From Oscillibacter sp. ER4 (GTDB taxonomy: Bacteria; Bacillota; Clostridia; Oscillospirales; Oscillospiraceae), in assembly GCF_000765235.1 (NCBI RefSeq), contig NZ_JPJG01000018.1, positions 1-64,000 on the forward strand: a stretch of DNA of 64,000 nucleotides, written 5' to 3'. Positions 1-64,000 of this stretch are shown here, piece after piece. Made by a program: the position numbers and the translations under genes. Numbering within the stretch: the first letter of the stretch is position 1; every line of letters begins with the position of its first letter. The notes under the pieces are model-generated. The model was not told the origin of the DNA. It did not search any database and worked only from the letters and a program-made list of their open reading frames with translations.

Positions 1-7
1 AAAACCA

Positions 8-83
8 AGTAAACCCAGCCCGCGGAGGCGGGCAAAAGATAAAGAAAACTTTAGGAGGTAATGGAATGAAACGGCGATTATTG
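8..83 (+). repeat. Leader/signal-peptide repeat, copy 1
   Basis: This 76-bp stretch is identical to 11882-11957. It covers the end of a presumed upstream gene, a short GC hairpin (cccgcggaggcggg), the AGGAGG ribosome site and the first six codons of an SLH-protein signal peptide. Similarity fades but continues to about 130 and 12009. It shows that two paralogous secreted-protein genes shared one leader. Confidence 0.9.
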
Positions 84-1806
84 GCAAGTATACTGTCGCT
101 TGTCATGATGCTGATCCTGCTGTCAACGGCAGTTTGGGCAAGGGAAACGGGCAGTGGCGGCTCTCAGGAGACTGAGGATACCGCAAAACTCAAACCGCAG
201 AGCGGTGAGGAGGGAACTCCCCATGAGACTGCGACGAGTAAGGAGCTTGATTTGGCTGATGGCTCCATTGTCATCACGGAGACTGGTTATACCCAGGACA
301 ACGCTGAAAGCGAAACTGCGTATACCGGCGAATACACCATCAGCGGTACGACCACCGAAAACACCATCACTGTCACCGGCGGCGATCACACGATCAAGCT
401 GAACGGCGTGAATATCGATGTGTCGGGTATCCCTCGCTGGTTCCACGGTTTCCTTCATCATGGCGACTGCTGAGGGTGAGACCGGCACGGTCAAGCTGGT
501 CTACGACGGTCAGACGTTCTTCACCACGGAGATTACTGTTGCGCAGAAGCCCTTGAGCAAAGATGATGTCACCATTACCGGTATCAACGACAAGTACCCC
601 TCTCATGAGGCTGCCGAAGCTGCCAAGGACGGTATCGGTATTGTCTATGACGGCAAGAAACTGACCACAGACGACTACACTGTGTCCCGTGAGGATGGTA
701 TGTTTACCATTACCTTTGAGGGCAACTACTCCGGAACCGTGAAGCAGGACTACCAGGTAGAGACCGGCCTACCCACTGTCACCGTTTCCGACGCTACCTT
801 TACTTACGACGGTCAGAATCACACCATCGTCGTTAACAACCCCAACAATGACGATGTGAAGTTTAGCCTGAGCCAGTCCGGTTACGGCGCACAGATCGAG
901 AAGAAGGCTGCCGGTACTTATGTGATTTACTGGCAGGCTACGAAGGAGGATAAGAACGTTTCCGGCTCTGCTACCCTTGTAATCAACAAGGCAAAACTGA
1001 CCATCAAGGCAGACAACCAGTCCATGTACGTCGGCGGCACGAAGCCCACGTTCACCTATACGGCCACGGGGCTTGTGAAGGGCGACACGCTGACGACTGC
1101 ACCGACACTGACCTGCACGGCGGACGGTATGACGGTCGGCAAGTTCGATATCGTTCCCTCTGGCGCTGACGCCGGCGATAACTACGAGATCACCTATGTC
1201 AACGGTATGCTGACGGTCTCGCGCCGCCACAGCAGCCCGTCTTCCACCACCCCCGATCCCGAGCCGACACCGGACGACAGCAACAGCTTCTCCGACGTTC
1301 CCGCGAACGCGTACTTTGCAGACGTGGTGAAGTGGGCGGTCGAGAACGGCGTGACGAACGGCCTGTCCGACACGATGTTCGGCCCCTACGCGTCCTGCAC
1401 GCGTGCGCAGATCGTGACGTTCCTGTGGCGCGCCGCCGGCAGCCCCGAGCCGAAGACCGCAAGCAGCTTCACGGATGTTCCCGCGAGCGCTTACTATGCG
1501 AAGGCTGTCGCTTGGGCGATTGAGAACGGAATCACGAACGGCATGACTGAGACGACGTTTGCCCCGAATGCGACCTGCACCCGCGGCCAGAGCGTGACGT
1601 TCCTCTACCGCGCGCTCGGCAAGAAGGTCGAGAGCAGCACGAGCTTCACCGACGTGAAGTCCGACGCGTTCTACGCCGACGCGGTCAACTGGGCAGTCGC
1701 GAGCGACGTGACGAACGGCACTTCTGCCACGACGTTCAGCCCCAACGCGGATTGCACGCGTGCGGAGATCGTGACGTTCCTGTATCGCGCCTATCAGGGC
1801 AAGTAA
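66..1806 (+). pseudogene. S-layer homology (SLH) surface protein, frame disrupted
   Basis: This is a secreted cell-wall protein gene in two frames. Codons from 66 give a signal peptide (MKRRLLASILSLVMMLILLS, then an AVWA cleavage region), an acidic linker and the start of a beta-helix carbohydrate-binding type repeat (TITVTGGDHTIKLNGVNIDV). Near 415-430 the sense frame jumps to the one opened at 418, which carries YDG/MBG-like bacterial adhesin repeats, a proline-rich linker (about 1240-1285) and three SLH domains (about 1290-1800; each with a FSDV or FTDV start and a T..Q/E.VTFL.RA ending). SLH domains bind pyruvylated wall polysaccharide. The ribosome site aggaggtaatgga precedes ATG 66. The joint looks like an internal deletion that changed frame. 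An assembly collapse within repeats is also possible. Confidence 0.75.
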
Positions 1807-1815
1807 ATCCAACTG

Positions 1816-1851
1816 AAAAAAGCGGCGGTTCATCAGAACCGCTGCTTTTTT
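1816..1851 (+). terminator. Intrinsic terminator after SLH gene
   Basis: An A-run, an 11-bp stem (agcggcggttc / gaaccgctgct) and a T-run lie just after the SLH stop codon. Confidence 0.85.
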
Positions 1852-1960
1852 GCGCCGCATTGACAAGCGCTCCCGCCCTCGGTATACTATGACCAAAAGC
1901 AAGACGGCAGTCAAAAATGCAGACGAGTTTGAGAGATTAAACTCGAAAAGGGGAGAGCAA

Positions 1961-2593
1961 ATGAAGTATCTTGGAAAGCCTGCGGGCATGTGGGCGCTGT
2001 TTGCCGGATCGTTTGAAAAGCACCTGACGGTCGAATTCGACCTGACCGCGGAGCAGGCGAAGGACGTTGCGGCGCGTGCCAAAAAGAAATATCGCGAGAT
2101 CATCGCGAAGCTGCCGGAATTTGACAAGCGCGACCGCTTCGAAATGAACATCGTCAACTGCGCGATGCTCGCCGCGTTTATCCTGTGCATGCCGCAGCGG
2201 CCGAACATCAAAACGCTGACGGACTACTACGCCGCGGCGATGATGACGCCTACGATGAAGGCTTTCTGCCGCGCGAGCGGAAAGAAAAAGTTCACGCCCA
2301 AGGACATCGAGGGCATGAAGGCGACGGCGAAGCTGCGCGCGGGCGATCACAACCCCTATTCGTGGAATATGGACTTTTTCGAGTACGAGGACGGCAGCGG
2401 CTACGAGGCGCGCTTCACGACCTGCGGCATCTGCACGCTGATGCAGGTGTTGGGGCTCTACGATCTGACGCCCGCGCTGTGCCATCTCGACTACACGATG
2501 AGCGACGCGGGCGGCGCGTCGGGTTTCGTGCGCGAGTACACGCTCGCCTCCGGCGGCCCCTACTGCGACTGCGGGTATCACAAAAAGCAGTGA
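1961..2593 (+). CDS. L-2-amino-thiazoline-4-carboxylic acid hydrolase-like protein
   Basis: The 210-residue product resembles the ATC hydrolase family, which opens the thiazoline ring of L-ATC on the route to L-cysteine in characterised Pseudomonas members. Clostridial relatives are mostly of unknown substrate. The call rests on the conserved C-terminal half: FTTCGICTLM, a CHLDYTMSDAGGA segment, then R-E-Y-T-L-A-S-G-G-P-Y-C-D-C-G-Y. The Cys-rich end is typical of the family. ATG 1961 is chosen because it has a ggggagag ribosome site, whereas the upstream ATG at 1850 lies in the preceding terminator. It stands alone between two terminators. No signal peptide is visible, so it is probably cytoplasmic. 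Confidence 0.65.
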   Translation: MKYLGKPAGMWALFAGSFEKHLTVEFDLTAEQAKDVAARAKKKYREIIAKLPEFDKRDRFEMNIVNCAMLAAFILCMPQRPNIKTLTDYYAAAMMTPTMKAFCRASGKKKFTPKDIEGMKATAKLRAGDHNPYSWNMDFFEYEDGSGYEARFTTCGICTLMQVLGLYDLTPALCHLDYTMSDAGGASGFVREYTLASGGPYCDCGYHKKQ

Positions 2594-2599
2594 AAAAAC

Positions 2600-2632
2600 A
2601 AAAAGGATGCGTCTTTCGATGCATCCTTTTTC
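2600..2632. terminator. Bidirectional terminator
   Basis: The hairpin aaaaaggatgc...gcatccttttt lies between convergent genes and has A and T runs on both sides, so it can serve both strands. Confidence 0.85.
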
Positions 2633-2647
2633 CTTTCTGTAGGGGAC

Positions 2648-3304
2648 TCAATCTTCGTTGTAGGCATCCGAGGCCTTGATACGCTGGTACATGTCCTGCA
2701 TCTGGCGGTCGATTTCAGCGATCTTGCCCGCGCATTCGAACATCTCCTCGTTGATGCCCTCGGGCAGCTTCGTTTTGTCGACCTTGTAGCGGATATCGTG
2801 CTCAAGGCTTGCCCAGAAGTCCATGGCGATCGTGCGCAGCTGGATCTCCGCCACGACGTATTCCGTCCGGTCGGAGAGGTAGACGGGCACCTTGATGTCC
2901 ATGTGCAGCGAGCGGTAGCCGTTGTAGTTCGGCGTCTGGATGTAGTCCTGCTTTTTGACGATCTCCACATCCGTCTGCCGCGCCAGCATCTCGCCCACGC
3001 GGTAGACATCGTCGATGTAGCTGCAAACGACGCGCACGCCCGCGATGTCGTTGATGTTTTTTCGCGCGGACTCGATCGAGAGCGGCAGGCCGCGCTTGAT
3101 GAGCTTGGCGACGATGCTCGATTGCGATTTGACGCGCCCGTCGATGTGATGAATGGGATTGCGTGCATAAAGAACATTGAATTCACTGTTGAGAATATTG
3201 AATTTCAACGTGAGCTGCCGAACCGCCGCGTCATAGAGATTCTGCATGACAAGAAAGTCATGCGGATCCTCGCAGAGTGCGGCGCCGTTCCCCGTTCGAT
3301 TCAT
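2648..3304 (-). CDS. Small alarmone synthetase (RelP/RelQ-type GTP pyrophosphokinase)
   Basis: This single-domain (p)ppGpp synthetase of 218 residues moves pyrophosphate from ATP to GDP or GTP during stress. Its length fits small alarmone synthetases and not the 700-residue Rel, since the HD hydrolase and TGS/ACT domains are absent. Synthetase motifs are clear: GRVKSQSSIVAKLIKRG, DIAGVRVVCSYIDDVY, NGYRSLHMDIKVPV, and EIQLRTIAMDFWASLEH. The start at 3304 has an aaggaagg ribosome site. It is transcribed alone and converges on the ATC-hydrolase-like gene. RelP and RelQ types cannot be told apart with certainty by eye. Confidence 0.9.
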   Translation of the reverse strand: MNRTGNGAALCEDPHDFLVMQNLYDAAVRQLTLKFNILNSEFNVLYARNPIHHIDGRVKSQSSIVAKLIKRGLPLSIESARKNINDIAGVRVVCSYIDDVYRVGEMLARQTDVEIVKKQDYIQTPNYNGYRSLHMDIKVPVYLSDRTEYVVAEIQLRTIAMDFWASLEHDIRYKVDKTKLPEGINEEMFECAGKIAEIDRQMQDMYQRIKASDAYNED

Positions 3305-3585
3305 TCTGAGCCTTCCTTTCCATCGGAAGCGTCAACGCCCGCCCGATGAGCTTTTGTTCCTTTCAGTATAGCAGACGATCACCGCCGCGCCAAGGGGAGA
3401 AATGTTGATTTTCCGCAAAAGTCTGCGCGAAAAGAGCAGCGGGCGGGAAAAACTACCAAGCGACGGGCAAAAGAACTTGCAATGCAGCGCAAGCCATTCT
3501 ATAATTAACCTGAAAGGATATGCACAGCGTTCGGCACTTCCGCTCCGGTGGCAGAGCGAACGCGCGGAAGGTGCAGAAAAGAACA

Positions 3586-4710
3586 ATGGATAAAAAAGGA
3601 AAACAGCAATTTCTTCTGGTCGCGTTCGGCGTGGCGCTCTATGCCGCGCTGATGAATCTCAACGAAGTCGCGGCGTTTCTCACGAGGCTCGCTACCCTCT
3701 TCACGCCGGTGATCATAGGGTTATTGATGGCGTTTGTCCTCAGTGTGCCGATGCAGGGCATCGCAGGACGTTTGACGCGCCTGATGCCAAAGGCAAAGGA
3801 AAAACACATTGACCTTCTCAGCCTGCTGCTGACGCTTTTGTGCGTGGTCATCGTCGTGGTACTGCTGTGCGTTCTGGCGCTGCCGCAGCTTGCCGCGTCG
3901 CTCAAGAGCATCGGCACACTGGTCAGGGAGAACTGGCCGGACTGGGCGCGCCTTCTCTCGGATCACGGCGTGGATACAAGCGAGCTCACCGATCGCATCG
4001 CCGCGCTCGATTGGAAAACGGTGCTGGAAAAGGCGCTCACCGGCGCCGGCGCGCTGATCGACTCGGTGGTGGATCTTGCCGGTACCACAGTCTCGGCGGT
4101 GGCCAACGTCACCTTTGCCATCGTCATCATGTTTTATGTGCTGCTCGACCGGCGCAGCCTTGCTAAACAGAGCCGCAGACTCCTCTACGCCAACCTGAGC
4201 GAGCGAAAGGCCGATCAGGTCTGCCGCATCGCGCGCCTGACGCACACCTCCTACGCCCGTTTCCTGTCCGGGCAGTGCGTGGAGGTCGTGATCCTCGGCA
4301 CGATGATCTTTCTCGCGTTCTCCCTGTGCGGCATTCCCTACGCGGGGCTGACCGCCGCGCTGACGGCGGCCTTCGCCTTTGTTCCCTACATCGGCGCGCT
4401 GGCCTCCTGCGCAATCGGCGTACTGCTGACGCTGCTTGCCCAGCCGGAGAAGGCGCTGCTGTGCCTGATCGTCTATCAGGCGGTGCAGTTCACGGAAAAT
4501 CAGTTCATTTACCCGCATGTGGTTGGCAGCAGCGTGGGGCTTGCGCCGCTGTGGACGCTTCTTGCGGCATTGCTTGGCGGCAAGCTCTTCGGCCTTGTCG
4601 GTATTGTGTTTTTCATTCCCCTCACGGCGGTAGTACTCCAGCTCGTACATGAGCACACCGCACAGCAGCTTTCGGAAAAGAAACTCGACCGCGAGGATCT
4701 GATCGAATAA
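3586..4710 (+). CDS. AI-2E family transporter (multi-pass membrane protein)
   Basis: The 374-residue integral membrane protein belongs to the AI-2E (TqsA/YdiK/PerM) family. About eight hydrophobic segments are visible. The family hallmark lies in the C-terminal half: a PYIGALAS loop, FTENQFIYPHVVGSSVGLAPLWTL (read in parts), and a GLVGIVFFIPLTAVV end. Substrates are mostly unknown in Firmicutes, and some members are Na+/H+ antiporters, so a quorum-signal role should not be assumed. ATG 3586 is preferred over the in-frame ATG at 3520, because the 22 extra residues are basic and unlike the family. It is monocistronic with its own terminator. Confidence 0.85.
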   Translation: MDKKGKQQFLLVAFGVALYAALMNLNEVAAFLTRLATLFTPVIIGLLMAFVLSVPMQGIAGRLTRLMPKAKEKHIDLLSLLLTLLCVVIVVVLLCVLALPQLAASLKSIGTLVRENWPDWARLLSDHGVDTSELTDRIAALDWKTVLEKALTGAGALIDSVVDLAGTTVSAVANVTFAIVIMFYVLLDRRSLAKQSRRLLYANLSERKADQVCRIARLTHTSYARFLSGQCVEVVILGTMIFLAFSLCGIPYAGLTAALTAAFAFVPYIGALASCAIGVLLTLLAQPEKALLCLIVYQAVQFTENQFIYPHVVGSSVGLAPLWTLLAALLGGKLFGLVGIVFFIPLTAVVLQLVHEHTAQQLSEKKLDREDLIE

Positions 4711-4711
4711 C

Positions 4712-4752
4712 AAAAAAGGACGACAGCTATTTTTAGCTGTCGTCCTTTTTTG
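4712..4752. terminator. Bidirectional terminator
   Basis: A stem of about 15 bp (aaaaaaggacgacagct / agctgtcgtcctttttt) with A and T runs lies between the convergent AI-2E transporter gene and csoR. Confidence 0.9.
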
Positions 4753-4757
4753 TGCGG

Positions 4758-5024
4758 TCACGACTGCGCCATGCGCTCGAGAAGCTGGAAGGCCTCTTCA
4801 AGCTTGGGGTCGATGTGGTCGGTCTGCAAAGCCTCGCGCACGCAACCTTCGATGTGCGCGCGCATGATCTGCTGGTTGGCGCTTTTGAGGAGCGACTGCG
4901 TGGCGAGAAGCTGGTTGGAGATGTCCACGCAGTAGCGGTCGTCGTCGATCATCTGCAAAATGCCGTCGAGCTGGCCGCGGGCGATTTTGAGCTTGCGGCG
5001 GACGGAATCACGATCGGCTCTCAT
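4758..5024 (-). CDS. csoR: CsoR-type copper-sensing repressor
   Basis: The all-helical DUF156/CsoR repressor has 88 residues from ATG 5024. The copper ligand set Cys-His-Cys is seen in DDRYCVDI and RAHIEGCV, which distinguishes CsoR from the FrmR and RcnR relatives. Cu(I) binding releases it from operators of the type found upstream of copA at 7650-7668. The start lies 4 nt after the copA stop, so the two genes are probably co-transcribed and translationally coupled, giving feedback control. A longer in-frame start at 5063 would overlap copA and lacks a ribosome site. Confidence 0.9.
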   Translation of the reverse strand: MRADRDSVRRKLKIARGQLDGILQMIDDDRYCVDISNQLLATQSLLKSANQQIMRAHIEGCVREALQTDHIDPKLEEAFQLLERMAQS

Positions 5025-5028
5025 GGCC

Positions 5029-5238
5029 TTAGCGGATGGAGACGGCCTGATAGCCCGCCTCATCGACTGCGGCCTTGAGCGCCGCGTCGGTCACGCTACC
5101 GTCCACGCTGACAGTGGCGGACTTGCTCTCAAGGTCGACCTTGGCCTCCTTCACGCCGGGGACGGCGGAAAGCGCCTGCTGGACGTGGTTCACGCAGTGC
5201 ATGCAGGCCATGCCCTCAATGCTGATGACTTTTTCCAT
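5029..5238 (-). CDS. Possible free CopZ-like copper chaperone from an internal start in copA
   Basis: Inside copA, in the same frame, aaaggag lies 8 nt before an ATG at 5238, which opens a 69-residue CopZ-type protein ([15 protein letters not shown]...). Free CopZ of this length is a normal partner of CopA. The ribosome site is as good as those of separate genes here, so both a fused pump and a free chaperone may be made from one frame. This is inferred from sequence only. Confidence 0.45.
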
Positions 5239-7623
5239 GTTCGTTTCTCCTTTTTCATTGTTACTTGCCATGGTGTGGCTGTTTGCTATCTCCACTCCGC
5301 TATCCGACGGAGAAGAAACCGTTTTGGGTGCCGCTGCCGCCGTGTGCTTGGCCTTGAACCAGCGCAGGCGCAGCGCATTGCTCACCACGAATACCGAGCT
5401 GAGGCTCATCGCGAGCGCGCCGAGCATCGGGTTCATCTTGAGCTGGGAGGCGGGGTAGAAGATGCCTGCCGCGATGGGAATGCCGATGGCGTTGTAGAAG
5501 AACGCCCAGAAGAGGTTCTGTTTGATGTTGCGGATGACCGCGCGGCTTAACTGCACGGCGGTCGAGACGTCGAGAAGATCGCTGCGCATCAGCACGATAT
5601 CCGCCGACTCGATGGCAACGTCTGTGCCAGCGCCGATGGCGATGCCGACGTCTGCGCGCGCAAGGGCGGGCGCGTCGTTGATGCCGTCGCCGACCATGGC
5701 AACCTTCTTGCCGCCCTCCTGCAGGCGGCGGATCTCGCGCTCCTTATCCTGCGGCAGCACCTCGGCCACCACGCGGTCCACGCCGACCTGGCGGCGGATG
5801 GCCTCAGCGGTCTTGGCGTTGTCGCCCGTGAGCATGACGACCTCGATGCCCATGTTCGAGAGCTCGGCAATGGCCTGCGCGCTCGTGGGCTTGACGATGT
5901 CGGCCACGGCAATAAGGCCGATGAGCTTGCCGTCGAGAGCGAAGTAGAGCGGCGTCTTGCCGTCCTCGGCCAGCGCTTCGCCTTGTGCGAGCAGCTCACT
6001 GTTTTCGATGCGGTTTGCTTCCATCATGCGGCGGTTGCCGGCAAGGCAGAGCTGGCCCTCGACCTTGCCGCGGATGCCCTGACCGGGGATCTGCTCAAAT
6101 TTGTCGACGGACAGGAACGTGAGCGATTCCTTCTCCGCCTCGGCCACGATGGCCTCGGAAAGCGGATGCTCGGAGAGCTTTTCGAGCGACGCGGCGACGG
6201 AGAGAAGTTTGTCCCTGCCGATGCCGCCGTCGGCGACGTCGGTGACGACGGGCTTGCCCTGCGTGATGGTGCCGGTCTTGTCGAGCACGACGGTGTTGAC
6301 GCTGTGCGTCGTCTCAAGCGCTTCGGCGGACTTGATGAGGATGCCGTTCACCGCGCCGCGGCCCGTGCCGACCATGATGGCCGTCGGCGTGGCGAGACCC
6401 AGCGCGCAGGGGCAGCTGATGACGAGAACGGAAATACCGATGGACAGCGCAAATTCCACGCTGTGGTCCGTCAGCAGCCATGCTGCCGTTGCGATGACGG
6501 CGATCGTGATGACGACGGGGACGAACACGCCGCTGACCTTATCGGCGAGCTTGGCGATGGGCGCTTTGGAGCTCGTGGCCTCGTCCACAAGGCGTACGAT
6601 CTGGGAAAGGGCGGTATCGTCGCCGACTTTGGTCGCGCGCATCTTGAAATAGCCGGATTTGTTGATGGTCGCGCCGATGACGCTGTCTCCCGCCTGCTTT
6701 TCGACGGGGATGCTCTCGCCCGTCAGCGCGGATTCGTCGACCGAGGACGTTCCCTCGAGCACGACGCCGTCGACGGGGACGCTCTCGCCCGCCTTGACGA
6801 TCAGCACGTCGCCGAGTTGGACCTCCTCGACGGGGATGACGCTCTCGACGCCGTTGCGCTCGACCGTCGCGGTCTTGGGCGCAAGGTCCATGAGCTTCGT
6901 GATCGCGTCGGAGGTCTTGCCCTTGGCGCGGGCCTCCATCGTCTTGCCCATGGTGATGAGCGTCAGGATCGTGCCTGCGGACTCGAAGTACAGCTCCATC
7001 ATATAGGTGTGCACCGTGTCCATGTCCATCTGGCCAAAGCCGATGCCGATCTTATAGATGGCGTAGATGCCGTACACGATGGCGGCGCTGGAGCCCAGTG
7101 CGATCAGCGAATCCATGTTCGGCGAGCGCTGCCACAGCGTCTTGAAGCCGACGATATAGTACTGGCGGTTGATATAGACGATGGGCAGCAGCAGCAAAAA
7201 CTGCGTGAATGCGAACGTCATCGCATTTTCCATGCCGAGGAAGCACGCGGGCAGCGGCCAGCCCATCATGTGGCCCATCGAGAGATAGAACAGCGGGATG
7301 GTGAAGAGGAGCGAGAGGGCGAGACGCTTTTTCATGTCGCTGTACGCCTTCTGCGCGGCGCTGATGCCGCCCGTTTCAGCGGCCTTCGCGGCGGGCGCGC
7401 TGCCGGGCTTTGCATGCAGAGACGCACCGTAGCCCGCCTTTTCGACCGCGGCGATGATCTGCGCGGACGAAAGCTGGGATTCGTCGTATTCGACGACCAT
7501 GCTGTTTTTCAGCAGGTTGACCGCGACCTGCTGCGCGCCCGGCTGCTTGGACACGGCCTTTTCCACGCGGCTGGAGCAGGCGGCGCAGCTCATGCCGGTC
7601 ACGTCATAGGTTTCCTTTTTCAA
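5029..7623 (-). CDS. copA: Copper-exporting P1B-type ATPase with C-terminal CopZ domain
   Basis: The 864-residue ATPase pumps Cu(I) out of the cytoplasm. The order is an N-terminal heavy-metal domain ([10 protein letters not shown], Cys13 and Cys16), eight membrane helices, the actuator TGES (301-304), the metal-site CPC (404-406) inside [11 protein letters not shown], the phosphorylation motif DKTGT (448-452), the SEHPLSEA motif and [13 protein letters not shown]. An extra MXCXXC domain (GMACMHC) occupies roughly residues 796-864 after a polar linker. This is CopZ fused to the pump. The start is TTG 7623 with the strong site gaaggaggaatcaaa; the earlier in-frame ATG at 7803 lies beyond the promoter. 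csoR follows by 4 nt. Confidence 0.95.
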
Positions 7624-7649
7624 TTTGATTCCTCCTTCGGGACAAATAC

Positions 7650-7668
7650 AATACCCGTGTGGGGTATT
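7650..7668 (-). promoter_or_regulatory. CsoR operator of the cop operon
   Basis: Half-sites ATACCC and GGGTAT are separated by 5 nt (ATACCCgtgtgGGGTAT). This is the known G/C-tract inverted-repeat form of CsoR operators. It lies just downstream of the promoter's -10 box, where a bound repressor would block transcription. Confidence 0.8.
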
Positions 7669-7682
7669 TTTAATTTGCCAAC

Positions 7683-7712
7683 AGTATAGGTCGGAAATTG
7701 GAGGATTGTCAA
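7683..7712 (-). promoter_or_regulatory. SigA-type promoter of copA-csoR
   Basis: On the minus strand TTGACA (7712-7707) and TATACT (7688-7683) are 18 nt apart, with the CsoR operator immediately downstream. Confidence 0.8.
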
Positions 7713-7851
7713 GACCTCTTTTCGAGAAATTTCCGTTTGGGCGAAAGTTGCGGCGTTTCGGTCGGGAAAACTTACCGCCGCCGCGCCGCTGGACAGCTTG
7801 CATCCCTTATGATAAACTGACGGCATGAGTTTTATGATAAGCAGGTGAAAA

Positions 7852-9237
7852 ATGAAGCAAAAACATATCTTGAAATGGCTGGGCATCGCGCTGGGCGTGT
7901 ACCTTTTATATGGGGTGCTGACAGCCATTCTCGTCCCGCTGCCGCAAAAAGAGGCGACAGGGGAGCTGTGGAGCCAGTATGAAGCCCGATTGAGCGAGGA
8001 CGCATCGCAGGAGCGCGTGAGGAGCATCGAGGATACGGACAGTGCGCTGCTCTGGCGCTTGCAGCTCATCGAGAGTGCGGAAAGGGAGGTCATCTTCTCG
8101 ACCTTTGACCTGCGCGCGGACGGCAGCGGACAGGATTTGATGGCCGCGCTCTATGGCGCGGCGCAGCGCGGCGTGCAGGTGCGCGTCATCGTCGACGGGC
8201 TGAACGGTTTTCTGCATCTGCAAAACAGCGGCGTTCTCCGCGCCCTCGCGGCGGAGGAGAATGTGGAGGTGCGCTTTTATGATCCCATCGACCTGCTGCG
8301 CCCGTGGAAGCTCAACTACCGTCTGCACGACAAGTATCTGATCGCCGACGGGAGCAAATACATCCTCGGCGGAAGAAATTCGAACGATTTGTTCCTCGGC
8401 TCATATCAGGAGAACCAGAACATCGACCGCGACGTGCTCGTTGTGTCGGACGGGGGAGAGGGCAGCTCGGTCTCCCAGCTTTTGACGTATTTTAAAAGCG
8501 TCTGGTCGCAGCCGGAGAATAAAACCATCACAGGCAAGACGTCCTCGCAGACCGACGCGCTGCAGGAGCGCTACGCGGCGCTATGCACGGTGCATGGAAA
8601 AGAGCTTGCCGCCGTCGACTGGGAGGTGGAGACCGCGGCGGTCACGCATGTGAGCCTTCTCAGCGGCTCGCCGCGCGCGGAGGCGAAAGCGCCTGAGCTG
8701 TGGGACGCGCTTGTCCGCCTGATGGCGCAGGGCGATGACGTCCTGCTGCAAACGCCGTACATCATCTGCAACGACAAAATGTATAACGATTTGGAAGCAC
8801 TTGCCGAGACGCGGCAGCTGCGCGTGCTGACGAATGCCGTTGAAAACGGCGCGAACCCGAGCGGCTGCTCGGACTACTTACGCGAAAAGCAAAATATTTT
8901 ATCGCGCGGCGTCGACGTGTACGAGGCCGTCTGCGGCCAGTCGTTGCACACGAAGACGATTTTGATCGGGGATGATCTGAGCATCGTCGGCTCGTTCAAC
9001 GCCGACATGCGCAGCGCGTATCTCGACACGGAGCTGATGCTCGTCATCGAGAGTGAGGAGGTCAATGCCGCGCTGCGGCAGGAGAGCGTACAGTACATCG
9101 ACCAGAGCCGCCTCGCCCTGCACGACGGCGGCACGGAATACGGCGCGCGGTTTGAAGAAATGACGCTGCCTTGGGCAAAGCGCGCGCTGTATACAATTCT
9201 GAGCGTTGTCCAGCGCCCAATTCGCCACCTGCTGTAA
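7852..9237 (+). CDS. Phospholipase D-family protein (cardiolipin synthase-like)
   Basis: The 461-residue protein has one N-terminal membrane anchor (LGIALGVYLLYGVLTAILV) and two HKD motifs. The first is in RLHDKYLIADGSKYILGGRN and the second in LHTKTILIGDDLSIVGSFN, so the active-site pair is complete. Family members transfer phosphatidyl groups or cleave phosphodiesters. The long spacing between motifs and the single anchor differ from the canonical cardiolipin synthase at 19055-20626, so the substrate is uncertain. The ribosome site (caggtg) is modest. A terminator-like hairpin follows. Confidence 0.8.
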   Translation: MKQKHILKWLGIALGVYLLYGVLTAILVPLPQKEATGELWSQYEARLSEDASQERVRSIEDTDSALLWRLQLIESAEREVIFSTFDLRADGSGQDLMAALYGAAQRGVQVRVIVDGLNGFLHLQNSGVLRALAAEENVEVRFYDPIDLLRPWKLNYRLHDKYLIADGSKYILGGRNSNDLFLGSYQENQNIDRDVLVVSDGGEGSSVSQLLTYFKSVWSQPENKTITGKTSSQTDALQERYAALCTVHGKELAAVDWEVETAAVTHVSLLSGSPRAEAKAPELWDALVRLMAQGDDVLLQTPYIICNDKMYNDLEALAETRQLRVLTNAVENGANPSGCSDYLREKQNILSRGVDVYEAVCGQSLHTKTILIGDDLSIVGSFNADMRSAYLDTELMLVIESEEVNAALRQESVQYIDQSRLALHDGGTEYGARFEEMTLPWAKRALYTILSVVQRPIRHLL

Positions 9238-9269
9238 CGAAAAGTGCGGCATAGCGGAAAATGAGGGAA

Positions 9270-9303
9270 AGGAATACGGATTTTGCCCGTATTTCCGTTT
9301 TTT
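9270..9303 (+). terminator. Intrinsic terminator after the PLD-like gene
   Basis: The stem ggaatacgg / ccgtatttcc (one bulge) is followed by six T. Confidence 0.65.
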
Positions 9304-9307
9304 CACC

Positions 9308-9336
9308 TTGCAAAAGACGTTCGGGTTTGCTATGAT
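9308..9336 (+). promoter_or_regulatory. Promoter of the NifU-like/GGGtGRT pair
   Basis: TTGCAA and TATGAT are separated by 17 nt, about 60 nt upstream of the ATG at 9400. Confidence 0.65.
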
Positions 9337-9399
9337 AAAAAATAAGTATGGATACGTTCCGCTTTTTGTGGAGACAGAGGATAAGAAAGGAAGATCGTT

Positions 9400-10092
9400 A
9401 TGATTTACACGACCGAAGTGCAGCATATGTGTCCCGTTGCGAAGGGCGCATATCACGGTCCGGCCCCGATCCCCGAAGAGGGCAAGTGGGTCCAGGCCAA
9501 GCAGATCGCCGATATTTCCGGCTTCACCCACGGCATCGGCTGGTGCGCGCCCCAGCAGGGCGCCTGCAAGCTGACGCTCAACGTCAAGGAGGGCGTCATT
9601 CAGGAGGCTCTGATCGAGACCATCGGCTGCTCGGGCATGACCCATTCTGCTGCCATGGCTTCCGAGATCCTGATCGGCAAGACCATTCTCGAAGCGCTGA
9701 ACACCGACCTTGTTTGCGACGCCATCAACACCGCCATGCGCGAGCTGTTCCTGCAGATCGTCTACGGCCGCACCCAGTCCGCCTTCTCTGAGGACGGCCT
9801 TGCTGTCGGCGCGTCCCTCGAGGACCTCGGCAAGGGCCTTCGCTCCCAGGTCGGCACGATGTTCGCCACCGCCGAAAAGGGCCCCCGTTACCTCGAGATG
9901 GCCGAGGGCTACTGCTCCCGCGTCGCGCTCAACAAGGAAAACGAGGTCGTCGGCTACGAGTTCATCAACCTCGGCAAGATGATGGACTTCATCAAAAAGG
10001 GTATCGATGCGAACGAAGCGCTCGAAAAGGCCAAGGGTCACTATGGTCAGTGGGACAACGCTGCCAAGTACATCGACCCGCGTCAGGAATAA
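9400..10092 (+). CDS. NifU-like iron-sulfur scaffold-type protein partnered with GGGtGRT protein
   Basis: The 230-residue protein has an N-terminal half like the IscU/NifU scaffold fold: GIGWCAPQQGACKLTL, then ETIGCSGMTHSAAMASEILIGK. The Cys residues Cys50, Cys57 and Cys80 could hold an Fe-S cluster, though spacing differs from canonical IscU. The C-terminal half (from about 130) is specific to this family and contains GYCSRVALNKENEVVGYEF. It is separated by 18 nt from the GGGtGRT gene and shares its promoter. The two are a known conserved pair in anaerobes without an established function. The strong codon bias suggests high expression. Confidence 0.7.
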   Translation: MIYTTEVQHMCPVAKGAYHGPAPIPEEGKWVQAKQIADISGFTHGIGWCAPQQGACKLTLNVKEGVIQEALIETIGCSGMTHSAAMASEILIGKTILEALNTDLVCDAINTAMRELFLQIVYGRTQSAFSEDGLAVGASLEDLGKGLRSQVGTMFATAEKGPRYLEMAEGYCSRVALNKENEVVGYEFINLGKMMDFIKKGIDANEALEKAKGHYGQWDNAAKYIDPRQE

Positions 10093-10110
10093 GGAAGGGA
10101 GGACGAAACA

Positions 10111-11109
10111 ATGGCTTTATTTGAAAACTACGAGAGAAGAATCGACAAGATCAACGGCGTCCTCGCTCAGTACGGTATCTCTTCCGTCGAAGAGTGCCGC
10201 GAGATCTGCAAGGCCAAGGGCTTTGACCCGTATGAGATCGTCAAGGGCATCCAGCCCATCTGCTTTGAAAACGCCTGCTGGGCGTACACCGTCGGCGCGG
10301 CCATCGCCATCAAGTCCGGCGTGAAGTCCGCGGCCGAAGCCGCCAAGATGATCGGCGTCGGCCTGCAGTCCTTCTGCATCGACGGCTCCGTCGCCGAGGA
10401 CCGCAAGGTCGGTCTGGGCCACGGCAACCTCGGTGCGATGCTGCTGTCCGACGAGTCGAAGTGCTTTGCCTTCCTCGCCGGTCACGAGTCCTTCGCCGCC
10501 GCTGAGGGCGCGATCGGCATCGTCCGCAACGCCAACAAGGCCCGCAAGGAGCCCCTGCGCGTCATCCTGAACGGTCTCGGCAAGGACGCCGCTCAGATCA
10601 TCTCCCGCATCAACGGCTTCACCTATGTTCAGACCCAGTTCGACTACTTCACCGGCAAGCTGAACATCGTGCGCGAGATCCGCTACAGCGAGACCGAGCG
10701 CGCCGACGTCCGCTGCTACGGTGCTGACGACGTCCGCGAGGGCGTGGCCATTATGCATTCCGAGGGCGTGGACGTCTCCATCACCGGTAACTCCACCAAC
10801 CCGACCCGCTTCCAGCATCCCGTCGCCGGCACCTACAAGAAAGAGTGCATCGAGCAGGGCAAGAAGTATTTCTCCGTCGCTTCCGGCGGCGGTACGGGCC
10901 GTACCCTGCACCCGGACAACATGGCTGCCGGTCCCGCCTCCTACGGTATGACCGATACCATGGGCCGCATGCATTCCGACGCACAGTTCGCCGGCTCCTC
11001 CTCCGTGCCCGCGCACGTGGAGATGATGGGATTCCTCGGCATGGGCAACAACCCGATGGTCGGCGCCACCGTCGCCGTGGCCGTCGCTGTTGCGGAGAGC
11101 CTGAAGTAA
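10111..11109 (+). CDS. GGGtGRT family protein
   Basis: This 332-residue protein carries the family's naming motif ASGGGTGRTLHPDNMAAGP near residue 255. It also has a Gly-rich C-terminus (FLGMGNNPMVGATVAVAVAVAE) and several Cys (REICKAKG, ICFENACWAY, SFCIDGS). No signal peptide or membrane segment was seen. The ribosome site gggaggacgaaaca precedes the ATG. The partner gene upstream is NifU-like, so a role in Fe-S or metal handling is plausible but unproven. The family has no established biochemical activity to my knowledge. Confidence 0.85.
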   Translation: MALFENYERRIDKINGVLAQYGISSVEECREICKAKGFDPYEIVKGIQPICFENACWAYTVGAAIAIKSGVKSAAEAAKMIGVGLQSFCIDGSVAEDRKVGLGHGNLGAMLLSDESKCFAFLAGHESFAAAEGAIGIVRNANKARKEPLRVILNGLGKDAAQIISRINGFTYVQTQFDYFTGKLNIVREIRYSETERADVRCYGADDVREGVAIMHSEGVDVSITGNSTNPTRFQHPVAGTYKKECIEQGKKYFSVASGGGTGRTLHPDNMAAGPASYGMTDTMGRMHSDAQFAGSSSVPAHVEMMGFLGMGNNPMVGATVAVAVAVAESLK

Positions 11110-11172
11110 GAGGGAAAACCGCAGGGTTTGTCCTTCCAAGGTTCCAAAACCTGATTTTTCATCAAACATAAG

Positions 11173-11224
11173 CAGGAAGCACATCTTCCGCACGAAAATG
11201 CGGAAGATGTGCTTCCTGTTTTTG
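11173..11224 (+). terminator. Terminator with perfect 20-bp stem
   Basis: Arms 11173-11192 and 11199-11218 are perfectly complementary, with a 6-nt loop (cgaaaa) followed by five T. It ends the GGGtGRT operon just before the decayed region. Confidence 0.9.
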
Positions 11225-11243
11225 CGTTTTTGGAGGAAAAACC

Positions 11244-11543
11244 GTGAAGAAAATCAGGATGTGCTTCCCGAATGAGAAGACGTTCAGGGAAGGGTTCGAA
11301 GAGTATATTTTGGACTGTAAGGCCCGCAATCTGCGGGATGGAACAATCAACCATTATCAGGAATCCATCAAGCAGATTTACAAGCGAATCACACCAGATA
11401 CGCTGATCTCTTCGATGTGTCAGCAAACCATGGCAAACTTCTATATTTCACTAAGGGATGACCCTAATTTGAATGAGGTTTCTATGGGAACATATGCGAG
11501 AGATTTGAAAACGCTGATGCGATTCTTTATCCAAGCGATGTGA
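11244..11543 (+). pseudogene. Truncated tyrosine recombinase (N-terminal core-binding domain only)
   Basis: The 99 codons encode the SAM-like core-binding domain of a phage-type integrase (FREGFEEYILDCKARNLRDG, TINHYQESI, YARDLKTLMRFFIQA). The catalytic domain with its Arg-His-Arg-Tyr residues is missing. The frame ends exactly where a zinc-ribbon gene fragment begins, near 11535. It is therefore a remnant of a lost mobile element or site-specific recombinase. Confidence 0.75.
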
Positions 11544-11887
11544 CTGCGGGCTCAAACCGCCCCGTATGGTGGCGATGCGAAAAAGGTCACGCCTACCGCA
11601 CCATCATCGCGCAGCGCGTGCAGCGGGGCAACGGCTGTCCCTACTGCGCGAACCGCAAGGTGCTGGTAGGCTTCAACGACCTCGCGACCGTCCAGCCGCT
11701 CGTTGCCAAGGAGTGGCACGAATCACTCAACGGCGCGCTGACGCCGGAGATGGTGACCGCGGGCAGCCACAAAAAAGCATGATGGCAATGTCCTTACGGC
11801 CATGTGTGGAAAGCCGCCATCTACGCCCGCACCGGCGCGCAGCAAAGCGGCTGCCCCGTCTGCGCCGAGAAGACAAAAATCAGTAAA
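11536..11887 (+). pseudogene. Zinc-ribbon (treble-clef, DUF4379-like) protein remnant
   Basis: Two repeats of the C-x-x-GH-x-W...GCPxC type are seen: WWRCEKGHAYRTII...GNGCPYC and WQCPYGHVWKAAIY...SGCPVC. The 5' end is missing, since the frame opens at the junction with the integrase piece. A TGA at 11780-11782 sits where the repeat pattern demands Trp (A-W-W-Q-C), so one base change (tgg to tga) stops the frame. Reading through it restores the second zinc ribbon. It is followed by the SLH leader repeat. Confidence 0.75.
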
Positions 11888-11957
11888 CCCAGCCCGCGGA
11901 GGCGGGCAAAAGATAAAGAAAACTTTAGGAGGTAATGGAATGAAACGGCGATTATTG
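11882..11957 (+). repeat. Leader/signal-peptide repeat, copy 2
   Basis: Identical over 76 bp to 8-83, with weaker similarity up to about 12009. It includes the same ribosome site and the first six codons of the signal peptide. Confidence 0.9.
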
Positions 11958-12285
11958 ACAAGCGTACTGTCACTTGTAATTGTACTAAGTCTACTGTCAA
12001 CGGCAGCGTAGGCAGTAGACGGGGAGGACGAGACCGGCAGCGATGACGGCGTCGTCCTCTATACGGGGTCTGAAAATACAGACCTTACGGACGAAGGTGA
12101 GGATGGCGAAGGTGCTGAACCCACGGCGGAAGGGCCGCAGTGGAACTTTGTACCTCAGTACGGGAACCTTATCCATGATTACAGCTATTATTTTAATAGT
12201 AGCTATAATAACGAGACAGAGGGCTATCCCGGCGTAACGGGATATAATCCCAAGAATGCAATCTCCCTTCGAGATAACAAGCTGC
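11940..12285 (+). pseudogene. SLH-type secreted protein remnant (leader and acidic N-terminus)
   Basis: The ATG at 11940 opens MKRRLLTSVLSLVIVLSLLS, close to the signal peptide of the SLH gene at 66. A TAG follows at codon 24 (gcg tag gca). After the stop the same frame goes on as an acidic, low-complexity segment ([34 protein letters not shown]) until about 12285, where it runs directly into an oppF fragment. No SLH domains remain. Confidence 0.7.
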
Positions 12286-12714
12286 CGGATGAGGTCAATA
12301 CAGTCGGCTTGGCACAGCGCTTTATCAATGCATATCCGCACGAGTTGGATGGCGGCCGCCGCCAGAGAATCGGCGTGGCGCGTGCTCTTGCAGTCAACCC
12401 GGAGTTTATCGTCTGTGATGAGCCGGTCTCAGCACTGGATGTTTCCATTCAGGCGCAGATCTTGAATCTGATGATGGACCTGCAGGACGAACTGGGACTG
12501 ACATATGTCTTTATCACGCATGACCTGTCGGTCGTTAAGCACATTTCAGATGAGATTGCAGTGATATGTATTTGGGGCAGTGTGTGGAAAGAGTGCCCAG
12601 TAAAGAGCTGTTCCAGAATCCGCTGCACCCGTATACAAAGGCGTTGCTGTCAGCAATTCCCATCCCGGATCTTTCAACACGCGGAAGGAAGAAGCACCCT
12701 GTTCTTATTCGCCG
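12285..12714 (+). pseudogene. Oligopeptide ABC transporter ATPase (OppF-type) fragment
   Basis: This is the C-terminal part of an OppF/DppF ATPase. The signature region [18 protein letters not shown], Walker B with [14 protein letters not shown], and the H-loop [11 protein letters not shown] are intact. Walker A is missing because the fragment starts inside the helical domain. One frame shift near 12561-12566 moves the sense frame to MYLGQCVE...[18 protein letters not shown]. Sequence then passes into an M20 peptidase piece at about 12715. Confidence 0.85.
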
Positions 12715-13612
12715 GACGGAGAGTATCCCGTCATCAACCTGGAAAAGGGCGGCTTATATACGAGCTATTCAGGCACATGGGAAGAGAACACTGTGCTTCC
12801 CTGCATCCGCAGAATTGACGGCGGTACGGTTGGCAATGCGGTCCCCGGTAAGGCGGAAGCCGTTGTAGAAGGGATTTCAACAGATGAGATCGCAAGGGCT
12901 GCCTCCGCTATAGAAGAGCAGACTGGGATCGCTTTCAGATGGGAAGAAAAAATGGGCGCGTTGTGATCCGTGCGGAAGGCAAGAGTGCTCATGCCTCCAC
13001 GCCTTGGGAAGGAAACAGTGCACTTACTGGCTTGCTGGCGCTGCTGATGCAGTTTCCCTTTGCCGACTGTGAGGGACAGCGCCGCCTGCGCGGATTGACA
13101 GAGCTGTTTCCGCACGGCGCATTTTACGGTGAGGCGGCTGGCGTGGCGCAGGCGGATGAATTGTCCGGCCGGTTGGTGCTGAGCTCCAACGTGCTTCATT
13201 ATGCGGAAGGCGGTATGTCCGGCCGTATAGACTGCCGCGCGCCGATGTGTGCCAGCGAAGAGACTGTGCTTGAGGTTCTTCGTGAAAAACTGGCGGCTCA
13301 TGGCTTGTATCTTCCGGAGAGCTGCAAAATGGTCCCCCCCATTACGTTCCGGAAAATAGTCCGTTTATCCAGACGCTTTTAGGCTGCTATGAGCAGGTCA
13401 TGGGCGAACCGGGCAAGTGCCTTACCATTGGCGGCGGGACATATGCGCACTTTCTGAAAAATGACGTGGCGTTTGGCGCTTCCCGATTAGGTGTAGATTA
13501 TCACATGCACGGTGCAAATGAGTACCTTGTGGTAGATGAGATCGTGCGAAGCGCGGAGCTGTTTGCGCTGACCATTGTTGCACTTTGCGGCGAACACGCT
13601 GAGCCGATGTAA
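12715..13612 (+). pseudogene. M20 family dipeptidase (PepV/Sapep-type) fragment
   Basis: Sense is read in three frames: [13 protein letters not shown]...[11 protein letters not shown] from 12727; RVVIRAEGKSAHASTPWEGN from about 12950; and HYVPENSPFIQTLLG...CLTIGGGTYAHFL...DYHMHGANEYLVVDEIV to the stop at 13612. The AHASTP, IGGGTYA and GANEY motifs fit zinc-dependent M20 dipeptidases. The frame shifts fall in homopolymers, an A-run near 12945 and a seven-C run near 13334, as expected for slippage. The N-terminal metal-binding part is missing. Confidence 0.8.
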
Positions 13613-13630
13613 AATGCGGTTATGTAAATA

Positions 13631-13663
13631 ACACCCATCGGTATGATCCGATGGGTATTATTA
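13631..13663 (+). terminator. Terminator-like hairpin after the M20 remnant
   Basis: A perfect 9-bp stem acccatcgg / ccgatgggt with a 6-nt loop is followed by an AT-rich tail. Confidence 0.65.
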
Positions 13664-13875
13664 TTTGTGCTGTGTTTTTTGACAGACGAATCGGATTCTT
13701 GCAAAAATGCCCAAAGATGTCAATAGAATCCGTTCGCCTGCGCAAGAATTTTATGGCGTGCGGACAGAAAAGACTTTTTCGTGCTGCGAGACGGCGACAG
13801 ACAGCAGATCTCATGGCGATAATGACGAATTTCTGTTATTGAAGTGTTTTTCGTAGGAATACATCTGTCCGCTTC
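13664..13875. other. Non-coding spacer upstream of sstT
   Basis: No convincing gene is visible. The short open frames here have no family signature and no ribosome site. Confidence 0.5.
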
Positions 13876-13904
13876 TTGCAATTTTCTGCACATAAAGATA
13901 TAAT
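13876..13904 (+). promoter_or_regulatory. Promoter of sstT
   Basis: TTGCAA and TATAAT are spaced by 17 nt, about 90 nt upstream of the sstT start. Confidence 0.75.
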
Positions 13905-13994
13905 AAAGGCCGTTAGTGAAAGCGCCTTTGCGGCCTGAGCAGAGAGAAGAGGATCGTAAGAGCGTTAGATTTTGAAAAGAAAGAAGATGCCCCT

Positions 13995-15263
13995 ATGAAT
14001 CCCTTTATGAAGACCCTTAAAAAAATTGCCGCCGCGTATAACGGCGTCAGCCTGATTTTGCGCATCGCGATCGGCCTTGTCGTCGGCGTGATCCTGGCGC
14101 TGGTCTGTCCCGGCGCGACGTGGTTACAGGAACTTGGCAACCTGTTTGTCGGCGCGCTCAAGGGCATTGCCCCCGTGCTGGTGTTCGTCATCGTGGCGAG
14201 CGCGCTGGCGCAGGGCTCGTCCAAGCTCGACCGCCGCTTCGGCACGGTCGTGTGGCTCTACATGCTTACGACGTTCGTCGCCGCGGCGCTGAGCGTTGTG
14301 ACCAGCATGCTCTTCCCGCAGACGCTCCTGCTGGCCGAGGCCGCTGAGGCCGAGGTCATCCCGCAGGGCCTTGGCGAGGTCATGCACACGCTGCTGTCCA
14401 ACATCGTCTCGAACCCCATCTCCGCCATTATGAACGGCAACTACATCGGCATTCTGATGTGGGGCTGTCTCTTCGGCGTGGCGATGAAGAAGCTCGGTGC
14501 GGACTCGACGAAGGTCTTCCTCAGCAACACGGCGGACGCGGTGTCCACCATCGTGCGCTGGATCATCAATTTGGCACCGTTCGGCATCATGGGCCTTGTG
14601 TTCACGAACGTTGTGAGCAACGGCCTTGCGATCTTCACCCAGTACGGCAAGCTCCTGCTGCTTTTGGTCGGCACGATGCTCTTCATGGCGCTTGTCATCA
14701 ACCCCATCATCATCTGCATCTATCTGCGCTGCAATCCCTATCCGCTGGTGTTCCGCTGCCTGCGTGAAAGCGGCCTGACGGCGTTCTTCACCCGCTCTTC
14801 CGCAGCGAACATCCCCGTGAACATGGCGATGTGCGAAAAGCTCGGCTTGGACAAGGACTTCTACTCCGTCTCTATCCCCCTCGGCGCGACGATCAACATG
14901 GACGGCGCGGCCATCACCATCACCATCATGACGCTGGCCGCGGCCAATACGCTGGGTATGCAGGTCTCGCTGCCCGCGGCGATTTTGCTCTCGATCATGT
15001 CGGCCCTCGGCGCGTGCGGCGCTTCCGGCGTGGCGGGCGGCTCGCTGCTGCTCATCCCGATGGCGTGCTCGCTGTTCGGTATCTCGAACGACATCGCGAT
15101 GCAGGTCGTCGGCGTCGGCTTCATCATCGGCGTCATTCAGGACTCTGTCGAGACCGCGCTCAACTCTGCGGGCGACGTCGAGTTCGCCGCGACGGCCGAG
15201 TATCACCAGTGGCTCAAGCAGGGCAAGTCCCTGCCGGAATTCCTCGGCGGCAAGAAGAAGTAA
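13995..15263 (+). CDS. sstT: Serine/threonine:Na+ symporter SstT
   Basis: The 422-residue dicarboxylate/amino-acid:cation symporter imports serine and threonine with sodium. SstT-specific features include AYNGVSLILRIAIGLVVG at the N-terminus and FVGALKGIAPVLVFVIVASA. The family's transport core is also present: SVSIPLGATINMDGAA, the serine-rich ARSSAANIPVN-like stretch, and GVIQDSVETALNSAGDV. About eight membrane segments and two hairpin loops are expected. The gene is monocistronic with a clear promoter and terminator. Confidence 0.92.
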   Translation: MNPFMKTLKKIAAAYNGVSLILRIAIGLVVGVILALVCPGATWLQELGNLFVGALKGIAPVLVFVIVASALAQGSSKLDRRFGTVVWLYMLTTFVAAALSVVTSMLFPQTLLLAEAAEAEVIPQGLGEVMHTLLSNIVSNPISAIMNGNYIGILMWGCLFGVAMKKLGADSTKVFLSNTADAVSTIVRWIINLAPFGIMGLVFTNVVSNGLAIFTQYGKLLLLLVGTMLFMALVINPIIICIYLRCNPYPLVFRCLRESGLTAFFTRSSAANIPVNMAMCEKLGLDKDFYSVSIPLGATINMDGAAITITIMTLAAANTLGMQVSLPAAILLSIMSALGACGASGVAGGSLLLIPMACSLFGISNDIAMQVVGVGFIIGVIQDSVETALNSAGDVEFAATAEYHQWLKQGKSLPEFLGGKKK

Positions 15264-15290
15264 AGCGGCAGAGTGTGAAAACAAATATAA

Positions 15291-15321
15291 GTGCGCCGGC
15301 TCAACGAGCCGGCGCTTTTTT
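15291..15321 (+). terminator. Intrinsic terminator after sstT
   Basis: The 10-bp stem gcgccggctc / gagccggcgc is followed by six T. Confidence 0.9.
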
Positions 15322-15460
15322 GTGCGGCGATGCCGAACGATCGACGGGAGGGACAACTTCGTTTTTACTTTCGAACTACTCCATGCTATAATAAACAAAC
15401 TTTGACCAATTTTGCATATTTATGACAGGTATCGAAAGCTGCCGCAAAGGAGACAAGCGC

Positions 15461-17709
15461 ATGAAGCAAGCAGAACATCCGCCCGCGACCGCAGGGGCGA
15501 GCATTGCGGCAGAATACAGCCTTGCGCTCATCGATCAGCTCGCGCGTATCGACCGTACGTGCAGCAAGGAGGAGATGGACGAGTTGGTTTATCGCCTGCT
15601 GAGTCTGATCGGCGAGGCCATGCAGTCTGACCGCGTGTTTCTCTTCGAGCGGCTGGAGGGGACGGCGGAGGCCTATTGCAACACCTTTGAGTGGTGCGCG
15701 AACGGCGTCGCGCCGCAGATCGACAACCTGACGGAGATCGTTCCCGCGGATATGCCGTACTGGCTCAAGGTCTTCGGCCGCGGCGAGACGATCGTTATTC
15801 CGAATATTGAAGACGTGAAAACGCTGATGCCGAGCGAGTACGAGCTCCTGAAGGCGCAGAGCATTCGCTCCGAGATCGCGGTGCCGGTTTTTTACCGCGG
15901 CAGCCTGAGCGGCTTTTTCGGCCTTGACAATCCGCAGCGGGCGATGACGGACAATAAGCTCCGCATGCTCGCCTTTGTCGGCGGACACCTCGGCAGCGCG
16001 CGGGAGAACCTGCGCATGCTGACGCTGCTGGAAGAAAAGCAGAAGTCACTCGAGCAGAACTTGCAGGCCGTGAAGCTTGAGCAGCAGATGCTCAAGGTGC
16101 TCTGCAAGGACAGCACGTCCGTCTACCGCGTGGATCTGATGAACGACCGGGCTGAGATCGTCAAGATCGAGGAGCACTCCAACTCCGCGGGCGACCTGCT
16201 CCCGTACGGGCCATTATGAGGAGACTGCAAGCGAGCGGCAGATGCACCGGCTGACCGGACACAGCGGCAGAGCGAGCGTCCACATGAGTGAAATGAGCAA
16301 GCAGAGCATCGTGCCGGAGTATCTGCCCTATGTTGAACCGTTTTTTGATCTTTCGACGCTCGCGGAGAGACTGCGGCACGAGGATTCCGTGATGCTCGAA
16401 TACCCCGTGAGGGACGGCAACTGGCATCTTGCGCGCTTCATCGTGCAGACGCGCGGGAAAAATGGCGAGGCGGAGCAGGTGCTGTTCGCGATGCGCCTTT
16501 ACAGCGAAGAAAAGCGCCGCGAAAAGGACCTGATGAGCGCGGCAGATGCGGCACGCCGCGCGAACGAGGCAAAGTCCGAGTTCCTCTCGCGCATGTCGCA
16601 CGACATCCGCACGCCGATGAACGTCATCATGGGCTTTACGAACATCGCCTTACAGCATGCGGACGACCCGGGGAAGATGAAAGAGTGCCTGGAAAAGATC
16701 CGTGTCAGCGGCGGCAATTTGCAGGAGCTCATCGACGATGTGCTGGATATCTCGCGCATCGAGAGCGGGGAGTTCAAGATCGTCTCGCGGCCGGTGAAGC
16801 TGCCGGAGCTGTTTGACTTCTACTGTCAGGCCATCGCGGGCATGGCGGAGGCGAAAAACATCCGCTTTTCGGGGAAGCTGCACGACATTTCCCACAATGT
16901 GCTGCTCTCCGACCAGATCCGCCTATATGAACCTGCTCTCAAACGCCATCAAGTATACGCCGGAAAACGGCGATGTGAAGTTAGAGGTCTACGAGGAAAA
17001 GCTTGCCGAGAGCGGCAAGGTCCGCCTTGTCCCGGTCGTGAGCGACACGGGCATCGGCATGACGCCGGAGTTCATGGAGCAGATGTATTCGGCCTTTTCC
17101 CGCGCGGTCGACACGCGCGTCAACAAGGTGCGCGGCAGTGGCCTCGGCCTTGCCATTGTGAAAAAGATCGTCGACCTGATGGGCGGTGCGATCGAGGCTG
17201 AGAGCAAGGTCGGCAAGGGCACGACATTCCGCGTGACGCTCGACCTGCCCGCCGCGGCGGACGACGCCGAGACCGAAGAGCACACCGAGACGGCCATCAC
17301 GCTGCCGGAAAAGCCGCTCACCGTGCTCGTGGCCGAGGACAACGACGTAAACTACGAGATCACCGCCGAGCAGCTGCGCGGCTACAGGGTGCACTGTGTG
17401 CGCGCTGTGAACGGGCAGGACTGCTTACAGCGGATCGAGCAGGCCGCGCCAGACGAGTTCGATGCGATCCTGATGGACATGCAGATGCCGGTGATGAACG
17501 GCCTAGAGGCGACTGCCGCCATCCGAAAGCTCGACAGCGAGACGGCGAAGCACATCCCCATCATCGCCCTCACAGCCAACGCCTACCATGAGGACATTCA
17601 AAAATGCCTCGCCGCGGGCATGAACGCCCACCTCTCCAAGCCCATCAACATCGACTGCGCGGTGCGCACGATCATCGAATGCGCCCGCACGGCGAAAGAG
17701 AACGGATAA
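15461..17709 (+). pseudogene. Hybrid sensor histidine kinase (GAF-PAS-HisKA-HATPase-REC), two frame shifts
   Basis: Sense continues through three frames. Part 1 (ATG 15461 with site aaaggag, to about 16210) has a GAF domain and a coiled coil. Part 2 (about 16210-16920) has a PAS-like sensor end and the HisKA box SRMSHDIRTPMNVIMGFTN. Part 3 (about 16920-17709) has the ATP-binding boxes (MNLLSNAIKYTPENG, SDTGIGM, GSGLGLAIVKKI) and a receiver domain (VLVAEDNDVN, acceptor in DAILMDMQMP, and LSKP). The whole would be about 750 residues, a typical gut-Clostridia hybrid kinase working with the HPt protein at 18650. Small deletions near 16205-16215 and 16920 seem to have broken it. The kinase and ATPase parts cannot be made as one chain as written. 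Confidence 0.8.
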
Positions 17710-17712
17710 AAG

Positions 17713-17751
17713 AAAAAGGCTCACGAAAGCAATGCTTTCGTGAGCCTTTTT
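17713..17751. terminator. Bidirectional terminator
   Basis: An 18-bp near-perfect stem (aaaaaggctcacgaaagc / gctttcgtgagccttttt) separates the converging kinase and EAL genes. Confidence 0.9.
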
Positions 17752-17758
17752 GCGATAT

Positions 17759-18520
17759 TTACTGCTTGTCGCCGCCAAATATCGAAATTTGACTCTCATC
17801 GCTCTGGCTGTGTATCTCGGCGATGACGGCAAGACTTTCTTCGCTCGCGCCGCCGGGTTCGACCTGCGGCATCGCGAGGAAGAAGCCCTGCAGAAGGTCG
17901 ACGCCGAGCGACAGCACGGTGCGTACCTCGTCCGCGGTCTCAAGGCCCTCGGCCACGACCTTCATGCCGCGCTGGTGCGCGTAGGATACGGTGTTCGACA
18001 CGATCTGGCGCTTGTTGGCGTCGGTGTCGATGTCGCGGATGATGGAAAGGTCGATCTTGATGTAGTTGGGCGAGAGCTCGAGAAGGCTGCGCTCGTTGCT
18101 GTAGCCGCTGCCGTAGTCGTCGAGCGCGAACGCACCAGAGCTGCCACGGATCGTCTGCTTGATGCGCAGCGCCTTGGGGTCGAGCACCTCTTCCTCCGTG
18201 ATCTCAATGACGATGCGCGGCAGGATCGAGGCGTAGCGCGCGGAGTATTCCGAAAGCTCATCGGGCGTTAGATACTGGCTTGCAATCGAATTGACGAACA
18301 GCAGCGCGCTGGGCACGATCTTACCGGCGTTTTCAAGCGCCTGATATGCACTTGACGCACGGAAGAACGTGATGCGCTCGACCTCGTGCAGGCAGTTTTC
18401 CTCGCGCGCGAGGCGTAGCACGTCAGCAGGGGAGTGCAGCGTGGGAAGATCCACGCGCATGAGCGCTTCATAGGCAAAAACGCTGCCGTCTTTTGCGTCG
18501 ATAATATCCTGAACTGCACA
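17759..18520 (-). pseudogene. EAL-domain c-di-GMP phosphodiesterase, 5' truncated
   Basis: The EAL signature AYEALMR, FVNS, EITEEE, ALDDYGSGYSN, KIDLSIIRDI and VVAEGLET are all readable, so the catalytic core that cleaves cyclic di-GMP is nearly whole. The frame runs up to 18520 (AVQDIIDAKDGSVFAYEAL), where a TGA stops it. No ATG or ribosome site precedes the EAL motif, and anything before it is gone. The nearest ATG (18460) starts after EAL and would lose that catalytic Glu. It abuts a GGDEF remnant on the other strand. Confidence 0.8.
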
Positions 18521-18660
18521 TCAGCGCGAGCATCGGCGGCGCGTTCGCGGCGGGACGCATCTCAAGAACGATCCGCAGGGCGGACCTTGCGATGTATCAG
18601 GCCAAATTGAAAAAGGATTGCGTAGCAATCTATCGAGAGGCGAAAGAACGTGAAACTTGA
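18517..18660 (+). pseudogene. GGDEF-domain C-terminal remnant
   Basis: The plus-strand frame reads HISASIGGAFAAG, then RRADLAMYQAKLKKDCVAIY to a TGA at 18658. This is the last 45 or so residues of a diguanylate cyclase domain (the sIG and AD.AMY.AK motifs). Everything upstream, including GGDEF itself, is missing because the minus-strand EAL piece starts at the same place. The stop overlaps the GTG start of the HPt gene, showing the original GGDEF-HPt gene order. Confidence 0.75.
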
Positions 18661-19006
18661 CGAATTTTTCCGCTGCGTCGGCGGCGACTACGGCGAAGCC
18701 AAGGCGCGTTTTCAGAACGACGAGCGCATCGTGCGCTTCCTTAATATGTTCCCGGGCGACGACAGTATGCAGAACCTGAGAAACGCGATGAACGCGGGCG
18801 ACACGCCTACGGCGTTCCGCGCGGTGCACACGCTCAAGGGTGTGGCGCTGAACCTTGGCCTCGGCTCGCTCGCCCACGCCAGCTCTCAGATGACGGAAGC
18901 GCTGCGCGGTCAGGATTCGATGCCTGAAAGCGTACAGCCGCTCTATGAGGCGGTGCAGAAGGAGCACACTGCCGTGTGCAGCGCGCTCGAGCAGCTCGAA
19001 AAGTAA
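18650..19006 (+). CDS. Histidine phosphotransfer (HPt) protein
   Basis: The 118-residue HPt domain protein has its phospho-acceptor His60 in AFRAVHTLKGVALNLGL. It would relay phosphate from the hybrid kinase's receiver domain to another regulator. The start is GTG 18650 (gtg aaa ctt gac), overlapping the end of the GGDEF remnant by 11 nt, with the upstream gagaggcgaaag as a poor ribosome site. Translation may have relied on coupling to the lost GGDEF gene. The domain itself is whole. Confidence 0.85.
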   Translation: MKLDEFFRCVGGDYGEAKARFQNDERIVRFLNMFPGDDSMQNLRNAMNAGDTPTAFRAVHTLKGVALNLGLGSLAHASSQMTEALRGQDSMPESVQPLYEAVQKEHTAVCSALEQLEK

Positions 19007-19013
19007 TTGAGAA

Positions 19014-19051
19014 GTAAAAAAGTCGAAACCTTTCGGTTTCGACTTTTTTAC
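19014..19051. terminator. Bidirectional terminator
   Basis: The 17-bp perfect stem gtaaaaaagtcgaaacc / ggtttcgacttttttac with loop tttc lies between converging genes. Confidence 0.9.
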
Positions 19052-19054
19052 TTC

Positions 19055-20626
19055 TTACAGCAGCGGGGCGATGATGCGCATGCCGGGGCCGATGAGCTTT
19101 CGCATAAACGGGTCGTTTTTGAGAAGCTCAGCGTCCGCGCGGACGCACTTGGCGAGCGTCTGCTGGAAGTCTTGCTCAATTTTTGGGACTTCGGGGGACG
19201 CATAGAGGTACGTGCCGCATTCAAAGTGGTGGTACAGGCTGCGGTAGTCCAGATTGATCGTGCCGACGGTCGCCTTGCAGTCATCGCTGACGAAGACCTT
19301 CGCGTGAACGAAGCCCGGCTCGTACTCATAAATTTGTACACCGTTTTCAAGCAGCCTGCGGTAATACGTATGCGCGAGCGAGAAGGCGATCTCCTTGTCG
19401 GGCACGTGCGGCAGAATGAGCTGCACCTCCACGCCGCGGCGCGCGGCATAGGTCAGCGCCGTGATCATCTCGTTGTCGATGATGAGGTACGGCGTCATGA
19501 TGTGCACATAGCGGTTGGCGCGGTTGATGATGTCCATATACACCATCTCGCCGACAAGGTCGCGGTCGAGTGGGCTGTCGCCGTAGGGGATGACGTAGCC
19601 CGGCTCCTTTTCGCGCACCGGCTGCGGCACGTCGAGATACTTGCTGTAGACTTCGGGCGTAAAGTGCACGGAGCTGACGTTCCACATCTGCAAAAACATC
19701 AGAGTCAGGCTGCGCACGGCGTCGCCGCGCAGGGCAATGGCTGTATCCTTCCAGTGGCCGAGGCGCGAGGTGCGGTTGATGTACTCGTCGGAGAGGTTGA
19801 TGCCGCCTGTGAAGCCGATCTTGCCGTCGATGACCATGATCTTGCGGTGGTCGCGGTAGTTGTAGTGCGTGGAGACAAACGGGCGCAGCGGCGCGAACAT
19901 CTTGCAGGCAATGCCGAGCTTTTCGAGCTTTTCGGGGTAGGAATAGGGCAGCAGCGCGACCGCGCAGGTGCCGTCGTACAGCACGCGCACCTCGACGCCC
20001 GCGTTGACCTTTTCCTTGAGAATTTCAAGGATGCGGCCCCACATGTAGCCCTCCCTGACGATGAAATACTCGAGGAAGATGAAGTGCTCGGCCTTTTGGA
20101 GCTCGTCGCACATGACCTCGAACGCATCGTCGCCGAGGGGGAAGTATTGCGCCTGTGTGTTTTGATAGCAGGGGAAGCCGCAGGAATTCAAGTAGGAGGC
20201 AAGGCTTTGGAGCTCCTCCGGTAATTCCTCCTTGGAACACGCGCTTTCCGAGGGGGCGAAGTGCTCCGTCTGCGACAGGATGTCGTTGTAGCGGCGGATC
20301 ATCAGCCGGTGGCCGAGGTCCGTCTTGATGTAAACGTACAGGATCAAGCCGAACACCGGCAGCACCGCGAGGATGAAAAACCACGTGAGCTTGATGGTCG
20401 GGTTGTCGTCGTTGCCGAACAGAAACAGCACGACTGCCGCCGACAGCAGCGTGTTGCCGCCCCAGAAGTAGGGCAGAAAGCCCTCAAGCTTGTAAAAGGC
20501 GGCAAAGAGGAACAAGATCTGCACGATCAGCGAAACGATGATGATGCCCGTGCGGCCGAAGATGATCTGCAGAAGGCCTCGTTTGCCCTTTTCTAAAAGG
20601 AGAATGTGATTGTCGTCGTCTTTCAT
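19055..20626 (-). CDS. cls: Cardiolipin synthase
   Basis: The 523-residue membrane enzyme joins two phosphatidylglycerols into cardiolipin. Two or three N-terminal membrane helices (IIIVSLIVQILFLFAAFY; LTWFFILAVLPVFGLILYVY) are followed by two complete HKD motifs: YRDHRKIMVIDGKIGFTGG and FVHAKVFVSDDCKATVGT. Length and layout match bacterial ClsA-type enzymes. The ribosome site gaaaggacatct precedes the ATG. It is transcribed alone. Confidence 0.92.
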   Translation of the reverse strand: MKDDDNHILLLEKGKRGLLQIIFGRTGIIIVSLIVQILFLFAAFYKLEGFLPYFWGGNTLLSAAVVLFLFGNDDNPTIKLTWFFILAVLPVFGLILYVYIKTDLGHRLMIRRYNDILSQTEHFAPSESACSKEELPEELQSLASYLNSCGFPCYQNTQAQYFPLGDDAFEVMCDELQKAEHFIFLEYFIVREGYMWGRILEILKEKVNAGVEVRVLYDGTCAVALLPYSYPEKLEKLGIACKMFAPLRPFVSTHYNYRDHRKIMVIDGKIGFTGGINLSDEYINRTSRLGHWKDTAIALRGDAVRSLTLMFLQMWNVSSVHFTPEVYSKYLDVPQPVREKEPGYVIPYGDSPLDRDLVGEMVYMDIINRANRYVHIMTPYLIIDNEMITALTYAARRGVEVQLILPHVPDKEIAFSLAHTYYRRLLENGVQIYEYEPGFVHAKVFVSDDCKATVGTINLDYRSLYHHFECGTYLYASPEVPKIEQDFQQTLAKCVRADAELLKNDPFMRKLIGPGMRIIAPLL

Positions 20627-20826
20627 AGATGTCCTTTCTCAAAGATGACCGTGCCCACGCGGGGCAAGGCACCTACATTTAATATATATCTACTTTATCA
20701 TAACATGACTTTGCCGAAAAGCCAACCCATTTCCGCAGCGAAGCGTACGCAGACGGAGGAAACGGGACTTGGCGATTTGATGTTCCTGTGTTAAAATGGC
20801 GAAAAAGGTAGAAAGGGGACGAGAAA

Positions 20827-21204
20827 ATGGAGCTTAAGACGCAGGTCCATAATATTCTGCCGCTGTATGACGAAAAGTCGCGCGTGCTGATCCTGGGCTC
20901 GTTCCCGTCGGTTAAGTCAAGGGAGGCGGCGTTCTTCTACGCGCACCCGCAGAACCGCTTCTGGCCGACGCTCGCCGCTGTTCTGGGCGAGGAAACGCCG
21001 AAGACGGTCGAAGAGAAGAAAGCGATGGTCCTGCGCCGCGGCGTCGCCATGTGGGACACCATCGGCTCATGCGAGATCGTGGGATCGTCGGATGCGAGCA
21101 TCACGAACGTTGTGCCGAACGATCTGTCTGTCATTTTGGATGCGGCGGACATTCAGGCCATCTTCTGCAATGGCGGCACGTCCTACGCCTGCTATAAAAA
21201 ATAG
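20827..21204 (+). pseudogene. DNA-deoxyinosine glycosylase (uracil-DNA glycosylase superfamily), 5' part, interrupted
   Basis: The 125 codons carry the front of a hypoxanthine/uracil DNA glycosylase: RVLILGSFPSVKSREAAFFY, AHPQNRFWPTL and GVAMWDTIGSCEIVGSSDAS. The frame stops (TAG) at the left end of an integrated element. The missing 3' part lies at 32317-32448 beyond the element. Joined at the 10-bp repeat the reading frame runs ...SYACYKKYCRAKLG... for 166 codons, a normal family length. The present truncated product lacks the conserved C-terminal LPSTSPAN motif and is probably inactive. Confidence 0.9.
21194..21203 (+). repeat. Element left attachment repeat (attL core)
   Basis: ATAAAAAATA occurs here and again at 32315-32324. 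The two copies flank the integrase-bearing element, and collapsing them restores the host gene's frame exactly. Confidence 0.85.
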
Positions 21205-21341
21205 TAGAATTTTTCTCTCTGCCGCAAGATGATTTTAGGTCGGTTGAGGGATTAGAAAACGCCGGAAACCCGCATAAACTCTATGTTTTTGCGCGTTCTC
21301 GGCGTTTCTTTTATCGCCTGTGTTAGTGGTGCTTTTTCGGT

Positions 21342-21363
21342 AAATGGTGCCCAAATGGTGCCC
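21342..21363 (+). repeat. Tandem 11-bp repeats, likely integrase arm sites (left)
   Basis: AAATGGTGCCC occurs twice in tandem at 21342-21352 and 21353-21363. A third exact copy lies at the other end (32167-32177). This placement near both ends matches arm-type sites bound by the N-terminal domain of Tn916-like integrases. Confidence 0.6.
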
Positions 21364-21417
21364 AAATCCCACGCGGGGCTATAAAACGGTATAAGAAGCG
21401 GTAAAGAGATACAGCGG

Positions 21418-22722
21418 TTAAAGCTCTAAATCGCTGCTCTTTTTCTTTGCCGCGCTCTTTGCTTTCTTCGGCTCGGCTTTCTCTGCCTTTGCCGGGTCTG
21501 CCTGTTTGACCGCCCCATGATAAGCGTCTAAGACTTCTTTTTTGCGTTCAAGCCGCACGTCCACATAACGGGCGGTAACAGCTTCAAAGTTCATAGACAG
21601 CCCAAGCGATACGCCGATACCCGCAAGTGTATGTCCTAACACTTCGCCTACGGTGTAGAAGTCGCCTGTCAGTTGGTGCATATTTGTAGCTGCTGTATGG
21701 CGCAAATCGTGAAAGCGGATATGCGGCATATCCAAATCTTCAAGCAGCTTTCCAAACTGGGAAGATACCCACGACGCGGAGATAGGGGAACCGTCCGGCT
21801 TCGCTACAACAAGGTCATTGTCATAGTAAGGCTTTCCGTCCTTTTCTGCCTGTTCGCGCTGCGCTTCCTGCATAGCAAACTGTTTGAGAAAGAACGGGCG
21901 GGCAAGCTCTGTGATAGGCAGCTTTCGCCCGTTGGATTTCGGCGGTGCCATTTCCTCAATGACTTTTGTTTTTGGCGGTACCTTAAAGGGTAGCTGCTCG
22001 GAAACGTCAAAGGTGTTGTTTTCCAAATCCACATTGCGCCAACGCAAGCCCAGGATTTCAGAACGGCGCATACCGTAAAGCCCGCCTAAGATAACGGGCA
22101 TTTCCCAAACGGTACCCTCGACGCGCTGCATAAGGGCTTTTACCTGTTCCGGCGTGTACGGGTCGGGGGTCTTGTCGCTCTTTCCAAACTTCGTAAGCGT
22201 GTCCTTTGCTGCGTTTGTTTCGATATAGCGGTATTTCCGGGCATGGCTCAACGCCACGCTCAAAACACGCTTTGCCCCGGCTGCGGTGGACGGTTTCAAG
22301 CCTTTGTCAATAATCTGCTGAAACATTTTGTCTACCATAGCGGGGGTAAGCTGATTAAGGGCAACGCCGCCGATATATGGTGTGATGTAGTTTGCAATCG
22401 TTCTTTTGTACCCGTCGTAAGTAGAGGGGCGCAAGTTCACTCTTGCATAGCTTTCTACCCATTCATTCAGATAGCTTGCAACGGTCTGTTTCCGCTGTGA
22501 AGCGATAGACGCAATCTGTCCCGGATTATGGAGCTTTGCTTTCATCTCTGCTTCATGCTGCGTTGCTTCCTTTTTTGTTGGAAAGCCCTTTTTTGAATAG
22601 GTTTTCTTTTCCCCATTCGGGGCGGTGTACTTTATATTCACGTCGTAAACTGTACCCGGCCGCCCGGTCAGTACGCCGTTGCTGTCGCGTTTATTCTTAA
22701 CCTGCCTTGTTGATATAGCCAT
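21418..22722 (-). CDS. int: Tyrosine integrase (Tn916-type)
   Basis: The 434-residue recombinase integrates and excises the element. An N-terminal arm-binding domain (VYDVNIKYTAPNGEKKTYSK, KKGFPTKKEATQHEAEMK) is followed by a SAM-like core-binding domain (VASYLNEWVESYARVNL). The catalytic domain has the first Arg in GLYGMRRSEILGLRW, HxxR in FHDLRHTAATNM, the later His in EVLGHTLAGIG, and the nucleophile Tyr in VTARYVDV. A Lys/Ala-rich C-terminal tail of about 30 residues follows. It is immediately downstream of the excisionase gene (3 nt apart), as in Tn916. Confidence 0.93.
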   Translation of the reverse strand: MAISTRQVKNKRDSNGVLTGRPGTVYDVNIKYTAPNGEKKTYSKKGFPTKKEATQHEAEMKAKLHNPGQIASIASQRKQTVASYLNEWVESYARVNLRPSTYDGYKRTIANYITPYIGGVALNQLTPAMVDKMFQQIIDKGLKPSTAAGAKRVLSVALSHARKYRYIETNAAKDTLTKFGKSDKTPDPYTPEQVKALMQRVEGTVWEMPVILGGLYGMRRSEILGLRWRNVDLENNTFDVSEQLPFKVPPKTKVIEEMAPPKSNGRKLPITELARPFFLKQFAMQEAQREQAEKDGKPYYDNDLVVAKPDGSPISASWVSSQFGKLLEDLDMPHIRFHDLRHTAATNMHQLTGDFYTVGEVLGHTLAGIGVSLGLSMNFEAVTARYVDVRLERKKEVLDAYHGAVKQADPAKAEKAEPKKAKSAAKKKSSDLEL

Positions 22723-22725
22723 AGC

Positions 22726-22962
22726 TTAACCTCCCTGTCGTGCCGGGGGCTTCGCTGTCGTCTTTGCCCTGTGGTACCAGTCCCAGATTGCAGCGTCAGC
22801 TATCAAACGACGGTTTCCATTTTGTATATATTCAAGCTCGCCACTATCCATAAGCTCGCGCAGTTTATTTTCCCCGATACCGCTAATCTTGCTCATTTGC
22901 TCAACGGTCTTTAACATAGGGAATACAGGGATAGCGGGGCTTGCTGTTTCCTTTTTTGCCAT
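22726..22962 (-). CDS. xis: Excisionase-family DNA-binding protein
   Basis: The 78-residue winged-helix protein (TVEQMSKISGIGENKLRELM, then NGNRRLIADAAIWDWY) resembles Tn916 Xis. Such proteins bend DNA at the element ends and steer Int towards excision. It has a strong site (gaaagggggtattttcct) and lies 3 nt upstream of int. Confidence 0.85.
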   Translation of the reverse strand: MAKKETASPAIPVFPMLKTVEQMSKISGIGENKLRELMDSGELEYIQNGNRRLIADAAIWDWYHRAKTTAKPPARQGG

Positions 22963-23389
22963 AGGAAAATACCCCCTTTCATAAATGGCTAAAAAGTCAA
23001 GTTACAAAAAGTGGGCTTTAACCGGGCGGCTGTTAGCACAACCTCGCGGGAATTGCACCCCTGCTCATTTAAGGCAGCTTTACCCATTGCCTGCGACGCT
23101 CTGAACGCTCGGACTGTGGCTGTAAAGGCTTATCTCCCCTCAATGCGTGTTGTCGCCCGCAAGCTGCTAACTTGCTTCCCGTCGCGGTGTTTCTCGCTCG
23201 GCTTTTCCCGATAGAGGAATAGCGTCATGGCGCACCCTCCGTATGGCTCGGCGCAAAAAGGACGTACCCGGTTTGCCCTATACTGCGTCGCCGTTATCTT
23301 GCGTCGCTTTCTTTGTCAAGGAACATACGGGGCTGCTGCGGATTGATACGAAACGGAAAAGGGGTTAAGACGTTTCGGTATCGGTGCAG
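22963..23389. other. Spacer between xis and the Orf8-like gene
   Basis: There is no large gene in this 427-bp stretch. It is GC-rich and has several short inverted repeats. The only candidate is the 32-codon frame on the minus strand at 23130-23228. It may be untranslated leader for xis-int. Confidence 0.5.
23130..23228 (-). CDS. Possible small protein of 32 residues
   Basis: An ATG at 23228 is preceded by cggagggtgcgcc, a good ribosome site at correct spacing. It opens a basic peptide beginning MTLFLYREKPSEKHRDGK that stops at 23130. Nothing more identifies it. It may be a leader peptide or chance. Confidence 0.3.
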   Translation of the reverse strand: MTLFLYREKPSEKHRDGKQVSSLRATTRIEGR

Positions 23390-23647
23390 TTATTCAACCC
23401 TAAATGTGAGGATTGCCCTCATTAGTCTTGCTTGCAGCCGTTGGCGAATATCCTCGTCAACGCCAAAATAGACGTTTCCGCGCTCGTCGCAGAGCTTCCG
23501 CATGGAAAGGCTCGCTATGTAACCACTAAAATGCTGCAAGACAATTTTCATAGCGTCCGGGTCGCCCTTTGTCGCTGCCACAATGACAGGATAGGGAACA
23601 AGGGCAACGTCCGGGAAGTCAGATTGTTTACCATTCGTCCCATTCAT
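23390..23647 (-). CDS. Helix-turn-helix protein, Tn916 Orf8-like
   Basis: The 85-residue protein resembles the HTH_16 family of conjugative transposons: YPVIVAATKGDPDAMKIVLQ HFSGYIASLSMRKLCDE (read in two parts) and a GVDEDIRQRLQARLMRAI end. Together with the Orf7-like protein it forms the regulatory pair that raises transcription of transfer and excision genes in Tn916-type elements. Its start overlaps the end of the upstream gene by 20 nt. Confidence 0.75.
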   Translation of the reverse strand: MNGTNGKQSDFPDVALVPYPVIVAATKGDPDAMKIVLQHFSGYIASLSMRKLCDERGNVYFGVDEDIRQRLQARLMRAILTFRVE

Positions 23648-24068
23648 CAGCGTGTTCCTCCAAATATTTCTTCAAGATTTCAAAAGAGCTTGTCCGTCTG
23701 TACTGTATCGTGCTGCGCGACGTATTGAATAACTTTCCAATCTCCACGTCGGTCATGCCCTCGAAATAGTACAGCATGATAGCTTTCCTTTTTTCTTCCG
23801 GCAAAGTGCGGATTGCTTCAAGCAGCAGCTTCGGCGTGATTTTCTTTCCTGCCTGCTGATAGCTCGGCTCGGCTTCTTCGTCTTGAAAATACTTATCAAG
23901 CGTATAAAGCTGTCGTTCCTCATGCAAGGCAAGGTCGGAAAACGACACTTCCTTTGCTCTGCGACGCCGGATTTCCTCGTGGGCGTTGCAGGCTTCGTTG
24001 TGCAGCACCCGTTTACAGAAACTTTGAAAGATACATTGCTTCTGAAATTCCACGCGATTAGGTTCCAT
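23628..24068 (-). CDS. Sigma-70-like regulator, Tn916 Orf7-like
   Basis: The 146-residue protein from ATG 24068 has the perfect ribosome site aaaggaggtgagaac; a longer frame to 24191 lacks one. The C-terminal part is a region-4-like HTH: LLEAIRTLPEEKRKAIMLYY FEGMTDVEIGKLFNTSRSTI (read in two parts), followed by QYRRTSSFEILKKYLEE. In Tn916 the counterpart, Orf7, drives the transfer and excision operon. Confidence 0.8.
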   Translation of the reverse strand: MEPNRVEFQKQCIFQSFCKRVLHNEACNAHEEIRRRRAKEVSFSDLALHEERQLYTLDKYFQDEEAEPSYQQAGKKITPKLLLEAIRTLPEEKRKAIMLYYFEGMTDVEIGKLFNTSRSTIQYRRTSSFEILKKYLEEHADEWDEW

Positions 24069-24425
24069 GTTCTCACCTCCTTTCGTGTTGAAAGGTGGCG
24101 GTACCTCCCCTTTTCGCGGGATAATACAGGCGATTTTTTCAAACGCCGAATGAAAGCGAAACTTTTTTGAAAAAACCTCCCGAAAATGCAAAATGCGCCT
24201 GTCTGCAAGATGCAGACAAGCGCAAAGGAATTGTAAGCGGTATTTAGATGATTTGACAGTTCATATATGAGGGTAGAAGTGTTCCCGGCGGCGGTCGGGC
24301 TTTTTTTGATAAGCTAAAAGATATGGCGATATAGAAAAAGGACATGGCGATACCTCCTTGATACCGCCGTATCCTCAAAAAAGGGCGACTTTAATACACC
24401 CCCCGTTATCTTATTTTTCAAAAAG

Positions 24426-24466
24426 AAAACGGCGGTTTTGAGTAAATATTTCAAAACCGCCGTTTT
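24426..24466. terminator. Strong bidirectional terminator-like hairpin
   Basis: The perfect 16-bp stem aaaacggcggttttga / tcaaaaccgccgtttt with a 9-nt loop divides the regulator genes from the ars-like module. Confidence 0.8.
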
Positions 24467-24556
24467 ATCTGCCTACATTCGGCAGTTTTGTTGTTTTACA
24501 TAGCATTAAATCGCTATTTGAATTATTGATAATAAGGCGTAAATTTGATATTAAAT

Positions 24557-24940
24557 TTATTTTTCGGAAACGATTTTTTGTAACAGTTTTTGCACGTTTT
24601 CTGTTTTCAGCACTTTCCCCGTAGATACTACTTTGTTGTTGACAACAAGAGCAGGTACACTCATAACGCCATATTCCATAACCTTTTTCAAGTCCGTAAT
24701 ATATTCTACTTCTACGGAAATCCCCATTGCTTTAACGGCGGATTGTGTGTTCTCATAAAGAGCATGACAACACCCTGAACCTAATACCTTGATACAGCAA
24801 ATTCTGCCTTGTATGTCTTGACAACAGTTATTCAAATTTTCCGGTTCAACTGTTTCAGACACGGAACAGTTACCATTGCAAGTACAAACAGGAGCGTTTA
24901 TTTCTTTTTCTTTCTTCTTTCCAAAACCAAATAATGTCAT
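24557..24940 (-). CDS. Thioredoxin-fold small redox protein with Cys-rich N-terminus
   Basis: The 127-residue protein starts at ATG 24940 with the site ggaggtaattatt. The front has many cysteines (APVCTCNGNCSV, NNCCQDIQGRICC). The rest is a redox-active-disulfide-2 type thioredoxin fold (IKVLGSGCCHALYENTQSAV, then YGVMSVPALVVNNKVVSTGK), with a GCC motif in place of CxxC. Such proteins are common next to arsP-like permeases and ArsR regulators. It could shuttle thiol-bound arsenic or keep the permease's cysteines reduced. That role is inferred. Confidence 0.75.
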   Translation of the reverse strand: MTLFGFGKKKEKEINAPVCTCNGNCSVSETVEPENLNNCCQDIQGRICCIKVLGSGCCHALYENTQSAVKAMGISVEVEYITDLKKVMEYGVMSVPALVVNNKVVSTGKVLKTENVQKLLQKIVSEK

Positions 24941-24971
24941 AATAATTACCTCCAAAAAATTTTATATTCGC

Positions 24972-25991
24972 TTATATTAACAAGTAAGAAATTGCATTGA
25001 AAAAATAGCCTACAAGAATAATTCCTATGGTACAAATTGCAATGAAAACACCAAGCAATTTAGGCTTTACGGCTTTTCGTAACATAATCATAGAGGGCAG
25101 CGACAGCGTGGTTACACTCATCATAAAAGACAGGACGACACCAAGTTGAGCGCCTTTTGCAAGCAAGGCTTCTGCAATCGGAATTGTGCCGAAAATATCC
25201 GCATACAAGGGAACGCCCACAATCGTCGCAAGGATTACGCCAAAGGGATTACCCGTACCAAGCACTTTGACAATAAAATCTTCGGGTATCCAATTATGGA
25301 TAAATGCACCGATACCTACGCCAATCAGTACATAGGGGGCAACCTTTTTTGCTGTTGCTAAAACCTGCTCCCATGCGTATTTGATACGGTCTTTGAAGTG
25401 TAGTTCTTCCTGCGGAACATCAAGGGTATTTGCATTGCGGATAAAACCCTCAACGTAGTTTTCAAGATGTAATTTCTCAATCAACGTGCCGCCCACAACG
25501 GCAATCACTAATCCAAGCACTACATAAAGGACAGCGACTTTCCAACCGAAAATGCTCATAAGAAGCACAAGAGAGCCGAGGTCTACCATAGGGGAAGAAA
25601 TCAGAAATGAGAACGTAACCCCAAGCGGCAATCCCGCGCTTGTAAATCCGATAAATAGCGGAATGGAAGAACAGGAACAAAACGGCGTTACTGTTCCGAG
25701 CAGCGCGGCGATACAGTTTGCACCCACACCATGAAATCTACCAAGTATCTTTTTTGTTCTTTCCGGCGGGAAGTAGCTTTGTATGTAGGATATAATCAAA
25801 ATCAGCACGCCGAGCAGCACCATGATTTTGATTGTGTCGTAGATGAAAAACTGAACGCTGCCGCCGACTTTCCCGGCGGTATCTAATCCGCAAGCATTCA
25901 ATAAATCACCTATCAAACGATTGAGCCAACTCATACCCAAAAGTTCGGTTTTGAAGAAATCCCAAATTGACTTTACAGTTTGCATAAACAT
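24972..25991 (-). CDS. ArsP/YraQ-family permease
   Basis: The 339-residue protein belongs to the PF03773 permease family. About eight to ten membrane segments are visible. The hallmark is GTVTPFCSCSSIPLFIG, with the paired Cys of the family, and a second half with [20 protein letters not shown]. ArsP members export trivalent organoarsenicals, and others move arsenite-related species, so metalloid efflux is the best guess. The start is ATG 25991 after aaggaggtct. It lies between the arsR gene upstream and the thioredoxin gene downstream, all on one strand. Confidence 0.85.
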   Translation of the reverse strand: MFMQTVKSIWDFFKTELLGMSWLNRLIGDLLNACGLDTAGKVGGSVQFFIYDTIKIMVLLGVLILIISYIQSYFPPERTKKILGRFHGVGANCIAALLGTVTPFCSCSSIPLFIGFTSAGLPLGVTFSFLISSPMVDLGSLVLLMSIFGWKVAVLYVVLGLVIAVVGGTLIEKLHLENYVEGFIRNANTLDVPQEELHFKDRIKYAWEQVLATAKKVAPYVLIGVGIGAFIHNWIPEDFIVKVLGTGNPFGVILATIVGVPLYADIFGTIPIAEALLAKGAQLGVVLSFMMSVTTLSLPSMIMLRKAVKPKLLGVFIAICTIGIILVGYFFNAISYLLI

Positions 25992-26004
25992 AGACCTCCT
26001 TAAA

Positions 26005-26028
26005 ATCGACACATTGCAATTTGTCAAT
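26005..26028 (-). promoter_or_regulatory. ArsR-type operator in front of the permease
   Basis: The imperfect palindrome ATTGACA-aattgcaat-(G)TGTCGAT has an ArsR-like half-site shape and contains the TTGACA -35-like box, 14 nt upstream of the permease start. A related half-site (TTGACAAACTTCGATATGA) lies in the arsR promoter. Confidence 0.55.
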
Positions 26029-26041
26029 ATATTAGTTTTTG

Positions 26042-26076
26042 TATAAGCCGCTTGCTGCCTACAAGCGGCTTATTGT
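26042..26076 (-). terminator. Hairpin after arsR
   Basis: The stem aagccgctt / aagcggctt is followed on the minus strand by a short T-rich tail. It may lower read-through from arsR into the permease gene. Confidence 0.55.
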
Positions 26077-26381
26077 TTACAGGAACAATTATCCGAACAA
26101 CCGGGAGAGAACTCCGTTATTTCGTCCAACAACTCTTTTGCTTTTTGTACTCCTTGCGGGTCAAAGGAATAATGCGTCCATTTGCCCTCTTTACGTCCCC
26201 GGACAATTCCTGCGTCGCAAAGTATTTTCATGTGATGTGATAGCGTCGGCTGCCCTATATGCAACTCGTCAAGCAATTCGCAAGCGCATTTTTCCCCGCC
26301 TTTGAGTAGCCCTAAAATCGTTAATCTATTCGCATCGCAAAAGGACTTGAAAATCCTTGCGCGTTTCTCATTCTCTGTCAA
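26070..26381 (-). CDS. arsR: ArsR-family metalloregulatory repressor
   Basis: The 103-residue winged-helix repressor has a metal-site-like CACELLDEL on helix 3, a recognition helix in GQPTLSHHMKILCDAGIV, and a Cys-rich tail (GCSDNCSCKQ) that could add ligands. The start is taken as TTG 26381 because AAGGAGG lies 8 nt upstream. The GTG at 26390 overlaps the ribosome site. It likely represses itself and the permease gene. Confidence 0.88.
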   Translation of the reverse strand: MTENEKRARIFKSFCDANRLTILGLLKGGEKCACELLDELHIGQPTLSHHMKILCDAGIVRGRKEGKWTHYSFDPQGVQKAKELLDEITEFSPGCSDNCSCKQ

Positions 26382-26404
26382 GCAATTCACCTCCTTGCTC
26401 TTGT

Positions 26405-26433
26405 ATTATACCCATCATATCGAAGTTTGTCAA
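26405..26433 (-). promoter_or_regulatory. SigA-type promoter of arsR
   Basis: Minus-strand TTGACA (26433-26428) and TATAAT (26410-26405) are separated by 17 nt, which is consensus. Confidence 0.85.
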
Positions 26434-26553
26434 TGCGTTTTTGGAAAGTTTACAACCGCTTTTGTATAATCGGCATTATTTAAGCTAACACTATGAACTG
26501 TGTAGACATATTCAAAAAGAAAGGAACAGTAAAATGTAGTTGGGTGAATTATT

Positions 26554-26907
26554 ATGGCAAAAAGACCAGTACCTTTGTATGACTTTGCAGCTTTCGGGCA
26601 AGCCATAAAAGCAGCGCGGACAGGCAGAAATGAAAGCCGCAAGAAAGTAAGCGACGAAATGAACATTTCCCCTTGCTACCTTGCGAATATTGAAAACAAA
26701 GGGCAACAGCCAAGCCTGCAAATCTTTTATGAGCTTGTAACCCGTTATGACATATCCGTAGACCAATTCTTTTTCCCGGATAAGACAGCGGAAAAATCGA
26801 CGCAAAGGCGGCAGCTCGACACGCTGCTTGACAGCATGAGCGATAAGGGCATACGGATTGTTACCGCAACAGCGAAAGAAATTGCAGAAGTCGAAAACGA
26901 AAACTGA
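26554..26907 (+). CDS. XRE-family helix-turn-helix regulator
   Basis: The 117-residue protein has a Cro/CI-type HTH in its first half (FGQAIKAARTGRNESRKKVS, NISPCYLANIENKGQQPSLQ) and an acidic C-terminal region. Regulators of this kind sit upstream of mobilization genes in Tn916-like elements and control transfer. It diverges from the arsR promoter. The ribosome site (gggtgaattatt) is weak. Confidence 0.8.
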   Translation: MAKRPVPLYDFAAFGQAIKAARTGRNESRKKVSDEMNISPCYLANIENKGQQPSLQIFYELVTRYDISVDQFFFPDKTAEKSTQRRQLDTLLDSMSDKGIRIVTATAKEIAEVENEN

Positions 26908-27027
26908 ATAGGCTTAGGAAGCGTTGTAATCTTTTTGAGATTGCAGCGTTTTTCTTTTGCGTAAGTTTGGCAAAACGGGGCTTTCCGTTGTAGTAGGGAA
27001 TAAGGAAAAACTTTCATAGCAAGCATA

Positions 27028-27065
27028 GGAAGCGGGTACCCACTTCCGTATTTTCGCCCTCCTGC
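27028..27065 (+). other. Candidate origin of transfer (oriT)
   Basis: An inverted repeat of 10 bp (ggaagcgggt / acccacttcc, one mismatch) is followed by gtattttcgccctcctgcg. An inverted repeat plus a GC-rich strand just upstream of mobC and relaxase genes is the usual oriT layout for MOBP elements. The nick site is not established by sequence alone. Confidence 0.5.
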
Positions 27066-27137
27066 GCTGCGGCGCGTCGGTTGAAAATTGCTTGTTGGGA
27101 AGTGTCCCAAACCCTCGGAACGGAAAGGAGCGAAAGC

Positions 27138-27467
27138 ATGGACGGGCGCAAAAGGACGGTACAAATCAAATTCAGAGTAACGGAAGCAGAACGGGATTTA
27201 ATTCTTGAAAAAATGAAGCTCATACCCACCCGGAACATGGCGGCATATCTTAGGAAGATTGCCATTGACGGGTACATCATTCAAGTAGACCATAGCGACA
27301 TTAAGGCAATGACAGCGGAAATACAGAAAATCGGTGTCAACGTCAATCAGATTGCAAAGCGTGTCAACGCGACGGGCAGCGTCTACCAAGAGGACATAGA
27401 GGAAATAAAGGGGGTGCTTGCGGAGATATGGCGGTTACAAAGATTAAGCCTGTTAAAAGCACGTTGA
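27138..27467 (+). CDS. mobC: MobC-type relaxosome accessory protein
   Basis: The 109-residue protein has an N-terminal ribbon-helix-helix-like part (RTVQIKFRVTEAERDLILEK) and the MobC core (NMAAYLRKIAIDGYII, IQKIGVNVNQIAKRVNATG). It binds oriT next to the nick site and helps the relaxase. ATG 27138 has the site aaaggagcgaaagc. It overlaps the relaxase gene by 40 nt. Confidence 0.85.
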   Translation: MDGRKRTVQIKFRVTEAERDLILEKMKLIPTRNMAAYLRKIAIDGYIIQVDHSDIKAMTAEIQKIGVNVNQIAKRVNATGSVYQEDIEEIKGVLAEIWRLQRLSLLKAR

Positions 27468-28777
27468 GCAAAGCCCTTGACTATATCCAAAATCCAGATA
27501 AGACGGACGGGAAAATGCTTGTGTCCTCTTTCGGCTGCGCCTATGAAACGGCAGACATTGAGTTTGAATATACCCTGTCGCAAGCTCTCCAAAAGGGCAA
27601 CAATTTAGCCTTTCATTTGATACAGTCCTTTGAGCCGGGGGAAGTGGATTATGAAACCGCCCACAAAATCGGGCAGCAGCTTGCCGACGCAGTAACCAAA
27701 GGGCAGCATGAATATGTCTTGACGACGCACATTGACAAAGGACACGTTCATAACCACATTATTTTCTGCGCGGTCAATTTCGTAGACCACCACAAATACA
27801 ATTCCAATAAGCGCAGCTATTACGGCATACGGAACATGAGCGACAAGCTGTGCCGGGAAAATGGATTGTCTGTTGTCGTTCCCGGCAAAGGGAGTAAGGG
27901 AAAGAGCTATGCAGAGTATCAGGCAGAGAAAACGGGAACCAGTTGGAAAGGCAAGCTGAAAATTGCCGTTGACGCACTCATTCCCCAAGTATCAAGTTTT
28001 GAGGAACTACTACAACGGCTGCAAGCAGCGGGCTATGAGATAAAACCGGGGAAATATGTATCGTGCCGCGCTCCGGGGCAGGAACGGTTTACCCGCCTTA
28101 AAACCCTCGGCGCAGATTATACAGAGGAAGCCATAAGGGAACGGATAAGCGGCAAACGCGCCCGCGCCGGGAAAGCTCCACGCGCAGATCGGGGCGGCGT
28201 CAGTCTGCTTATTGATATTGAGAACAGTATCAAAGCAGCGCAGAGCAAAGGTTATGAACAATGGGCGAAAATCCATAATCTGAAACAGGCAGCTAAGACC
28301 ATGAATTTCTTGACGGAACATAAGATTGAACAGTATGCGGATTTAACGGCAAGGATAGCGGAAATCCAGACAGAGAGCGAACAGGCCGCAGACGCATTGA
28401 AGAACGTCGAAAAGCGTCTTACGGATATGGCGGTCTTTATCAAGAATATTTCCACCTACCAAAAGACAAAACCTGTTTATGACGCATACCGTAAGGCAAA
28501 GAATAAAGAGAAATACCGCGCCGCACATGAGCGCGATATTATCCTCCATGAAGCCGCTGCAAGGGCTATGAAAGCGGCGGGCGTTACCAAGTTCCCCAAC
28601 CTCGCTGCGCTGCAATCAGAGTATGAAGCCCTCCAAGCGCAGAAAGAAGCCCTTTACGCCGACTATGGCAAGCTCAAAAAGCAAGTCCGGGAATACGACG
28701 TTATCAAGCAGAACATTGACAGTATTTTAAGACAGGACAGAGAGCCGGAACGGGGCAAGGAAACAGAGCGCGGATAA
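27428..28777 (+). CDS. MOBP-type relaxase
   Basis: The 449-residue relaxase nicks oriT and pilots the single strand. The N-terminal relaxase domain has a candidate catalytic Tyr in ALDYIQNPDKT and the three-histidine metal motif THIDKGHVHNHIIFCAVN. A region of coiled coil and charge follows (about 290-449). It overlaps the mobC end and probably is translated by coupling. The primase or helicase domains found in larger relaxases are absent, as usual for mobilizable elements. Confidence 0.9.
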   Translation: MAVTKIKPVKSTLSKALDYIQNPDKTDGKMLVSSFGCAYETADIEFEYTLSQALQKGNNLAFHLIQSFEPGEVDYETAHKIGQQLADAVTKGQHEYVLTTHIDKGHVHNHIIFCAVNFVDHHKYNSNKRSYYGIRNMSDKLCRENGLSVVVPGKGSKGKSYAEYQAEKTGTSWKGKLKIAVDALIPQVSSFEELLQRLQAAGYEIKPGKYVSCRAPGQERFTRLKTLGADYTEEAIRERISGKRARAGKAPRADRGGVSLLIDIENSIKAAQSKGYEQWAKIHNLKQAAKTMNFLTEHKIEQYADLTARIAEIQTESEQAADALKNVEKRLTDMAVFIKNISTYQKTKPVYDAYRKAKNKEKYRAAHERDIILHEAAARAMKAAGVTKFPNLAALQSEYEALQAQKEALYADYGKLKKQVREYDVIKQNIDSILRQDREPERGKETERG

Positions 28778-28812
28778 ATTATGTTTTGCACAATCATAAG
28801 ATATTTCTGATA

Positions 28813-28841
28813 TTGATTTATTAGTTCATATAGTGTATACT
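28813..28841 (+). promoter_or_regulatory. Promoter of the short-ORF transcript
   Basis: TTGATT and TATACT are spaced by 17 nt, about 50 nt upstream of the ATG at 28894. It marks the change from the relaxase gene into AT-rich cargo. Confidence 0.7.
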
Positions 28842-28893
28842 GTGAGTACATACAAATAAGATTTAGAAAACGAATTGAGAGAGGTGGTAAACG

Positions 28894-28962
28894 ATGATTA
28901 AAGTATTATATCCGTCATGTGATTTTATGCGCAAATCGAGTTGCCGCCACTTTCAGTTTTAG
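28894..28962 (+). CDS. 22-residue peptide gene
   Basis: A strong ribosome site (gagaggtgg, 7 nt spacing) precedes an ATG that encodes the basic, two-cysteine peptide MIKVLYPSCDFMRKSSCRHF plus QF. It has its own promoter upstream and its own terminator downstream (28989-29036), so it is an independent transcript of about 190 nt. It may be a toxin, a signalling peptide, or a leader. No family was recognised. The next gene is a bacteriocin-like secreted protein. Confidence 0.5.
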   Translation: MIKVLYPSCDFMRKSSCRHFQF

Positions 28963-28988
28963 AGGCAAAGAATTAAAACCGTAAGTAT

Positions 28989-29036
28989 AGCGCATAATCC
29001 AGAGAAATTATTATTGGATTATGCGCTTTATTTTTT
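28989..29036 (+). terminator. Terminator of the short-ORF transcript
   Basis: The perfect 13-bp stem agcgcataatcca / tggattatgcgct is followed by a T-rich tail. Confidence 0.85.
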
Positions 29037-29077
29037 GGGAACAAATTTATGGACAGTTAAAGAAAGGACGTATTACT

Positions 29078-29791
29078 ATGAAAAAAATTATAAGTATTCT
29101 TTTGGCACTCTCTATGCTTTTCTCGTTAAATACAGTAGCTTTTGCAGCAGAAAGCGGTACAACAGATGAACTGCAAATTGTTGAAGAAAATGGAACAAGA
29201 ACAGTTTCTCTTAATGATGGTGAATTGACATATATTGTTACATATGATACAGTAAACAATACAATTTGTGTTGCTCAAAAAGATAATAATACTGGTCTTG
29301 TTGAGTATGGCACTGTAGAATCTACGGAGATAACTGAAAATTCACTCGTAAGTGCTCGTTCAAAAATTCATCAAGATACTTTTTGTAATTACGAGTATGA
29401 TATTTATACTGGAAGTCCAAATGAATGGAATTTAGAACGCCCTAAAGAAACTGGCTCTGGACAAAATTATTTTATGGTGTACGAAAATTCCTCGAATAGC
29501 AGTCAGTTAGATAGCTGGTTTAATGCTGTCAACTCATTAAATGACAAGGAATGGCAAGCAGTTTCAAGCTACGGTGTCGCTTTAGTCACAAGTGCCGCAG
29601 CAGGCTTTATTTCTGGTATGGCAGTTGCAAGTGGTGGAATTTTAACACCGGGAGCGATTACAGCAATCGTAGCAGCGACAGGCGCTACAGGTACAGCGGC
29701 AGTATTGCTTACCCAAGTTGGTACACAATGTAATGTTTGTTTAAGAGCATATTGGAATGTGTATAATGCTACAGATAATATGCATTTCTAA
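29078..29791 (+). CDS. Secreted geobacillin-26-like protein (putative large bacteriocin)
   Basis: The 237-residue precursor has a clear signal peptide (MKKIISILLALSMLFSLNTV, cut near AFAA-ES). A polar middle follows, then a Gly/Ala-rich hydrophobic stretch (about 165-215; VALVTSAAAGFISGMAVASG, AIVAATGATGTAAVLLTQVG) and a CNVC near the end. This layout resembles the geobacillin-26 family of large heat-labile bacteriocins. The next gene encodes a small two-helix membrane protein, as an immunity protein would be. Base composition is much richer in AT than the rest of the element, a sign of separate acquisition. Killing activity is not proven by sequence. Confidence 0.5.
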   Translation: MKKIISILLALSMLFSLNTVAFAAESGTTDELQIVEENGTRTVSLNDGELTYIVTYDTVNNTICVAQKDNNTGLVEYGTVESTEITENSLVSARSKIHQDTFCNYEYDIYTGSPNEWNLERPKETGSGQNYFMVYENSSNSSQLDSWFNAVNSLNDKEWQAVSSYGVALVTSAAAGFISGMAVASGGILTPGAITAIVAATGATGTAAVLLTQVGTQCNVCLRAYWNVYNATDNMHF

Positions 29792-29807
29792 ATACAGGAG
29801 GGAAATA

Positions 29808-29990
29808 ATGAAGTACATGGTAAAAGGAATTGTTTGGATAGTACTTATTACCATTGGTTTGCTTTTGGGTCCACCATTGCTTATAGGATTTGTTTGGTGG
29901 AAAGTCCTTATTTTTGGTATTGCTTGTTATCTAATTGGACATGGCGCATATAAACTGTTTAGAGTGATTGACAAACACTATAATACTTAA
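29808..29990 (+). CDS. Small membrane protein, candidate immunity protein
   Basis: The 60-residue protein has two hydrophobic segments (GIVWIVLITIGLLLGPPLLI and VWWKVLIFGIACYLIGHGAY) and a basic tail. It has the strong site caggagggaaata and begins 16 nt after the bacteriocin-like gene, so the two form one operon. Size, topology and position fit bacteriocin self-protection. The family was not recognised. Confidence 0.5.
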   Translation: MKYMVKGIVWIVLITIGLLLGPPLLIGFVWWKVLIFGIACYLIGHGAYKLFRVIDKHYNT

Positions 29991-30003
29991 CTCCTATAAC
30001 AAC

Positions 30004-30055
30004 AAAAAGCCGGGACGCAGACAGTCGGTAAAGACTATCTGCGCCCCGGTTTTCT
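30004..30055 (+). terminator. Terminator of the bacteriocin-like operon
   Basis: The stem ccggg-a-cgcaga / tctgcg-c-cccgg with a long loop is followed by a T-run. Confidence 0.7.
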
Positions 30056-30175
30056 TATGGGTGCTGTTTTGAAATGTTACGCAATAGAACGCCATTTTAA
30101 GGGGAAAAGGTATCAAGTATCGCCTAAGTGGTTTTCACGCTCGGAAAACCATATAAATCCAGGCTGTTTTTGCCC

Positions 30176-30541
30176 TTACTGCGTAACAAGAGTACGCTTT
30201 TTTCTCATGCGCTCGGCTGCCTGTCTACGGGTAATGCGTTTCCGGCAGTCCGGGCAGTATTTGACGCTGTTCGACTTTGAAGCAAAGAACGCGCCGCACT
30301 CGGTACAACGCTTTTTATCCTCGGTCTTGAAAAGCTCCGCGTAGAGCAGCTTATCAATGGGAAGTACAGCAGTCAGAAACCATTTGCAAAGAAGCGAATA
30401 GGAAATAAGCTGCGGGCAGACACATTCCTCTCCGTCGTCAAGCAAAATGCAGTTTCCGCTATCGCAGTTGCAGCATTCCCGTTTTACAAGGCTGTTGACT
30501 TTCCGGCTTTGGGGCGGCGAAAGCCGCTTTAGCCCGGTCAT
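30176..30541 (-). CDS. Cysteine-rich VLP-type mobile element protein
   Basis: The 121-residue protein has an N-terminal Cys cluster (CCNCDSGNCILLDDGEECVC), the VLP signature (FLTAVLPID) and a zinc-ribbon-like end (KRCTECGAFF, KYCPDCRKRITRRQAAERMR). Proteins of the Cys-rich VLP family are frequent in conjugative and mobilizable elements of Clostridia, with unknown function. It overlaps the upstream gene by 4 nt (ATGA). Confidence 0.8.
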   Translation of the reverse strand: MTGLKRLSPPQSRKVNSLVKRECCNCDSGNCILLDDGEECVCPQLISYSLLCKWFLTAVLPIDKLLYAELFKTEDKKRCTECGAFFASKSNSVKYCPDCRKRITRRQAAERMRKKRTLVTQ

Positions 30542-30750
30542 ACTTCATCAGCGGCGAAAATAGCAAGCTCCGCATACTCGTTTTCCGTCAGCCCGTCCAC
30601 TTTGGAAAGGGTGCGCTTTGCCAATTCCCGCATATCTCCGTCCATATACGGCATGGCGGCGTTGATGTTTTCCATAACCTCACGCTTGCCGCCCTCGCTG
30701 TAAATGCTCATAAGGTTTGTTTCCTCAACGGTAAATCTATTCATGCTCAT
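30538..30750 (-). CDS. Transposon-transfer assisting protein (TTRAP-like)
   Basis: The 70-residue protein (MNRFTVEETNLMSIYSEGGK, then LAKRTLSKVDGLTENEYAEL) matches the small TTRAP family found in Firmicutes conjugative elements. It overlaps both neighbours by 4 nt, so the three genes form a translationally coupled set. Confidence 0.75.
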   Translation of the reverse strand: MSMNRFTVEETNLMSIYSEGGKREVMENINAAMPYMDGDMRELAKRTLSKVDGLTENEYAELAIFAADEV

Positions 30751-31638
30751 ACCTCCATTTCATGATTTTTCGATTTTGCCGCCGCCTTTTTCGGGGTGGT
30801 CTTTGCTTTGTCTGCTTCAAGCTGCGCCCGAAGAGAGGGGCGGGGCTTCTTTATGCTCCTGTCCCTGTTCTCGTCTTTGCTTATCAGCGCATACACGCCA
30901 TGCTTGCCCTCCATAGCGGAGAACGAAAGGCTCTTATACGGCAGCATGGAAAACAGGCGATCCATGTCCTTATCCGTTGCAAGCCGGAGAAAATACGGGG
31001 AAAGCTCTGCGGAAAAATGGCTTTTGTCCGGGCTGTTCGGCTTATCGAATTTCTTCATTTCCTCCACCACGCGGTGGGCTTCCGTTTCAATCCGGCAGTC
31101 ATGCAACGCGGCGATATGCTCCTTGAAGTCCCCCGGCCTGTGCTGCTTGCGGCTGTGCTGCTGCTCCCGCAACAAGGCTTTCAGTGCTTCCAGGTCGTTG
31201 GGCTGTGCTTCAAAGCGTTCAAACTTCCCAAGCTGCGGGTCTGGGTTCCCGTCAAAATACTGTCCGGCGGGCTGTGAGCGTTCCCCATGCTCATAAATCA
31301 AAGTATAGTTGTCGGCGAGTATGGATTTTTCGGCTACATCCCGGAAATGCTGCGGGTAGTCAAGTTCATAGAGGTTGCCTTTGAGCTTTCCGCGCTCTGT
31401 GCCTGTCAGTTCCACCGCATAGGCAAGGATTTTGTCACGGGTCTGTTCGCCGTAGAATCTCCATGTATTGTGCTGCCTTGTGTCCTTTAGGAAAACGTCG
31501 CGTTCCCGGACGCAGCAAGTCCCGGACGGGCGGGAGAACCACAAGAGCCGTTTATCCTCGGCGACGGGTCTTGCCGCCGCTTCCAGTAAAATCCGTTTAT
31601 CTATAGAAACGCGATTTTGAGGGTTTAGGTATCAATCC
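30747..31638 (-). pseudogene. 5'-truncated large mobile-element protein (DUF4316/DUF3849-like C-terminal part)
   Basis: The open frame runs from about 31638 (LNPQNRVSIDKRILLEAAAR) to 30747 without an ATG or ribosome site at the front. The alternative TTG at 31544 begins mid-domain. The body (LWFSRPSGTCCVRERDVF, RFYGEQTRDKILAYAVELTG, SPYFLRLATDKDMDRLF) resembles the C-terminal section of long ICE proteins of the DUF4316/DUF3849 kind. The Lys/Ala-rich tail ends in EMEV. The missing N-terminus suggests that the element arose from a larger ICE by deletion. The family name is given from memory and is uncertain. Confidence 0.55.
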
Positions 31639-31776
31639 CTTATCCGCTGAAAACCGCGTCCGCAAAGCCGCGTAAATCAAGGGCTTTTTCATGCCTACTG
31701 CGTAACAAAGGGCATGAAAAAAGCGGCGTTCCTGTTCTTCCTTGTGGGAAGTGAGAAACGCCGCCTGTGCGGTGCG

Positions 31777-32139
31777 TTATTCTGCTTCTTCGGCTATGAG
31801 GTCTTGTATGACTTCGCCAAAGTCTGCCGTAAAGGAAAAAATGAAGTATTCCAAAACGGCGGGGTCTGCGTCCATAGGCTCGGCTTCCTCGGAAAAGGGC
31901 AAGCCCATAAGCCCATAGAGCATTTTTATGATTTTGAACAGCTTCCCCCGGTCGGCGGGGGTGTTCATGGTAACAAGTACGTCGGTCAAGCGGTTTACGG
32001 TTTCCATGTCGCCGCCTGTCGTTACCCATACCATTTCTGCGAATGGCTGCGTGATTGCTCCGGTTACAAGGTTTACCTTATCCTTGCTGATTTCGCCGGA
32101 CGGGAGTATAATACCCTTGTCTAAAAGTACGTTTTTCAT
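31777..32139 (-). CDS. Conserved mobile-element hypothetical protein
   Basis: The 120-residue acidic protein (MKNVLLDKGIILPSGEISKD, VTTGGDMETVNRLTDVLVTM) has the strong site ataggaggacgac and is the right-most gene of the element. No domain was recognised. It is probably an accessory gene kept near the right end. Confidence 0.65.
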   Translation of the reverse strand: MKNVLLDKGIILPSGEISKDKVNLVTGAITQPFAEMVWVTTGGDMETVNRLTDVLVTMNTPADRGKLFKIIKMLYGLMGLPFSEEAEPMDADPAVLEYFIFSFTADFGEVIQDLIAEEAE

Positions 32140-32166
32140 GTCGTCCTCCTATAATTTGTGGTGCCA

Positions 32167-32177
32167 AAATGGTGCCC
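32167..32177 (+). repeat. Third copy of the 11-bp repeat (right arm site)
   Basis: AAATGGTGCCC is identical to the tandem pair at 21342-21363. A degenerate copy (tgtggtgcc) lies just upstream. An inverted 11-bp pair, AAGATGATTTT at 21226-21236 and its complement at 32186-32196, also marks both ends. Confidence 0.6.
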
Positions 32178-32314
32178 GGTCTTACAAAATCATCTTATAC
32201 GGAGATATGGCAAGATAAATGACGATATGCAGAAAACCTTGATTTTAAGCCATTTTCGCGAGGTTTTATAAACACTTGCGCGGGCTTATAAGAAGATTTC
32301 CGTCTATCAAATCA

Positions 32315-32324
32315 ATAAAAAATA
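32315..32324 (+). repeat. Element right attachment repeat (attR core)
   Basis: ATAAAAAATA is the direct repeat of 21194-21203. Confidence 0.85.
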
Positions 32325-32448
32325 CTGCCGCGCGAAGCTCGGGCGCGAGGCCGTCCAGCTTCCCTCCACCTCGCCGGCCAACGCCAGATGGACGAAGGAA
32401 AAGCTTGTCGAGGCCTGGGGCGCGGCACTGAAGCCGTATCTTCATTGA
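32317..32448 (+). pseudogene. DNA-deoxyinosine glycosylase, 3' part
   Basis: 43 codons read KKYCRAKLGREAVQLPSTSP, then ANARWTKEKLVEAWGAALKP and YLH-stop. The LPSTSPAN motif is the conserved C-terminal catalytic-loop region of this glycosylase family. It continues the frame of the 5' part at 20827-21201 exactly when the element is removed. Confidence 0.9.
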
Positions 32449-32455
32449 CGCGGCG

Positions 32456-32484
32456 TTGACAAAGAAAGGCAAATAGTTTATGAT
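32456..32484 (+). promoter_or_regulatory. Promoter of the MATE gene
   Basis: TTGACA and TATGAT are separated by 17 nt, just after the glycosylase stop. Confidence 0.85.
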
Positions 32485-32516
32485 ACAGGCTCAATCGATA
32501 CGAGGAGTGTGGAACC

Positions 32517-33890
32517 ATGGGCAATCTGGCAGCGCCGGTGCGCGCTGACAAGGAAATGATGTTTACGAACCGCCAGCTCGTCGCGCTGATGTGGCCGCTG
32601 CTGCTCGAGCAGCTTCTGGCCATTACAGTGGGTCTTGCCGACTCGCTGATGGTTGCGACCGTCGGCGACGCGGCGATCAGCGCGGTGTCGCTGGTCGATT
32701 CGATCAGCAATCTGATGATCTACATTTTCTCGGCGATGGCGACCGGCGGCGCAGCCGTTGCGGGCCAGTACATCGGACAAAGACAGAAGGAGGACGCCTG
32801 CAACGCGGGCCAGCAGCTCATCGCGCTGCTCGGCGCGGTGTCGATCTTCTTCGTGGCGCTGCTGTACCTCTTCCGCACGCAGATTTTGACCGTGATGTTC
32901 GGCCATATCGAGCCCGACGTCATGGCGGCGACGAACACCTATTATTTATATGTGATGGCGTCCATCCCCGGCATCGCGCTCTACAACGGCGGCGCGGCGC
33001 TGTTCCGCACGATGGGCCACAGCGACGTGTCGCTCAAAGTTTCGCTCCTGATGAACAGTATCAACGTGATCGGCAACGCCGTTTTGATCTTTGGCTTCGG
33101 TATGGACGTCGCGGGCGTCGCGATCCCGACGCTCGTGTCCCGCACGGTCGCGGCAGTCGTCATCCTCTCGCTGCTCTTCAACCGCAATCTGATGCTGCAC
33201 CTTTCTGATATCCGCGGCTTCCACCTCAATATGCGCCTGATGAAGAACATCTTCTACATCGGCGTGCCGAGCGGCGTCGAAAACGGCATGTTCCAGCTGG
33301 GACGCCTCGTGCTCTTCAGCCTGATCTCGACGTTCGGCACGGCATCGATGGTGGCGAACGCCATCGGCAACACCATCGCAAACTTCAACTGCTTTGCCGG
33401 TCAGGCCATCAACTTGGGCCTTGCCGCGGTTGTGAGCCAGTGCGTCGGCGCGGGCGAATTTGATCAGGCACGCGCGTATCTCAGAAAAATTGTCAAGTGG
33501 ACCTACGGCATCATGGCAGTCGTCAACCTGACGATCATCGCATTGCTGCCGCTCATCATGCGCGTCTACAACGTTTCTCCCGAGGCGGAGAAGCTCGCCG
33601 TCACGGTCACGCTGATCCACGGCATCTCATCCATCTTCATCTGGGTACCGGCGTTTATGGTGCCGGGCTTCCTGCGCGCGGCGGGCGACGCGAAGTTCAC
33701 GATGCTCGCCAGCATGCTGACGATGTGGGTCGTGCGCGTGATGCTTGCGTATGTGCTGGGCAAATACATGGGCTACGGCGTTATCGGCGTATGGTTCGCG
33801 CACGCGATCGTGGACTGGTCGGTGCGCAGTGTCATCTTTTTCCTGCGCTACCGCAGCGGCAAGTGGGAGACGATGGGGATCAAGACGTGA
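32517..33890 (+). CDS. MATE-family efflux transporter
   Basis: The 457-residue, 12-helix transporter exports drugs or metabolites with Na+ or H+. MATE features include the N-terminal LMWPLLLEQLLAITVGLADS and ATGGAAVAGQYIGQRQKEDA. The inner-repeat landmarks GVPSGVENGMFQLGRLVLFS and NAIGNTIANFNCFAGQAINL also fit. The substrate cannot be told. The ribosome site is gaggagtgtggaacc. It has its own promoter and terminator. Confidence 0.92.
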   Translation: MGNLAAPVRADKEMMFTNRQLVALMWPLLLEQLLAITVGLADSLMVATVGDAAISAVSLVDSISNLMIYIFSAMATGGAAVAGQYIGQRQKEDACNAGQQLIALLGAVSIFFVALLYLFRTQILTVMFGHIEPDVMAATNTYYLYVMASIPGIALYNGGAALFRTMGHSDVSLKVSLLMNSINVIGNAVLIFGFGMDVAGVAIPTLVSRTVAAVVILSLLFNRNLMLHLSDIRGFHLNMRLMKNIFYIGVPSGVENGMFQLGRLVLFSLISTFGTASMVANAIGNTIANFNCFAGQAINLGLAAVVSQCVGAGEFDQARAYLRKIVKWTYGIMAVVNLTIIALLPLIMRVYNVSPEAEKLAVTVTLIHGISSIFIWVPAFMVPGFLRAAGDAKFTMLASMLTMWVVRVMLAYVLGKYMGYGVIGVWFAHAIVDWSVRSVIFFLRYRSGKWETMGIKT

Positions 33891-33892
33891 TT

Positions 33893-33928
33893 ATTTTTTA
33901 AGGATGCCGTTGGCATCCTTAAAAAATA
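33893..33928 (+). terminator. Terminator of the MATE gene
   Basis: The stem ttttttaaggatgcc / ggcatccttaaaaaa has a 3-nt loop. Confidence 0.85.
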
Positions 33929-33934
33929 GGGGAT

Positions 33935-34062
33935 GCGCTCCGCTTCGTGCCTCGCCGCCCGTAGGGCGGTTCGACACGCGCGGAGCGAGAAGAATAAATC
34001 GCCACGCACTTGTCGCGGTGATTTATGGATCAAAAACATTTCGCGGCTGCGGCCGCGAAGAT
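33935..34062. repeat. Cluster of palindromes in the intergenic spacer
   Basis: Nested stems are seen: cgctccgc/gcggagcg (33936-33943, 33980-33987) enclosing ccgccc/gggcgg (33955-33969); aataaatcgcc/gcggtgatttat (33992-34026); and tcgcggc/gccgcga (about 34041-34057). They look like repetitive palindromic units rather than one terminator. Confidence 0.55.
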
Positions 34063-34098
34063 AAAGAGGTCTCCGCTTAAAAAGCGGAGACCTCTTTG
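34063..34098. terminator. Terminator for the minus-strand hypothetical gene
   Basis: The 16-bp stem aaagaggtctccgctt / aagcggagacctcttt lies 15 nt beyond the stop of the gene at 34114. Confidence 0.85.
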
Positions 34099-34113
34099 CC
34101 TTCTGTTACACTT

Positions 34114-34521
34114 TTACATTTCAACGGTGATGTTGTCGGTGCCGTGCTGCTCGAATTCGCCTAAGTACGTGTCCATGCGCTCGCGCAGCTCGTCGACATT
34201 TTCGGGCGTGGGCGCGTCACTGTCCATATCGCGCAGGGCAAGCTCCTGAGCGAGAATTTCGAAAAACATCGTATCCTCGTAGGCCATGATGGCCTCGTGG
34301 ATGCCGCCCTCGGCAAACGCGCGCGAGGGGATCAGTTCGCCCTGATAGGCCTCGACCAGCGGCACCATGCCGTGGGAGAGACAGTTGGCGAATACGGTGC
34401 TCTCTACATCGTCGTATTCGCGGATACGGTCGTCGCCGCGGGTGGAGTTCATCACCCAGTTGCCGACGTAGACCAGATCAAGAAGACGGCGGAATTGCTT
34501 TTCCGTCAGATCAATTTTCAT
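34114..34521 (-). CDS. Conserved hypothetical protein
   Basis: The 135-residue acidic protein (MKIDLTEKQFRRLLDLVYVG, STVFANCLSHGMVPLVEAYQ) has no signal peptide or membrane segment. It has an excellent site (aaaggaggcgtcact). It starts divergently from the DUF1934 gene. No family was recognised. Confidence 0.7.
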   Translation of the reverse strand: MKIDLTEKQFRRLLDLVYVGNWVMNSTRGDDRIREYDDVESTVFANCLSHGMVPLVEAYQGELIPSRAFAEGGIHEAIMAYEDTMFFEILAQELALRDMDSDAPTPENVDELRERMDTYLGEFEQHGTDNITVEM

Positions 34522-34690
34522 AGTGACGCCTCCTTTGACGGAACAGAGAATCTGCTTACCGGAGATTATAGCACGCGCTTTTGCATTTTACCATAGCAAA
34601 AACAGGGAAACGCACAAAAAATGCAAATGCGCCTTGTGTCCCGCTCTCCGCCGTAGTATGATGACAGAAACAAATGCGAAAGAGGACTGT

Positions 34691-35113
34691 ATGAAAAGAA
34701 ACGTTTGGCTCACCGTGCACGGCGAGCAGCAATACGAAGGCATGAGCGCCGACAGCTCAGATCTCCGCGTGCGCGGCACGATGGAGGAAACGCGCGACGG
34801 CTATCTCCTGCGCTATGAGGAAACGGACGGGGACGGCAAGGTGACCACCGCGACGCGTCTTGCCCTTGCACCGGACTGCATCATTCTGACGCGCACGGGC
34901 GAGGTGACGAGCGAGATGGTCTTTGCGGAGGGGAAGGAGCACACCTCATTCTATGCCGTGCCCTACGGAACCTTGCCGGTCGCAGTGAAGGCGGAGTCGG
35001 TCAAGTGGAAGCTTGACGAGGACGGCGGGATGCTGGCCCTGCGCTATGCAATTACTATCGGCGGGCAGAGAGGAAAATGCGCCCTGCGCATCCGCGTGAG
35101 AACAGAAGAATAA
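34691..35113 (+). CDS. DUF1934 (YwiB-like) protein
   Basis: The 140-residue beta-rich protein matches the DUF1934 family: VWLTVHGEQQYEG, YLLRYEET, TRLALAPDCIILTRTGEVTS and the MVFAEG...Y.VPYG stretch. It is predicted to form a lipocalin-like barrel, and its role is unknown. ATG 34691 is preferred over the upstream frame to 34523, which overlaps the divergent promoter area. Confidence 0.8.
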   Translation: MKRNVWLTVHGEQQYEGMSADSSDLRVRGTMEETRDGYLLRYEETDGDGKVTTATRLALAPDCIILTRTGEVTSEMVFAEGKEHTSFYAVPYGTLPVAVKAESVKWKLDEDGGMLALRYAITIGGQRGKCALRIRVRTEE

Positions 35114-35115
35114 AG

Positions 35116-35147
35116 GAAAGGGAGCTGCCTACGGCGGCTCCTTTTTA
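35116..35147. terminator. Terminator between DUF1934 and spmB
   Basis: The stem ggagctgcc / ggcggctcc with a tacg-type loop and A and T runs lies between converging genes. Confidence 0.75.
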
Positions 35148-35666
35148 CGCGCCCATGAGTAGCCGCACAAAAAACGCGGATGCGAGGAACATCACCGCAT
35201 CGGCGCAGAGCGCGGCGGGGATAGTATAGCGCGTTTTCGTAATGCCCGCTGCACCGTAATAGACGGCGACGGTGTAGAACGTCGTTTCGCTCGAGCCGAG
35301 CATGACCGCCGCAACGCGGCCGATGTAGGAATCGACACCGTAGGAGTCCATGATCTCCGATCCGACAGCCAGCGCGCCGCTGCCGGAGATGGGGCGGATG
35401 AAGAGAAGCGGCGCAGTCTCGGCGGGGATGCCGATTCTGTCGAGCGCAGGGGCCAAAAGTGTGCCGAGCGCCTCCATCGCGCCGGACGCACGGAACATGT
35501 AGACGGCGGAGAGCAGTGCGATGAGTGACGGCAGAATGTGCAGCAGCACCGTGAGTCCCTCCTCCGCGCCTTTGGTGAGGGCGGAGTAGACGTCGACACG
35601 CTTGCCGAGGGCAAAGCAGGCCGTGAAGGTGAGCAGTACGGGCACGATGAGCGTAGAGAGCGCCAT
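35145..35666 (-). CDS. spmB: Spore maturation protein B
   Basis: The 173-residue membrane protein has the nucleoside-recognition (Gate) domain. Landmarks are VLLHILPSLIALLSAVYMFR, the RPISGSGALAVGSEIMDSYG loop and VMLGSSETTFYTVAVYYGAA. SpmA and SpmB are needed for spore core dehydration and heat resistance. ATG 35666 has the site ggaggaattgaacct and lies 4 nt after the spmA stop. Confidence 0.92.
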   Translation of the reverse strand: MALSTLIVPVLLTFTACFALGKRVDVYSALTKGAEEGLTVLLHILPSLIALLSAVYMFRASGAMEALGTLLAPALDRIGIPAETAPLLFIRPISGSGALAVGSEIMDSYGVDSYIGRVAAVMLGSSETTFYTVAVYYGAAGITKTRYTIPAALCADAVMFLASAFFVRLLMGA

Positions 35667-35670
35667 AGGT

Positions 35671-36249
35671 TCAATTCCTCCAGAAGTGGGCGAAGAGCTT
35701 TGCGGCAAGGAGCCCTGCGAAGACGGACAGAAGCGACGTCAGCCACACGGCGGGCAGAATGTCGAACGGGTCGGCGGTGCCGAGCGAAGCGCGCACGCCT
35801 GCGAGCGTGGTGGGCAACAGTTGAATGGACGCCGTATTCAAAACGACGAGCAGGCACAGCTCATCCGATGCGGTACCCTTGCAGCCGCGGCTCATACGGC
35901 AGGCGGCGCGGATGCCGAGCGGCGTGGCCGCGTTGCCAAGGCCTAAAAGATCGGCAGAGAGGTTAGCGGAGATCGCGGCCAGCGTCTCACTGTCGCGGCT
36001 CGCGTTCGGCAGGAGCCTCCTGAGCAGCGGGCGGAAGAGGGAAGCGAGGCGGTCGGTGAGATGACACTGGTTCATCACTTCCATCACGCCCGTCCAAAGG
36101 CACATCACGCCGCACATCGCCAAACACAGCTCGACCGCGCTCTGCGCGCCCTCGAGCGCGGCAGCGCTGAGCGCATTCAAGTTTCCCGTCAGCGCGCCGA
36201 AAATGAGCGAGACTGCCACCATTCCCGTCCAAAGCCAGGCCATTGCCAT
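35671..36249 (-). CDS. spmA: Spore maturation protein A
   Basis: The 192-residue membrane protein is a Gate-domain partner of SpmB. Landmarks are MAWLWTGMVAVSLIFGALTG, GVMCLWTGVMEVMNQCHLTD, LSADLLGLGNAATPLGIRA and LLVVLNTASIQLLPTT. ATG 36249 fits the aaaggag site with 9 nt spacing; an ATG at 36255 is only 3 nt from it. Its presence supports a spore-forming host. Confidence 0.92.
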   Translation of the reverse strand: MAMAWLWTGMVAVSLIFGALTGNLNALSAAALEGAQSAVELCLAMCGVMCLWTGVMEVMNQCHLTDRLASLFRPLLRRLLPNASRDSETLAAISANLSADLLGLGNAATPLGIRAACRMSRGCKGTASDELCLLVVLNTASIQLLPTTLAGVRASLGTADPFDILPAVWLTSLLSVFAGLLAAKLFAHFWRN

Positions 36250-36382
36250 GTCCATCAACTCCTTTGCCCCTAAATATATCGGCAGGGAGGGGGCAATATG
36301 CCGCGTTTTCGTGCCAAAAACGGCATGTTTGCCGCGAAAAGAGGCTGCTAAAAAATTTTTCAAGAAAAAAGTGAAATTTGTC

Positions 36383-36411
36383 TTGACATGTGCAACGGGA
36401 TTTGGTACTAT
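36383..36411 (+). promoter_or_regulatory. Promoter of the S10 ribosomal operon
   Basis: TTGACA and TACTAT are spaced by 17 nt. About 290 nt of leader follow before rpsJ. Confidence 0.8.
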
Positions 36412-36701
36412 ATGCAAGTCCGCGATTGGGCACATCCTGCCCTATTTGCGCGATATTGCGATGAACCGGGAGATTGCTCAGGTTTCTGAGGTAACTTTCG
36501 GGGAGTATGTCCGAACATCGGGCGGCTGAGAGAATATCTGTACGTTGCGTAGATCGCTGCGCCATGTGTGGACCGGCCGTTTATTCGTGCCGGTTTTTCT
36601 ATGAGCCGGAATGATACGCACGGATAAGCGTACAAGAAAACCTCTCACCGTACGGCTTCGACAAAGCAAGAAAACCGTACAAAATGAAGGAGAAACCGAA
36701 A
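36412..36701 (+). promoter_or_regulatory. Structured leader of rpsJ, possible attenuator
   Basis: There is no gene here. A small hairpin gggca/tgccc (about 36428-36442) is followed by a terminator-like stem accggc/gccggt at 36572-36594 with a T-run. A second ccgg near 36605 could compete with it. Leaders of this size commonly regulate r-protein operons. The ligand cannot be read from sequence. Confidence 0.5.
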
Positions 36702-37010
36702 ATGGCAAAAGAAATGATCCGCATTCGTCTCAAGGCCTATGACCACCAGGTCATCGACCAGAGCGCAGAGAAGATCGTCGAGACCGCCAAGCGCACCGGC
36801 GCTACCGTCTCCGGCCCCATCCCTCTGCCCACCAAGAAGGAAGTCGTCACCATCCTGCGCGCTGTGCATAAGTACAAGGACAGCCGTGAGCAGTTTGAGC
36901 GCCGTACCCACAAGCGCCTGATCGACATCACCAACTCCAGCCCCAAGACCGTGGAAGCGCTCATGGGCCTCGAACTCCCTGCTGGTGTTGAGATCGAGAT
37001 CAAGCTCTAA
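36702..37010 (+). CDS. rpsJ: 30S ribosomal protein S10
   Basis: The 102-residue protein ([40 protein letters not shown]) is S10, which also works as NusE in antitermination. ATG 36702 has aaggagaaaccgaaa; the in-frame ATG at 36684 is part of the leader. It opens the cluster but is set apart from rplC by an unusual 296-nt gap. Confidence 0.97.
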
Positions 37011-37306
37011 TCCCTCGCTTCATTACATTTCGCGTCCGCAGACGCGAAACCAATGAAAACGTTTTTGGCCGCGACATGCGCGTGGACAAAAACGCCTCTC
37101 AGTTTGCTTGTGTGCGAGCACAGCGAGTGCGCAAAACAAACTGTAAACCCAACTCAAAAAATGGCTCGCCGTTTTTTGAAATTACCTTTGTTGCTCTACC
37201 CAAAAGCCCATCGACTTGCGTGAGATGGGCGGGGTCAAGTCGGCAGAGCAATGGCGGGAGTTGCCGCTAACTAAGCCGACCAATAACCTTTACAGGAGGA
37301 TCATAC
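37011..37306 (+). promoter_or_regulatory. Hairpin-dense spacer between rpsJ and rplC
   Basis: Five stems follow one another. They are tttcgcgtc/gacgcgaaa (37028-37049), gtttttg/caaaaac (about 37060-37092), cagtttg/caaactg (37100-37143), caaaaaatggc/gccgttttttg (37155-37178), and ttgctct/agagcaa (37191-37251) with inner gcccatc/gatgggc. No ORF with a ribosome site is seen. It may be an RNA control element or a cluster of palindromic repeats. Confidence 0.6.
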
Positions 37307-38026
37307 ATGAAAGCAATCATCGGCAGAAAAGTTGGCATGTCTCAGATCTTCGACGAAAAGGGCCATGTGATCCCGGTCACCGTTATCGAGGCCGGTCCCT
37401 GCGTGGTCACTCAGAAGAAGACCAGCGAAAAAGACGGTTATGAGGCTGTCCAGCTTGGCTACGAGGACATTCGCGAAGCGAAGCTCTCCAAGCCTGAACT
37501 CGGCCACCTGAACAAGGCTGGCGTTTCCCCCAAGAAGTACCTGCGCGAGTTTGACCTTGACAACGCTTCCGAGCTCGAGCTCGGCGCCATCATCAAGGCG
37601 GACACCTTCAAGTCCGGCGACTTCGTTGACGTCACCGGTACGAGCAAGGGTCACGGTTACACCGGCGTTATCAAGCGCTGGAACGCCAGCCGCGGTCGTA
37701 TGACCCACGGCGGCGGCCCTGTCCACCGTCACGCTGGTTCCATGGGCTCCACCACCGACCCCAGCCGTATCTTCAAGGGCAAGATCGGCCCCGGCCAGTA
37801 CGGTGTGGAGACTGTCACCATCCAGAACCTTGAGGTCGTCAAGGTCGACCCCGAGCTCAACATGCTCGTCGTCCGCGGCGCGGTTCCCGGTCCCAAGGGC
37901 AGCCTCGTCACCGTGAAGACCACCGTCAAGGTCCACAAGATCAAGCAGGCTGGTGCCAACATCAGCAAGAACCCGCAGAAGGCTTCCGGCCGCAACCCGC
38001 AGAAGGCTTCCGCCAGAAATATGTAA
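37307..38026 (+). CDS. rplC: 50S ribosomal protein L3
   Basis: The 239-residue L3 (KAIIGRKVGMSQIFDEKG, the GTSKGHGYTGVIKRW and GQYGVETVTIQNLEVVKVD regions) is longer than the usual 210. The C-terminus has a short duplicated NPQKASGR/NPQKASAR tail. The ribosome site is caggaggatcatac. Confidence 0.96.
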   Translation: MKAIIGRKVGMSQIFDEKGHVIPVTVIEAGPCVVTQKKTSEKDGYEAVQLGYEDIREAKLSKPELGHLNKAGVSPKKYLREFDLDNASELELGAIIKADTFKSGDFVDVTGTSKGHGYTGVIKRWNASRGRMTHGGGPVHRHAGSMGSTTDPSRIFKGKIGPGQYGVETVTIQNLEVVKVDPELNMLVVRGAVPGPKGSLVTVKTTVKVHKIKQAGANISKNPQKASGRNPQKASARNM

Positions 38027-38045
38027 GGAAAGGAGTGCTTGATAA

Positions 38046-38669
38046 ATGTCTACGATTAAAGTTGTCAGCATGACCGGCGCTGAAGTCGGTTTCGTCGAGC
38101 TGAACGACGCAATCTTCGGCATCGAGCCGAACATGAGCGTTGTTCATGAAGTCGTCAAAAATCATCTCGCCAACTGCCGTCAGGGCACGCAGAGCGCTCT
38201 GACCCGCGCTGAGGTTTCCGGCGGCGGCAGAAAGCCGTGGCGCCAGAAGGGCACCGGCCGCGCCCGTCAGGGCAGCACCCGCTCCCCTCAGTGGACGCAC
38301 GGTGGTATCGTGTTTGCCCCCAAGCCCCGCAGCTACAGCTATGTGCTGAATAAGAAGGTCAAGCGTCTGGCTCTCAAGAGCGTGCTGTCCGCCAAGGCAG
38401 CCCAGGGCGAGATCGTCGTTGTCGACAAGATCGCGCTCGACGCTATCAAGACCAAGGACTTCCGCAGTTTCCTTTCCGCCGTCAAGGCTGACGGTAAGGC
38501 CGCTGTCATCACTCCCGAGGTCAACGAGGTCGTCGTCAAGAGCGCCCGCAACCTGCCCGGTGTCACCACCGCGCCCGCGAAGCTCATCAACGTCTACGAT
38601 CTGCTCAACGCCAAGACCCTCGTGATCGACAAGGAAGCCCTCGCAGTCATCGAGGAGGTGTTCGCGTAA
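38046..38669 (+). CDS. rplD: 50S ribosomal protein L4
   Basis: The 207-residue L4 (TRAEVSGGGRKPWRQKGTGR, ARQGSTRSPQWTHGGIVFAP) includes the extended loop that lines the exit tunnel. Its stop overlaps the rplW start by one base (TAATG). Confidence 0.97.
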   Translation: MSTIKVVSMTGAEVGFVELNDAIFGIEPNMSVVHEVVKNHLANCRQGTQSALTRAEVSGGGRKPWRQKGTGRARQGSTRSPQWTHGGIVFAPKPRSYSYVLNKKVKRLALKSVLSAKAAQGEIVVVDKIALDAIKTKDFRSFLSAVKADGKAAVITPEVNEVVVKSARNLPGVTTAPAKLINVYDLLNAKTLVIDKEALAVIEEVFA

Positions 38670-38965
38670 TGGCAAACGTTTACGACATCATTATTCGTCC
38701 CATCATCACCGAACGTTCCATGGTCGACGTTGCGAACAAGAAGTACGTGTTCGAAGTCGCCAAGGACGCCGGCAAGGTGGAGATCAAGAACGCTGTTGAG
38801 ACCGCTTTCGGCGTTAAGGTCGCCAAGGTCAACACGCTCAACGTCAGCGGCAAGGCCAAACGCCTCGGCGCCGGCCGCCTAGGCAAGACCCGCAGCTGGA
38901 AGAAGGCCTATGTGCAGCTCGCTGAAGATTCCAAGACCATCGAGCTGTTCGAGGGCATGGTGTAA
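38669..38965 (+). CDS. rplW: 50S ribosomal protein L23
   Basis: The 98-residue L23 (YDIIIRPIITERSMVDVANK, YVFEVAKDAGKVEIKNAVE) lies at the tunnel exit, where it docks SRP and trigger factor. It is coupled to rplD by a one-base overlap. Confidence 0.97.
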   Translation: MANVYDIIIRPIITERSMVDVANKKYVFEVAKDAGKVEIKNAVETAFGVKVAKVNTLNVSGKAKRLGAGRLGKTRSWKKAYVQLAEDSKTIELFEGMV

Positions 38966-38979
38966 GGAGGATATGAGAA

Positions 38980-39816
38980 ATGGCTATTAAGACGTTTAAG
39001 CCCACTACCCCCTCCCGCCGTCACATGACTGTGTCCGCCTTCGAGGGGATCGACAAGAAGGCCAAGCCCGAACGCAGCTTGGTCGAGTCTCAGAAGAAGC
39101 ATGCCGGCCGCAACAGCTACGGCCGCATTACCGTCCGTCATCACGGCGGCGGCAACAAGCAGAAGTACCGCATCATCGACTTCAAGCGCGACAAGATGGA
39201 CGTCCCCGCGACCGTCCTGCGCCTGGAGTATGACCCCAACCGCAGCGCATTCATCGCTCTCGTCCAGTACGAGGACGGCGAGAAGCGCTACATCATCGCT
39301 CCTGTCGGCCTGAAGGCTGGCGACAAGATCCTCTCTTCCGCCTCCGCTGATATCAAGCCCGGCAACTGCCTGCCCATCGCCAACATCCCTGTCGGTACCG
39401 TCATCCACAACATTGAGATGCACCCCGGCAAGGGCGCTCAGCTCGTCCGCTCCGCCGGTACTGCTGCTCAGCTGATGGCGAAGGAGAACGGCGACGCTCA
39501 GATCCGTATGCCCTCCGGCGAAGTGCGCATCGTCCGCACGAACTGCATGGCCGTCATCGGCCAGGTCGGCAACATCGATCACGAGAACGTTCACATCGGT
39601 AAGGCCGGCCGCAAGCGCCACATGGGCGTCCGTCCGACCGTCCGCGGTTCCGTCATGAACCCGAACGACCACCCCCACGGCGGTGGTGAAGGTAAGAGCC
39701 CTGTCGGTCACCCCGGTCCCATGACCCCGTGGGGCAAGCCAGCTATGGGTTACAAGACCCGTTCGAAGAAGAACCCGACGAACAAGTTCATCGTCAAGCG
39801 TCGTAACGATAAGTAA
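38980..39816 (+). CDS. rplB: 50S ribosomal protein L2
   Basis: The 278-residue L2 has [20 protein letters not shown] near the front and the conserved [20 protein letters not shown] loop with the peptidyl-transferase-region histidine. Length is normal. Confidence 0.97.
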
Positions 39817-39833
39817 AAGGAGGCAATGTAAAA

Positions 39834-40097
39834 ATGAGCAGAAGCATTAAAAAAGGCCCGTTTGTTGCCCCTGAGCTGATCAAGCGAGTCGAAGAGATGA
39901 ACAAGACCGGTGAGAAGAAGGTCCTGAAGACCTGGAGCCGCAGCTCCACCATCTTCCCCTCCTTCGTCGGTCACACGATCGCCGTCCACGACGGTCGCAA
40001 GCACGTTCCCGTTTATATTCAGGAAGATATGGTCGGCCACAAGCTGGGCGAGTTCGCTCCCACCCGTACGTTCCGCGGCCATACCAAGACGAAATAA
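39834..40097 (+). CDS. rpsS: 30S ribosomal protein S19
   Basis: The 87-residue S19 ([40 protein letters not shown], ending in [16 protein letters not shown]) is of normal size. Confidence 0.97.
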
Positions 40098-40115
40098 GGA
40101 AGGAGAATGCAGAAC

Positions 40116-40451
40116 ATGGAAGCTAAAGCATATCTGAGATATGTCCGCATCTCTCCCCGCAAGGTCCAGATCGTCTGCGACCTGATCCGCGGTAAGGACA
40201 TCAACACCGCCATGGCGCTCCTGATGCAGACCCCCAAGGCTGCGTCCGAGCCCCTGGTCAAGCTCTTAAAGAGCGCTGTCGCCAACGCCGAGAACAACTT
40301 CAGCATGGATACCTCCAAGCTGTACGTGTCCGAGGTCTACGCGACTTCCGGCCCGATCCTCAAGCGCATGATCCCCGCCAGCAAGGGCCGCGGCTACCGC
40401 ATCAACAAGAGAACCTCTCACGTGACGCTCGCCGTCGCTGAGAGAGACTAA
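40116..40451 (+). CDS. rplV: 50S ribosomal protein L22
   Basis: The 111-residue L22 ([40 protein letters not shown]) has the loop that reaches into the exit tunnel. ATG 40116 fits the ggaaggag site better than the ATG at 40107, which is inside it. Confidence 0.95.
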
Positions 40452-40468
40452 AGGGAGGAGACAGTTTC

Positions 40469-41323
40469 ATGGGACAGAAAGTTAATCCCCACGGCATGCG
40501 CGTCGGCGTCATCAAAGACTGGGACTCCCGCTGGTATGCCAGAGACGAGAAGGTCGGCGACCTGATCGTTGAAGATAACAAGATCCGCAAGTTCGTCAAG
40601 AAGAGCCTGTACGGTGCAGGCGTGCCCAAGATCGAGATCGAGCGCAGCAATGATGTTGTGACGCTGTTCGTTCATTGCGCCCGCCCCGGCATGGTCATCG
40701 GCAAGGACGGCGCGGAGGTCGAGAAGCTGCGTCTCGCGGTCGAGGCTCTGATCGGCAAGAAGGTCAAGCTCAACATCGTCGAGGTCCGCAATCCCGACAT
40801 GAACGCTCAGCTCGTCGCTGAGAACATCGCCCAGCAGCTCGAAAAGCGTATCTCTCACCGCCGCGCGATGAAGAACGCCATGGGCCGCGCCATGCGCGCC
40901 GGCGCCAAGGGCATCAAATGCTGCTGCTCCGGTCGTCTCGGCGGCCGCGAGATCGCTGGCGTTGAGCACTATCACGAGGGCACCATCCCTCTGCAGACCA
41001 TCCGTGCCGACATCGAGTACGGCTTCGCCGAGGCTGCGACCACGTTCGGCCGCATCGGTGTGAAGGTTTGGATCTACAAGGGCGAGGTCCTGACCCAGAC
41101 CCTGCGTACCACCCCGCGTACGCTCGATACCACCAAGCCGTATGAGGAGCGCCGCGAGCGTCGTCCTCGCCGCGACGGTGACCGTCGTCCCCGCCGTGAT
41201 GGCCAGGGCGGCTATCAGCGCCGTGAGGGCGGCTTCAACCGCAACGGCAACCGTCCCCAGGGCGATCGTCCGCAGGGCGGCTATCGCAAGCCGGCTGAGA
41301 ATAAGGAAGGAGGCGCTCAGTAA
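40469..41323 (+). CDS. rpsC: 30S ribosomal protein S3 with RG-rich C-terminal extension
   Basis: The 284-residue S3 is longer than the usual 210-230. The KH domain ([20 protein letters not shown]) and S3 C-domain ([40 protein letters not shown]) are normal. From about residue 224 comes an Arg/Gly/Asn/Gln-rich tail with repeats such as RRPRRDG and [10 protein letters not shown]. Its stop overlaps the rplP start by one base. Confidence 0.96.
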
Positions 41324-41754
41324 TGCTTCTGCCGAAGAGAGTGAAATACCGTCGCGTTCAGCGCGGTCGTATGACCGGCAAGGCGACCCGCGGCAACACC
41401 ATTACTTATGGTGAGTACGGCCTCCAGGCCACTGAGCCCGCGTGGATCACCAGCAACCAGATCGAGGCGGCCCGTGTCGCCATGACCCGTTACACCAAGC
41501 GTGGCGGTCAGGTCTGGATCAAGATTTTCCCCGATAAGCCCGTTACCAAGCAGCCTGCCGAGACCCGTATGGGTTCCGGTAAGGGCTCTCCGGAGTATTG
41601 GGTAGCAGTTGTCAAGCCCGGCCGTATCATGTTTGAGATCGCCGGTGTTTCCGAAGAAGTCGCGCGTGAGGCGCTCCGTCTGGCCAGCCACAAGCTGCCC
41701 ATCAAGACGAAGATCGTCAAGCGCGAGGCCGAGACCCAGGAAGTAGGTGAATGA
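41323..41754 (+). CDS. rplP: 50S ribosomal protein L16
   Basis: The 143-residue L16 ([58 protein letters not shown]) is complete and coupled to rpsC. Confidence 0.97.
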
Positions 41755-41755
41755 G

Positions 41756-41947
41756 ATGAAGGCAAGTGAAGTTCGTGCCATGAGCGTTGCTGAGCTGAAC
41801 ACCAAGCTCGACGCTCTGAAGAAAGATCTGTTTATGCTGCGCATGCAGCACGCGACGAATCAGCTGGATAACCCCCAGAAGCTCGTCCAGACCAAGCGTG
41901 ATATTGCCCGAGTCAAAACCATGATCCGTGAGAAGGAGGAGAAGTAA
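41756..41947 (+). CDS. rpmC: 50S ribosomal protein L29
   Basis: The 63-residue two-helix L29 ([20 protein letters not shown], ending [16 protein letters not shown]) starts at ATG 41756 directly after the rplP stop, with the site aggtgaatg inside rplP. Confidence 0.95.
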
Positions 41948-41948
41948 G

Positions 41949-42212
41949 ATGGAAGAGAAGAGAATTTCCTCCCGTAAGGTCCGCGTTGGTAAGGTCGTTT
42001 CCGACAAGATGGACAAGACCGTCGTCGTTGCGATCGCTGACCGCGTGGCGCATCCCCTGTACAAGAAGATCGTCGGCCGCACCTACAAGCTGAAGGCTCA
42101 CGATGAAAACAATACGTGCGGTATCGGTGATACCGTCAAGGTGATGGAGACCCGCCCCCTGTCCAAGGACAAGCGTTGGCGCGTGGTCGAGATCGTCGAA
42201 AAAGCTAAGTAA
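41949..42212 (+). CDS. rpsQ: 30S ribosomal protein S17
   Basis: The 87-residue S17 ([40 protein letters not shown]) starts 1 nt after the rpmC stop. The longer in-frame ORF from 41928 overlaps rpmC and is not used. Confidence 0.96.
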
Positions 42213-42227
42213 GGAGGTACCGGAACA

Positions 42228-42596
42228 ATGATTCAGCAGGAAAGTTTTCTGAAGGTCGCCGATAACACCGGTGCCAAGGAAATCAAGTGCATCCGCGTTC
42301 TCGGTGGCTCCGGCCGCAAGTACGGCAACATCGGCGATATCATCGTCGCGTCCGTGCGTAAGGCTGCCCCCGGCGGTCAGGTCAAGAAGGGCGAGGTCGT
42401 CAAGGCCGTTATCGTCCGCTCTGCCAAGGGCGTCCGCCGCGAAGACGGCACCTATGTCCGCTTCGACGAGAATGCTGCGGTCCTGATCAAGGACGACAAG
42501 AACCCCAGCGGCACCCGTATCTTTGGGCCCGTCGCTCGCGAGCTGCGTGAGAAGGACTTCCTCAAGATCCTCTCCCTGGCTCCGGAAGTTGTCTAA
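42228..42596 (+). CDS. rplN: 50S ribosomal protein L14
   Basis: The 122-residue L14 begins [20 protein letters not shown] and ends [24 protein letters not shown], as in other bacteria. Confidence 0.97.
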
Positions 42597-42610
42597 GGAG
42601 GGCTTGAAGA

Positions 42611-42922
42611 ATGGCTATGAATGTGAAGAAGGGCGATACCGTTATCGTCCTGTCCGGTAAGGACAAGGGCAAGCAGGGCAAGGTGCTCGGCACCGTCCCC
42701 AGCGAAGCCAAGGTCGTCGTGGAGGGCATCAACATGGTGACCTGCCACGTCAAGCCCCGCAAGCAGGGCGAGACCGGCGGCATTGTGCAGCGTGAGGCTG
42801 CCATGTACGCTTCCAAGGTGCAGGTCGTGTGCCCCAAGTGCAACAAGGGCACCCGCATCGCGCACAAGATCGAAAATGGCAAGAAGACCCGCGTGTGCAA
42901 GCACTGCGGCGCCGAGCTTTAA
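42611..42922 (+). CDS. rplX: 50S ribosomal protein L24
   Basis: The 103-residue L24 has a KOW motif (VKKGDTVIVLSGKDKGKQGK) and a C-terminal zinc-type pair VCPKCNKGTR...VCKHCGAEL. The aggagggcttgaag site fits ATG 42611; ATG 42617 is possible. Confidence 0.95.
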   Translation: MAMNVKKGDTVIVLSGKDKGKQGKVLGTVPSEAKVVVEGINMVTCHVKPRKQGETGGIVQREAAMYASKVQVVCPKCNKGTRIAHKIENGKKTRVCKHCGAEL

Positions 42923-42941
42923 GAAAGGAGAGTAGTTCACA

Positions 42942-43481
42942 ATGGCAAGACTGAAAGAACAGTATAAGGCAGAAGTGGCACCCGCTCTCTACAAGAAGTT
43001 CGGTTATAAGTCCACCATGCAGATCCCCAAGATCGACAAGGTCGTCGTGAACGTCGGCTGCGGCGAGGCCAAGGAGAATGCCAAGGTCCTCGAAGCGGTC
43101 GTGCGCGACCTGACCACCATCACCGGCCAGAAGGCCGTCGTCACCAAGGCGAAGAAGTCCATCGCAAACTTCAAGCTGCGTGAGGATATGCCCATCGGCG
43201 CGAAGGTCACCCTCCGCGGCGACAAGATGTGGGAATTCCTCGATCGTCTGTTCAACGTTGCGCTTCCCCGTGTCCGCGACTTCCGCGGCATCAGCGCCAA
43301 CGCTTTCGACGGCCGCGGCAACTATGCCCTGGGCATCAAGGAGCAGCTGATCTTCCCCGAGATCGAGTACGATAAGATCGACAAGATCCGCGGCATGGAC
43401 GTCGTCATCTGCACCACCGCTCAGACCGACGAAGAAGCCCGCGAGCTGCTGACCCTGGTCGGCGCTCCCTTTGAACGCTAA
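42942..43481 (+). CDS. rplE: 50S ribosomal protein L5
   Basis: The 179-residue L5 ([60 protein letters not shown]) binds 5S rRNA. It is complete. Confidence 0.97.
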
Positions 43482-43498
43482 GTAGGAGGATATCAAAA

Positions 43499-43684
43499 AT
43501 GGCTAAGAAATCTATGATTCTCAAGCAGCAGGCTCCTGCTAAGTTCTCCACCCGCCGCTACAACCGCTGCAAGATCTGCGGCCGCCCCCACGCGTATCTT
43601 CGTGACTATGGCGTCTGCCGTATCTGCTTCCGCGAGTTAGCCTACAAGGGCGAGATCCCCGGCGTTCGCAAGGCTTCCTTCTGA
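43499..43684 (+). CDS. rpsZ: 30S ribosomal protein S14, zinc-binding type
   Basis: The 61-residue short S14 (type Z) has four zinc ligands in [20 protein letters not shown]. This replaces the 89-residue C-minus type. Confidence 0.95.
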
Positions 43685-44003
43685 TCTTTTTCCGTTATAC
43701 TTCGTTGAAGCTCCTTGGCGTACACAAAGTACGCCGGCGTCGCTTCGCCTCGTCTAACGAAAAAATCTCAAGAAGGACCTGCTGTTGAAGTTTTTCAACA
43801 GCCCGACACCTCGGAGCTTGAGCCTCCGAAACAAACTCATAACCACGAACGTTGCGATATGGACGTTCTGGCGATAAAGGATCGCGAAAGGTCAGTGTCA
43901 ATTACGCGTGTTCACACGCGTGTGGGCACGTTCCAAATTGGCACTGATACCTCGTGACCTAAACGGTCCATGACCGTAACTCTAAATCAGGAGGATTTAC
44001 ACT
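43685..44003 (+). promoter_or_regulatory. Hairpin-dense spacer between rpsZ and rpsH
   Basis: Within 319 nt there are a long outer stem tttttccgtta / taacgaaaaa enclosing ggcgtac/gtacgcc, then gctgttgaa/ttcaacagc, cggag/ctccg, and tcagtg-caatt/aattg-cactga (near 43893-43950) enclosing acgcgtgt repeats. A last short stem precedes the rpsH site. No gene is seen; the 80-codon frame at 43715 has no ribosome site. It may control the second half of the spc operon. Confidence 0.6.
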
Positions 44004-44399
44004 ATGCATATCACTGACCCCATTGCGGATATGCTCACCCGCATCCGCAACGCAAACAGTGCCCGTCATGACACTGTGGATGTCCCCGCTTCCAACATGA
44101 AGAAGAGCATCGCTCAGATTCTGCTGGACGAGGGCTACATCAAGAGCTATCAGATCGTTGACGATGGTACCCAGGGCACGATCCACATCACCCTGAAGTA
44201 CAATGGCAAGGACAAGGTCATCACCGGCCTTCGCCGTGTCAGCAAGCCCGGTCTCCGCGTTTACGTCGGCGCAGATGAACTGCCCCGCGTGCTCCGTGGC
44301 CTGGGTATTGCCATCGTCTCCACCTCCAAGGGCGTTATGACCGACAAGGCTGCTCGCGCGGCTCACATCGGCGGCGAAGTCCTTGCGTTCGTGTGGTAA
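44004..44399 (+). CDS. rpsH: 30S ribosomal protein S8
   Basis: The 131-residue S8 ([40 protein letters not shown]) is complete. S8 is the spc-operon autoregulator in E. coli, which makes the structured spacer just upstream interesting. Confidence 0.97.
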
Positions 44400-44414
44400 G
44401 GAGGGTATAAAACA

Positions 44415-44960
44415 ATGAGTAGAATTGGTAAAATGCCCGTTGCCATTCCCGCGGGTGTCGAAGTCACCGTCGCGGACGGCAACCTTGTCACCGTCAAGGG
44501 CCCCAAGGGTACCCTGACCCAGCAGCTCCAGCCGAGCATGACCATCAAGCAGGAAGGCGCTGAGCTTCTCGTTTCCCGTCCCGACGACGGCAAGGAGAAC
44601 CGCGCTCTGCACGGCCTGACCCGCGCTCTGCTGCACAACATGGTCGTCGGTGTCACCGATGGCTACAAGAAGACGCTCGAAGTCAACGGCGTTGGCTATC
44701 GTGCCGCCAAGGAGGGCAACAAGCTCGTCCTGAACATCGGCTACTCCCACACAGTGGAAGTCCCCGAGATCGACGGCATCACCATCGAGGTCCCCCAGCC
44801 CAACCAGATCGTCGTTTCTGGCTGCGACAAGCAGAAGGTCGGTCAGTTTGCCGCTGAGATCCGCGAAAAGCGTCCTCCCGAGCCGTACAAGGGCAAGGGC
44901 ATCAAGTATGCTGACGAAGTCATTCGCCGCAAGGTCGGTAAGACCGGCGCTAAGAAGTAA
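44415..44960 (+). CDS. rplF: 50S ribosomal protein L6
   Basis: The 181-residue L6 ([20 protein letters not shown], and the signature [19 protein letters not shown] near the end) is complete. Confidence 0.97.
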
Positions 44961-44974
44961 GGAGGTGTGCCGAT

Positions 44975-45334
44975 ATGATTAAAAGACCCGATACCAAAGC
45001 ACAGCGCATCAAGCGTCATAAGCGCGTTCGCGCCAAAGTCTCCGGCACTCCCGAGAGACCCCGCCTGAACGTTTTCCGTTCTGAAAAGAACATCTACGCC
45101 CAGATCATCGACGATGTTGCCGGCAACACGCTGGTCGCCGCTTCCTCCCTGGACAAGGCGATCGAGGGCAACGGCAGCAACAAGGCTGCCGCCCGTGCAG
45201 TCGGTAAGCTCATCGCCGAGCGCGCCAAGGCCAAGGGCATCGACACGGTCGTCTTCGACCGCGGCGGTTACCTGTATCACGGCCGCGTTGCAGAGCTGGC
45301 TGAAGGCGCCCGCGAGGGCGGCCTGGAATTCTAA
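44975..45334 (+). CDS. rplR: 50S ribosomal protein L18
   Basis: The 119-residue L18 ([40 protein letters not shown]) binds 5S rRNA with L5. Confidence 0.97.
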
Positions 45335-45351
45335 GGGAGGAGGAAAATACA

Positions 45352-45852
45352 ATGCCTAGATTTGAACGCGAACAGAGCGAATACATGGAAAAGCTCGTTT
45401 TCCTCAACCGTGTTTCCAAGACCGTGAAGGGCGGCCGCGTGGCCAAGTTCTCTGCTCTGATGGTCGTTGGCGACGGCAAGGGCAAGGTCGGTTACGGCCT
45501 TGGCAAGGCCGCTGAAGTCCCCGAGGCGATCCGCAAGGGCCTCGAGGCTGCCAAGAAGAACATGATCACCGTTACCCTTGATGGTACCACCATTCCTCAC
45601 GAGACGATCGGCGAGTTCGGAGCCGGCCGCGTGCTGATGAAGCCCGCTGCCCCCGGTACCGGCGTGATCGCCGGCGGCGCTGTCCGTGCCGTCGTTGAGG
45701 CTGCCGGCATCAAGGATATTCGTACTAAGTGCCTGCGCTCCAACAACCCCAACAACGTTGTTGGCGCTGCGATCGAAGGCCTGAAGTCCATGCGCAGCGC
45801 GGAGCAGGTCGCCAAGATCCGCGGCAAGAGCGTGGACGAGATCATCGGTTAA
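45352..45852 (+). CDS. rpsE: 30S ribosomal protein S5
   Basis: The 166-residue S5 ([56 protein letters not shown]) has its double-stranded-RNA-binding fold intact. Confidence 0.97.
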
Positions 45853-45866
45853 GGAGGCAGAGCGTC

Positions 45867-46049
45867 ATGGCTAATTTAAAAGTTGAGCTCGTCAAGAGCT
45901 TGAACGGCAGACACGAAAAGCACATTGCTACTGCCAATTCCATGGGTCTGCGCAAGATCGGCGATACGAGCGTGCAGCCCGACAACGACCAGACGCGTGG
46001 CAAGATCGCCAAGATCGGCTATCTGCTGCAGGTCACTGAAGAGAAATAA
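45867..46049 (+). CDS. rpmD: 50S ribosomal protein L30
   Basis: The 60-residue bacterial-type L30 (LKVELVKSLNGRHEKHIATA, ending KIAKIGYLLQVTEEK) starts at ATG 45867 after aaggaggcagagcgtc. Confidence 0.96.
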   Translation: MANLKVELVKSLNGRHEKHIATANSMGLRKIGDTSVQPDNDQTRGKIAKIGYLLQVTEEK

Positions 46050-46061
46050 GGAGGAACAGAT

Positions 46062-46502
46062 ATGGAACTGTATAATCTGTCTCCCGCCGCTGGTTCCACC
46101 AAGGAAGCGTTCCGCAAGGGTCGCGGCCACGGCAGCGGCAACGGCAAGACCGGCGGCCGCGGTCACAAGGGCCAGAAGGCCCGCAGCGGCGGCGGTGTCC
46201 GCGTCGGTTTCGAAGGCGGCCAGATGCCTCTGGCGCGCCGTACCCCGAAGCGCGGCTTCAACAACATTTTTGCAAAGCCCTATGAGATCATCAACCTGAG
46301 TGCGCTCGACAAGTTCGAGGACGGCGAGACCGTTACCGCAGAGGCTCTGCTTGCTAAGGGTATCCTGAGCAAGTGCGCGTATGGTTACAAGGTGCTCGGT
46401 AACGGCTCTGTTACCAAGAAGGTCACTGTTCAGGCCGCTGCGTTTTCCCAGTCTGCTAAGGAAGCTATTGAAGCAGCTGGCGGAAAGGCAGAGGTGGTCT
46501 AA
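46062..46502 (+). CDS. rplO: 50S ribosomal protein L15
   Basis: The 146-residue L15 ([40 protein letters not shown]) is complete, and secY begins right at its stop. Confidence 0.97.
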
Positions 46503-47789
46503 GTGATTCAGACGATCCGTAAGGCCTGGGGCGTTCCCGAACTGCGCAAGAAGATCGTGTTCACGCTGCTGATCCTTCTGATCTTTCGCATCGGTAACGC
46601 GATCCCCGTCCCCTATATCAACACGACGCTGCTCGGCAACTATCTCGACAGCATGAGCGGCACCGTGCTTGGCCTCTACAACGTCATGTCCGGCGGCGCG
46701 TTCGCAGAAGCGACGGTCTTCGCGCTGGGCGTCCAGCCCTACATCAACAGCTCGATCATCATCCAGCTGTTGACGATTGCGATCCCCGCGCTCGAGCGTC
46801 TCGCCCGCGACGGCGGCGAGGCCGGCAAGAAGAAGATCGCCTCCATCACCCGCTACGCGACCGTGGCGATCGCCCTGCTTCAGGGCTTTGGCTACTACAT
46901 GATCTGCAAGAACTACAACATCCTCGAGCAGCAGGGCATCTGGCCGGCGCTCGTGATCATCGTTTCGTTTGTTGCCGGTTCTTCGTTCGTGATGTGGCTG
47001 GGCGAGCAGGTCAATGAGTTCGGTGTCGGCAACGGCATCTCCATCATCCTGTTTGCAGGTATCCTGTCCCGCGTGCCCAACATGGTCACGATGGGTGCGA
47101 GCTACATCCGCACCAAGGGCTCCATCGGCTGCCTGTGGATCGCGCTGCTGGTCGTCGGCATGCTTGCGATGGTCGTTCTGATCGTCCATGTCAACGAGGC
47201 CGAGCGCCGCATCCCCGTCCAGTACGCCAAGCGTCAGGTCGGCCGCAAGATGTACGGCGGCCAGGCATCCACCCTTCCCATGAAGGTGAACATGTCCGGC
47301 GTTCTGCCCATCATCTTCGCGCAGACCATCGCGTCCCTGCCCGCCACCATCTGGGCTTTCATCGGTACTCCCGAGGAGGGCACCGTTGGCCGCAGCATCT
47401 ACAACGCGATCGACACCAAGTCTGTGCTGTATCTGATCGTCTACTTCCTGATGATCATCGGCTTCAGCTATTTCTACGCTACCATTCAGTTTAACCCCGT
47501 TGAGATCTCCAACAACCTCAAGCGCAACGGCGGCTTCATCCCCGGCTTCCGTCCGGGCAAGCCCACGTCTGACTTCATTGCCAAGGTTCTCAACAAGGTC
47601 ACCCTTTTCGGCGCTATCTACCTCGGCATCGTGGCCATCTGCCCGCTGATCGCCGGCAAACTGCTGGGCAACTCCGGCCTCGCCATCGGCGGTACCTCGG
47701 TCATCATCGTTGTCGGTGTTGCACTTGAGACGGTCCGCGCGCTGGAGTCTCAGATGATGATGCGCCAGTACAAGGGCTTCCTCGAGTAA
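46503..47789 (+). CDS. secY: Protein translocase subunit SecY
   Basis: The 428-residue, ten-helix channel has its plug and pore features: FRIGNAIPVPYINTTLL, GVQPYINSSIIIQLLTIAIP, and the C5 loop with NGGFIPGFRPGKPT. The start is GTG at 46503, directly after the rplO stop, with the site aggtgg in the last rplO codons, so translation is coupled. SecG is encoded separately at 52975. Confidence 0.96.
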   Translation: MIQTIRKAWGVPELRKKIVFTLLILLIFRIGNAIPVPYINTTLLGNYLDSMSGTVLGLYNVMSGGAFAEATVFALGVQPYINSSIIIQLLTIAIPALERLARDGGEAGKKKIASITRYATVAIALLQGFGYYMICKNYNILEQQGIWPALVIIVSFVAGSSFVMWLGEQVNEFGVGNGISIILFAGILSRVPNMVTMGASYIRTKGSIGCLWIALLVVGMLAMVVLIVHVNEAERRIPVQYAKRQVGRKMYGGQASTLPMKVNMSGVLPIIFAQTIASLPATIWAFIGTPEEGTVGRSIYNAIDTKSVLYLIVYFLMIIGFSYFYATIQFNPVEISNNLKRNGGFIPGFRPGKPTSDFIAKVLNKVTLFGAIYLGIVAICPLIAGKLLGNSGLAIGGTSVIIVVGVALETVRALESQMMMRQYKGFLE

Positions 47790-47802
47790 GAGAGGCGTTT
47801 CT

Positions 47803-48441
47803 ATGAAACTGATTTTATTGGGCGCTCCGGGCGCTGGCAAAGGCACGCAGGCCGCTGTCATCTCCCGTGAGTTAGGAATCCCCGCGATTTCCACCGGTAA
47901 CATTCTGCGCGCGGCCATCCAAGAGGGCACGCCGACGGGAATGAAGGCCAAGACCTATATGGACGAAGGCCACCTGGTACCCGATGAGGTCATCATCGGC
48001 ATCATTAAAGAGCGGCTCGCCGAGCCCGATTGTGCGAAAGGCTTCATCTTAGACGGTGTGCCCCGCACGATCGCGCAGGCAGAAGCTCTTGAGGCAGCCG
48101 GTATCAAGTTCGATCATGTCGTCTCCCTGGAGATCGCTGACGCGACCATCATGGAGCGCATGAGCGGACGCAGGGTTTGCAGCAAGTGCGGCGCAAGCTA
48201 CCACATCGTGGCAGTGCCGCCCAAAGCCGAAGGCGTCTGCGACGTCTGCGGCGGCGAGCTGGTCACCCGCAAGGATGATAAGCCCGAGACGGTGAAAAAC
48301 CGCCTTGCGGTCTATCATAGAGAAACAGAACCGCTCAAGGACTTCTACCGCGAGCGTGGGGTTCTGTATCCGGTGGAGGACATGGGGCCGGTGGAGGCCA
48401 CCTCCAAGGCGATCCTCGCAATACTGAGACAGGATGGTTAA
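47803..48441 (+). CDS. adk: Adenylate kinase
   Basis: The 212-residue enzyme (AMP + ATP to 2 ADP) has the P-loop LGAPGAGKGTQA and a long lid holding four zinc-ligand Cys (CSKCGASYHI, then CDVCGGEL), as in Gram-positive Adk. The DGVPRT motif is present in place of DGFPRT. Location after secY is classical. Confidence 0.97.
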   Translation: MKLILLGAPGAGKGTQAAVISRELGIPAISTGNILRAAIQEGTPTGMKAKTYMDEGHLVPDEVIIGIIKERLAEPDCAKGFILDGVPRTIAQAEALEAAGIKFDHVVSLEIADATIMERMSGRRVCSKCGASYHIVAVPPKAEGVCDVCGGELVTRKDDKPETVKNRLAVYHRETEPLKDFYRERGVLYPVEDMGPVEATSKAILAILRQDG

Positions 48442-48444
48442 GAT

Positions 48445-49197
48445 ATGATCATTGTGAAATCAGAGCGCGAGATCGAATTGATGCGCCGAGCGGGAAAAAT
48501 TACCGCGGCTGCCCGTGCGTTAGCAGGGGAAATGGTAAAGCCCGGCGTAACAACCCGAGAAATTGACAAAGCAGTGTTCCATTTCATTCGTTCGCAGGGC
48601 GCTGAGCCGTCGTTCTTAAACTACAACGGCTATCCCGCCAGCGTGTGCGTGTCCGTCAACGACGAGATCATCCACGGCATCCCGGGTCCCCGGGTGCTCA
48701 AGGAGGGCGATATCGTCAGCGTGGACGTGGGCGCATACATCGGCGGCTTCCACGGCGACTGCGCAGCCACTTACCCCTGCGGAAAAATTTCCGAAGAGGC
48801 ACAGCGGTTGATCGACGTGACTCGTCAGGGCTTTTTTGAAGGATTTGCGCAGGCCCGCGAGGGCAACCGCATCTCCGACATCTCCCACGCCGTGCAGGCG
48901 TATGTGGAGGCGAACGGCTTCTCCGTCGTGCGCGAGTATGTCGGCCATGGCGTCGGCAGAAACATGCACGAAGCGCCCGAGATCCCCAACTACGGGGCTC
49001 CGGGCCACGGGCCGAAGCTGCTGCGCGGCATGACGATCGCCGTCGAACCGATGGTGAACGCGGGCACCGCAGCTATCCGCCAGATGAGCGATGGCTGGAC
49101 CGTCAAGACCCGTGACGGCAAATACGCGGCGCACTACGAGAACACGATCCTCATCACCGCCGGCGAGCCCGAAATTCTGACGGCTCCGGCACCGTAA
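48445..49197 (+). CDS. map: Type I methionine aminopeptidase
   Basis: The 250-residue di-metal enzyme removes N-terminal Met. Metal ligands are seen in VSVDVGAYIGGFHGDCAATY, YVGHGVGRNMHEAPEIPNYG, and the later AVEPMVNAG and YENTILIT. It starts 3 nt after the adk stop. Confidence 0.97.
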   Translation: MIIVKSEREIELMRRAGKITAAARALAGEMVKPGVTTREIDKAVFHFIRSQGAEPSFLNYNGYPASVCVSVNDEIIHGIPGPRVLKEGDIVSVDVGAYIGGFHGDCAATYPCGKISEEAQRLIDVTRQGFFEGFAQAREGNRISDISHAVQAYVEANGFSVVREYVGHGVGRNMHEAPEIPNYGAPGHGPKLLRGMTIAVEPMVNAGTAAIRQMSDGWTVKTRDGKYAAHYENTILITAGEPEILTAPAP

Positions 49198-49206
49198 GAG
49201 GACGCC

Positions 49207-49485
49207 ATGGACATTGCGAATCTTGTTCAGGCAACTGCCGGCAGAGAACAGGGCAAATACTTCTTCGTGCTGGAAACAGACGGGGAGTACCTGCTGCTGG
49301 CCGACGGCAAGAGCCGCAGGATCGAAGCGCCGAAGCGGAAAAAGCAAAAGCATGTCCGCTTCATCGCAGAGAGCGCGGCGCCTGTCGCCGAGAAGATCAG
49401 AAGCAAGGAAAAAATCACAAACAGTGAGCTTCGTAAAGCCATCGCCGCATACAGCGGCAAGGAAAATCCGGACCAGGAGGGATAA
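49207..49485 (+). CDS. KOW-domain RNA-binding protein (L14E-like)
   Basis: The 92-residue protein begins with a KOW-like fold (VQATAGREQGKYFFVLETDG, EYLLLADGKSRRIEAPKRKK) and ends in a charged helix. Such proteins are a regular Firmicutes insertion between map and infA, resembling archaeal/eukaryotic L14e. Its role is unknown. It lies 3 nt before infA. Confidence 0.85.
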   Translation: MDIANLVQATAGREQGKYFFVLETDGEYLLLADGKSRRIEAPKRKKQKHVRFIAESAAPVAEKIRSKEKITNSELRKAIAAYSGKENPDQEG

Positions 49486-49488
49486 CAC

Positions 49489-49707
49489 TTGGCAAAATCC
49501 GACATGATTGAAGTGGAAGGCGTTGTCGTTGAGGCCATGCCCAACACCACATTCCAAGTAGACATTGGAAATGGACACACGATCTTAGCGCATATTTCCG
49601 GAAAGCTCAGAATGAATTTCATCAGGATTCTGCCCGGTGACAAGGTCACAGTGGAGATGTCTCCCTATGACCTGACCCGCGGCCGAATTACCTGGCGTAC
49701 TAAGTAA
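49489..49707 (+). CDS. infA: Translation initiation factor IF-1
   Basis: The 72-residue OB-fold protein ([20 protein letters not shown], ending [14 protein letters not shown]) starts at TTG 49489 after aggagggataacac. A TTG start is notable for an essential factor. Confidence 0.96.
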
Positions 49708-49722
49708 TGGAGGTTTATCGAC

Positions 49723-49836
49723 ATGAAAGTAAGACCGTCCGTGAAGCCCATGTGCGAAAAGTGCAAGATCATTCGTCGTAAAGGCCGTGTCATGGTCATT
49801 TGCGAGAATCCGAAGCACAAGCAGCGCCAGGGCTAA
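49723..49836 (+). CDS. rpmJ: 50S ribosomal protein L36
   Basis: The 37-residue zinc-type L36 reads [20 protein letters not shown], then [17 protein letters not shown]. The ligands C-x-x-C, C and H are present. The ribosome site is taatggaggtttatcgac. Confidence 0.95.
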
Positions 49837-49859
49837 GACTTAATTGGAGGTTAAAAAGT

Positions 49860-50228
49860 ATGGCACGTATTGCCGGTATTGACCTGCCCAAGGATAAGCG
49901 AATCGAAATCGGTTTGACTTATATCTATGGTATTGGCAGAAAGAGTGCTCAGGAGATCCTGGCACAGACAGGCGTGAACCCCGACACCCGCGTGAAGGAT
50001 CTGACCGATGCTGACGAGGCCAAGCTTCGTGAAGCCATCGACCACAGCTACATCGTGGAAGGCGACCTTCGCCGTCAGACCGCACTCGACATCAAGCGTC
50101 TGAGCGAGATCGGCTGCTATCGCGGCACCCGTCATCGCCGCGGCCTGCCCGTTCGTGGTCAGCGCAGCAAGACCAACGCTCGTACCCGCAAGGGCCCCAA
50201 GAAGACCATTGCGAACAAGAAGAAGTAA
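49860..50228 (+). CDS. rpsM: 30S ribosomal protein S13
   Basis: The 122-residue S13 ([40 protein letters not shown]) starts at 49860 with ttggaggttaaaaagt. The longer frame to 49800 overlaps rpmJ. Confidence 0.97.
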
Positions 50229-50244
50229 GGAGGGAGAATAGAAT

Positions 50245-50652
50245 ATGGCAGCAAACAATGCTAAAACCGGTAAGAAGGTTATCCGCCGTCGCCGCGAAAA
50301 GAAGAACGTCGAACGTGGTCAGGTTCATATTCGTTCCTCCTTCAACAACACCATGGTCACGGTGACCGATACGCAGGGCAACGCCCTTTCCTGGGCTTCC
50401 TCCGGCGGCCTCGGCTTCCGCGGCAGCAAGAAGTCCACTCCGTTCGCCGCTCAGAGCGCCGCTGAAACGGCTGCTACCGCTGCGATGGAGCATGGTCTCA
50501 AGACGGTCGAGGTCTTTGTTAAGGGCCCCGGCCAGGGTCGTGAAGCTGCGATCCGCGCCCTGCAGGCTGTCGGCCTGGAGGTCACGATGATCAAGGACGT
50601 CACGCCCATCCCGCACAACGGCTGCCGTCCCCCGAAGCGCCGTCGCGTCTAA
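50245..50652 (+). CDS. rpsK: 30S ribosomal protein S11
   Basis: The 135-residue S11 ([20 protein letters not shown], ending [20 protein letters not shown]) is complete. Confidence 0.97.
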
Positions 50653-50676
50653 TCGAAAGAGGAGGTAAAAAGCACT

Positions 50677-51279
50677 ATGGCAAAGAATATGCAGCCGATC
50701 GCCAAGCGCTGCAAGGCTTTGGGCATTTCTCCTGCTGTGATGGGCTATGCGAAGAAGACCACTAATCGCAACCCCGGCAGCCAGATGAGAAAGAAGAAGA
50801 GCGAATACAGCCTTCAGCTTGCTGAAAAGCAGAAGGTCAAGTTCATCTATGGTATCCTCGAAAAGCAGTTCCGCGGCTACTATGAGTCCGCCGCTGCCGC
50901 CCCCGGCAAGACCGGTGACAACCTGCTCATCACGGTCGAGCGCCGCCTGGATAACGTTGTTTACCGCATGGGCTTTGCGATGACCCGCCGTCAGGCCCGT
51001 CAGCTCGTCAGCCATGCTCACTTCACCGTCAACGGCAAGAAGGTCAACATTCCTTCCTACCTCGTCAAGGCCGGCGATGTGATCGAGGTCGCGGAGAGCA
51101 GCCGCTCTTCCGAGGTCTTCAAGCGCTTGATGGGTCAGGACGCTCCCGTGTTCCTGGTCCCCACCTGGATGGAGCGCGATAAGAACAGCCTCAAGGGCAC
51201 CGTGGTTCGCCTTCCCGCCCGCGAAGAAATTGATGTTCCCGTTGAGGAGCACCTCATCGTTGAGTTGTACTCCAAGTAA
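50677..51279 (+). CDS. rpsD: 30S ribosomal protein S4
   Basis: The 200-residue S4 has an S4 RNA-binding domain ([40 protein letters not shown], read in two parts). The N-terminal zinc-type cysteines are mostly absent, giving the C-minus form. Confidence 0.96.
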
Positions 51280-51360
51280 TCGGCGGCGAGCCCTCAACAG
51301 ACACACGCAGAATTTTGGTGTGGACTTTGAGACCACAGAATGGAAATGGAGGGTAACTGC

Positions 51361-52314
51361 ATGATTGAAATTGAAAAGCCCAAGATCGAGTGCGTGGAAG
51401 ACCCCGCGAACGGCACCTACGGCAAGTTTACCGTGGAGCCCCTTGAGCGCGGCTACGGTATCACGCTTGGCAATGCGCTGCGCCGCATTATGCTCTCGTC
51501 CCTGCCCGGCACCGCGGCGACCTCTATCAAGATCGCCGGCGTGCAGCACGAGTTCTCCACCATCCCCGGCGTCAAGGAGGATGTGACCGAGATCGTGCTG
51601 AACGTCAAGAGCCTCATTACCCGTCTGCACAATACCGACGGCATCAAGACCGTCTATATTGAGGCTGTGGGCCCGTGCGAGGTCAAGGCCGGCGACATCA
51701 AGGGCGACAGCGAGGTCGAGGTCCTCAACCCCGACCTGCACATCGCAACGCTGGACGCCGGTGCGACGCTCAACATGGAGCTGACGCTTTCTCACGGCCG
51801 CGGCTATGTGTCCGCCGACCGCAACAAGACCGCGCAGACTGCCATCGGCGTCATTCCTGTTGACTCGATCTACACGCCCGTGTACAAGGTCAACTACACC
51901 GTGGAAAACACCCGCGTGGGCAACATGACCGACTTCGACAAGCTGACGCTTGAGGTCTGGACGGATGGCACCATTAGTCCGCGTGACGCCGTCTCTCTCG
52001 GCGCCAAGATCCTCTGCGATCACTTCTCGCTCTTCACCGACCTTTCCGACGCGATGGGCAGCAAGTCCACCGTCGTGGAGAAAGCCGAAGCGCAGCGCGA
52101 CAAGGTGCTCGAGCTGACGATCGAGGAGCTCGATCTCAGCGTGCGCAGCTTCAACTGCCTCAAGCGTGCCAATATCAACACGGTCGAGGATCTGATTTCC
52201 AAGACCGAGGACGATATGATGAAGGTGAGAAACCTCGGCCGCAAGAGTCTCGAAGAGGTCATCAACAAGCTGGCCATGATGGGCCTGTCCCTCGCCAGCG
52301 AAGACAACAACTAA
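51361..52314 (+). CDS. rpoA: RNA polymerase alpha subunit
   Basis: The 317-residue alpha subunit has the N-terminal dimer domain ([40 protein letters not shown]) and the C-terminal helix-hairpin domain for UP elements and activators ([37 protein letters not shown]). ATG 51361 has gaaatggagggtaactgc; the ATG at 51340 overlaps that site's upstream region. Confidence 0.97.
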
Positions 52315-52382
52315 GACCGGCACCCTACGCCCACGCGTAGAACGACGGCCGACAACTTATCCTTACAAGGAGGAAAACCACT

Positions 52383-52724
52383 ATGCCCGGAACTCGTAAG
52401 CTCGGTAAGACTACCGATCAGCGTATGGCGATGCTCCGTCAGCAGGTCACCGATTTCCTGGATAACGGCAAGATGGAGACCACGGTCACCCGCGCCAAGG
52501 AAATCAAGCCCGTGGCTGAGAAGATGATCACCCTCGGCAAGAAGGGCGATCTGGCAGCTTACCGCCAGGCGATGAGCTTCATCACCCGCGAGGATGTCTG
52601 CAAGAAGCTGTTCAAGGAGATCGCTCCCGGCTATGCTGAGCGCAACGGCGGCTACACCCGCATCGTTCGCACCGGCGTCCGCCGCGGCGACGCCGCCGAG
52701 ACCGCGATGATCGAGTTGGTCTAA
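52383..52724 (+). CDS. rplQ: 50S ribosomal protein L17
   Basis: The 113-residue L17 ([40 protein letters not shown]) closes the alpha operon. Confidence 0.97.
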
Positions 52725-52757
52725 ACCAACCCCGCAGTCGAAAGCTGAATTATAAGT

Positions 52758-52807
52758 AAAAAGCCCTTTTGTATGGCAGATCGCGAAGCCATACAAAAGG
52801 GCTTTTT
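52758..52807 (+). terminator. Terminator of the ribosomal super-operon
   Basis: A perfect 20-bp stem (aaaaagcccttttgtatggc / gccatacaaaagggcttttt) with a 10-nt loop. Confidence 0.95.
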
Positions 52808-52917
52808 ATCGTTTGGAAAAGGATTGACCAATCAGGCGGAATAGCGTCGGAACGCACAGCGCAGTGCGACTTGCAGATAGTAACAATTCCCGCCATTTGC
52901 AGCAGTATTTCAAAGAT

Positions 52918-52958
52918 GCAAAAGAAGAGCAGAAGCATTGCTCCCGCTCTTCTTCATT
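52918..52958 (-). terminator. Terminator of secG
   Basis: The hairpin aagaagagc-gggagc...gcttctgctcttctt is imperfect, about 12 bp, and lies just downstream of secG on the minus strand. Confidence 0.65.
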
Positions 52959-52974
52959 ATGGATTCGTTTGCTC

Positions 52975-53202
52975 TTACAGCATGTTCAGCACGAGCGTCA
53001 GGACAATGAACGCAGCGCCGACCCACTTGGTGGCACGCGCAAGACGGGCATCCGTGCTCTTGGCCTTGTTCTTGGCCATGAAAGAATCGGCCACGCCGCC
53101 GATCGCGCCGCTTAAGCCAGCGGACTTGCCGCTCTGGAACAGGACGATGCCGATGACGATGAGACCGCAGAGAAGCTGAAGAATCGTAACGAATAAAGTC
53201 AT
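52975..53202 (-). CDS. secG: Preprotein translocase subunit SecG
   Basis: The 75-residue protein has two membrane helices (LFVTILQLLCGLIVIGIVLF; KWVGAAFIVLTLVLNML) around the conserved GKSAGLSGAIGGVADSF loop. ATG 53202 has the site ttggaggttttcacc. Confidence 0.92.
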   Translation of the reverse strand: MTLFVTILQLLCGLIVIGIVLFQSGKSAGLSGAIGGVADSFMAKNKAKSTDARLARATKWVGAAFIVLTLVLNML

Positions 53203-53317
53203 GGTGAAAACCTCCAAATTGTTGAACGTGTGATCACGCTATATTCACGGGTACTCATAATACCATAGAAAGGTGCGGAAAGCAAGCCTATTTTTCAATT
53301 TCTGCCGCTTTCTGCGC

Positions 53318-56300
53318 TCAGAGCATTGCGACCTTGGGGTGCGGCAGGCTGATGGACGGAGCCTCGGGCAGCTGCGGCTTTTTCGGGGTGGCCTCCTGCG
53401 CGTGCAGCGCGCGCTGCGCCGCAGTGAGCATCAGCTTGATGCGGTTGAGCTGGTTCACTTCGCTCGCGCCGGGGTCATAGTCGACAGCGACAATGTTTGC
53501 GCCGGGATGGGCCGCGCGCAGCGCCTTGATGACGCCCTTGCCGACCACATGGTTCGGCAGGCACGCAAACGGCTGGATGCACACGATGTTCGGCGTGCCG
53601 GAGGTGATGAGCTCTGCCATCTCACCGGCGAGGAACCAGCCCTCGCCGTACTGGTTGCCGATTGAAAGGAAGGGCTTGGCAAGCTCCGCCACATGGTTGA
53701 TGGCCATGGGGGGATCAAAGCGCTTGCTGGCCTTCAGCGCTTCGATCGCGGGGCGGCGCATACGCTGGAGCGCCGGAACGCCGAGCTTGGCGCTGGCTGA
53801 AGCAGTCCACCCCTTTCCAAGGTGAGTGTGCTTGAAGTCCTGCTCATAGATCGTTGCGGCGAAGAAATCGAGAAGGTCGGGCACGACCGCCTCTGCGCCC
53901 TCGCGCTCCAAAAGGTCGACGACGTGGTTGTTGGCGAGCGGCATGTACTTGACCAGAATCTCACCGACAACGCCGACGCGGGGCTTGCGGATCGTTTCGT
54001 CGATGGGGAAGGCGTCGAAGTCCTCGACAATGCCGCGGCAGAGCTGTGCGTAGCTGTACTTGGGGTGCGCGCTCGTCAGCGAGTCGATGCAGATGTCGCG
54101 CCACTTGTGGTGCAGCGCGTTCGCGCTGCCCTTTTCAAGCTCATACGGGCGCACGCGGTACAGGCAGCGCATCAGCAGGTCACCCAGCACGACACCGTGC
54201 GCGGCGTCCAACAGCAGTGATGGAGAGATGCGGAAGCCCTCGTTCGTCTCCATGCCGTTGGCGTTGAGCGAGATGACAGGGATGTGTTCAAGGCCCGCTT
54301 TTTTGAGCGCGCGGCGGATGAAGGCGATGTAATTGCTCGCGCGGCAGCAGCCGCCGGTCTGTGACATGATGAGGGCGAGGTGGTCGGTGTCGTACCGGCC
54401 GGAGGTCACAGCCTCCATCAGCTGGCCGACCGCCGTGATCGAGGGATAGCAGGCGTCGTTGTTGACGTACTTGAGGCCCGCGTCGATGGCGGCGCGGTCG
54501 TCGTTTTGCAGTACCTCAAAATTATAGCCGTGGTGGCGGAAGATAGGCTCGAGAATGTCAAAATGGATGGGACTCATCTGGGGGGCGAGGATGGTGTAGT
54601 GCTGCTTCTGCATCTCCTTGGTGTAGTAGACGCGCTCGAACGGCTGTACGTGAGAGGTCGAATGGATCCCGCGCTCGCGCCGCATGGCGACGGCGGCGAA
54701 CAGCGAGCGGATGCGGATGCGCACCGCGCCGAGGTTGTTGACCTCGTCAATCTTGAGGCAGGTGTAGAGCTTGCCGCCCTGCTCCAAAAGCTCGCAGACC
54801 TCGTCGGTCGTGACGGCGTCAAGGCCGCAGCCGAACGAGTTGAGCTGAATGAGCTCAAGATCGTCGCGCCCGCAGACGAATTCTGCCGCGGTGTAGAGGC
54901 GGGAGTGGTAGACCCACTGGTCGTTCACGCGCACGGGGCGCTTGGGGGTAAAGTTAATGGGGAGGCAGTCCTCAGTCAGCACCGTCAGGCCGTAGGCCGC
55001 GATGAGCTCGGGGATGCCGTGGTTGATCTCGGGGTCGACGTGGTAGGGTCGTCCGGCGAGCACAATGCCGCTGCCGCCGTTTTTCTCCATGTCGGCGAGT
55101 GCCTTCGCGCCCGCGGCGCGTACGTCAGCCTTGGCCCTGCGCTGCTCTTCCCACGCGAGGTGGGCGGCATGGCGCGTTTCCTTTTCGGGAATGTTCCATA
55201 CTTCCTTACAGAACTGGACGAGGCGGTCGGACGCGACCTTCTCATTTGTAAAAGCGAGGAAGGGATGGAGATAACGCACAGAGCCATCGGTCACGGCTTC
55301 GACATTGTTCTTGATATTCTCGGGATACGAGACGACGATCGGGCAGTTGAAGTGGTTCTGCGCGCCCGGCACCTCCTGATGCTCGTAGAACACGCAGGGA
55401 TGGAAGATGGTCTTGATGCCGTGGTCGATGAGCCACTGGGCGTGTCCGTGGGCGAGCTTGGCGGGATAGCACTCGGATTCCGACGGGATGCTCTCCATGC
55501 CCAGCTCGTAGATCGCGCGCGTGGAGAACGGGGAGAGGATGATGCGGAAGCCGAGGTCGCGGAAGAACGTCGCCCAGAACGGGTAGTTTTCATACATGTT
55601 CAGCACGCGCGGGATGCCGATCTCGCCGCGCGGCGCATTTTCCGGCTCGAGCGGGGGATAGGCGAACATGCGCTCACGCTTGTAGGCGAAGATATTTTCG
55701 CCTGGTTTGGCAGCGCTTTCGCCGCGCAGGGCTTTTTCGCAGCGGTTGCCGCTCACATGGCGGCGGCCGCCGGGGAAGACGCTGACCGTGAGCATGCAGT
55801 GGTTCTGGCAGCCCTGACAGCGTGCGGCAGAGGTCTTGTACGTGAGCTGCTCGATCTCCTCAAGCGGGAGCATTGTGCTCTGCTGCCCGTGGTAGCGGTC
55901 GCGCGCGAGCAGCGCCGCGCCGAACGCGCCCATGATGCCCGCGATGTCGGGGCACGTGACCTGCGCGCCGGAGATACGCTCAAACGCGCGCAGCACGGCC
56001 TCGTTGAAGAACGTGCCGCCCTGTACGACGACGTGCGAGCCGAGCTCGCTCGCGTCGGAGAGCTTGATGACCTTATAAAGAGCGTTCTTGATGACGGAGT
56101 AGGCAAGACCGGCGGAGATATCGGAGACGCTTGCGCCCTCCTTCTGCGCCTGCTTGACGTTGGAGTTCATAAACACCGTGCAGCGCGTGCCGAGGTCGAC
56201 GGGGGCCTTGGCAAAAAGCGCCTCGTGTGCGAATTCCTGCGCCGTCATGCCGAGGGAGTTGGCGAAATTTTCAAGGAACGAGCCGCAGCCGGACGAGCAG

Positions 56301-57625
56301 GCTTCATTCAGAAGCACCGTGTCGACCGCGCCGTCCTTGAGCTTGATGCACTTCATGTCCTGCCCGCCGATATCGAGCACACAGTCGACCTTCGGGTCGA
56401 AGAACGACGCGGCGGTGCAGTGGGCGATGGTCTCGACCTCGCCCTCGTCGAGCGAAAACGCGGACTTGAGCAGCGTTTCGCCGTAGCCTGTGGAGCAGGA
56501 GCGCGCAATATGCGCGCCCGCGGGGAGCGCTTCACGCAGCGTATGTACGGCCTGCATGGCAGTCTTGATGGGATTGCCCTGATTGTTGGCGTAGAACGAG
56601 TACAAAAGCTCGCCCTTTTCGCCAACTAACGCGAGCTTTGTCGTCGTCGAGCCCGCGTCGAAGCCGAGAAAGCAGTCGCCATTATACGTTGCAAGATCGC
56701 CGCGCGGCACGACCGCCGTATGGTGACGGGTGCGGAAGGCCTCGAGGTCGGCTTCGTCTTCAAAGAGCGCCGGCAGGCGCTTTAATTCAAAATCCATCTG
56801 CACGCCGCTGTCGAGACGCTTGATGAGCGCGCTGAGCGGCTGCGCCTCGGCGGGCGTTTCGTCGATGGCCGCGCCGGTGGCGGCGAAGAGATGGGAATTT
56901 TCGGGGTCGATGGTCGTCTCATCCGTCAGCTTCAGCGTGCGGATAAACGCGGCCTTGAGTTGGGGGAGGAAGTGCAGCGGCCCACCTAAGAACGCGACAT
57001 GGCCGCGGATGGGCTTGCCGCAGGCAAGGCCCGAAATGGTCTGGTTGACGACCGCCTGGAAGATCGAGGCGGCGAGGTCGGCCTTCGTCGCGCCCTCGTT
57101 GATGAGGGGTTGGATATCCGTCTTGGCGAACACGCCGCAGCGCGCGGCGATGGGGTAGATCTGCTGATAGTGCGCGGCCTCGCGGTCGAGGCCCGAGGCG
57201 TCGGTCTGCAAAAGGGCGGCCATTTGGTCGATGAACGAGCCTGTGCCGCCGGCGCAGACGCCGTTCATGCGCTCTTCGAGCCCGCCTTTGAAGTAGATGA
57301 TCTTGGCATCCTCGCCGCCGAGTTCGATGGCGACATCCACCTGCGGCGCGACGCGCTCGAGCGCCTGCGCGACGGCGACGACCTCCTGCACAAAGGGGAT
57401 GCCGAGCGCCTTGGCAAGGTTGATCGCGCCGGAGCCGGTGGCGCGCAATTCGAGCGCGCACTCGCCGAGCGCTGCGCGCGCCTGCTTGAGTAAGTCGGAC
57501 AGTGCGCGCTGTGTGTGGGACAGATGGCGCTGGTACTGCCCGAAGATCATTTGTCCGTTTTCATCCAGCACGACGAGCTTGACCGTGGTGGAGCCTACGT
57601 CGATGCCTGCTTGATACGTTTTCAT
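53318..57625 (-). CDS. Giant 2-hydroxyacyl-CoA dehydratase/activase fusion-type protein
   Basis: The 1435-residue protein joins two ASKHA activase domains and dehydratase-like domains. Activase 1 shows GIDVGSTTVKLVVLDENGQ, IELGGEDAKIIYF and AGGTGSFIDQMA. Activase 2 (from about 315) shows GFDAGSTTTKLALVGEKGEL, DIGGQDMKCIKL and SSGCGSFLENFANSLG. A Cys-rich DUF2229-type region (QGCQNHCMLTV) follows, then HgdB-like parts (SECYPAKLAHGHAQ; SQTGGCCRASNYIAFIRRAL). Activases use ATP and a [4Fe-4S] cluster to send an electron to the dehydratase. Known homologues of this giant form are widespread in Clostridia but their substrate is unknown. ATG 57625 has agagaggttcccc. Confidence 0.85.
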   Translation of the reverse strand: MKTYQAGIDVGSTTVKLVVLDENGQMIFGQYQRHLSHTQRALSDLLKQARAALGECALELRATGSGAINLAKALGIPFVQEVVAVAQALERVAPQVDVAIELGGEDAKIIYFKGGLEERMNGVCAGGTGSFIDQMAALLQTDASGLDREAAHYQQIYPIAARCGVFAKTDIQPLINEGATKADLAASIFQAVVNQTISGLACGKPIRGHVAFLGGPLHFLPQLKAAFIRTLKLTDETTIDPENSHLFAATGAAIDETPAEAQPLSALIKRLDSGVQMDFELKRLPALFEDEADLEAFRTRHHTAVVPRGDLATYNGDCFLGFDAGSTTTKLALVGEKGELLYSFYANNQGNPIKTAMQAVHTLREALPAGAHIARSCSTGYGETLLKSAFSLDEGEVETIAHCTAASFFDPKVDCVLDIGGQDMKCIKLKDGAVDTVLLNEACSSGCGSFLENFANSLGMTAQEFAHEALFAKAPVDLGTRCTVFMNSNVKQAQKEGASVSDISAGLAYSVIKNALYKVIKLSDASELGSHVVVQGGTFFNEAVLRAFERISGAQVTCPDIAGIMGAFGAALLARDRYHGQQSTMLPLEEIEQLTYKTSAARCQGCQNHCMLTVSVFPGGRRHVSGNRCEKALRGESAAKPGENIFAYKRERMFAYPPLEPENAPRGEIGIPRVLNMYENYPFWATFFRDLGFRIILSPFSTRAIYELGMESIPSESECYPAKLAHGHAQWLIDHGIKTIFHPCVFYEHQEVPGAQNHFNCPIVVSYPENIKNNVEAVTDGSVRYLHPFLAFTNEKVASDRLVQFCKEVWNIPEKETRHAAHLAWEEQRRAKADVRAAGAKALADMEKNGGSGIVLAGRPYHVDPEINHGIPELIAAYGLTVLTEDCLPINFTPKRPVRVNDQWVYHSRLYTAAEFVCGRDDLELIQLNSFGCGLDAVTTDEVCELLEQGGKLYTCLKIDEVNNLGAVRIRIRSLFAAVAMRRERGIHSTSHVQPFERVYYTKEMQKQHYTILAPQMSPIHFDILEPIFRHHGYNFEVLQNDDRAAIDAGLKYVNNDACYPSITAVGQLMEAVTSGRYDTDHLALIMSQTGGCCRASNYIAFIRRALKKAGLEHIPVISLNANGMETNEGFRISPSLLLDAAHGVVLGDLLMRCLYRVRPYELEKGSANALHHKWRDICIDSLTSAHPKYSYAQLCRGIVEDFDAFPIDETIRKPRVGVVGEILVKYMPLANNHVVDLLEREGAEAVVPDLLDFFAATIYEQDFKHTHLGKGWTASASAKLGVPALQRMRRPAIEALKASKRFDPPMAINHVAELAKPFLSIGNQYGEGWFLAGEMAELITSGTPNIVCIQPFACLPNHVVGKGVIKALRAAHPGANIVAVDYDPGASEVNQLNRIKLMLTAAQRALHAQEATPKKPQLPEAPSISLPHPKVAML

Positions 57626-57778
57626 GGGGAACCTCTCTTTTCATGTCGATGCGATTTGGCGGTAAAAGAGTCCCGCCGGATTTTCAGATTGTTATTATAA
57701 TTGTATGCTGCAAAAGGACAAGAAGTAAAGTTTAGGGTCTGTTAAGAAAATGAACAAAAATTTACAAATATTTTTGGC

Positions 57779-57807
57779 TTGACATACCTCGCAACTCTAT
57801 GTATACT
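57779..57807 (+). promoter_or_regulatory. Promoter and likely PadR operator
   Basis: TTGACA and TATACT are spaced by 17 nt. The -10 region overlaps a repeat, ctatgtatactataagcata, followed by ctatgtat (57824 region), an inverted/direct repeat set typical of PadR autoregulation. Confidence 0.7.
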
Positions 57808-57845
57808 ATAAGCATAGATATTCTATGTATCATCGGGGGTGCAAC

Positions 57846-58166
57846 ATGAAGAAAAAGAGCATTGACCACACGCAGCTTCTACTGCTCAAGCTCCTCTCGA
57901 CCGAGGACATGTACGGCTACCAGATCATTTTAGAGCTGGCGCGCCGCTCGAGCAATGTCTTCGAGATGAAAGAGGGCACGCTCTACCCCGTGCTGCACGG
58001 CATGGAGCGCGAGGGGTATGTGGAAGCCTATGAAAAGGCAGCGCCCACCGGTCGGATGCGCAAGTATTATCACCTGACGCGCGCCGGCCGTGCCGCGCTC
58101 ACGGAAGAGGAGAAGGCCTGGCAGGAGTACAGCGGCGCGGTGAACGCCGTGCTGCACTTTGCTTAA
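57846..58166 (+). CDS. PadR-family transcriptional regulator
   Basis: The 106-residue winged-helix regulator (MYGYQIILELARRSSNVFEM, KEGTLYPVLHGMEREGYVEA, GRMRKYYHLTRAGRAALTEE) is the short PadR type. It typically represses its own operon and a neighbouring transporter. ATG 57846 follows cgggggtgcaac. It is 14 nt upstream of the HAAS gene. Confidence 0.92.
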   Translation: MKKKSIDHTQLLLLKLLSTEDMYGYQIILELARRSSNVFEMKEGTLYPVLHGMEREGYVEAYEKAAPTGRMRKYYHLTRAGRAALTEEEKAWQEYSGAVNAVLHFA

Positions 58167-58180
58167 AAAAGGGTGAGGCT

Positions 58181-59620
58181 ATGAACAGAAACGAATATTG
58201 CGACCGCGTGCTCGCGCAGGTCGGCCGGCTGACGGCTGACGAGGCGAACGATCTGAGAAATGAGCTCGCCGGTCACATCGAAGACCACGCCGAAGCGCTG
58301 GTCGAGCACGGCTATACGGAAGAGGACGCCGCTGCGCGCGCCGTGGAGCTGATGGGCGATCCGGAGGAGACGGGCAGGGCCTTGCGCGAGCAGTACCGCC
58401 ACTTCTGGCTCGTTATCGTGCAGCGTATCGCGATTTTCGTCACGATCATCGCCTGTGTGCAGGGCTTTTTCATGCTCCCGATGCTCGGCGGCGTGTACGA
58501 GAGCATCCGCGAGCGCGTGAGTCCGGCGGTGAACAGTATTTCATGGGAAGAGTTCGACGGCGCGGCAGACCTGCACGAGCGCATCCTCGTCGGGGACGAT
58601 ATCGTGCAGCTGAACCGCATCGAATACGGTGTGCGCGAGGGAGAGCGGCAGGCGGTGCTCTGGGTGAGCAGCTATGACTGCATTCCGGGGCGAAAGGTCT
58701 ATGAGCGTTTGATCGAGACAATGTCGCTGCAAAGTGAACGCGGCGAGACGATGTACGACTATGAGGATACAGGACGGTATCCGGGCTGGTATTCAAGCTG
58801 CCGGAGCAGCAGCGGCAGCTTGTATGTGCACTATGGCCAGCATACCGTGCCGCTTGAAGAGGGCGATACTTACGTGAGATTCGTCTACGACCGCTTCGGC
58901 GAGCGCATCGAGACGAGGATCGAGCTTCCGGAAGGGGGGAACGCAGCCATGAAAAAGCAGAAGATCGAAAAGCGGCCGACGAGAGCGCGCCGCGCGGTCA
59001 AGAGCGTTGTCATCATGTTCTGCGCGCTGCTCATCTGCAATATGCTCAGCGGCGGACACCTGACGCGCGCCATGGCTCTGCGCGATGGCGAACAGCGCTA
59101 CGGCGTGTATGAAAAGACGCACGAGATCACATCCCTTCCCGCCAAGAACATCTATAAGACGCTGCGCGTCACGCTGATGGCCAGCGAGAATGTGACCTAT
59201 TGCGGCACGAGCCATTTCTACACCTTGCTTGGCTGGCAGGACGATTTCGGTGTGCCGCTTGACTGCTCAGACGGTGAGAGCATTCACGCGGGCTGGTGGG
59301 ATATGGCGCGCAACGGCGTAAGGGATATCTTTTACTGGGGACGCGTCGACGATGCCGCGGTCGATAGCGCCGTGATCGAGCGATACCGCGCGGTTTCACA
59401 AGATGAAAACGGGGACTACACCTTTGAGAAACGTGAAGCATTCGCCGCTGAGTTGATTGAAGACGGCGATTATCGGTATTTCCTCACTGGCGGAGTGGCG
59501 ACAGAGGCCAACTATGGCGACTATGGATGGGATCGGGTATATTTTGTCGGATACGACGCCTCGGGCGCAGAAGTGCTGCGCTATGAGATCGAGCGGCAGA
59601 TGAGCACTATGTTTGCTTAA
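58181..59620 (+). CDS. HAAS-domain membrane protein, two-part
   Basis: The 479-residue protein begins with a HAAS (DUF1700-like) helical domain (YCDRVLAQVGRLTADEANDL, GYTEEDAAARAVELMGDPEE), the usual partner of PadR regulators. A membrane segment (VIVQRIAIFVTIIACVQGFF) and an extracytoplasmic region to about 255 follow. The second half starts MKKQKIEKRPTRARRAVKSV and repeats the plan with a basic stretch, a membrane helix (VVIMFCALLICNMLSGG) and a further outer domain with no known family. A ribosome-like ggaagggggg precedes Met257 (58949), so a separate 223-residue product is possible. Confidence 0.7.
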   Translation: MNRNEYCDRVLAQVGRLTADEANDLRNELAGHIEDHAEALVEHGYTEEDAAARAVELMGDPEETGRALREQYRHFWLVIVQRIAIFVTIIACVQGFFMLPMLGGVYESIRERVSPAVNSISWEEFDGAADLHERILVGDDIVQLNRIEYGVREGERQAVLWVSSYDCIPGRKVYERLIETMSLQSERGETMYDYEDTGRYPGWYSSCRSSSGSLYVHYGQHTVPLEEGDTYVRFVYDRFGERIETRIELPEGGNAAMKKQKIEKRPTRARRAVKSVVIMFCALLICNMLSGGHLTRAMALRDGEQRYGVYEKTHEITSLPAKNIYKTLRVTLMASENVTYCGTSHFYTLLGWQDDFGVPLDCSDGESIHAGWWDMARNGVRDIFYWGRVDDAAVDSAVIERYRAVSQDENGDYTFEKREAFAAELIEDGDYRYFLTGGVATEANYGDYGWDRVYFVGYDASGAEVLRYEIERQMSTMFA

Positions 59621-59630
59621 AAGGAAATCG

Positions 59631-59664
59631 GAGTGCGCTGCGGCATCGCCGCGGCGCTCTTTTT
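59631..59664 (+). terminator. Terminator of the padR-HAAS operon
   Basis: The stem gag-t-gcgctgcggc / gccgcggcgctc with loop atc is followed by five T. Confidence 0.8.
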
Positions 59665-59714
59665 GCCGAATAGTAAACGAAGATGAACTTTCGGTGAATT
59701 CTCGACCGCGCCGG

Positions 59715-59743
59715 TTGACGGTAAAAGGTCAAAATGATATCCT
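59715..59743 (+). promoter_or_regulatory. Promoter of the ABC transporter gene
   Basis: TTGACG and TATCCT are separated by 17 nt, 46 nt before the start. Confidence 0.55.
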
Positions 59744-59789
59744 ACTCTGGAATTCTTATTCATTCATTTCCTCAGAAAGAAGGCAGACT

Positions 59790-62777
59790 ATGCTGAAGCT
59801 GCAACGAATCGTCAAGGATTACCAGTCGGGCGACACCACCGTTCACGCCCTGCGCGGCGTGAGCCTACAGTTCCGCGAGAGCGAGTTTGTCGCCATCCTC
59901 GGCCATTCGGGCTGCGGCAAGACGACGATGCTCAACATTATCGGCGGTCTCGACCACTATACGAGCGGCGATCTCATCATCAACGGCAAGTCGACGAAGG
60001 ACTTTTCCGACGCCGACTGGGACAGCTACCGCAACCACTCCATCGGCTTCGTCTTCCAGAGCTACAACCTCATTCCGCACCAGAGTGTGCTAAGCAACGT
60101 GGAACTGGCGCTCACGCTCTCGGGCGTGAGCAAGGCAGAGCGCCGCGAGCGCGCAGTCAAGGCGCTCGAGAGCGTGGGGCTTGGCGACCAGCTCGACAAA
60201 AAGCCGAACCAGATGTCCGGCGGCCAGATGCAGCGCGTCGCCATCGCGCGAGCGCTCGTCAACGATCCGGACATTCTGCTCGCCGACGAGCCGACCGGCG
60301 CGCTCGACAGCGAGACGAGCGTGCAGGTGATGGAGATCTTGAAAAAGATCTCCAAGGACCGCCTCATCATCATGGTCACGCACAACCCCGAGCTTGCCGA
60401 GACCTACGCGAGCCGCATTGTGCGCTTAAAGGACGGCGAGATCGTGGATGACAGCGCGCCGTATGAGGAGGCCGTGGAAGAAAAGCCCGCCGCGGGCAAG
60501 AGCAAAAAGACCTCAATGAGCTTTGGCACGGCGCTGTCGCTGTCGCTCAACAACCTGATGACGAAAAAGGGACGGACATTTTTAACGGCCTTCGCCGGCA
60601 GCATCGGTATCATCGGCATCGCGCTCATTCTGTCGCTGAGCAATGGCATCCAGACCTATATCGACCGCGTGCAGGAGGATACGCTCTCGAGCTATCCCTT
60701 GACCATCGAGGCTGAGAGCATGGACATGTCCAGCATGGTCAGTTCGATGATGGGCGTCCATGCGCAGGACGAGGGCGACGGGGAGCAGCATGACCTCGAC
60801 GCCGTCTACTCCAACAACATTATGTACGACATGATGAGCTCGTTTGCCTCGGCGGAGACGCAGACGAACAATTTGAAGGACTTCAAGACCTACCTCGAGG
60901 GCGACGACGAGCTTTCAAGCCACATCAGCTCCATTTCCTATGACTACGACCTCGGCATGAGCATCTATGCCAAAGACACCGACGGCAAGGTCTTCAAGTC
61001 CGACGTGACGGAGCTTTTGCAGACCTGCATGAGCGAGCTCTACGGCGGCGATTACAGCAGCTATTTCGAGCGCTTCGGCTCGGCCTACTCCGCGATGGAG
61101 ACCTGGGAGCAGATGCTCCCGCCGCAGGATAGTGAGAGCGGCGAGCTCGTGGGCGACCTCCTGCACGAGCAGTATGACCTCATTTACGGCTCCTGGCCGC
61201 AGAATTATGACGAGGTCATGCTCATCGTCAACAAGGACAATGAAATTTCCGACCTTGTCATCTATTCGCTGGGCCTGAGCGCACAGGACGAGGTCGTGGA
61301 GTCGATGCAGCACATGCTCGACGGCTCGGAATTCGACAGCAAGGACATCCAGAGCTGGAGCTATGAAGACCTTTGCAATATGAGCTTCAAGATCGTCCTG
61401 CCCGCTGAGCGCTACCAGTACGATTCCGCAAGCGGCACATATACCGACGTCAGCACGACGGACACGGGGCTCGACTTCCTCTATAACTCCGACGATGTCG
61501 GCACGCGCGTGAAGATCGTCGGCATCCTGCGCCCGAATGAGAACGCGGTATCCTCGATGCTCTCCGGCGCGATCGGCTATACGTCCGCGCTGACGGACTA
61601 CCTCGTCGAAAAGGCGGGACAGACCGAGATTTTGCAGAAGCAGAAAGAAGACCCCGATACCGACGTTATCCTCGGCCTGCCGTTCCTGACCGATGACTAC
61701 TCCGTGAGCGACGAGCGGAAGGAAGCGGACGTGACCGACTATCTCGAGGGCCTTTCCGTCACCGAGCGCGCCGCAGCCTACACCGCGATGATGAGCGTGC
61801 CGAGCGAGGAGTATCTCTCCGCCATCGTGGAGCAGCAGATGGGCTCGCTCGACCGCGCGAGCATCGAGCAGATGGTCATTTCGACCTACGCCCAGCAGAT
61901 GAGCGTGGATGAGGCGACCGTCAAGTCCTATATTGCGCAGATGGACGACGACACGCTCTTTGGCTATGTGGAGCAGTCTATCCGCGAGCAGGTGACAGAG
62001 CAGTACGCCGCGGGCGTGCAGGCGCGGCTATCTAACATGACAAGCGATCAGCTCGCCATGGCGCTCGATCTGGCGCTCGAAAAATCGCCCGCTGTCACGC
62101 CGCTGACAAGCGAGCAGTACAACTGGCTTTATGATAACTACATGCCCGCGACGGTCTCGACCGGCACGTATGAGGACAATCTGAAGCTGCTTGGCGACGT
62201 CGACCTCGCGAGTCCCAAGACCATCAACATCTACGCCTCGACCTTTGCCGACAAGGATGCCATCGCCGATGCGATCGAGCAGTATAACAACAGCGTTTCC
62301 GAGGACGACCAGATCGACTACACCGACTATGTGGCGCTTCTGATGAGCTCGGTCACAACGATCATCAACGCCATCAGCTATGTGCTTATCGCATTCGTCG
62401 CGATCTCGCTCGTCGTGTCGAGCATTATGATCGGCATCATCACGTATATCTCGGTCCTCGAGCGCACGAAGGAGATCGGCATTCTGCGCGCCATCGGCGC
62501 GAGCAAGCGCGATATCTCGCGCGTGTTCAACGCGGAGACGCTCATCGAGGGCTTCTGCTCCGGTGCCATCGGCATCGGCATCACGCTATTGCTGATCATC
62601 CCCATCAACCTCGTCGTGCACCACCTGACGGGTATCGAGAGTCTCAACGCCATCCTGCCGCCTGTCGGCGGCGCGGCGCTCGTGGCCATCAGCATGGCGC
62701 TCACATTCATCGCGGGCCTCATCCCCTCCGGCATCGCCGCGCGCAAGGACCCTGTCGAAGCGCTGCGTACCGAATAA
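59790..62777 (+). CDS. MacB-type ABC transporter, ATPase fused to FtsX-like permease
   Basis: The 995-residue protein has an N-terminal ATPase (Walker A GHSGCGKTT, signature MSGGQMQR, Walker B ILLADEPTGALDS, and H-loop MVTHNPE), then a membrane helix (FLTAFAGSIGIIGIALILSL). A large outer domain follows (about 300-850), then three C-terminal helices with the FtsX core (VLERTKEIGILRAIGASKRD). Such proteins move or sense peptides, antibiotics or lipoproteins by mechanotransmission. ATG 59790 has agaaagaaggcagact; the longer frame to 59613 includes the terminator. The PadR/HAAS neighbours may control it. Confidence 0.9.
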   Translation: MLKLQRIVKDYQSGDTTVHALRGVSLQFRESEFVAILGHSGCGKTTMLNIIGGLDHYTSGDLIINGKSTKDFSDADWDSYRNHSIGFVFQSYNLIPHQSVLSNVELALTLSGVSKAERRERAVKALESVGLGDQLDKKPNQMSGGQMQRVAIARALVNDPDILLADEPTGALDSETSVQVMEILKKISKDRLIIMVTHNPELAETYASRIVRLKDGEIVDDSAPYEEAVEEKPAAGKSKKTSMSFGTALSLSLNNLMTKKGRTFLTAFAGSIGIIGIALILSLSNGIQTYIDRVQEDTLSSYPLTIEAESMDMSSMVSSMMGVHAQDEGDGEQHDLDAVYSNNIMYDMMSSFASAETQTNNLKDFKTYLEGDDELSSHISSISYDYDLGMSIYAKDTDGKVFKSDVTELLQTCMSELYGGDYSSYFERFGSAYSAMETWEQMLPPQDSESGELVGDLLHEQYDLIYGSWPQNYDEVMLIVNKDNEISDLVIYSLGLSAQDEVVESMQHMLDGSEFDSKDIQSWSYEDLCNMSFKIVLPAERYQYDSASGTYTDVSTTDTGLDFLYNSDDVGTRVKIVGILRPNENAVSSMLSGAIGYTSALTDYLVEKAGQTEILQKQKEDPDTDVILGLPFLTDDYSVSDERKEADVTDYLEGLSVTERAAAYTAMMSVPSEEYLSAIVEQQMGSLDRASIEQMVISTYAQQMSVDEATVKSYIAQMDDDTLFGYVEQSIREQVTEQYAAGVQARLSNMTSDQLAMALDLALEKSPAVTPLTSEQYNWLYDNYMPATVSTGTYEDNLKLLGDVDLASPKTINIYASTFADKDAIADAIEQYNNSVSEDDQIDYTDYVALLMSSVTTIINAISYVLIAFVAISLVVSSIMIGIITYISVLERTKEIGILRAIGASKRDISRVFNAETLIEGFCSGAIGIGITLLLIIPINLVVHHLTGIESLNAILPPVGGAALVAISMALTFIAGLIPSGIAARKDPVEALRTE

Positions 62778-62794
62778 CACGATATTTGACCTTC

Positions 62795-62829
62795 AAAAAG
62801 GACGTTTTCCGACGGAAAACGTCCTTTTT
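62795..62829 (+). terminator. Terminator of the ABC transporter gene
   Basis: The 16-bp stem aaaaaggacgttttcc / ggaaaacgtccttttt with loop gac. Confidence 0.92.
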
Positions 62830-62832
62830 CCC

Positions 62833-62888
62833 TTTTACCGCGATTTTACAAAAGGCGACTTTCTGATTTTACAACCTGCCTTTATGAT
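62833..62888 (+). promoter_or_regulatory. PhoP-like box and -10 of the pst operon
   Basis: TTTTAC repeats at 62833, 62844 and 62867 are spaced by 11 and 23 nt, one and about two helical turns. A TATGAT -10 lies at 62883, with no good -35. This matches PhoP-activated phosphate-starvation promoters of Gram-positives. Confidence 0.65.
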
Positions 62889-62941
62889 GGCAAATGTAGC
62901 AAGGAACAACATCTTGGAAAAATTGAAAGGAAGTATTTCAA

Positions 62942-63799
62942 ATGAAAAAGTTTCTCACTCTTGCGCTGACCGCTGTCATGGCGCTGAGCCTGCTGACCGC
63001 CTGCGGCAGCAAGAACGACAACAGCGCCGACACCAACACTGACGGCAGCAACACCGAAACGACCCTCTCCGGCACCGTCTCGACCGACGGCTCTACCTCG
63101 ATGGAAAAGGTCATCAACTCTCTTGGCGAATCCTTCATGGCCATGAACAAGGACGTGAAGTTCACCTATAACCCCACCGGCTCGGGCTCCGGCATTCAGG
63201 CCGTTAGCGAAGGCCGCTGCGACATCGGCCTTTCGAGCCGTGCGCTCAAGGATGACGAAAAGGCCTCCGGCCTTGTTGAGACCGTCGTCGCGCTCGACGG
63301 CATCGCCATTGTCGTGAACCCCGAGAACCCTGTCTCCGATCTCGACATTGACACCATCGCCAAGATCTACACCGGCGAGATCACCAACTGGAAGGACGTC
63401 GGCGGCAACGACGCCGAGATCGTGCTCATCGGCCGTGAGGCCGGCTCCGGCACGCGTGACGGCTTCGAGTCCATCACCGACACCAAGGACGCCTGCCAGT
63501 ACCGTCAGGAGCTCACCTCCACGGGCGACGTCATCAACACCGTGTCCCAGAACCCCGACGCCATCGGCTATGCCTCCCTCTCGGCGGTGGGCGAGAGCGT
63601 CAAGGCGCTGACAGTCGGCGGTGTGGAAGCCACGGAGGCGACCGTCAAGGACGGCAGCTATGTGGTCCAGCGTCCGTTCGTGCTCGTCACGAAGGAGGGC
63701 ACCAAGCTTTCCCCCGCGGCACAGGCCTTCTTCGACTACGCGCTGTCCGCTGACGCGGCAAGCATCATCGCCGCTGCCGGTGCGGTCGCAGCCAACTAA
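62942..63799 (+). CDS. pstS: Phosphate-binding lipoprotein PstS
   Basis: The 285-residue lipoprotein has a lipobox (LSLLTACGS, Cys21) and a disordered linker rich in Asn/Thr/Asp. The phosphate-binding fold follows with STDGSTSMEKVINSLGESF, YNPTGSGSGIQAVSEGRCDI and REAGSGTRDGFE, whose Ser/Thr/Arg hold the phosphate oxyanion. It feeds the PstCAB importer, whose first gene follows. The ribosome site is gaaaggaagtatttcaa. Confidence 0.95.
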   Translation: MKKFLTLALTAVMALSLLTACGSKNDNSADTNTDGSNTETTLSGTVSTDGSTSMEKVINSLGESFMAMNKDVKFTYNPTGSGSGIQAVSEGRCDIGLSSRALKDDEKASGLVETVVALDGIAIVVNPENPVSDLDIDTIAKIYTGEITNWKDVGGNDAEIVLIGREAGSGTRDGFESITDTKDACQYRQELTSTGDVINTVSQNPDAIGYASLSAVGESVKALTVGGVEATEATVKDGSYVVQRPFVLVTKEGTKLSPAAQAFFDYALSADAASIIAAAGAVAAN

Positions 63800-63869
63800 C
63801 AGAACACAGGAACCATCACGGGAGGCGGCGTGAGCCGTCTCCCGCTGACAGCAAAAAGAGGAAACAATT

Positions 63870-64000
63870 ATGGCGCAGAGGAAAAAAATGTTTGAAGCCG
63901 TCGTCCACGGTATTTTTCTGCTTCTCGGCCTCATTACGGTCGGATGCGTGCTGCTGATCACGGTGTATCTCATCATCTCCGGCATCCCGGCCATTCAGAA
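63870..64000 (+). CDS. pstC: Phosphate ABC permease PstC, 5' end (cut by the window)
   Basis: The first 43 codons (MAQRKKMFEAVVHGIFLLLG, LITVGCVLLITVYLIISGIP, AIQ) give a basic tail and the first membrane helix as in PstC. The ribosome site aaaagaggaaacaatt precedes ATG 63870. It continues past the window end, 70 nt after pstS. Confidence 0.85.
   Translation, partial: MAQRKKMFEAVVHGIFLLLGLITVGCVLLITVYLIISGIPAIQ

Follow-up and report, generated by a model that had tools for sequence, protein, structure and literature searches.

Computational analysis of the window, a stretch of 64,000 nucleotides from Oscillibacter sp. ER4, revealed an AT-rich island in a mobile element, and within this island a gene of the geobacillin-26 (Geo26) family preceded by an intrinsic terminator; the carrier element and copies of it in other taxa were also identified (Table 1). 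On balance we consider it likely that the island is a bacteriocin-immunity cassette, led by a transcription attenuator and carried as cargo in a Tn1549-like element of gut Clostridia. A first-pass annotation of this DNA had described three compact units, namely a leader unit, a secreted protein and a small membrane protein, and all three are present at the places it gave for them.

Table 1. Features of the cargo island and its carrier element (positions in the window).
Feature	Position	Strand	Details
Carrier element, deletion derivative	21194..32324	.	Direct repeat ATAAAAAATA at both ends
MobC, upstream of relaxase	27081-27467		NikA-like/MobC profile match
Carrier relaxase	27428..28777	+	PF03432, 123 bits
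AT-rich cargo island	28779..29999	+	Directly 3' of relaxase stop, 5' of backbone terminator hairpin
Promoter-like TTGATT-N17-TATACT	28813..28841	+	9/12 consensus match, weak alone
Predicted RNA hairpin	28872..28958	+	3' codons of leader ORF pair with its own ribosome-binding site
22-codon leader ORF MIKVLYPSCDFMRKSSCRHFQF	28895..28963	+	Good ribosome-binding site AGAGAGGTGG upstream
Candidate anti-terminator strand TTATGCGC	28925..28932	+	Copies part of terminator 3' arm
Intrinsic terminator, between leader ORF and toxin gene	28989..29036	+	12-bp perfect arms and U tract
Secreted geobacillin-26 family protein (putative toxin)	29078..29791	+	237 aa from ATG, ribosome-binding site AAAGGA
60-aa membrane protein, proposed immunity protein	29808..29990	+	Shine-Dalgarno (SD) sequence AGGAGGG, 16 nt after toxin stop

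The GC content of the island is 34.8%, compared with 41-50% in the other modules of the element and 58-59% in the flanking chromosome. No stretch of equal length in the window has a lower GC content, in keeping with the deviating base composition that the first-pass annotation had pointed out. The span it had proposed, 28785-30055, captures a real island, but the actual limits lie at about 28779-29999. DNA alignments with related elements break off at 28777/28778, the relaxase stop, and pick up again at 30000, and the island is therefore cargo in a slot and not part of the backbone. It is absent from the related elements, and relatives with an empty slot are clean. One of them (G259) has just a few bases in the post-relaxase slot, and in Monoglobus (L018) and G189 the slot is filled by an unrelated small helix-turn-helix (HTH) gene. 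This cargo slot after the relaxase is new here. Relatives of the cargo (toxin, leader or cargo DNA) were not found in plasmid, phage and E. coli collections, nor were any found in a search of IMG/VR, and an Rfam search of the region from 26.0 to 32.5 kb returned sub-threshold chance matches only.

Homology to the elements of Anaerostipes and UBA1702 runs from 21192/21193 to 32322/32327. The mobilisation module of the carrier, consisting of HTH, MobC, relaxase, Cys-rich VLP and TTRAP genes, is Tn1549-like, and the relaxase/MobC/Cys-rich VLP/TTRAP/ArdA-YodL order that marks such elements was found together with a tyrosine integrase, which was recognised from its ORF sequence alone. The element of Anaerostipes sp. 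992a is 48.9 kb long and carries TraG-like, topoisomerase, ArdA/YodL and CHAP-domain genes. The window lacks the segment at 736667-773669 of Anaerostipes (37 kb, the conjugation module), with a 3-bp overlap at 31603-31605. Through this apparent 37-kb deletion the window's copy has probably lost self-transfer; it is possible that the junction at 31603-31605 is a misassembly instead of a real deletion.

Other features of the element were noted. It splits a host ORF (20827-21204 and 32315-32455) that would read through the joined ends and that resembles, by eye only, a mismatch-specific uracil-DNA glycosylase. A second, milder AT-rich cargo (24423-26466, 41% GC) encodes an ArsP_1-type permease, an MTH895/ArsE-family thioredoxin and, as judged by eye, an ArsR-like regulator. 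This segment is only about 91% identical between copies that are otherwise >99% identical, which suggests module exchange. About 120 bp at 26998-27116, upstream of and into mobC, recur in inverted form (about 80%) several kb away, both in the longer element copies and in G189 and G259; the sequence may be a transfer-origin or regulatory repeat.

The identical secreted protein is encoded in the same element in Anaerostipes sp. 992a (an isolate, on a 1.5-Mb contig), in the MAG UBA1702 and in an Oscillospiraceae MAG, and the surrounding element DNA of these copies is 99.6-99.98% identical over about 5 kb. The copies support the earlier suggestion of movement between gut bacteria, and with three other assemblies carrying the layout, the concern that it might be confined to this genome falls away. 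The proposed survey of the three-unit layout recovered the other copies of the same element; family-wide, only the pair of toxin and membrane protein recurs. It could be argued that the cassette is a decaying chance passenger without present function, as several relatives elsewhere are broken and the window's element is without its transfer module. We judge this very unlikely, since neither gene is damaged, each has a good ribosome-binding site, and four assemblies from different taxa encode the identical protein.

A profile search assigned the secreted protein to the NCBIfam family NF035925.1 (Geo26A_fam) at 80.3 bits, with residues 34-228 aligned over profile positions 5-197, against a curated cut-off of 40 bits for the whole-protein score. 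This was the search that the first-pass annotation had asked for, and its geobacillin-26-like identification holds; the match to a non-bacteriocin family that would have spoken against it did not turn up. In a Pfam search no family covered the protein. The public model already assigns the family name, and we regard the window protein as a credible addition to this known family of bacteriocins, encoded on a mobile element of gut bacteria.

To our knowledge only two proteins of the geobacillin-26 family have been assayed, both from thermophiles, and geobacillin 26 itself has reportedly been shown by experiment to be antibacterial. The window protein is probably antibacterial as well. A signal peptide (MKK, a hydrophobic stretch at 4-22 and the end AFAA) was recognised by sequence and hydropathy. 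The hydropathy profile also confirmed the Gly/Ala-rich hydrophobic tail noted earlier, which occupies the C-terminal third and peaks at 166-184 and 193-211. An AlphaFold2 model made with seven sequences is of moderate confidence (mean pLDDT 62) and contains beta strands at 31-80 and four helices at 138-231, regions in which pLDDT is about 70-89; this arrangement agrees with the published description of both tested proteins. A fold search with the model found no solved structure at E <= 0.001, and the DnaK-like top matches were set aside as meaningless at TM-scores of about 0.15.

The geobacillin-26 family is rare. Above the cut-off, NF035925 matched 1 of the 295 genomes searched from the order, 3 of the 398 from the phylum (this genome being part of each count) and none of the 14 control genomes. 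Weak family matches (L004, L013, L014, L015 and L084) were not counted as members. Family members can diverge strongly (24-29% identity); the window protein is 56-59% identical to its Vallitalea homologues (L009, L010), and these, together with two Oscillospirales fragments, form with it a subgroup having the C-terminal end (Y/N)ATDNMHF. The Vallitaleaceae Geo26 gene at L009 (4682-6523) is divergent and lies just upstream of the ribosomal protein S10 operon; the window's element is also near the S10 operon, and the shared location is probably a coincidence. Three further loci (L017, L080 and L081) encode multi-helix membrane proteins of 172-191 aa with weak matches to the Geo26 profile (about 24-26 bits), which are possibly related membrane-anchored forms or immunity-like proteins. 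In G595 about 8 kb separate one of them from a true Geo26 gene.

We also considered whether the secreted protein might be a Geo26-fold cell-surface or element-maintenance factor, for example one acting on recipients in conjugation, and not a bacteriocin. Such a role would suit a family that is very divergent and has only two members known to have been assayed, a gene directly behind that of the relaxase, and the existence of weakly related integral membrane proteins. It is nevertheless improbable, given that the score is twice the family cut-off and that the signal peptide and hydrophobic C-terminal region are as in the tested members. The homologues at L009 and L010, moreover, belong to non-gut genomes and have no such element beside them in the stretch read, and at loci with a broken toxin the neighbouring membrane gene is retained, as immunity predicts.

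The evidence for immunity, which favours the bacteriocin reading, comes from the gene that follows that of the toxin. Of the two helices earlier ascribed to its 60-aa product, one (8-26) is clear and the second is weaker in a hydropathy scan, and profile searches gave no family match. Inspection covered all other loci at which the Geo26-type gene is convincing, and in all seven that have a readable downstream gene a small membrane-protein gene was found 3' of the toxin gene. In Vallitalea (L009, L010) these genes encode proteins of 114 and 116 aa and start within about 10 nt of the toxin gene, and at L003 a 117-aa protein related to that of Vallitalea is encoded 112 nt downstream. The downstream proteins of L011 (63 aa), L082 (59 aa), and L083 and L012 (62 aa each) have two helices. 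At a further locus, L005, the downstream copy is frameshifted, and toxin and membrane gene are both damaged. Among 165 long ORFs of the fetched DNA, a set that includes the Geo26 loci themselves, only seven had a comparable small membrane-protein gene as neighbour. This pairing of toxin and membrane protein across the family, established by computation, is a rule that is new here.

The downstream membrane proteins are of at least three unrelated kinds. Sequence comparison showed homology between those of Vallitalea and G133 (E 4e-8) and between those of L082 and L083 (E 1e-5). Homology of the 60-aa protein to the downstream protein of L011 was rejected for lack of any detectable sequence similarity, and with the remaining downstream proteins its aligned identity is only 16-24%, leaving it with no clear relative. 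The case for its role is accordingly built on position. At three loci the toxin is broken and the membrane gene is open: the toxin has an internal stop at L083, is missing about 100 aa at L012 and is a C-terminal fragment at L003. A membrane gene intact beside a broken toxin points to immunity, as protection is expected to be retained after the weapon is lost. The conserved position across the family thus strengthens an immunity role for the small membrane gene, and the layout suggests, in a small sample, that the 60-aa protein probably protects its producer. More tentatively, and with the balance of our judgement somewhat against it, toxins of the Geo26 family might generally come paired with an immunity protein, a single toxin fold being countered by several unrelated membrane proteins of two to three helices; in gut Clostridia such a pair would have become conjugative cargo under an RNA-gated 22-codon attenuator.

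Upstream of the toxin gene, the promoter, short peptide ORF and terminator of the first-pass annotation were found, the promoter-like sequence being weak (9/12). Together they have the layout of an attenuator, in which a short ORF, here with predicted translation, is followed by an intrinsic terminator and then by the toxin gene. The terminator arms (28989-29000 and 29016-29027) are followed by TTTATTTTTT; a pattern scanner missed this terminator because its loop is longer than 8 nt. Leader and terminator together fold at -55.5 kcal/mol, with z = -6.2 (-6.23) against shuffles. Taken without the terminator, the hairpin at 28872..28958 has an MFE of -29.3 kcal/mol (z -2.75), and none of 200 shuffles was as stable. 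In this predicted fold the ribosome-binding site of the leader is paired with the leader's codons for CRHFQF. The 8-nt exact match of TTATGCGC to the terminator 3' arm has a p of 0.012 against dinucleotide shuffles. When a ribosome is placed at the leader start or stop codon, TTATGCGC pairs with the terminator 5' arm (an 8-bp anti-terminator, P 0.84-0.91) before the 3' arm is made, provided that the SD hairpin is open. Whichever modelled position the ribosome takes, the terminator is favoured over the anti-terminator at equilibrium, so that an attenuation switch would have to be kinetic.

A second promoter-like sequence, TGGACA-18-TACTAT (29050-29079, 9/12 match), precedes the toxin gene, and the terminator after the 22-codon ORF is strong. 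Both would fit an independent transcript, with the 22-codon unit specifying a small peptide or regulatory RNA and the toxin operon having a weak promoter near 29050. We regard this arrangement as rather unlikely, if less so than the other alternatives weighed above, since the -10 box of the second candidate would run into the start codon of the toxin gene, with no space left for a ribosome-binding site or an untranslated leader, and since the leader ORF shows pairing with its SD and repeats part of the terminator arm. The sole plausible toxin promoter would then be the one upstream of the terminator, which makes attenuation the simplest reading. Attenuation and its signal are thus inferred, and the 22-codon ORF is a plausible cis-acting transcription-attenuator leader. 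The earlier label of regulatory peptide is apt for this regulatory leader layout, but not in the sense of a signalling peptide, as neither an export signal nor a receptor is present.

The leader unit is absent upstream of L009, L010, L011 and L082 and hence belongs to the window's element. Its known copies are near-identical, so there is no covariation to draw on. A degenerate pattern of the leader's C-terminal residues was found in none of 290 other Clostridia genomes beyond two chance-like matches, and one of these, on examination, had no open frame around it. A common resistance-gene leader was considered and rejected on these grounds, the C-terminal pattern occurring among 291 genomes only in G000 and at the two chance-like places.

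In the mechanism that we propose, transcripts starting at the promoter upstream of the 22-codon leader would mostly be halted at the intrinsic terminator, and read-through would allow the toxin and the membrane protein to be expressed as one operon. The leader would act in cis, ribosome movement opening the hairpin that hides its own start and so freeing a strand able to compete with the terminator. The toxin would leave the cell through the Sec pathway, with cleavage following AFAA, and its hydrophobic helical C-terminal region would attack the membrane of related competitors; the 60-aa protein would stay in the membrane of the producer and block this action. Membrane action via the C-terminal helical region has been proposed for geobacillin 26 and alicyclobacillin 24 (Ali24). 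If the more tentative family-wide reading is true as well, the mobile element would arm a new host and switch the weapon by translation state. A mobile narrow-spectrum antibacterial passing between families of gut Clostridia would bear on competition and strain resistance, and the conserved downstream membrane gene would be a direct immunity candidate for the entire geobacillin-26 family.

Several known systems invite comparison. The window protein is similar to geobacillin 26 in length (237 and 245 aa, respectively), signal peptide, beta-rich N-terminal part and helical, hydrophobic C-terminal part, and differs in coming from gut Clostridia, in being encoded on an integrative element and in that its activity is predicted. 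Ali24, which is about 25% identical to geobacillin 26, was found in a secretome; the purified protein inhibited other Alicyclobacillus and raised propidium-iodide uptake and staining (PMC13176240). Compared by its published description and not by sequence, Ali24 is likewise a secreted Geo26-family protein with a predicted C-terminal membrane helix, encoded on a mobile replicon, in its case a plasmid. Its host, in contrast, is a thermoacidophile, and the main text of that paper mentions no immunity and describes no leader (PMC13176240). No immunity protein was found reported for either geobacillin 26 or Ali24 in the open-access literature.

The carrier shares with the Tn1549 family (the pMG2200 vanB element and Monoglobus OY725736) the order HTH-MobC-relaxase-Cys-rich VLP-TTRAP-large ArdA/YodL protein and a DNA identity of 72-84% in the mobilisation module, but holds the proposed bacteriocin cassette in the post-relaxase slot where the vanB element and Monoglobus have other genes. 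Leader-peptide transcription attenuators exist upstream of Gram-positive resistance genes, and the window has the same order of promoter, short ORF, terminator and putatively regulated gene. Here, however, no known leader sequence was matched, and the downstream gene is that of a probable bacteriocin. The suicin clusters of Streptococcus suis encode different bacteriocins and lie on a different ICE family, the Tn5252 type, and yet they too are bacteriocin genes carried as ICE cargo (PMC7168690).
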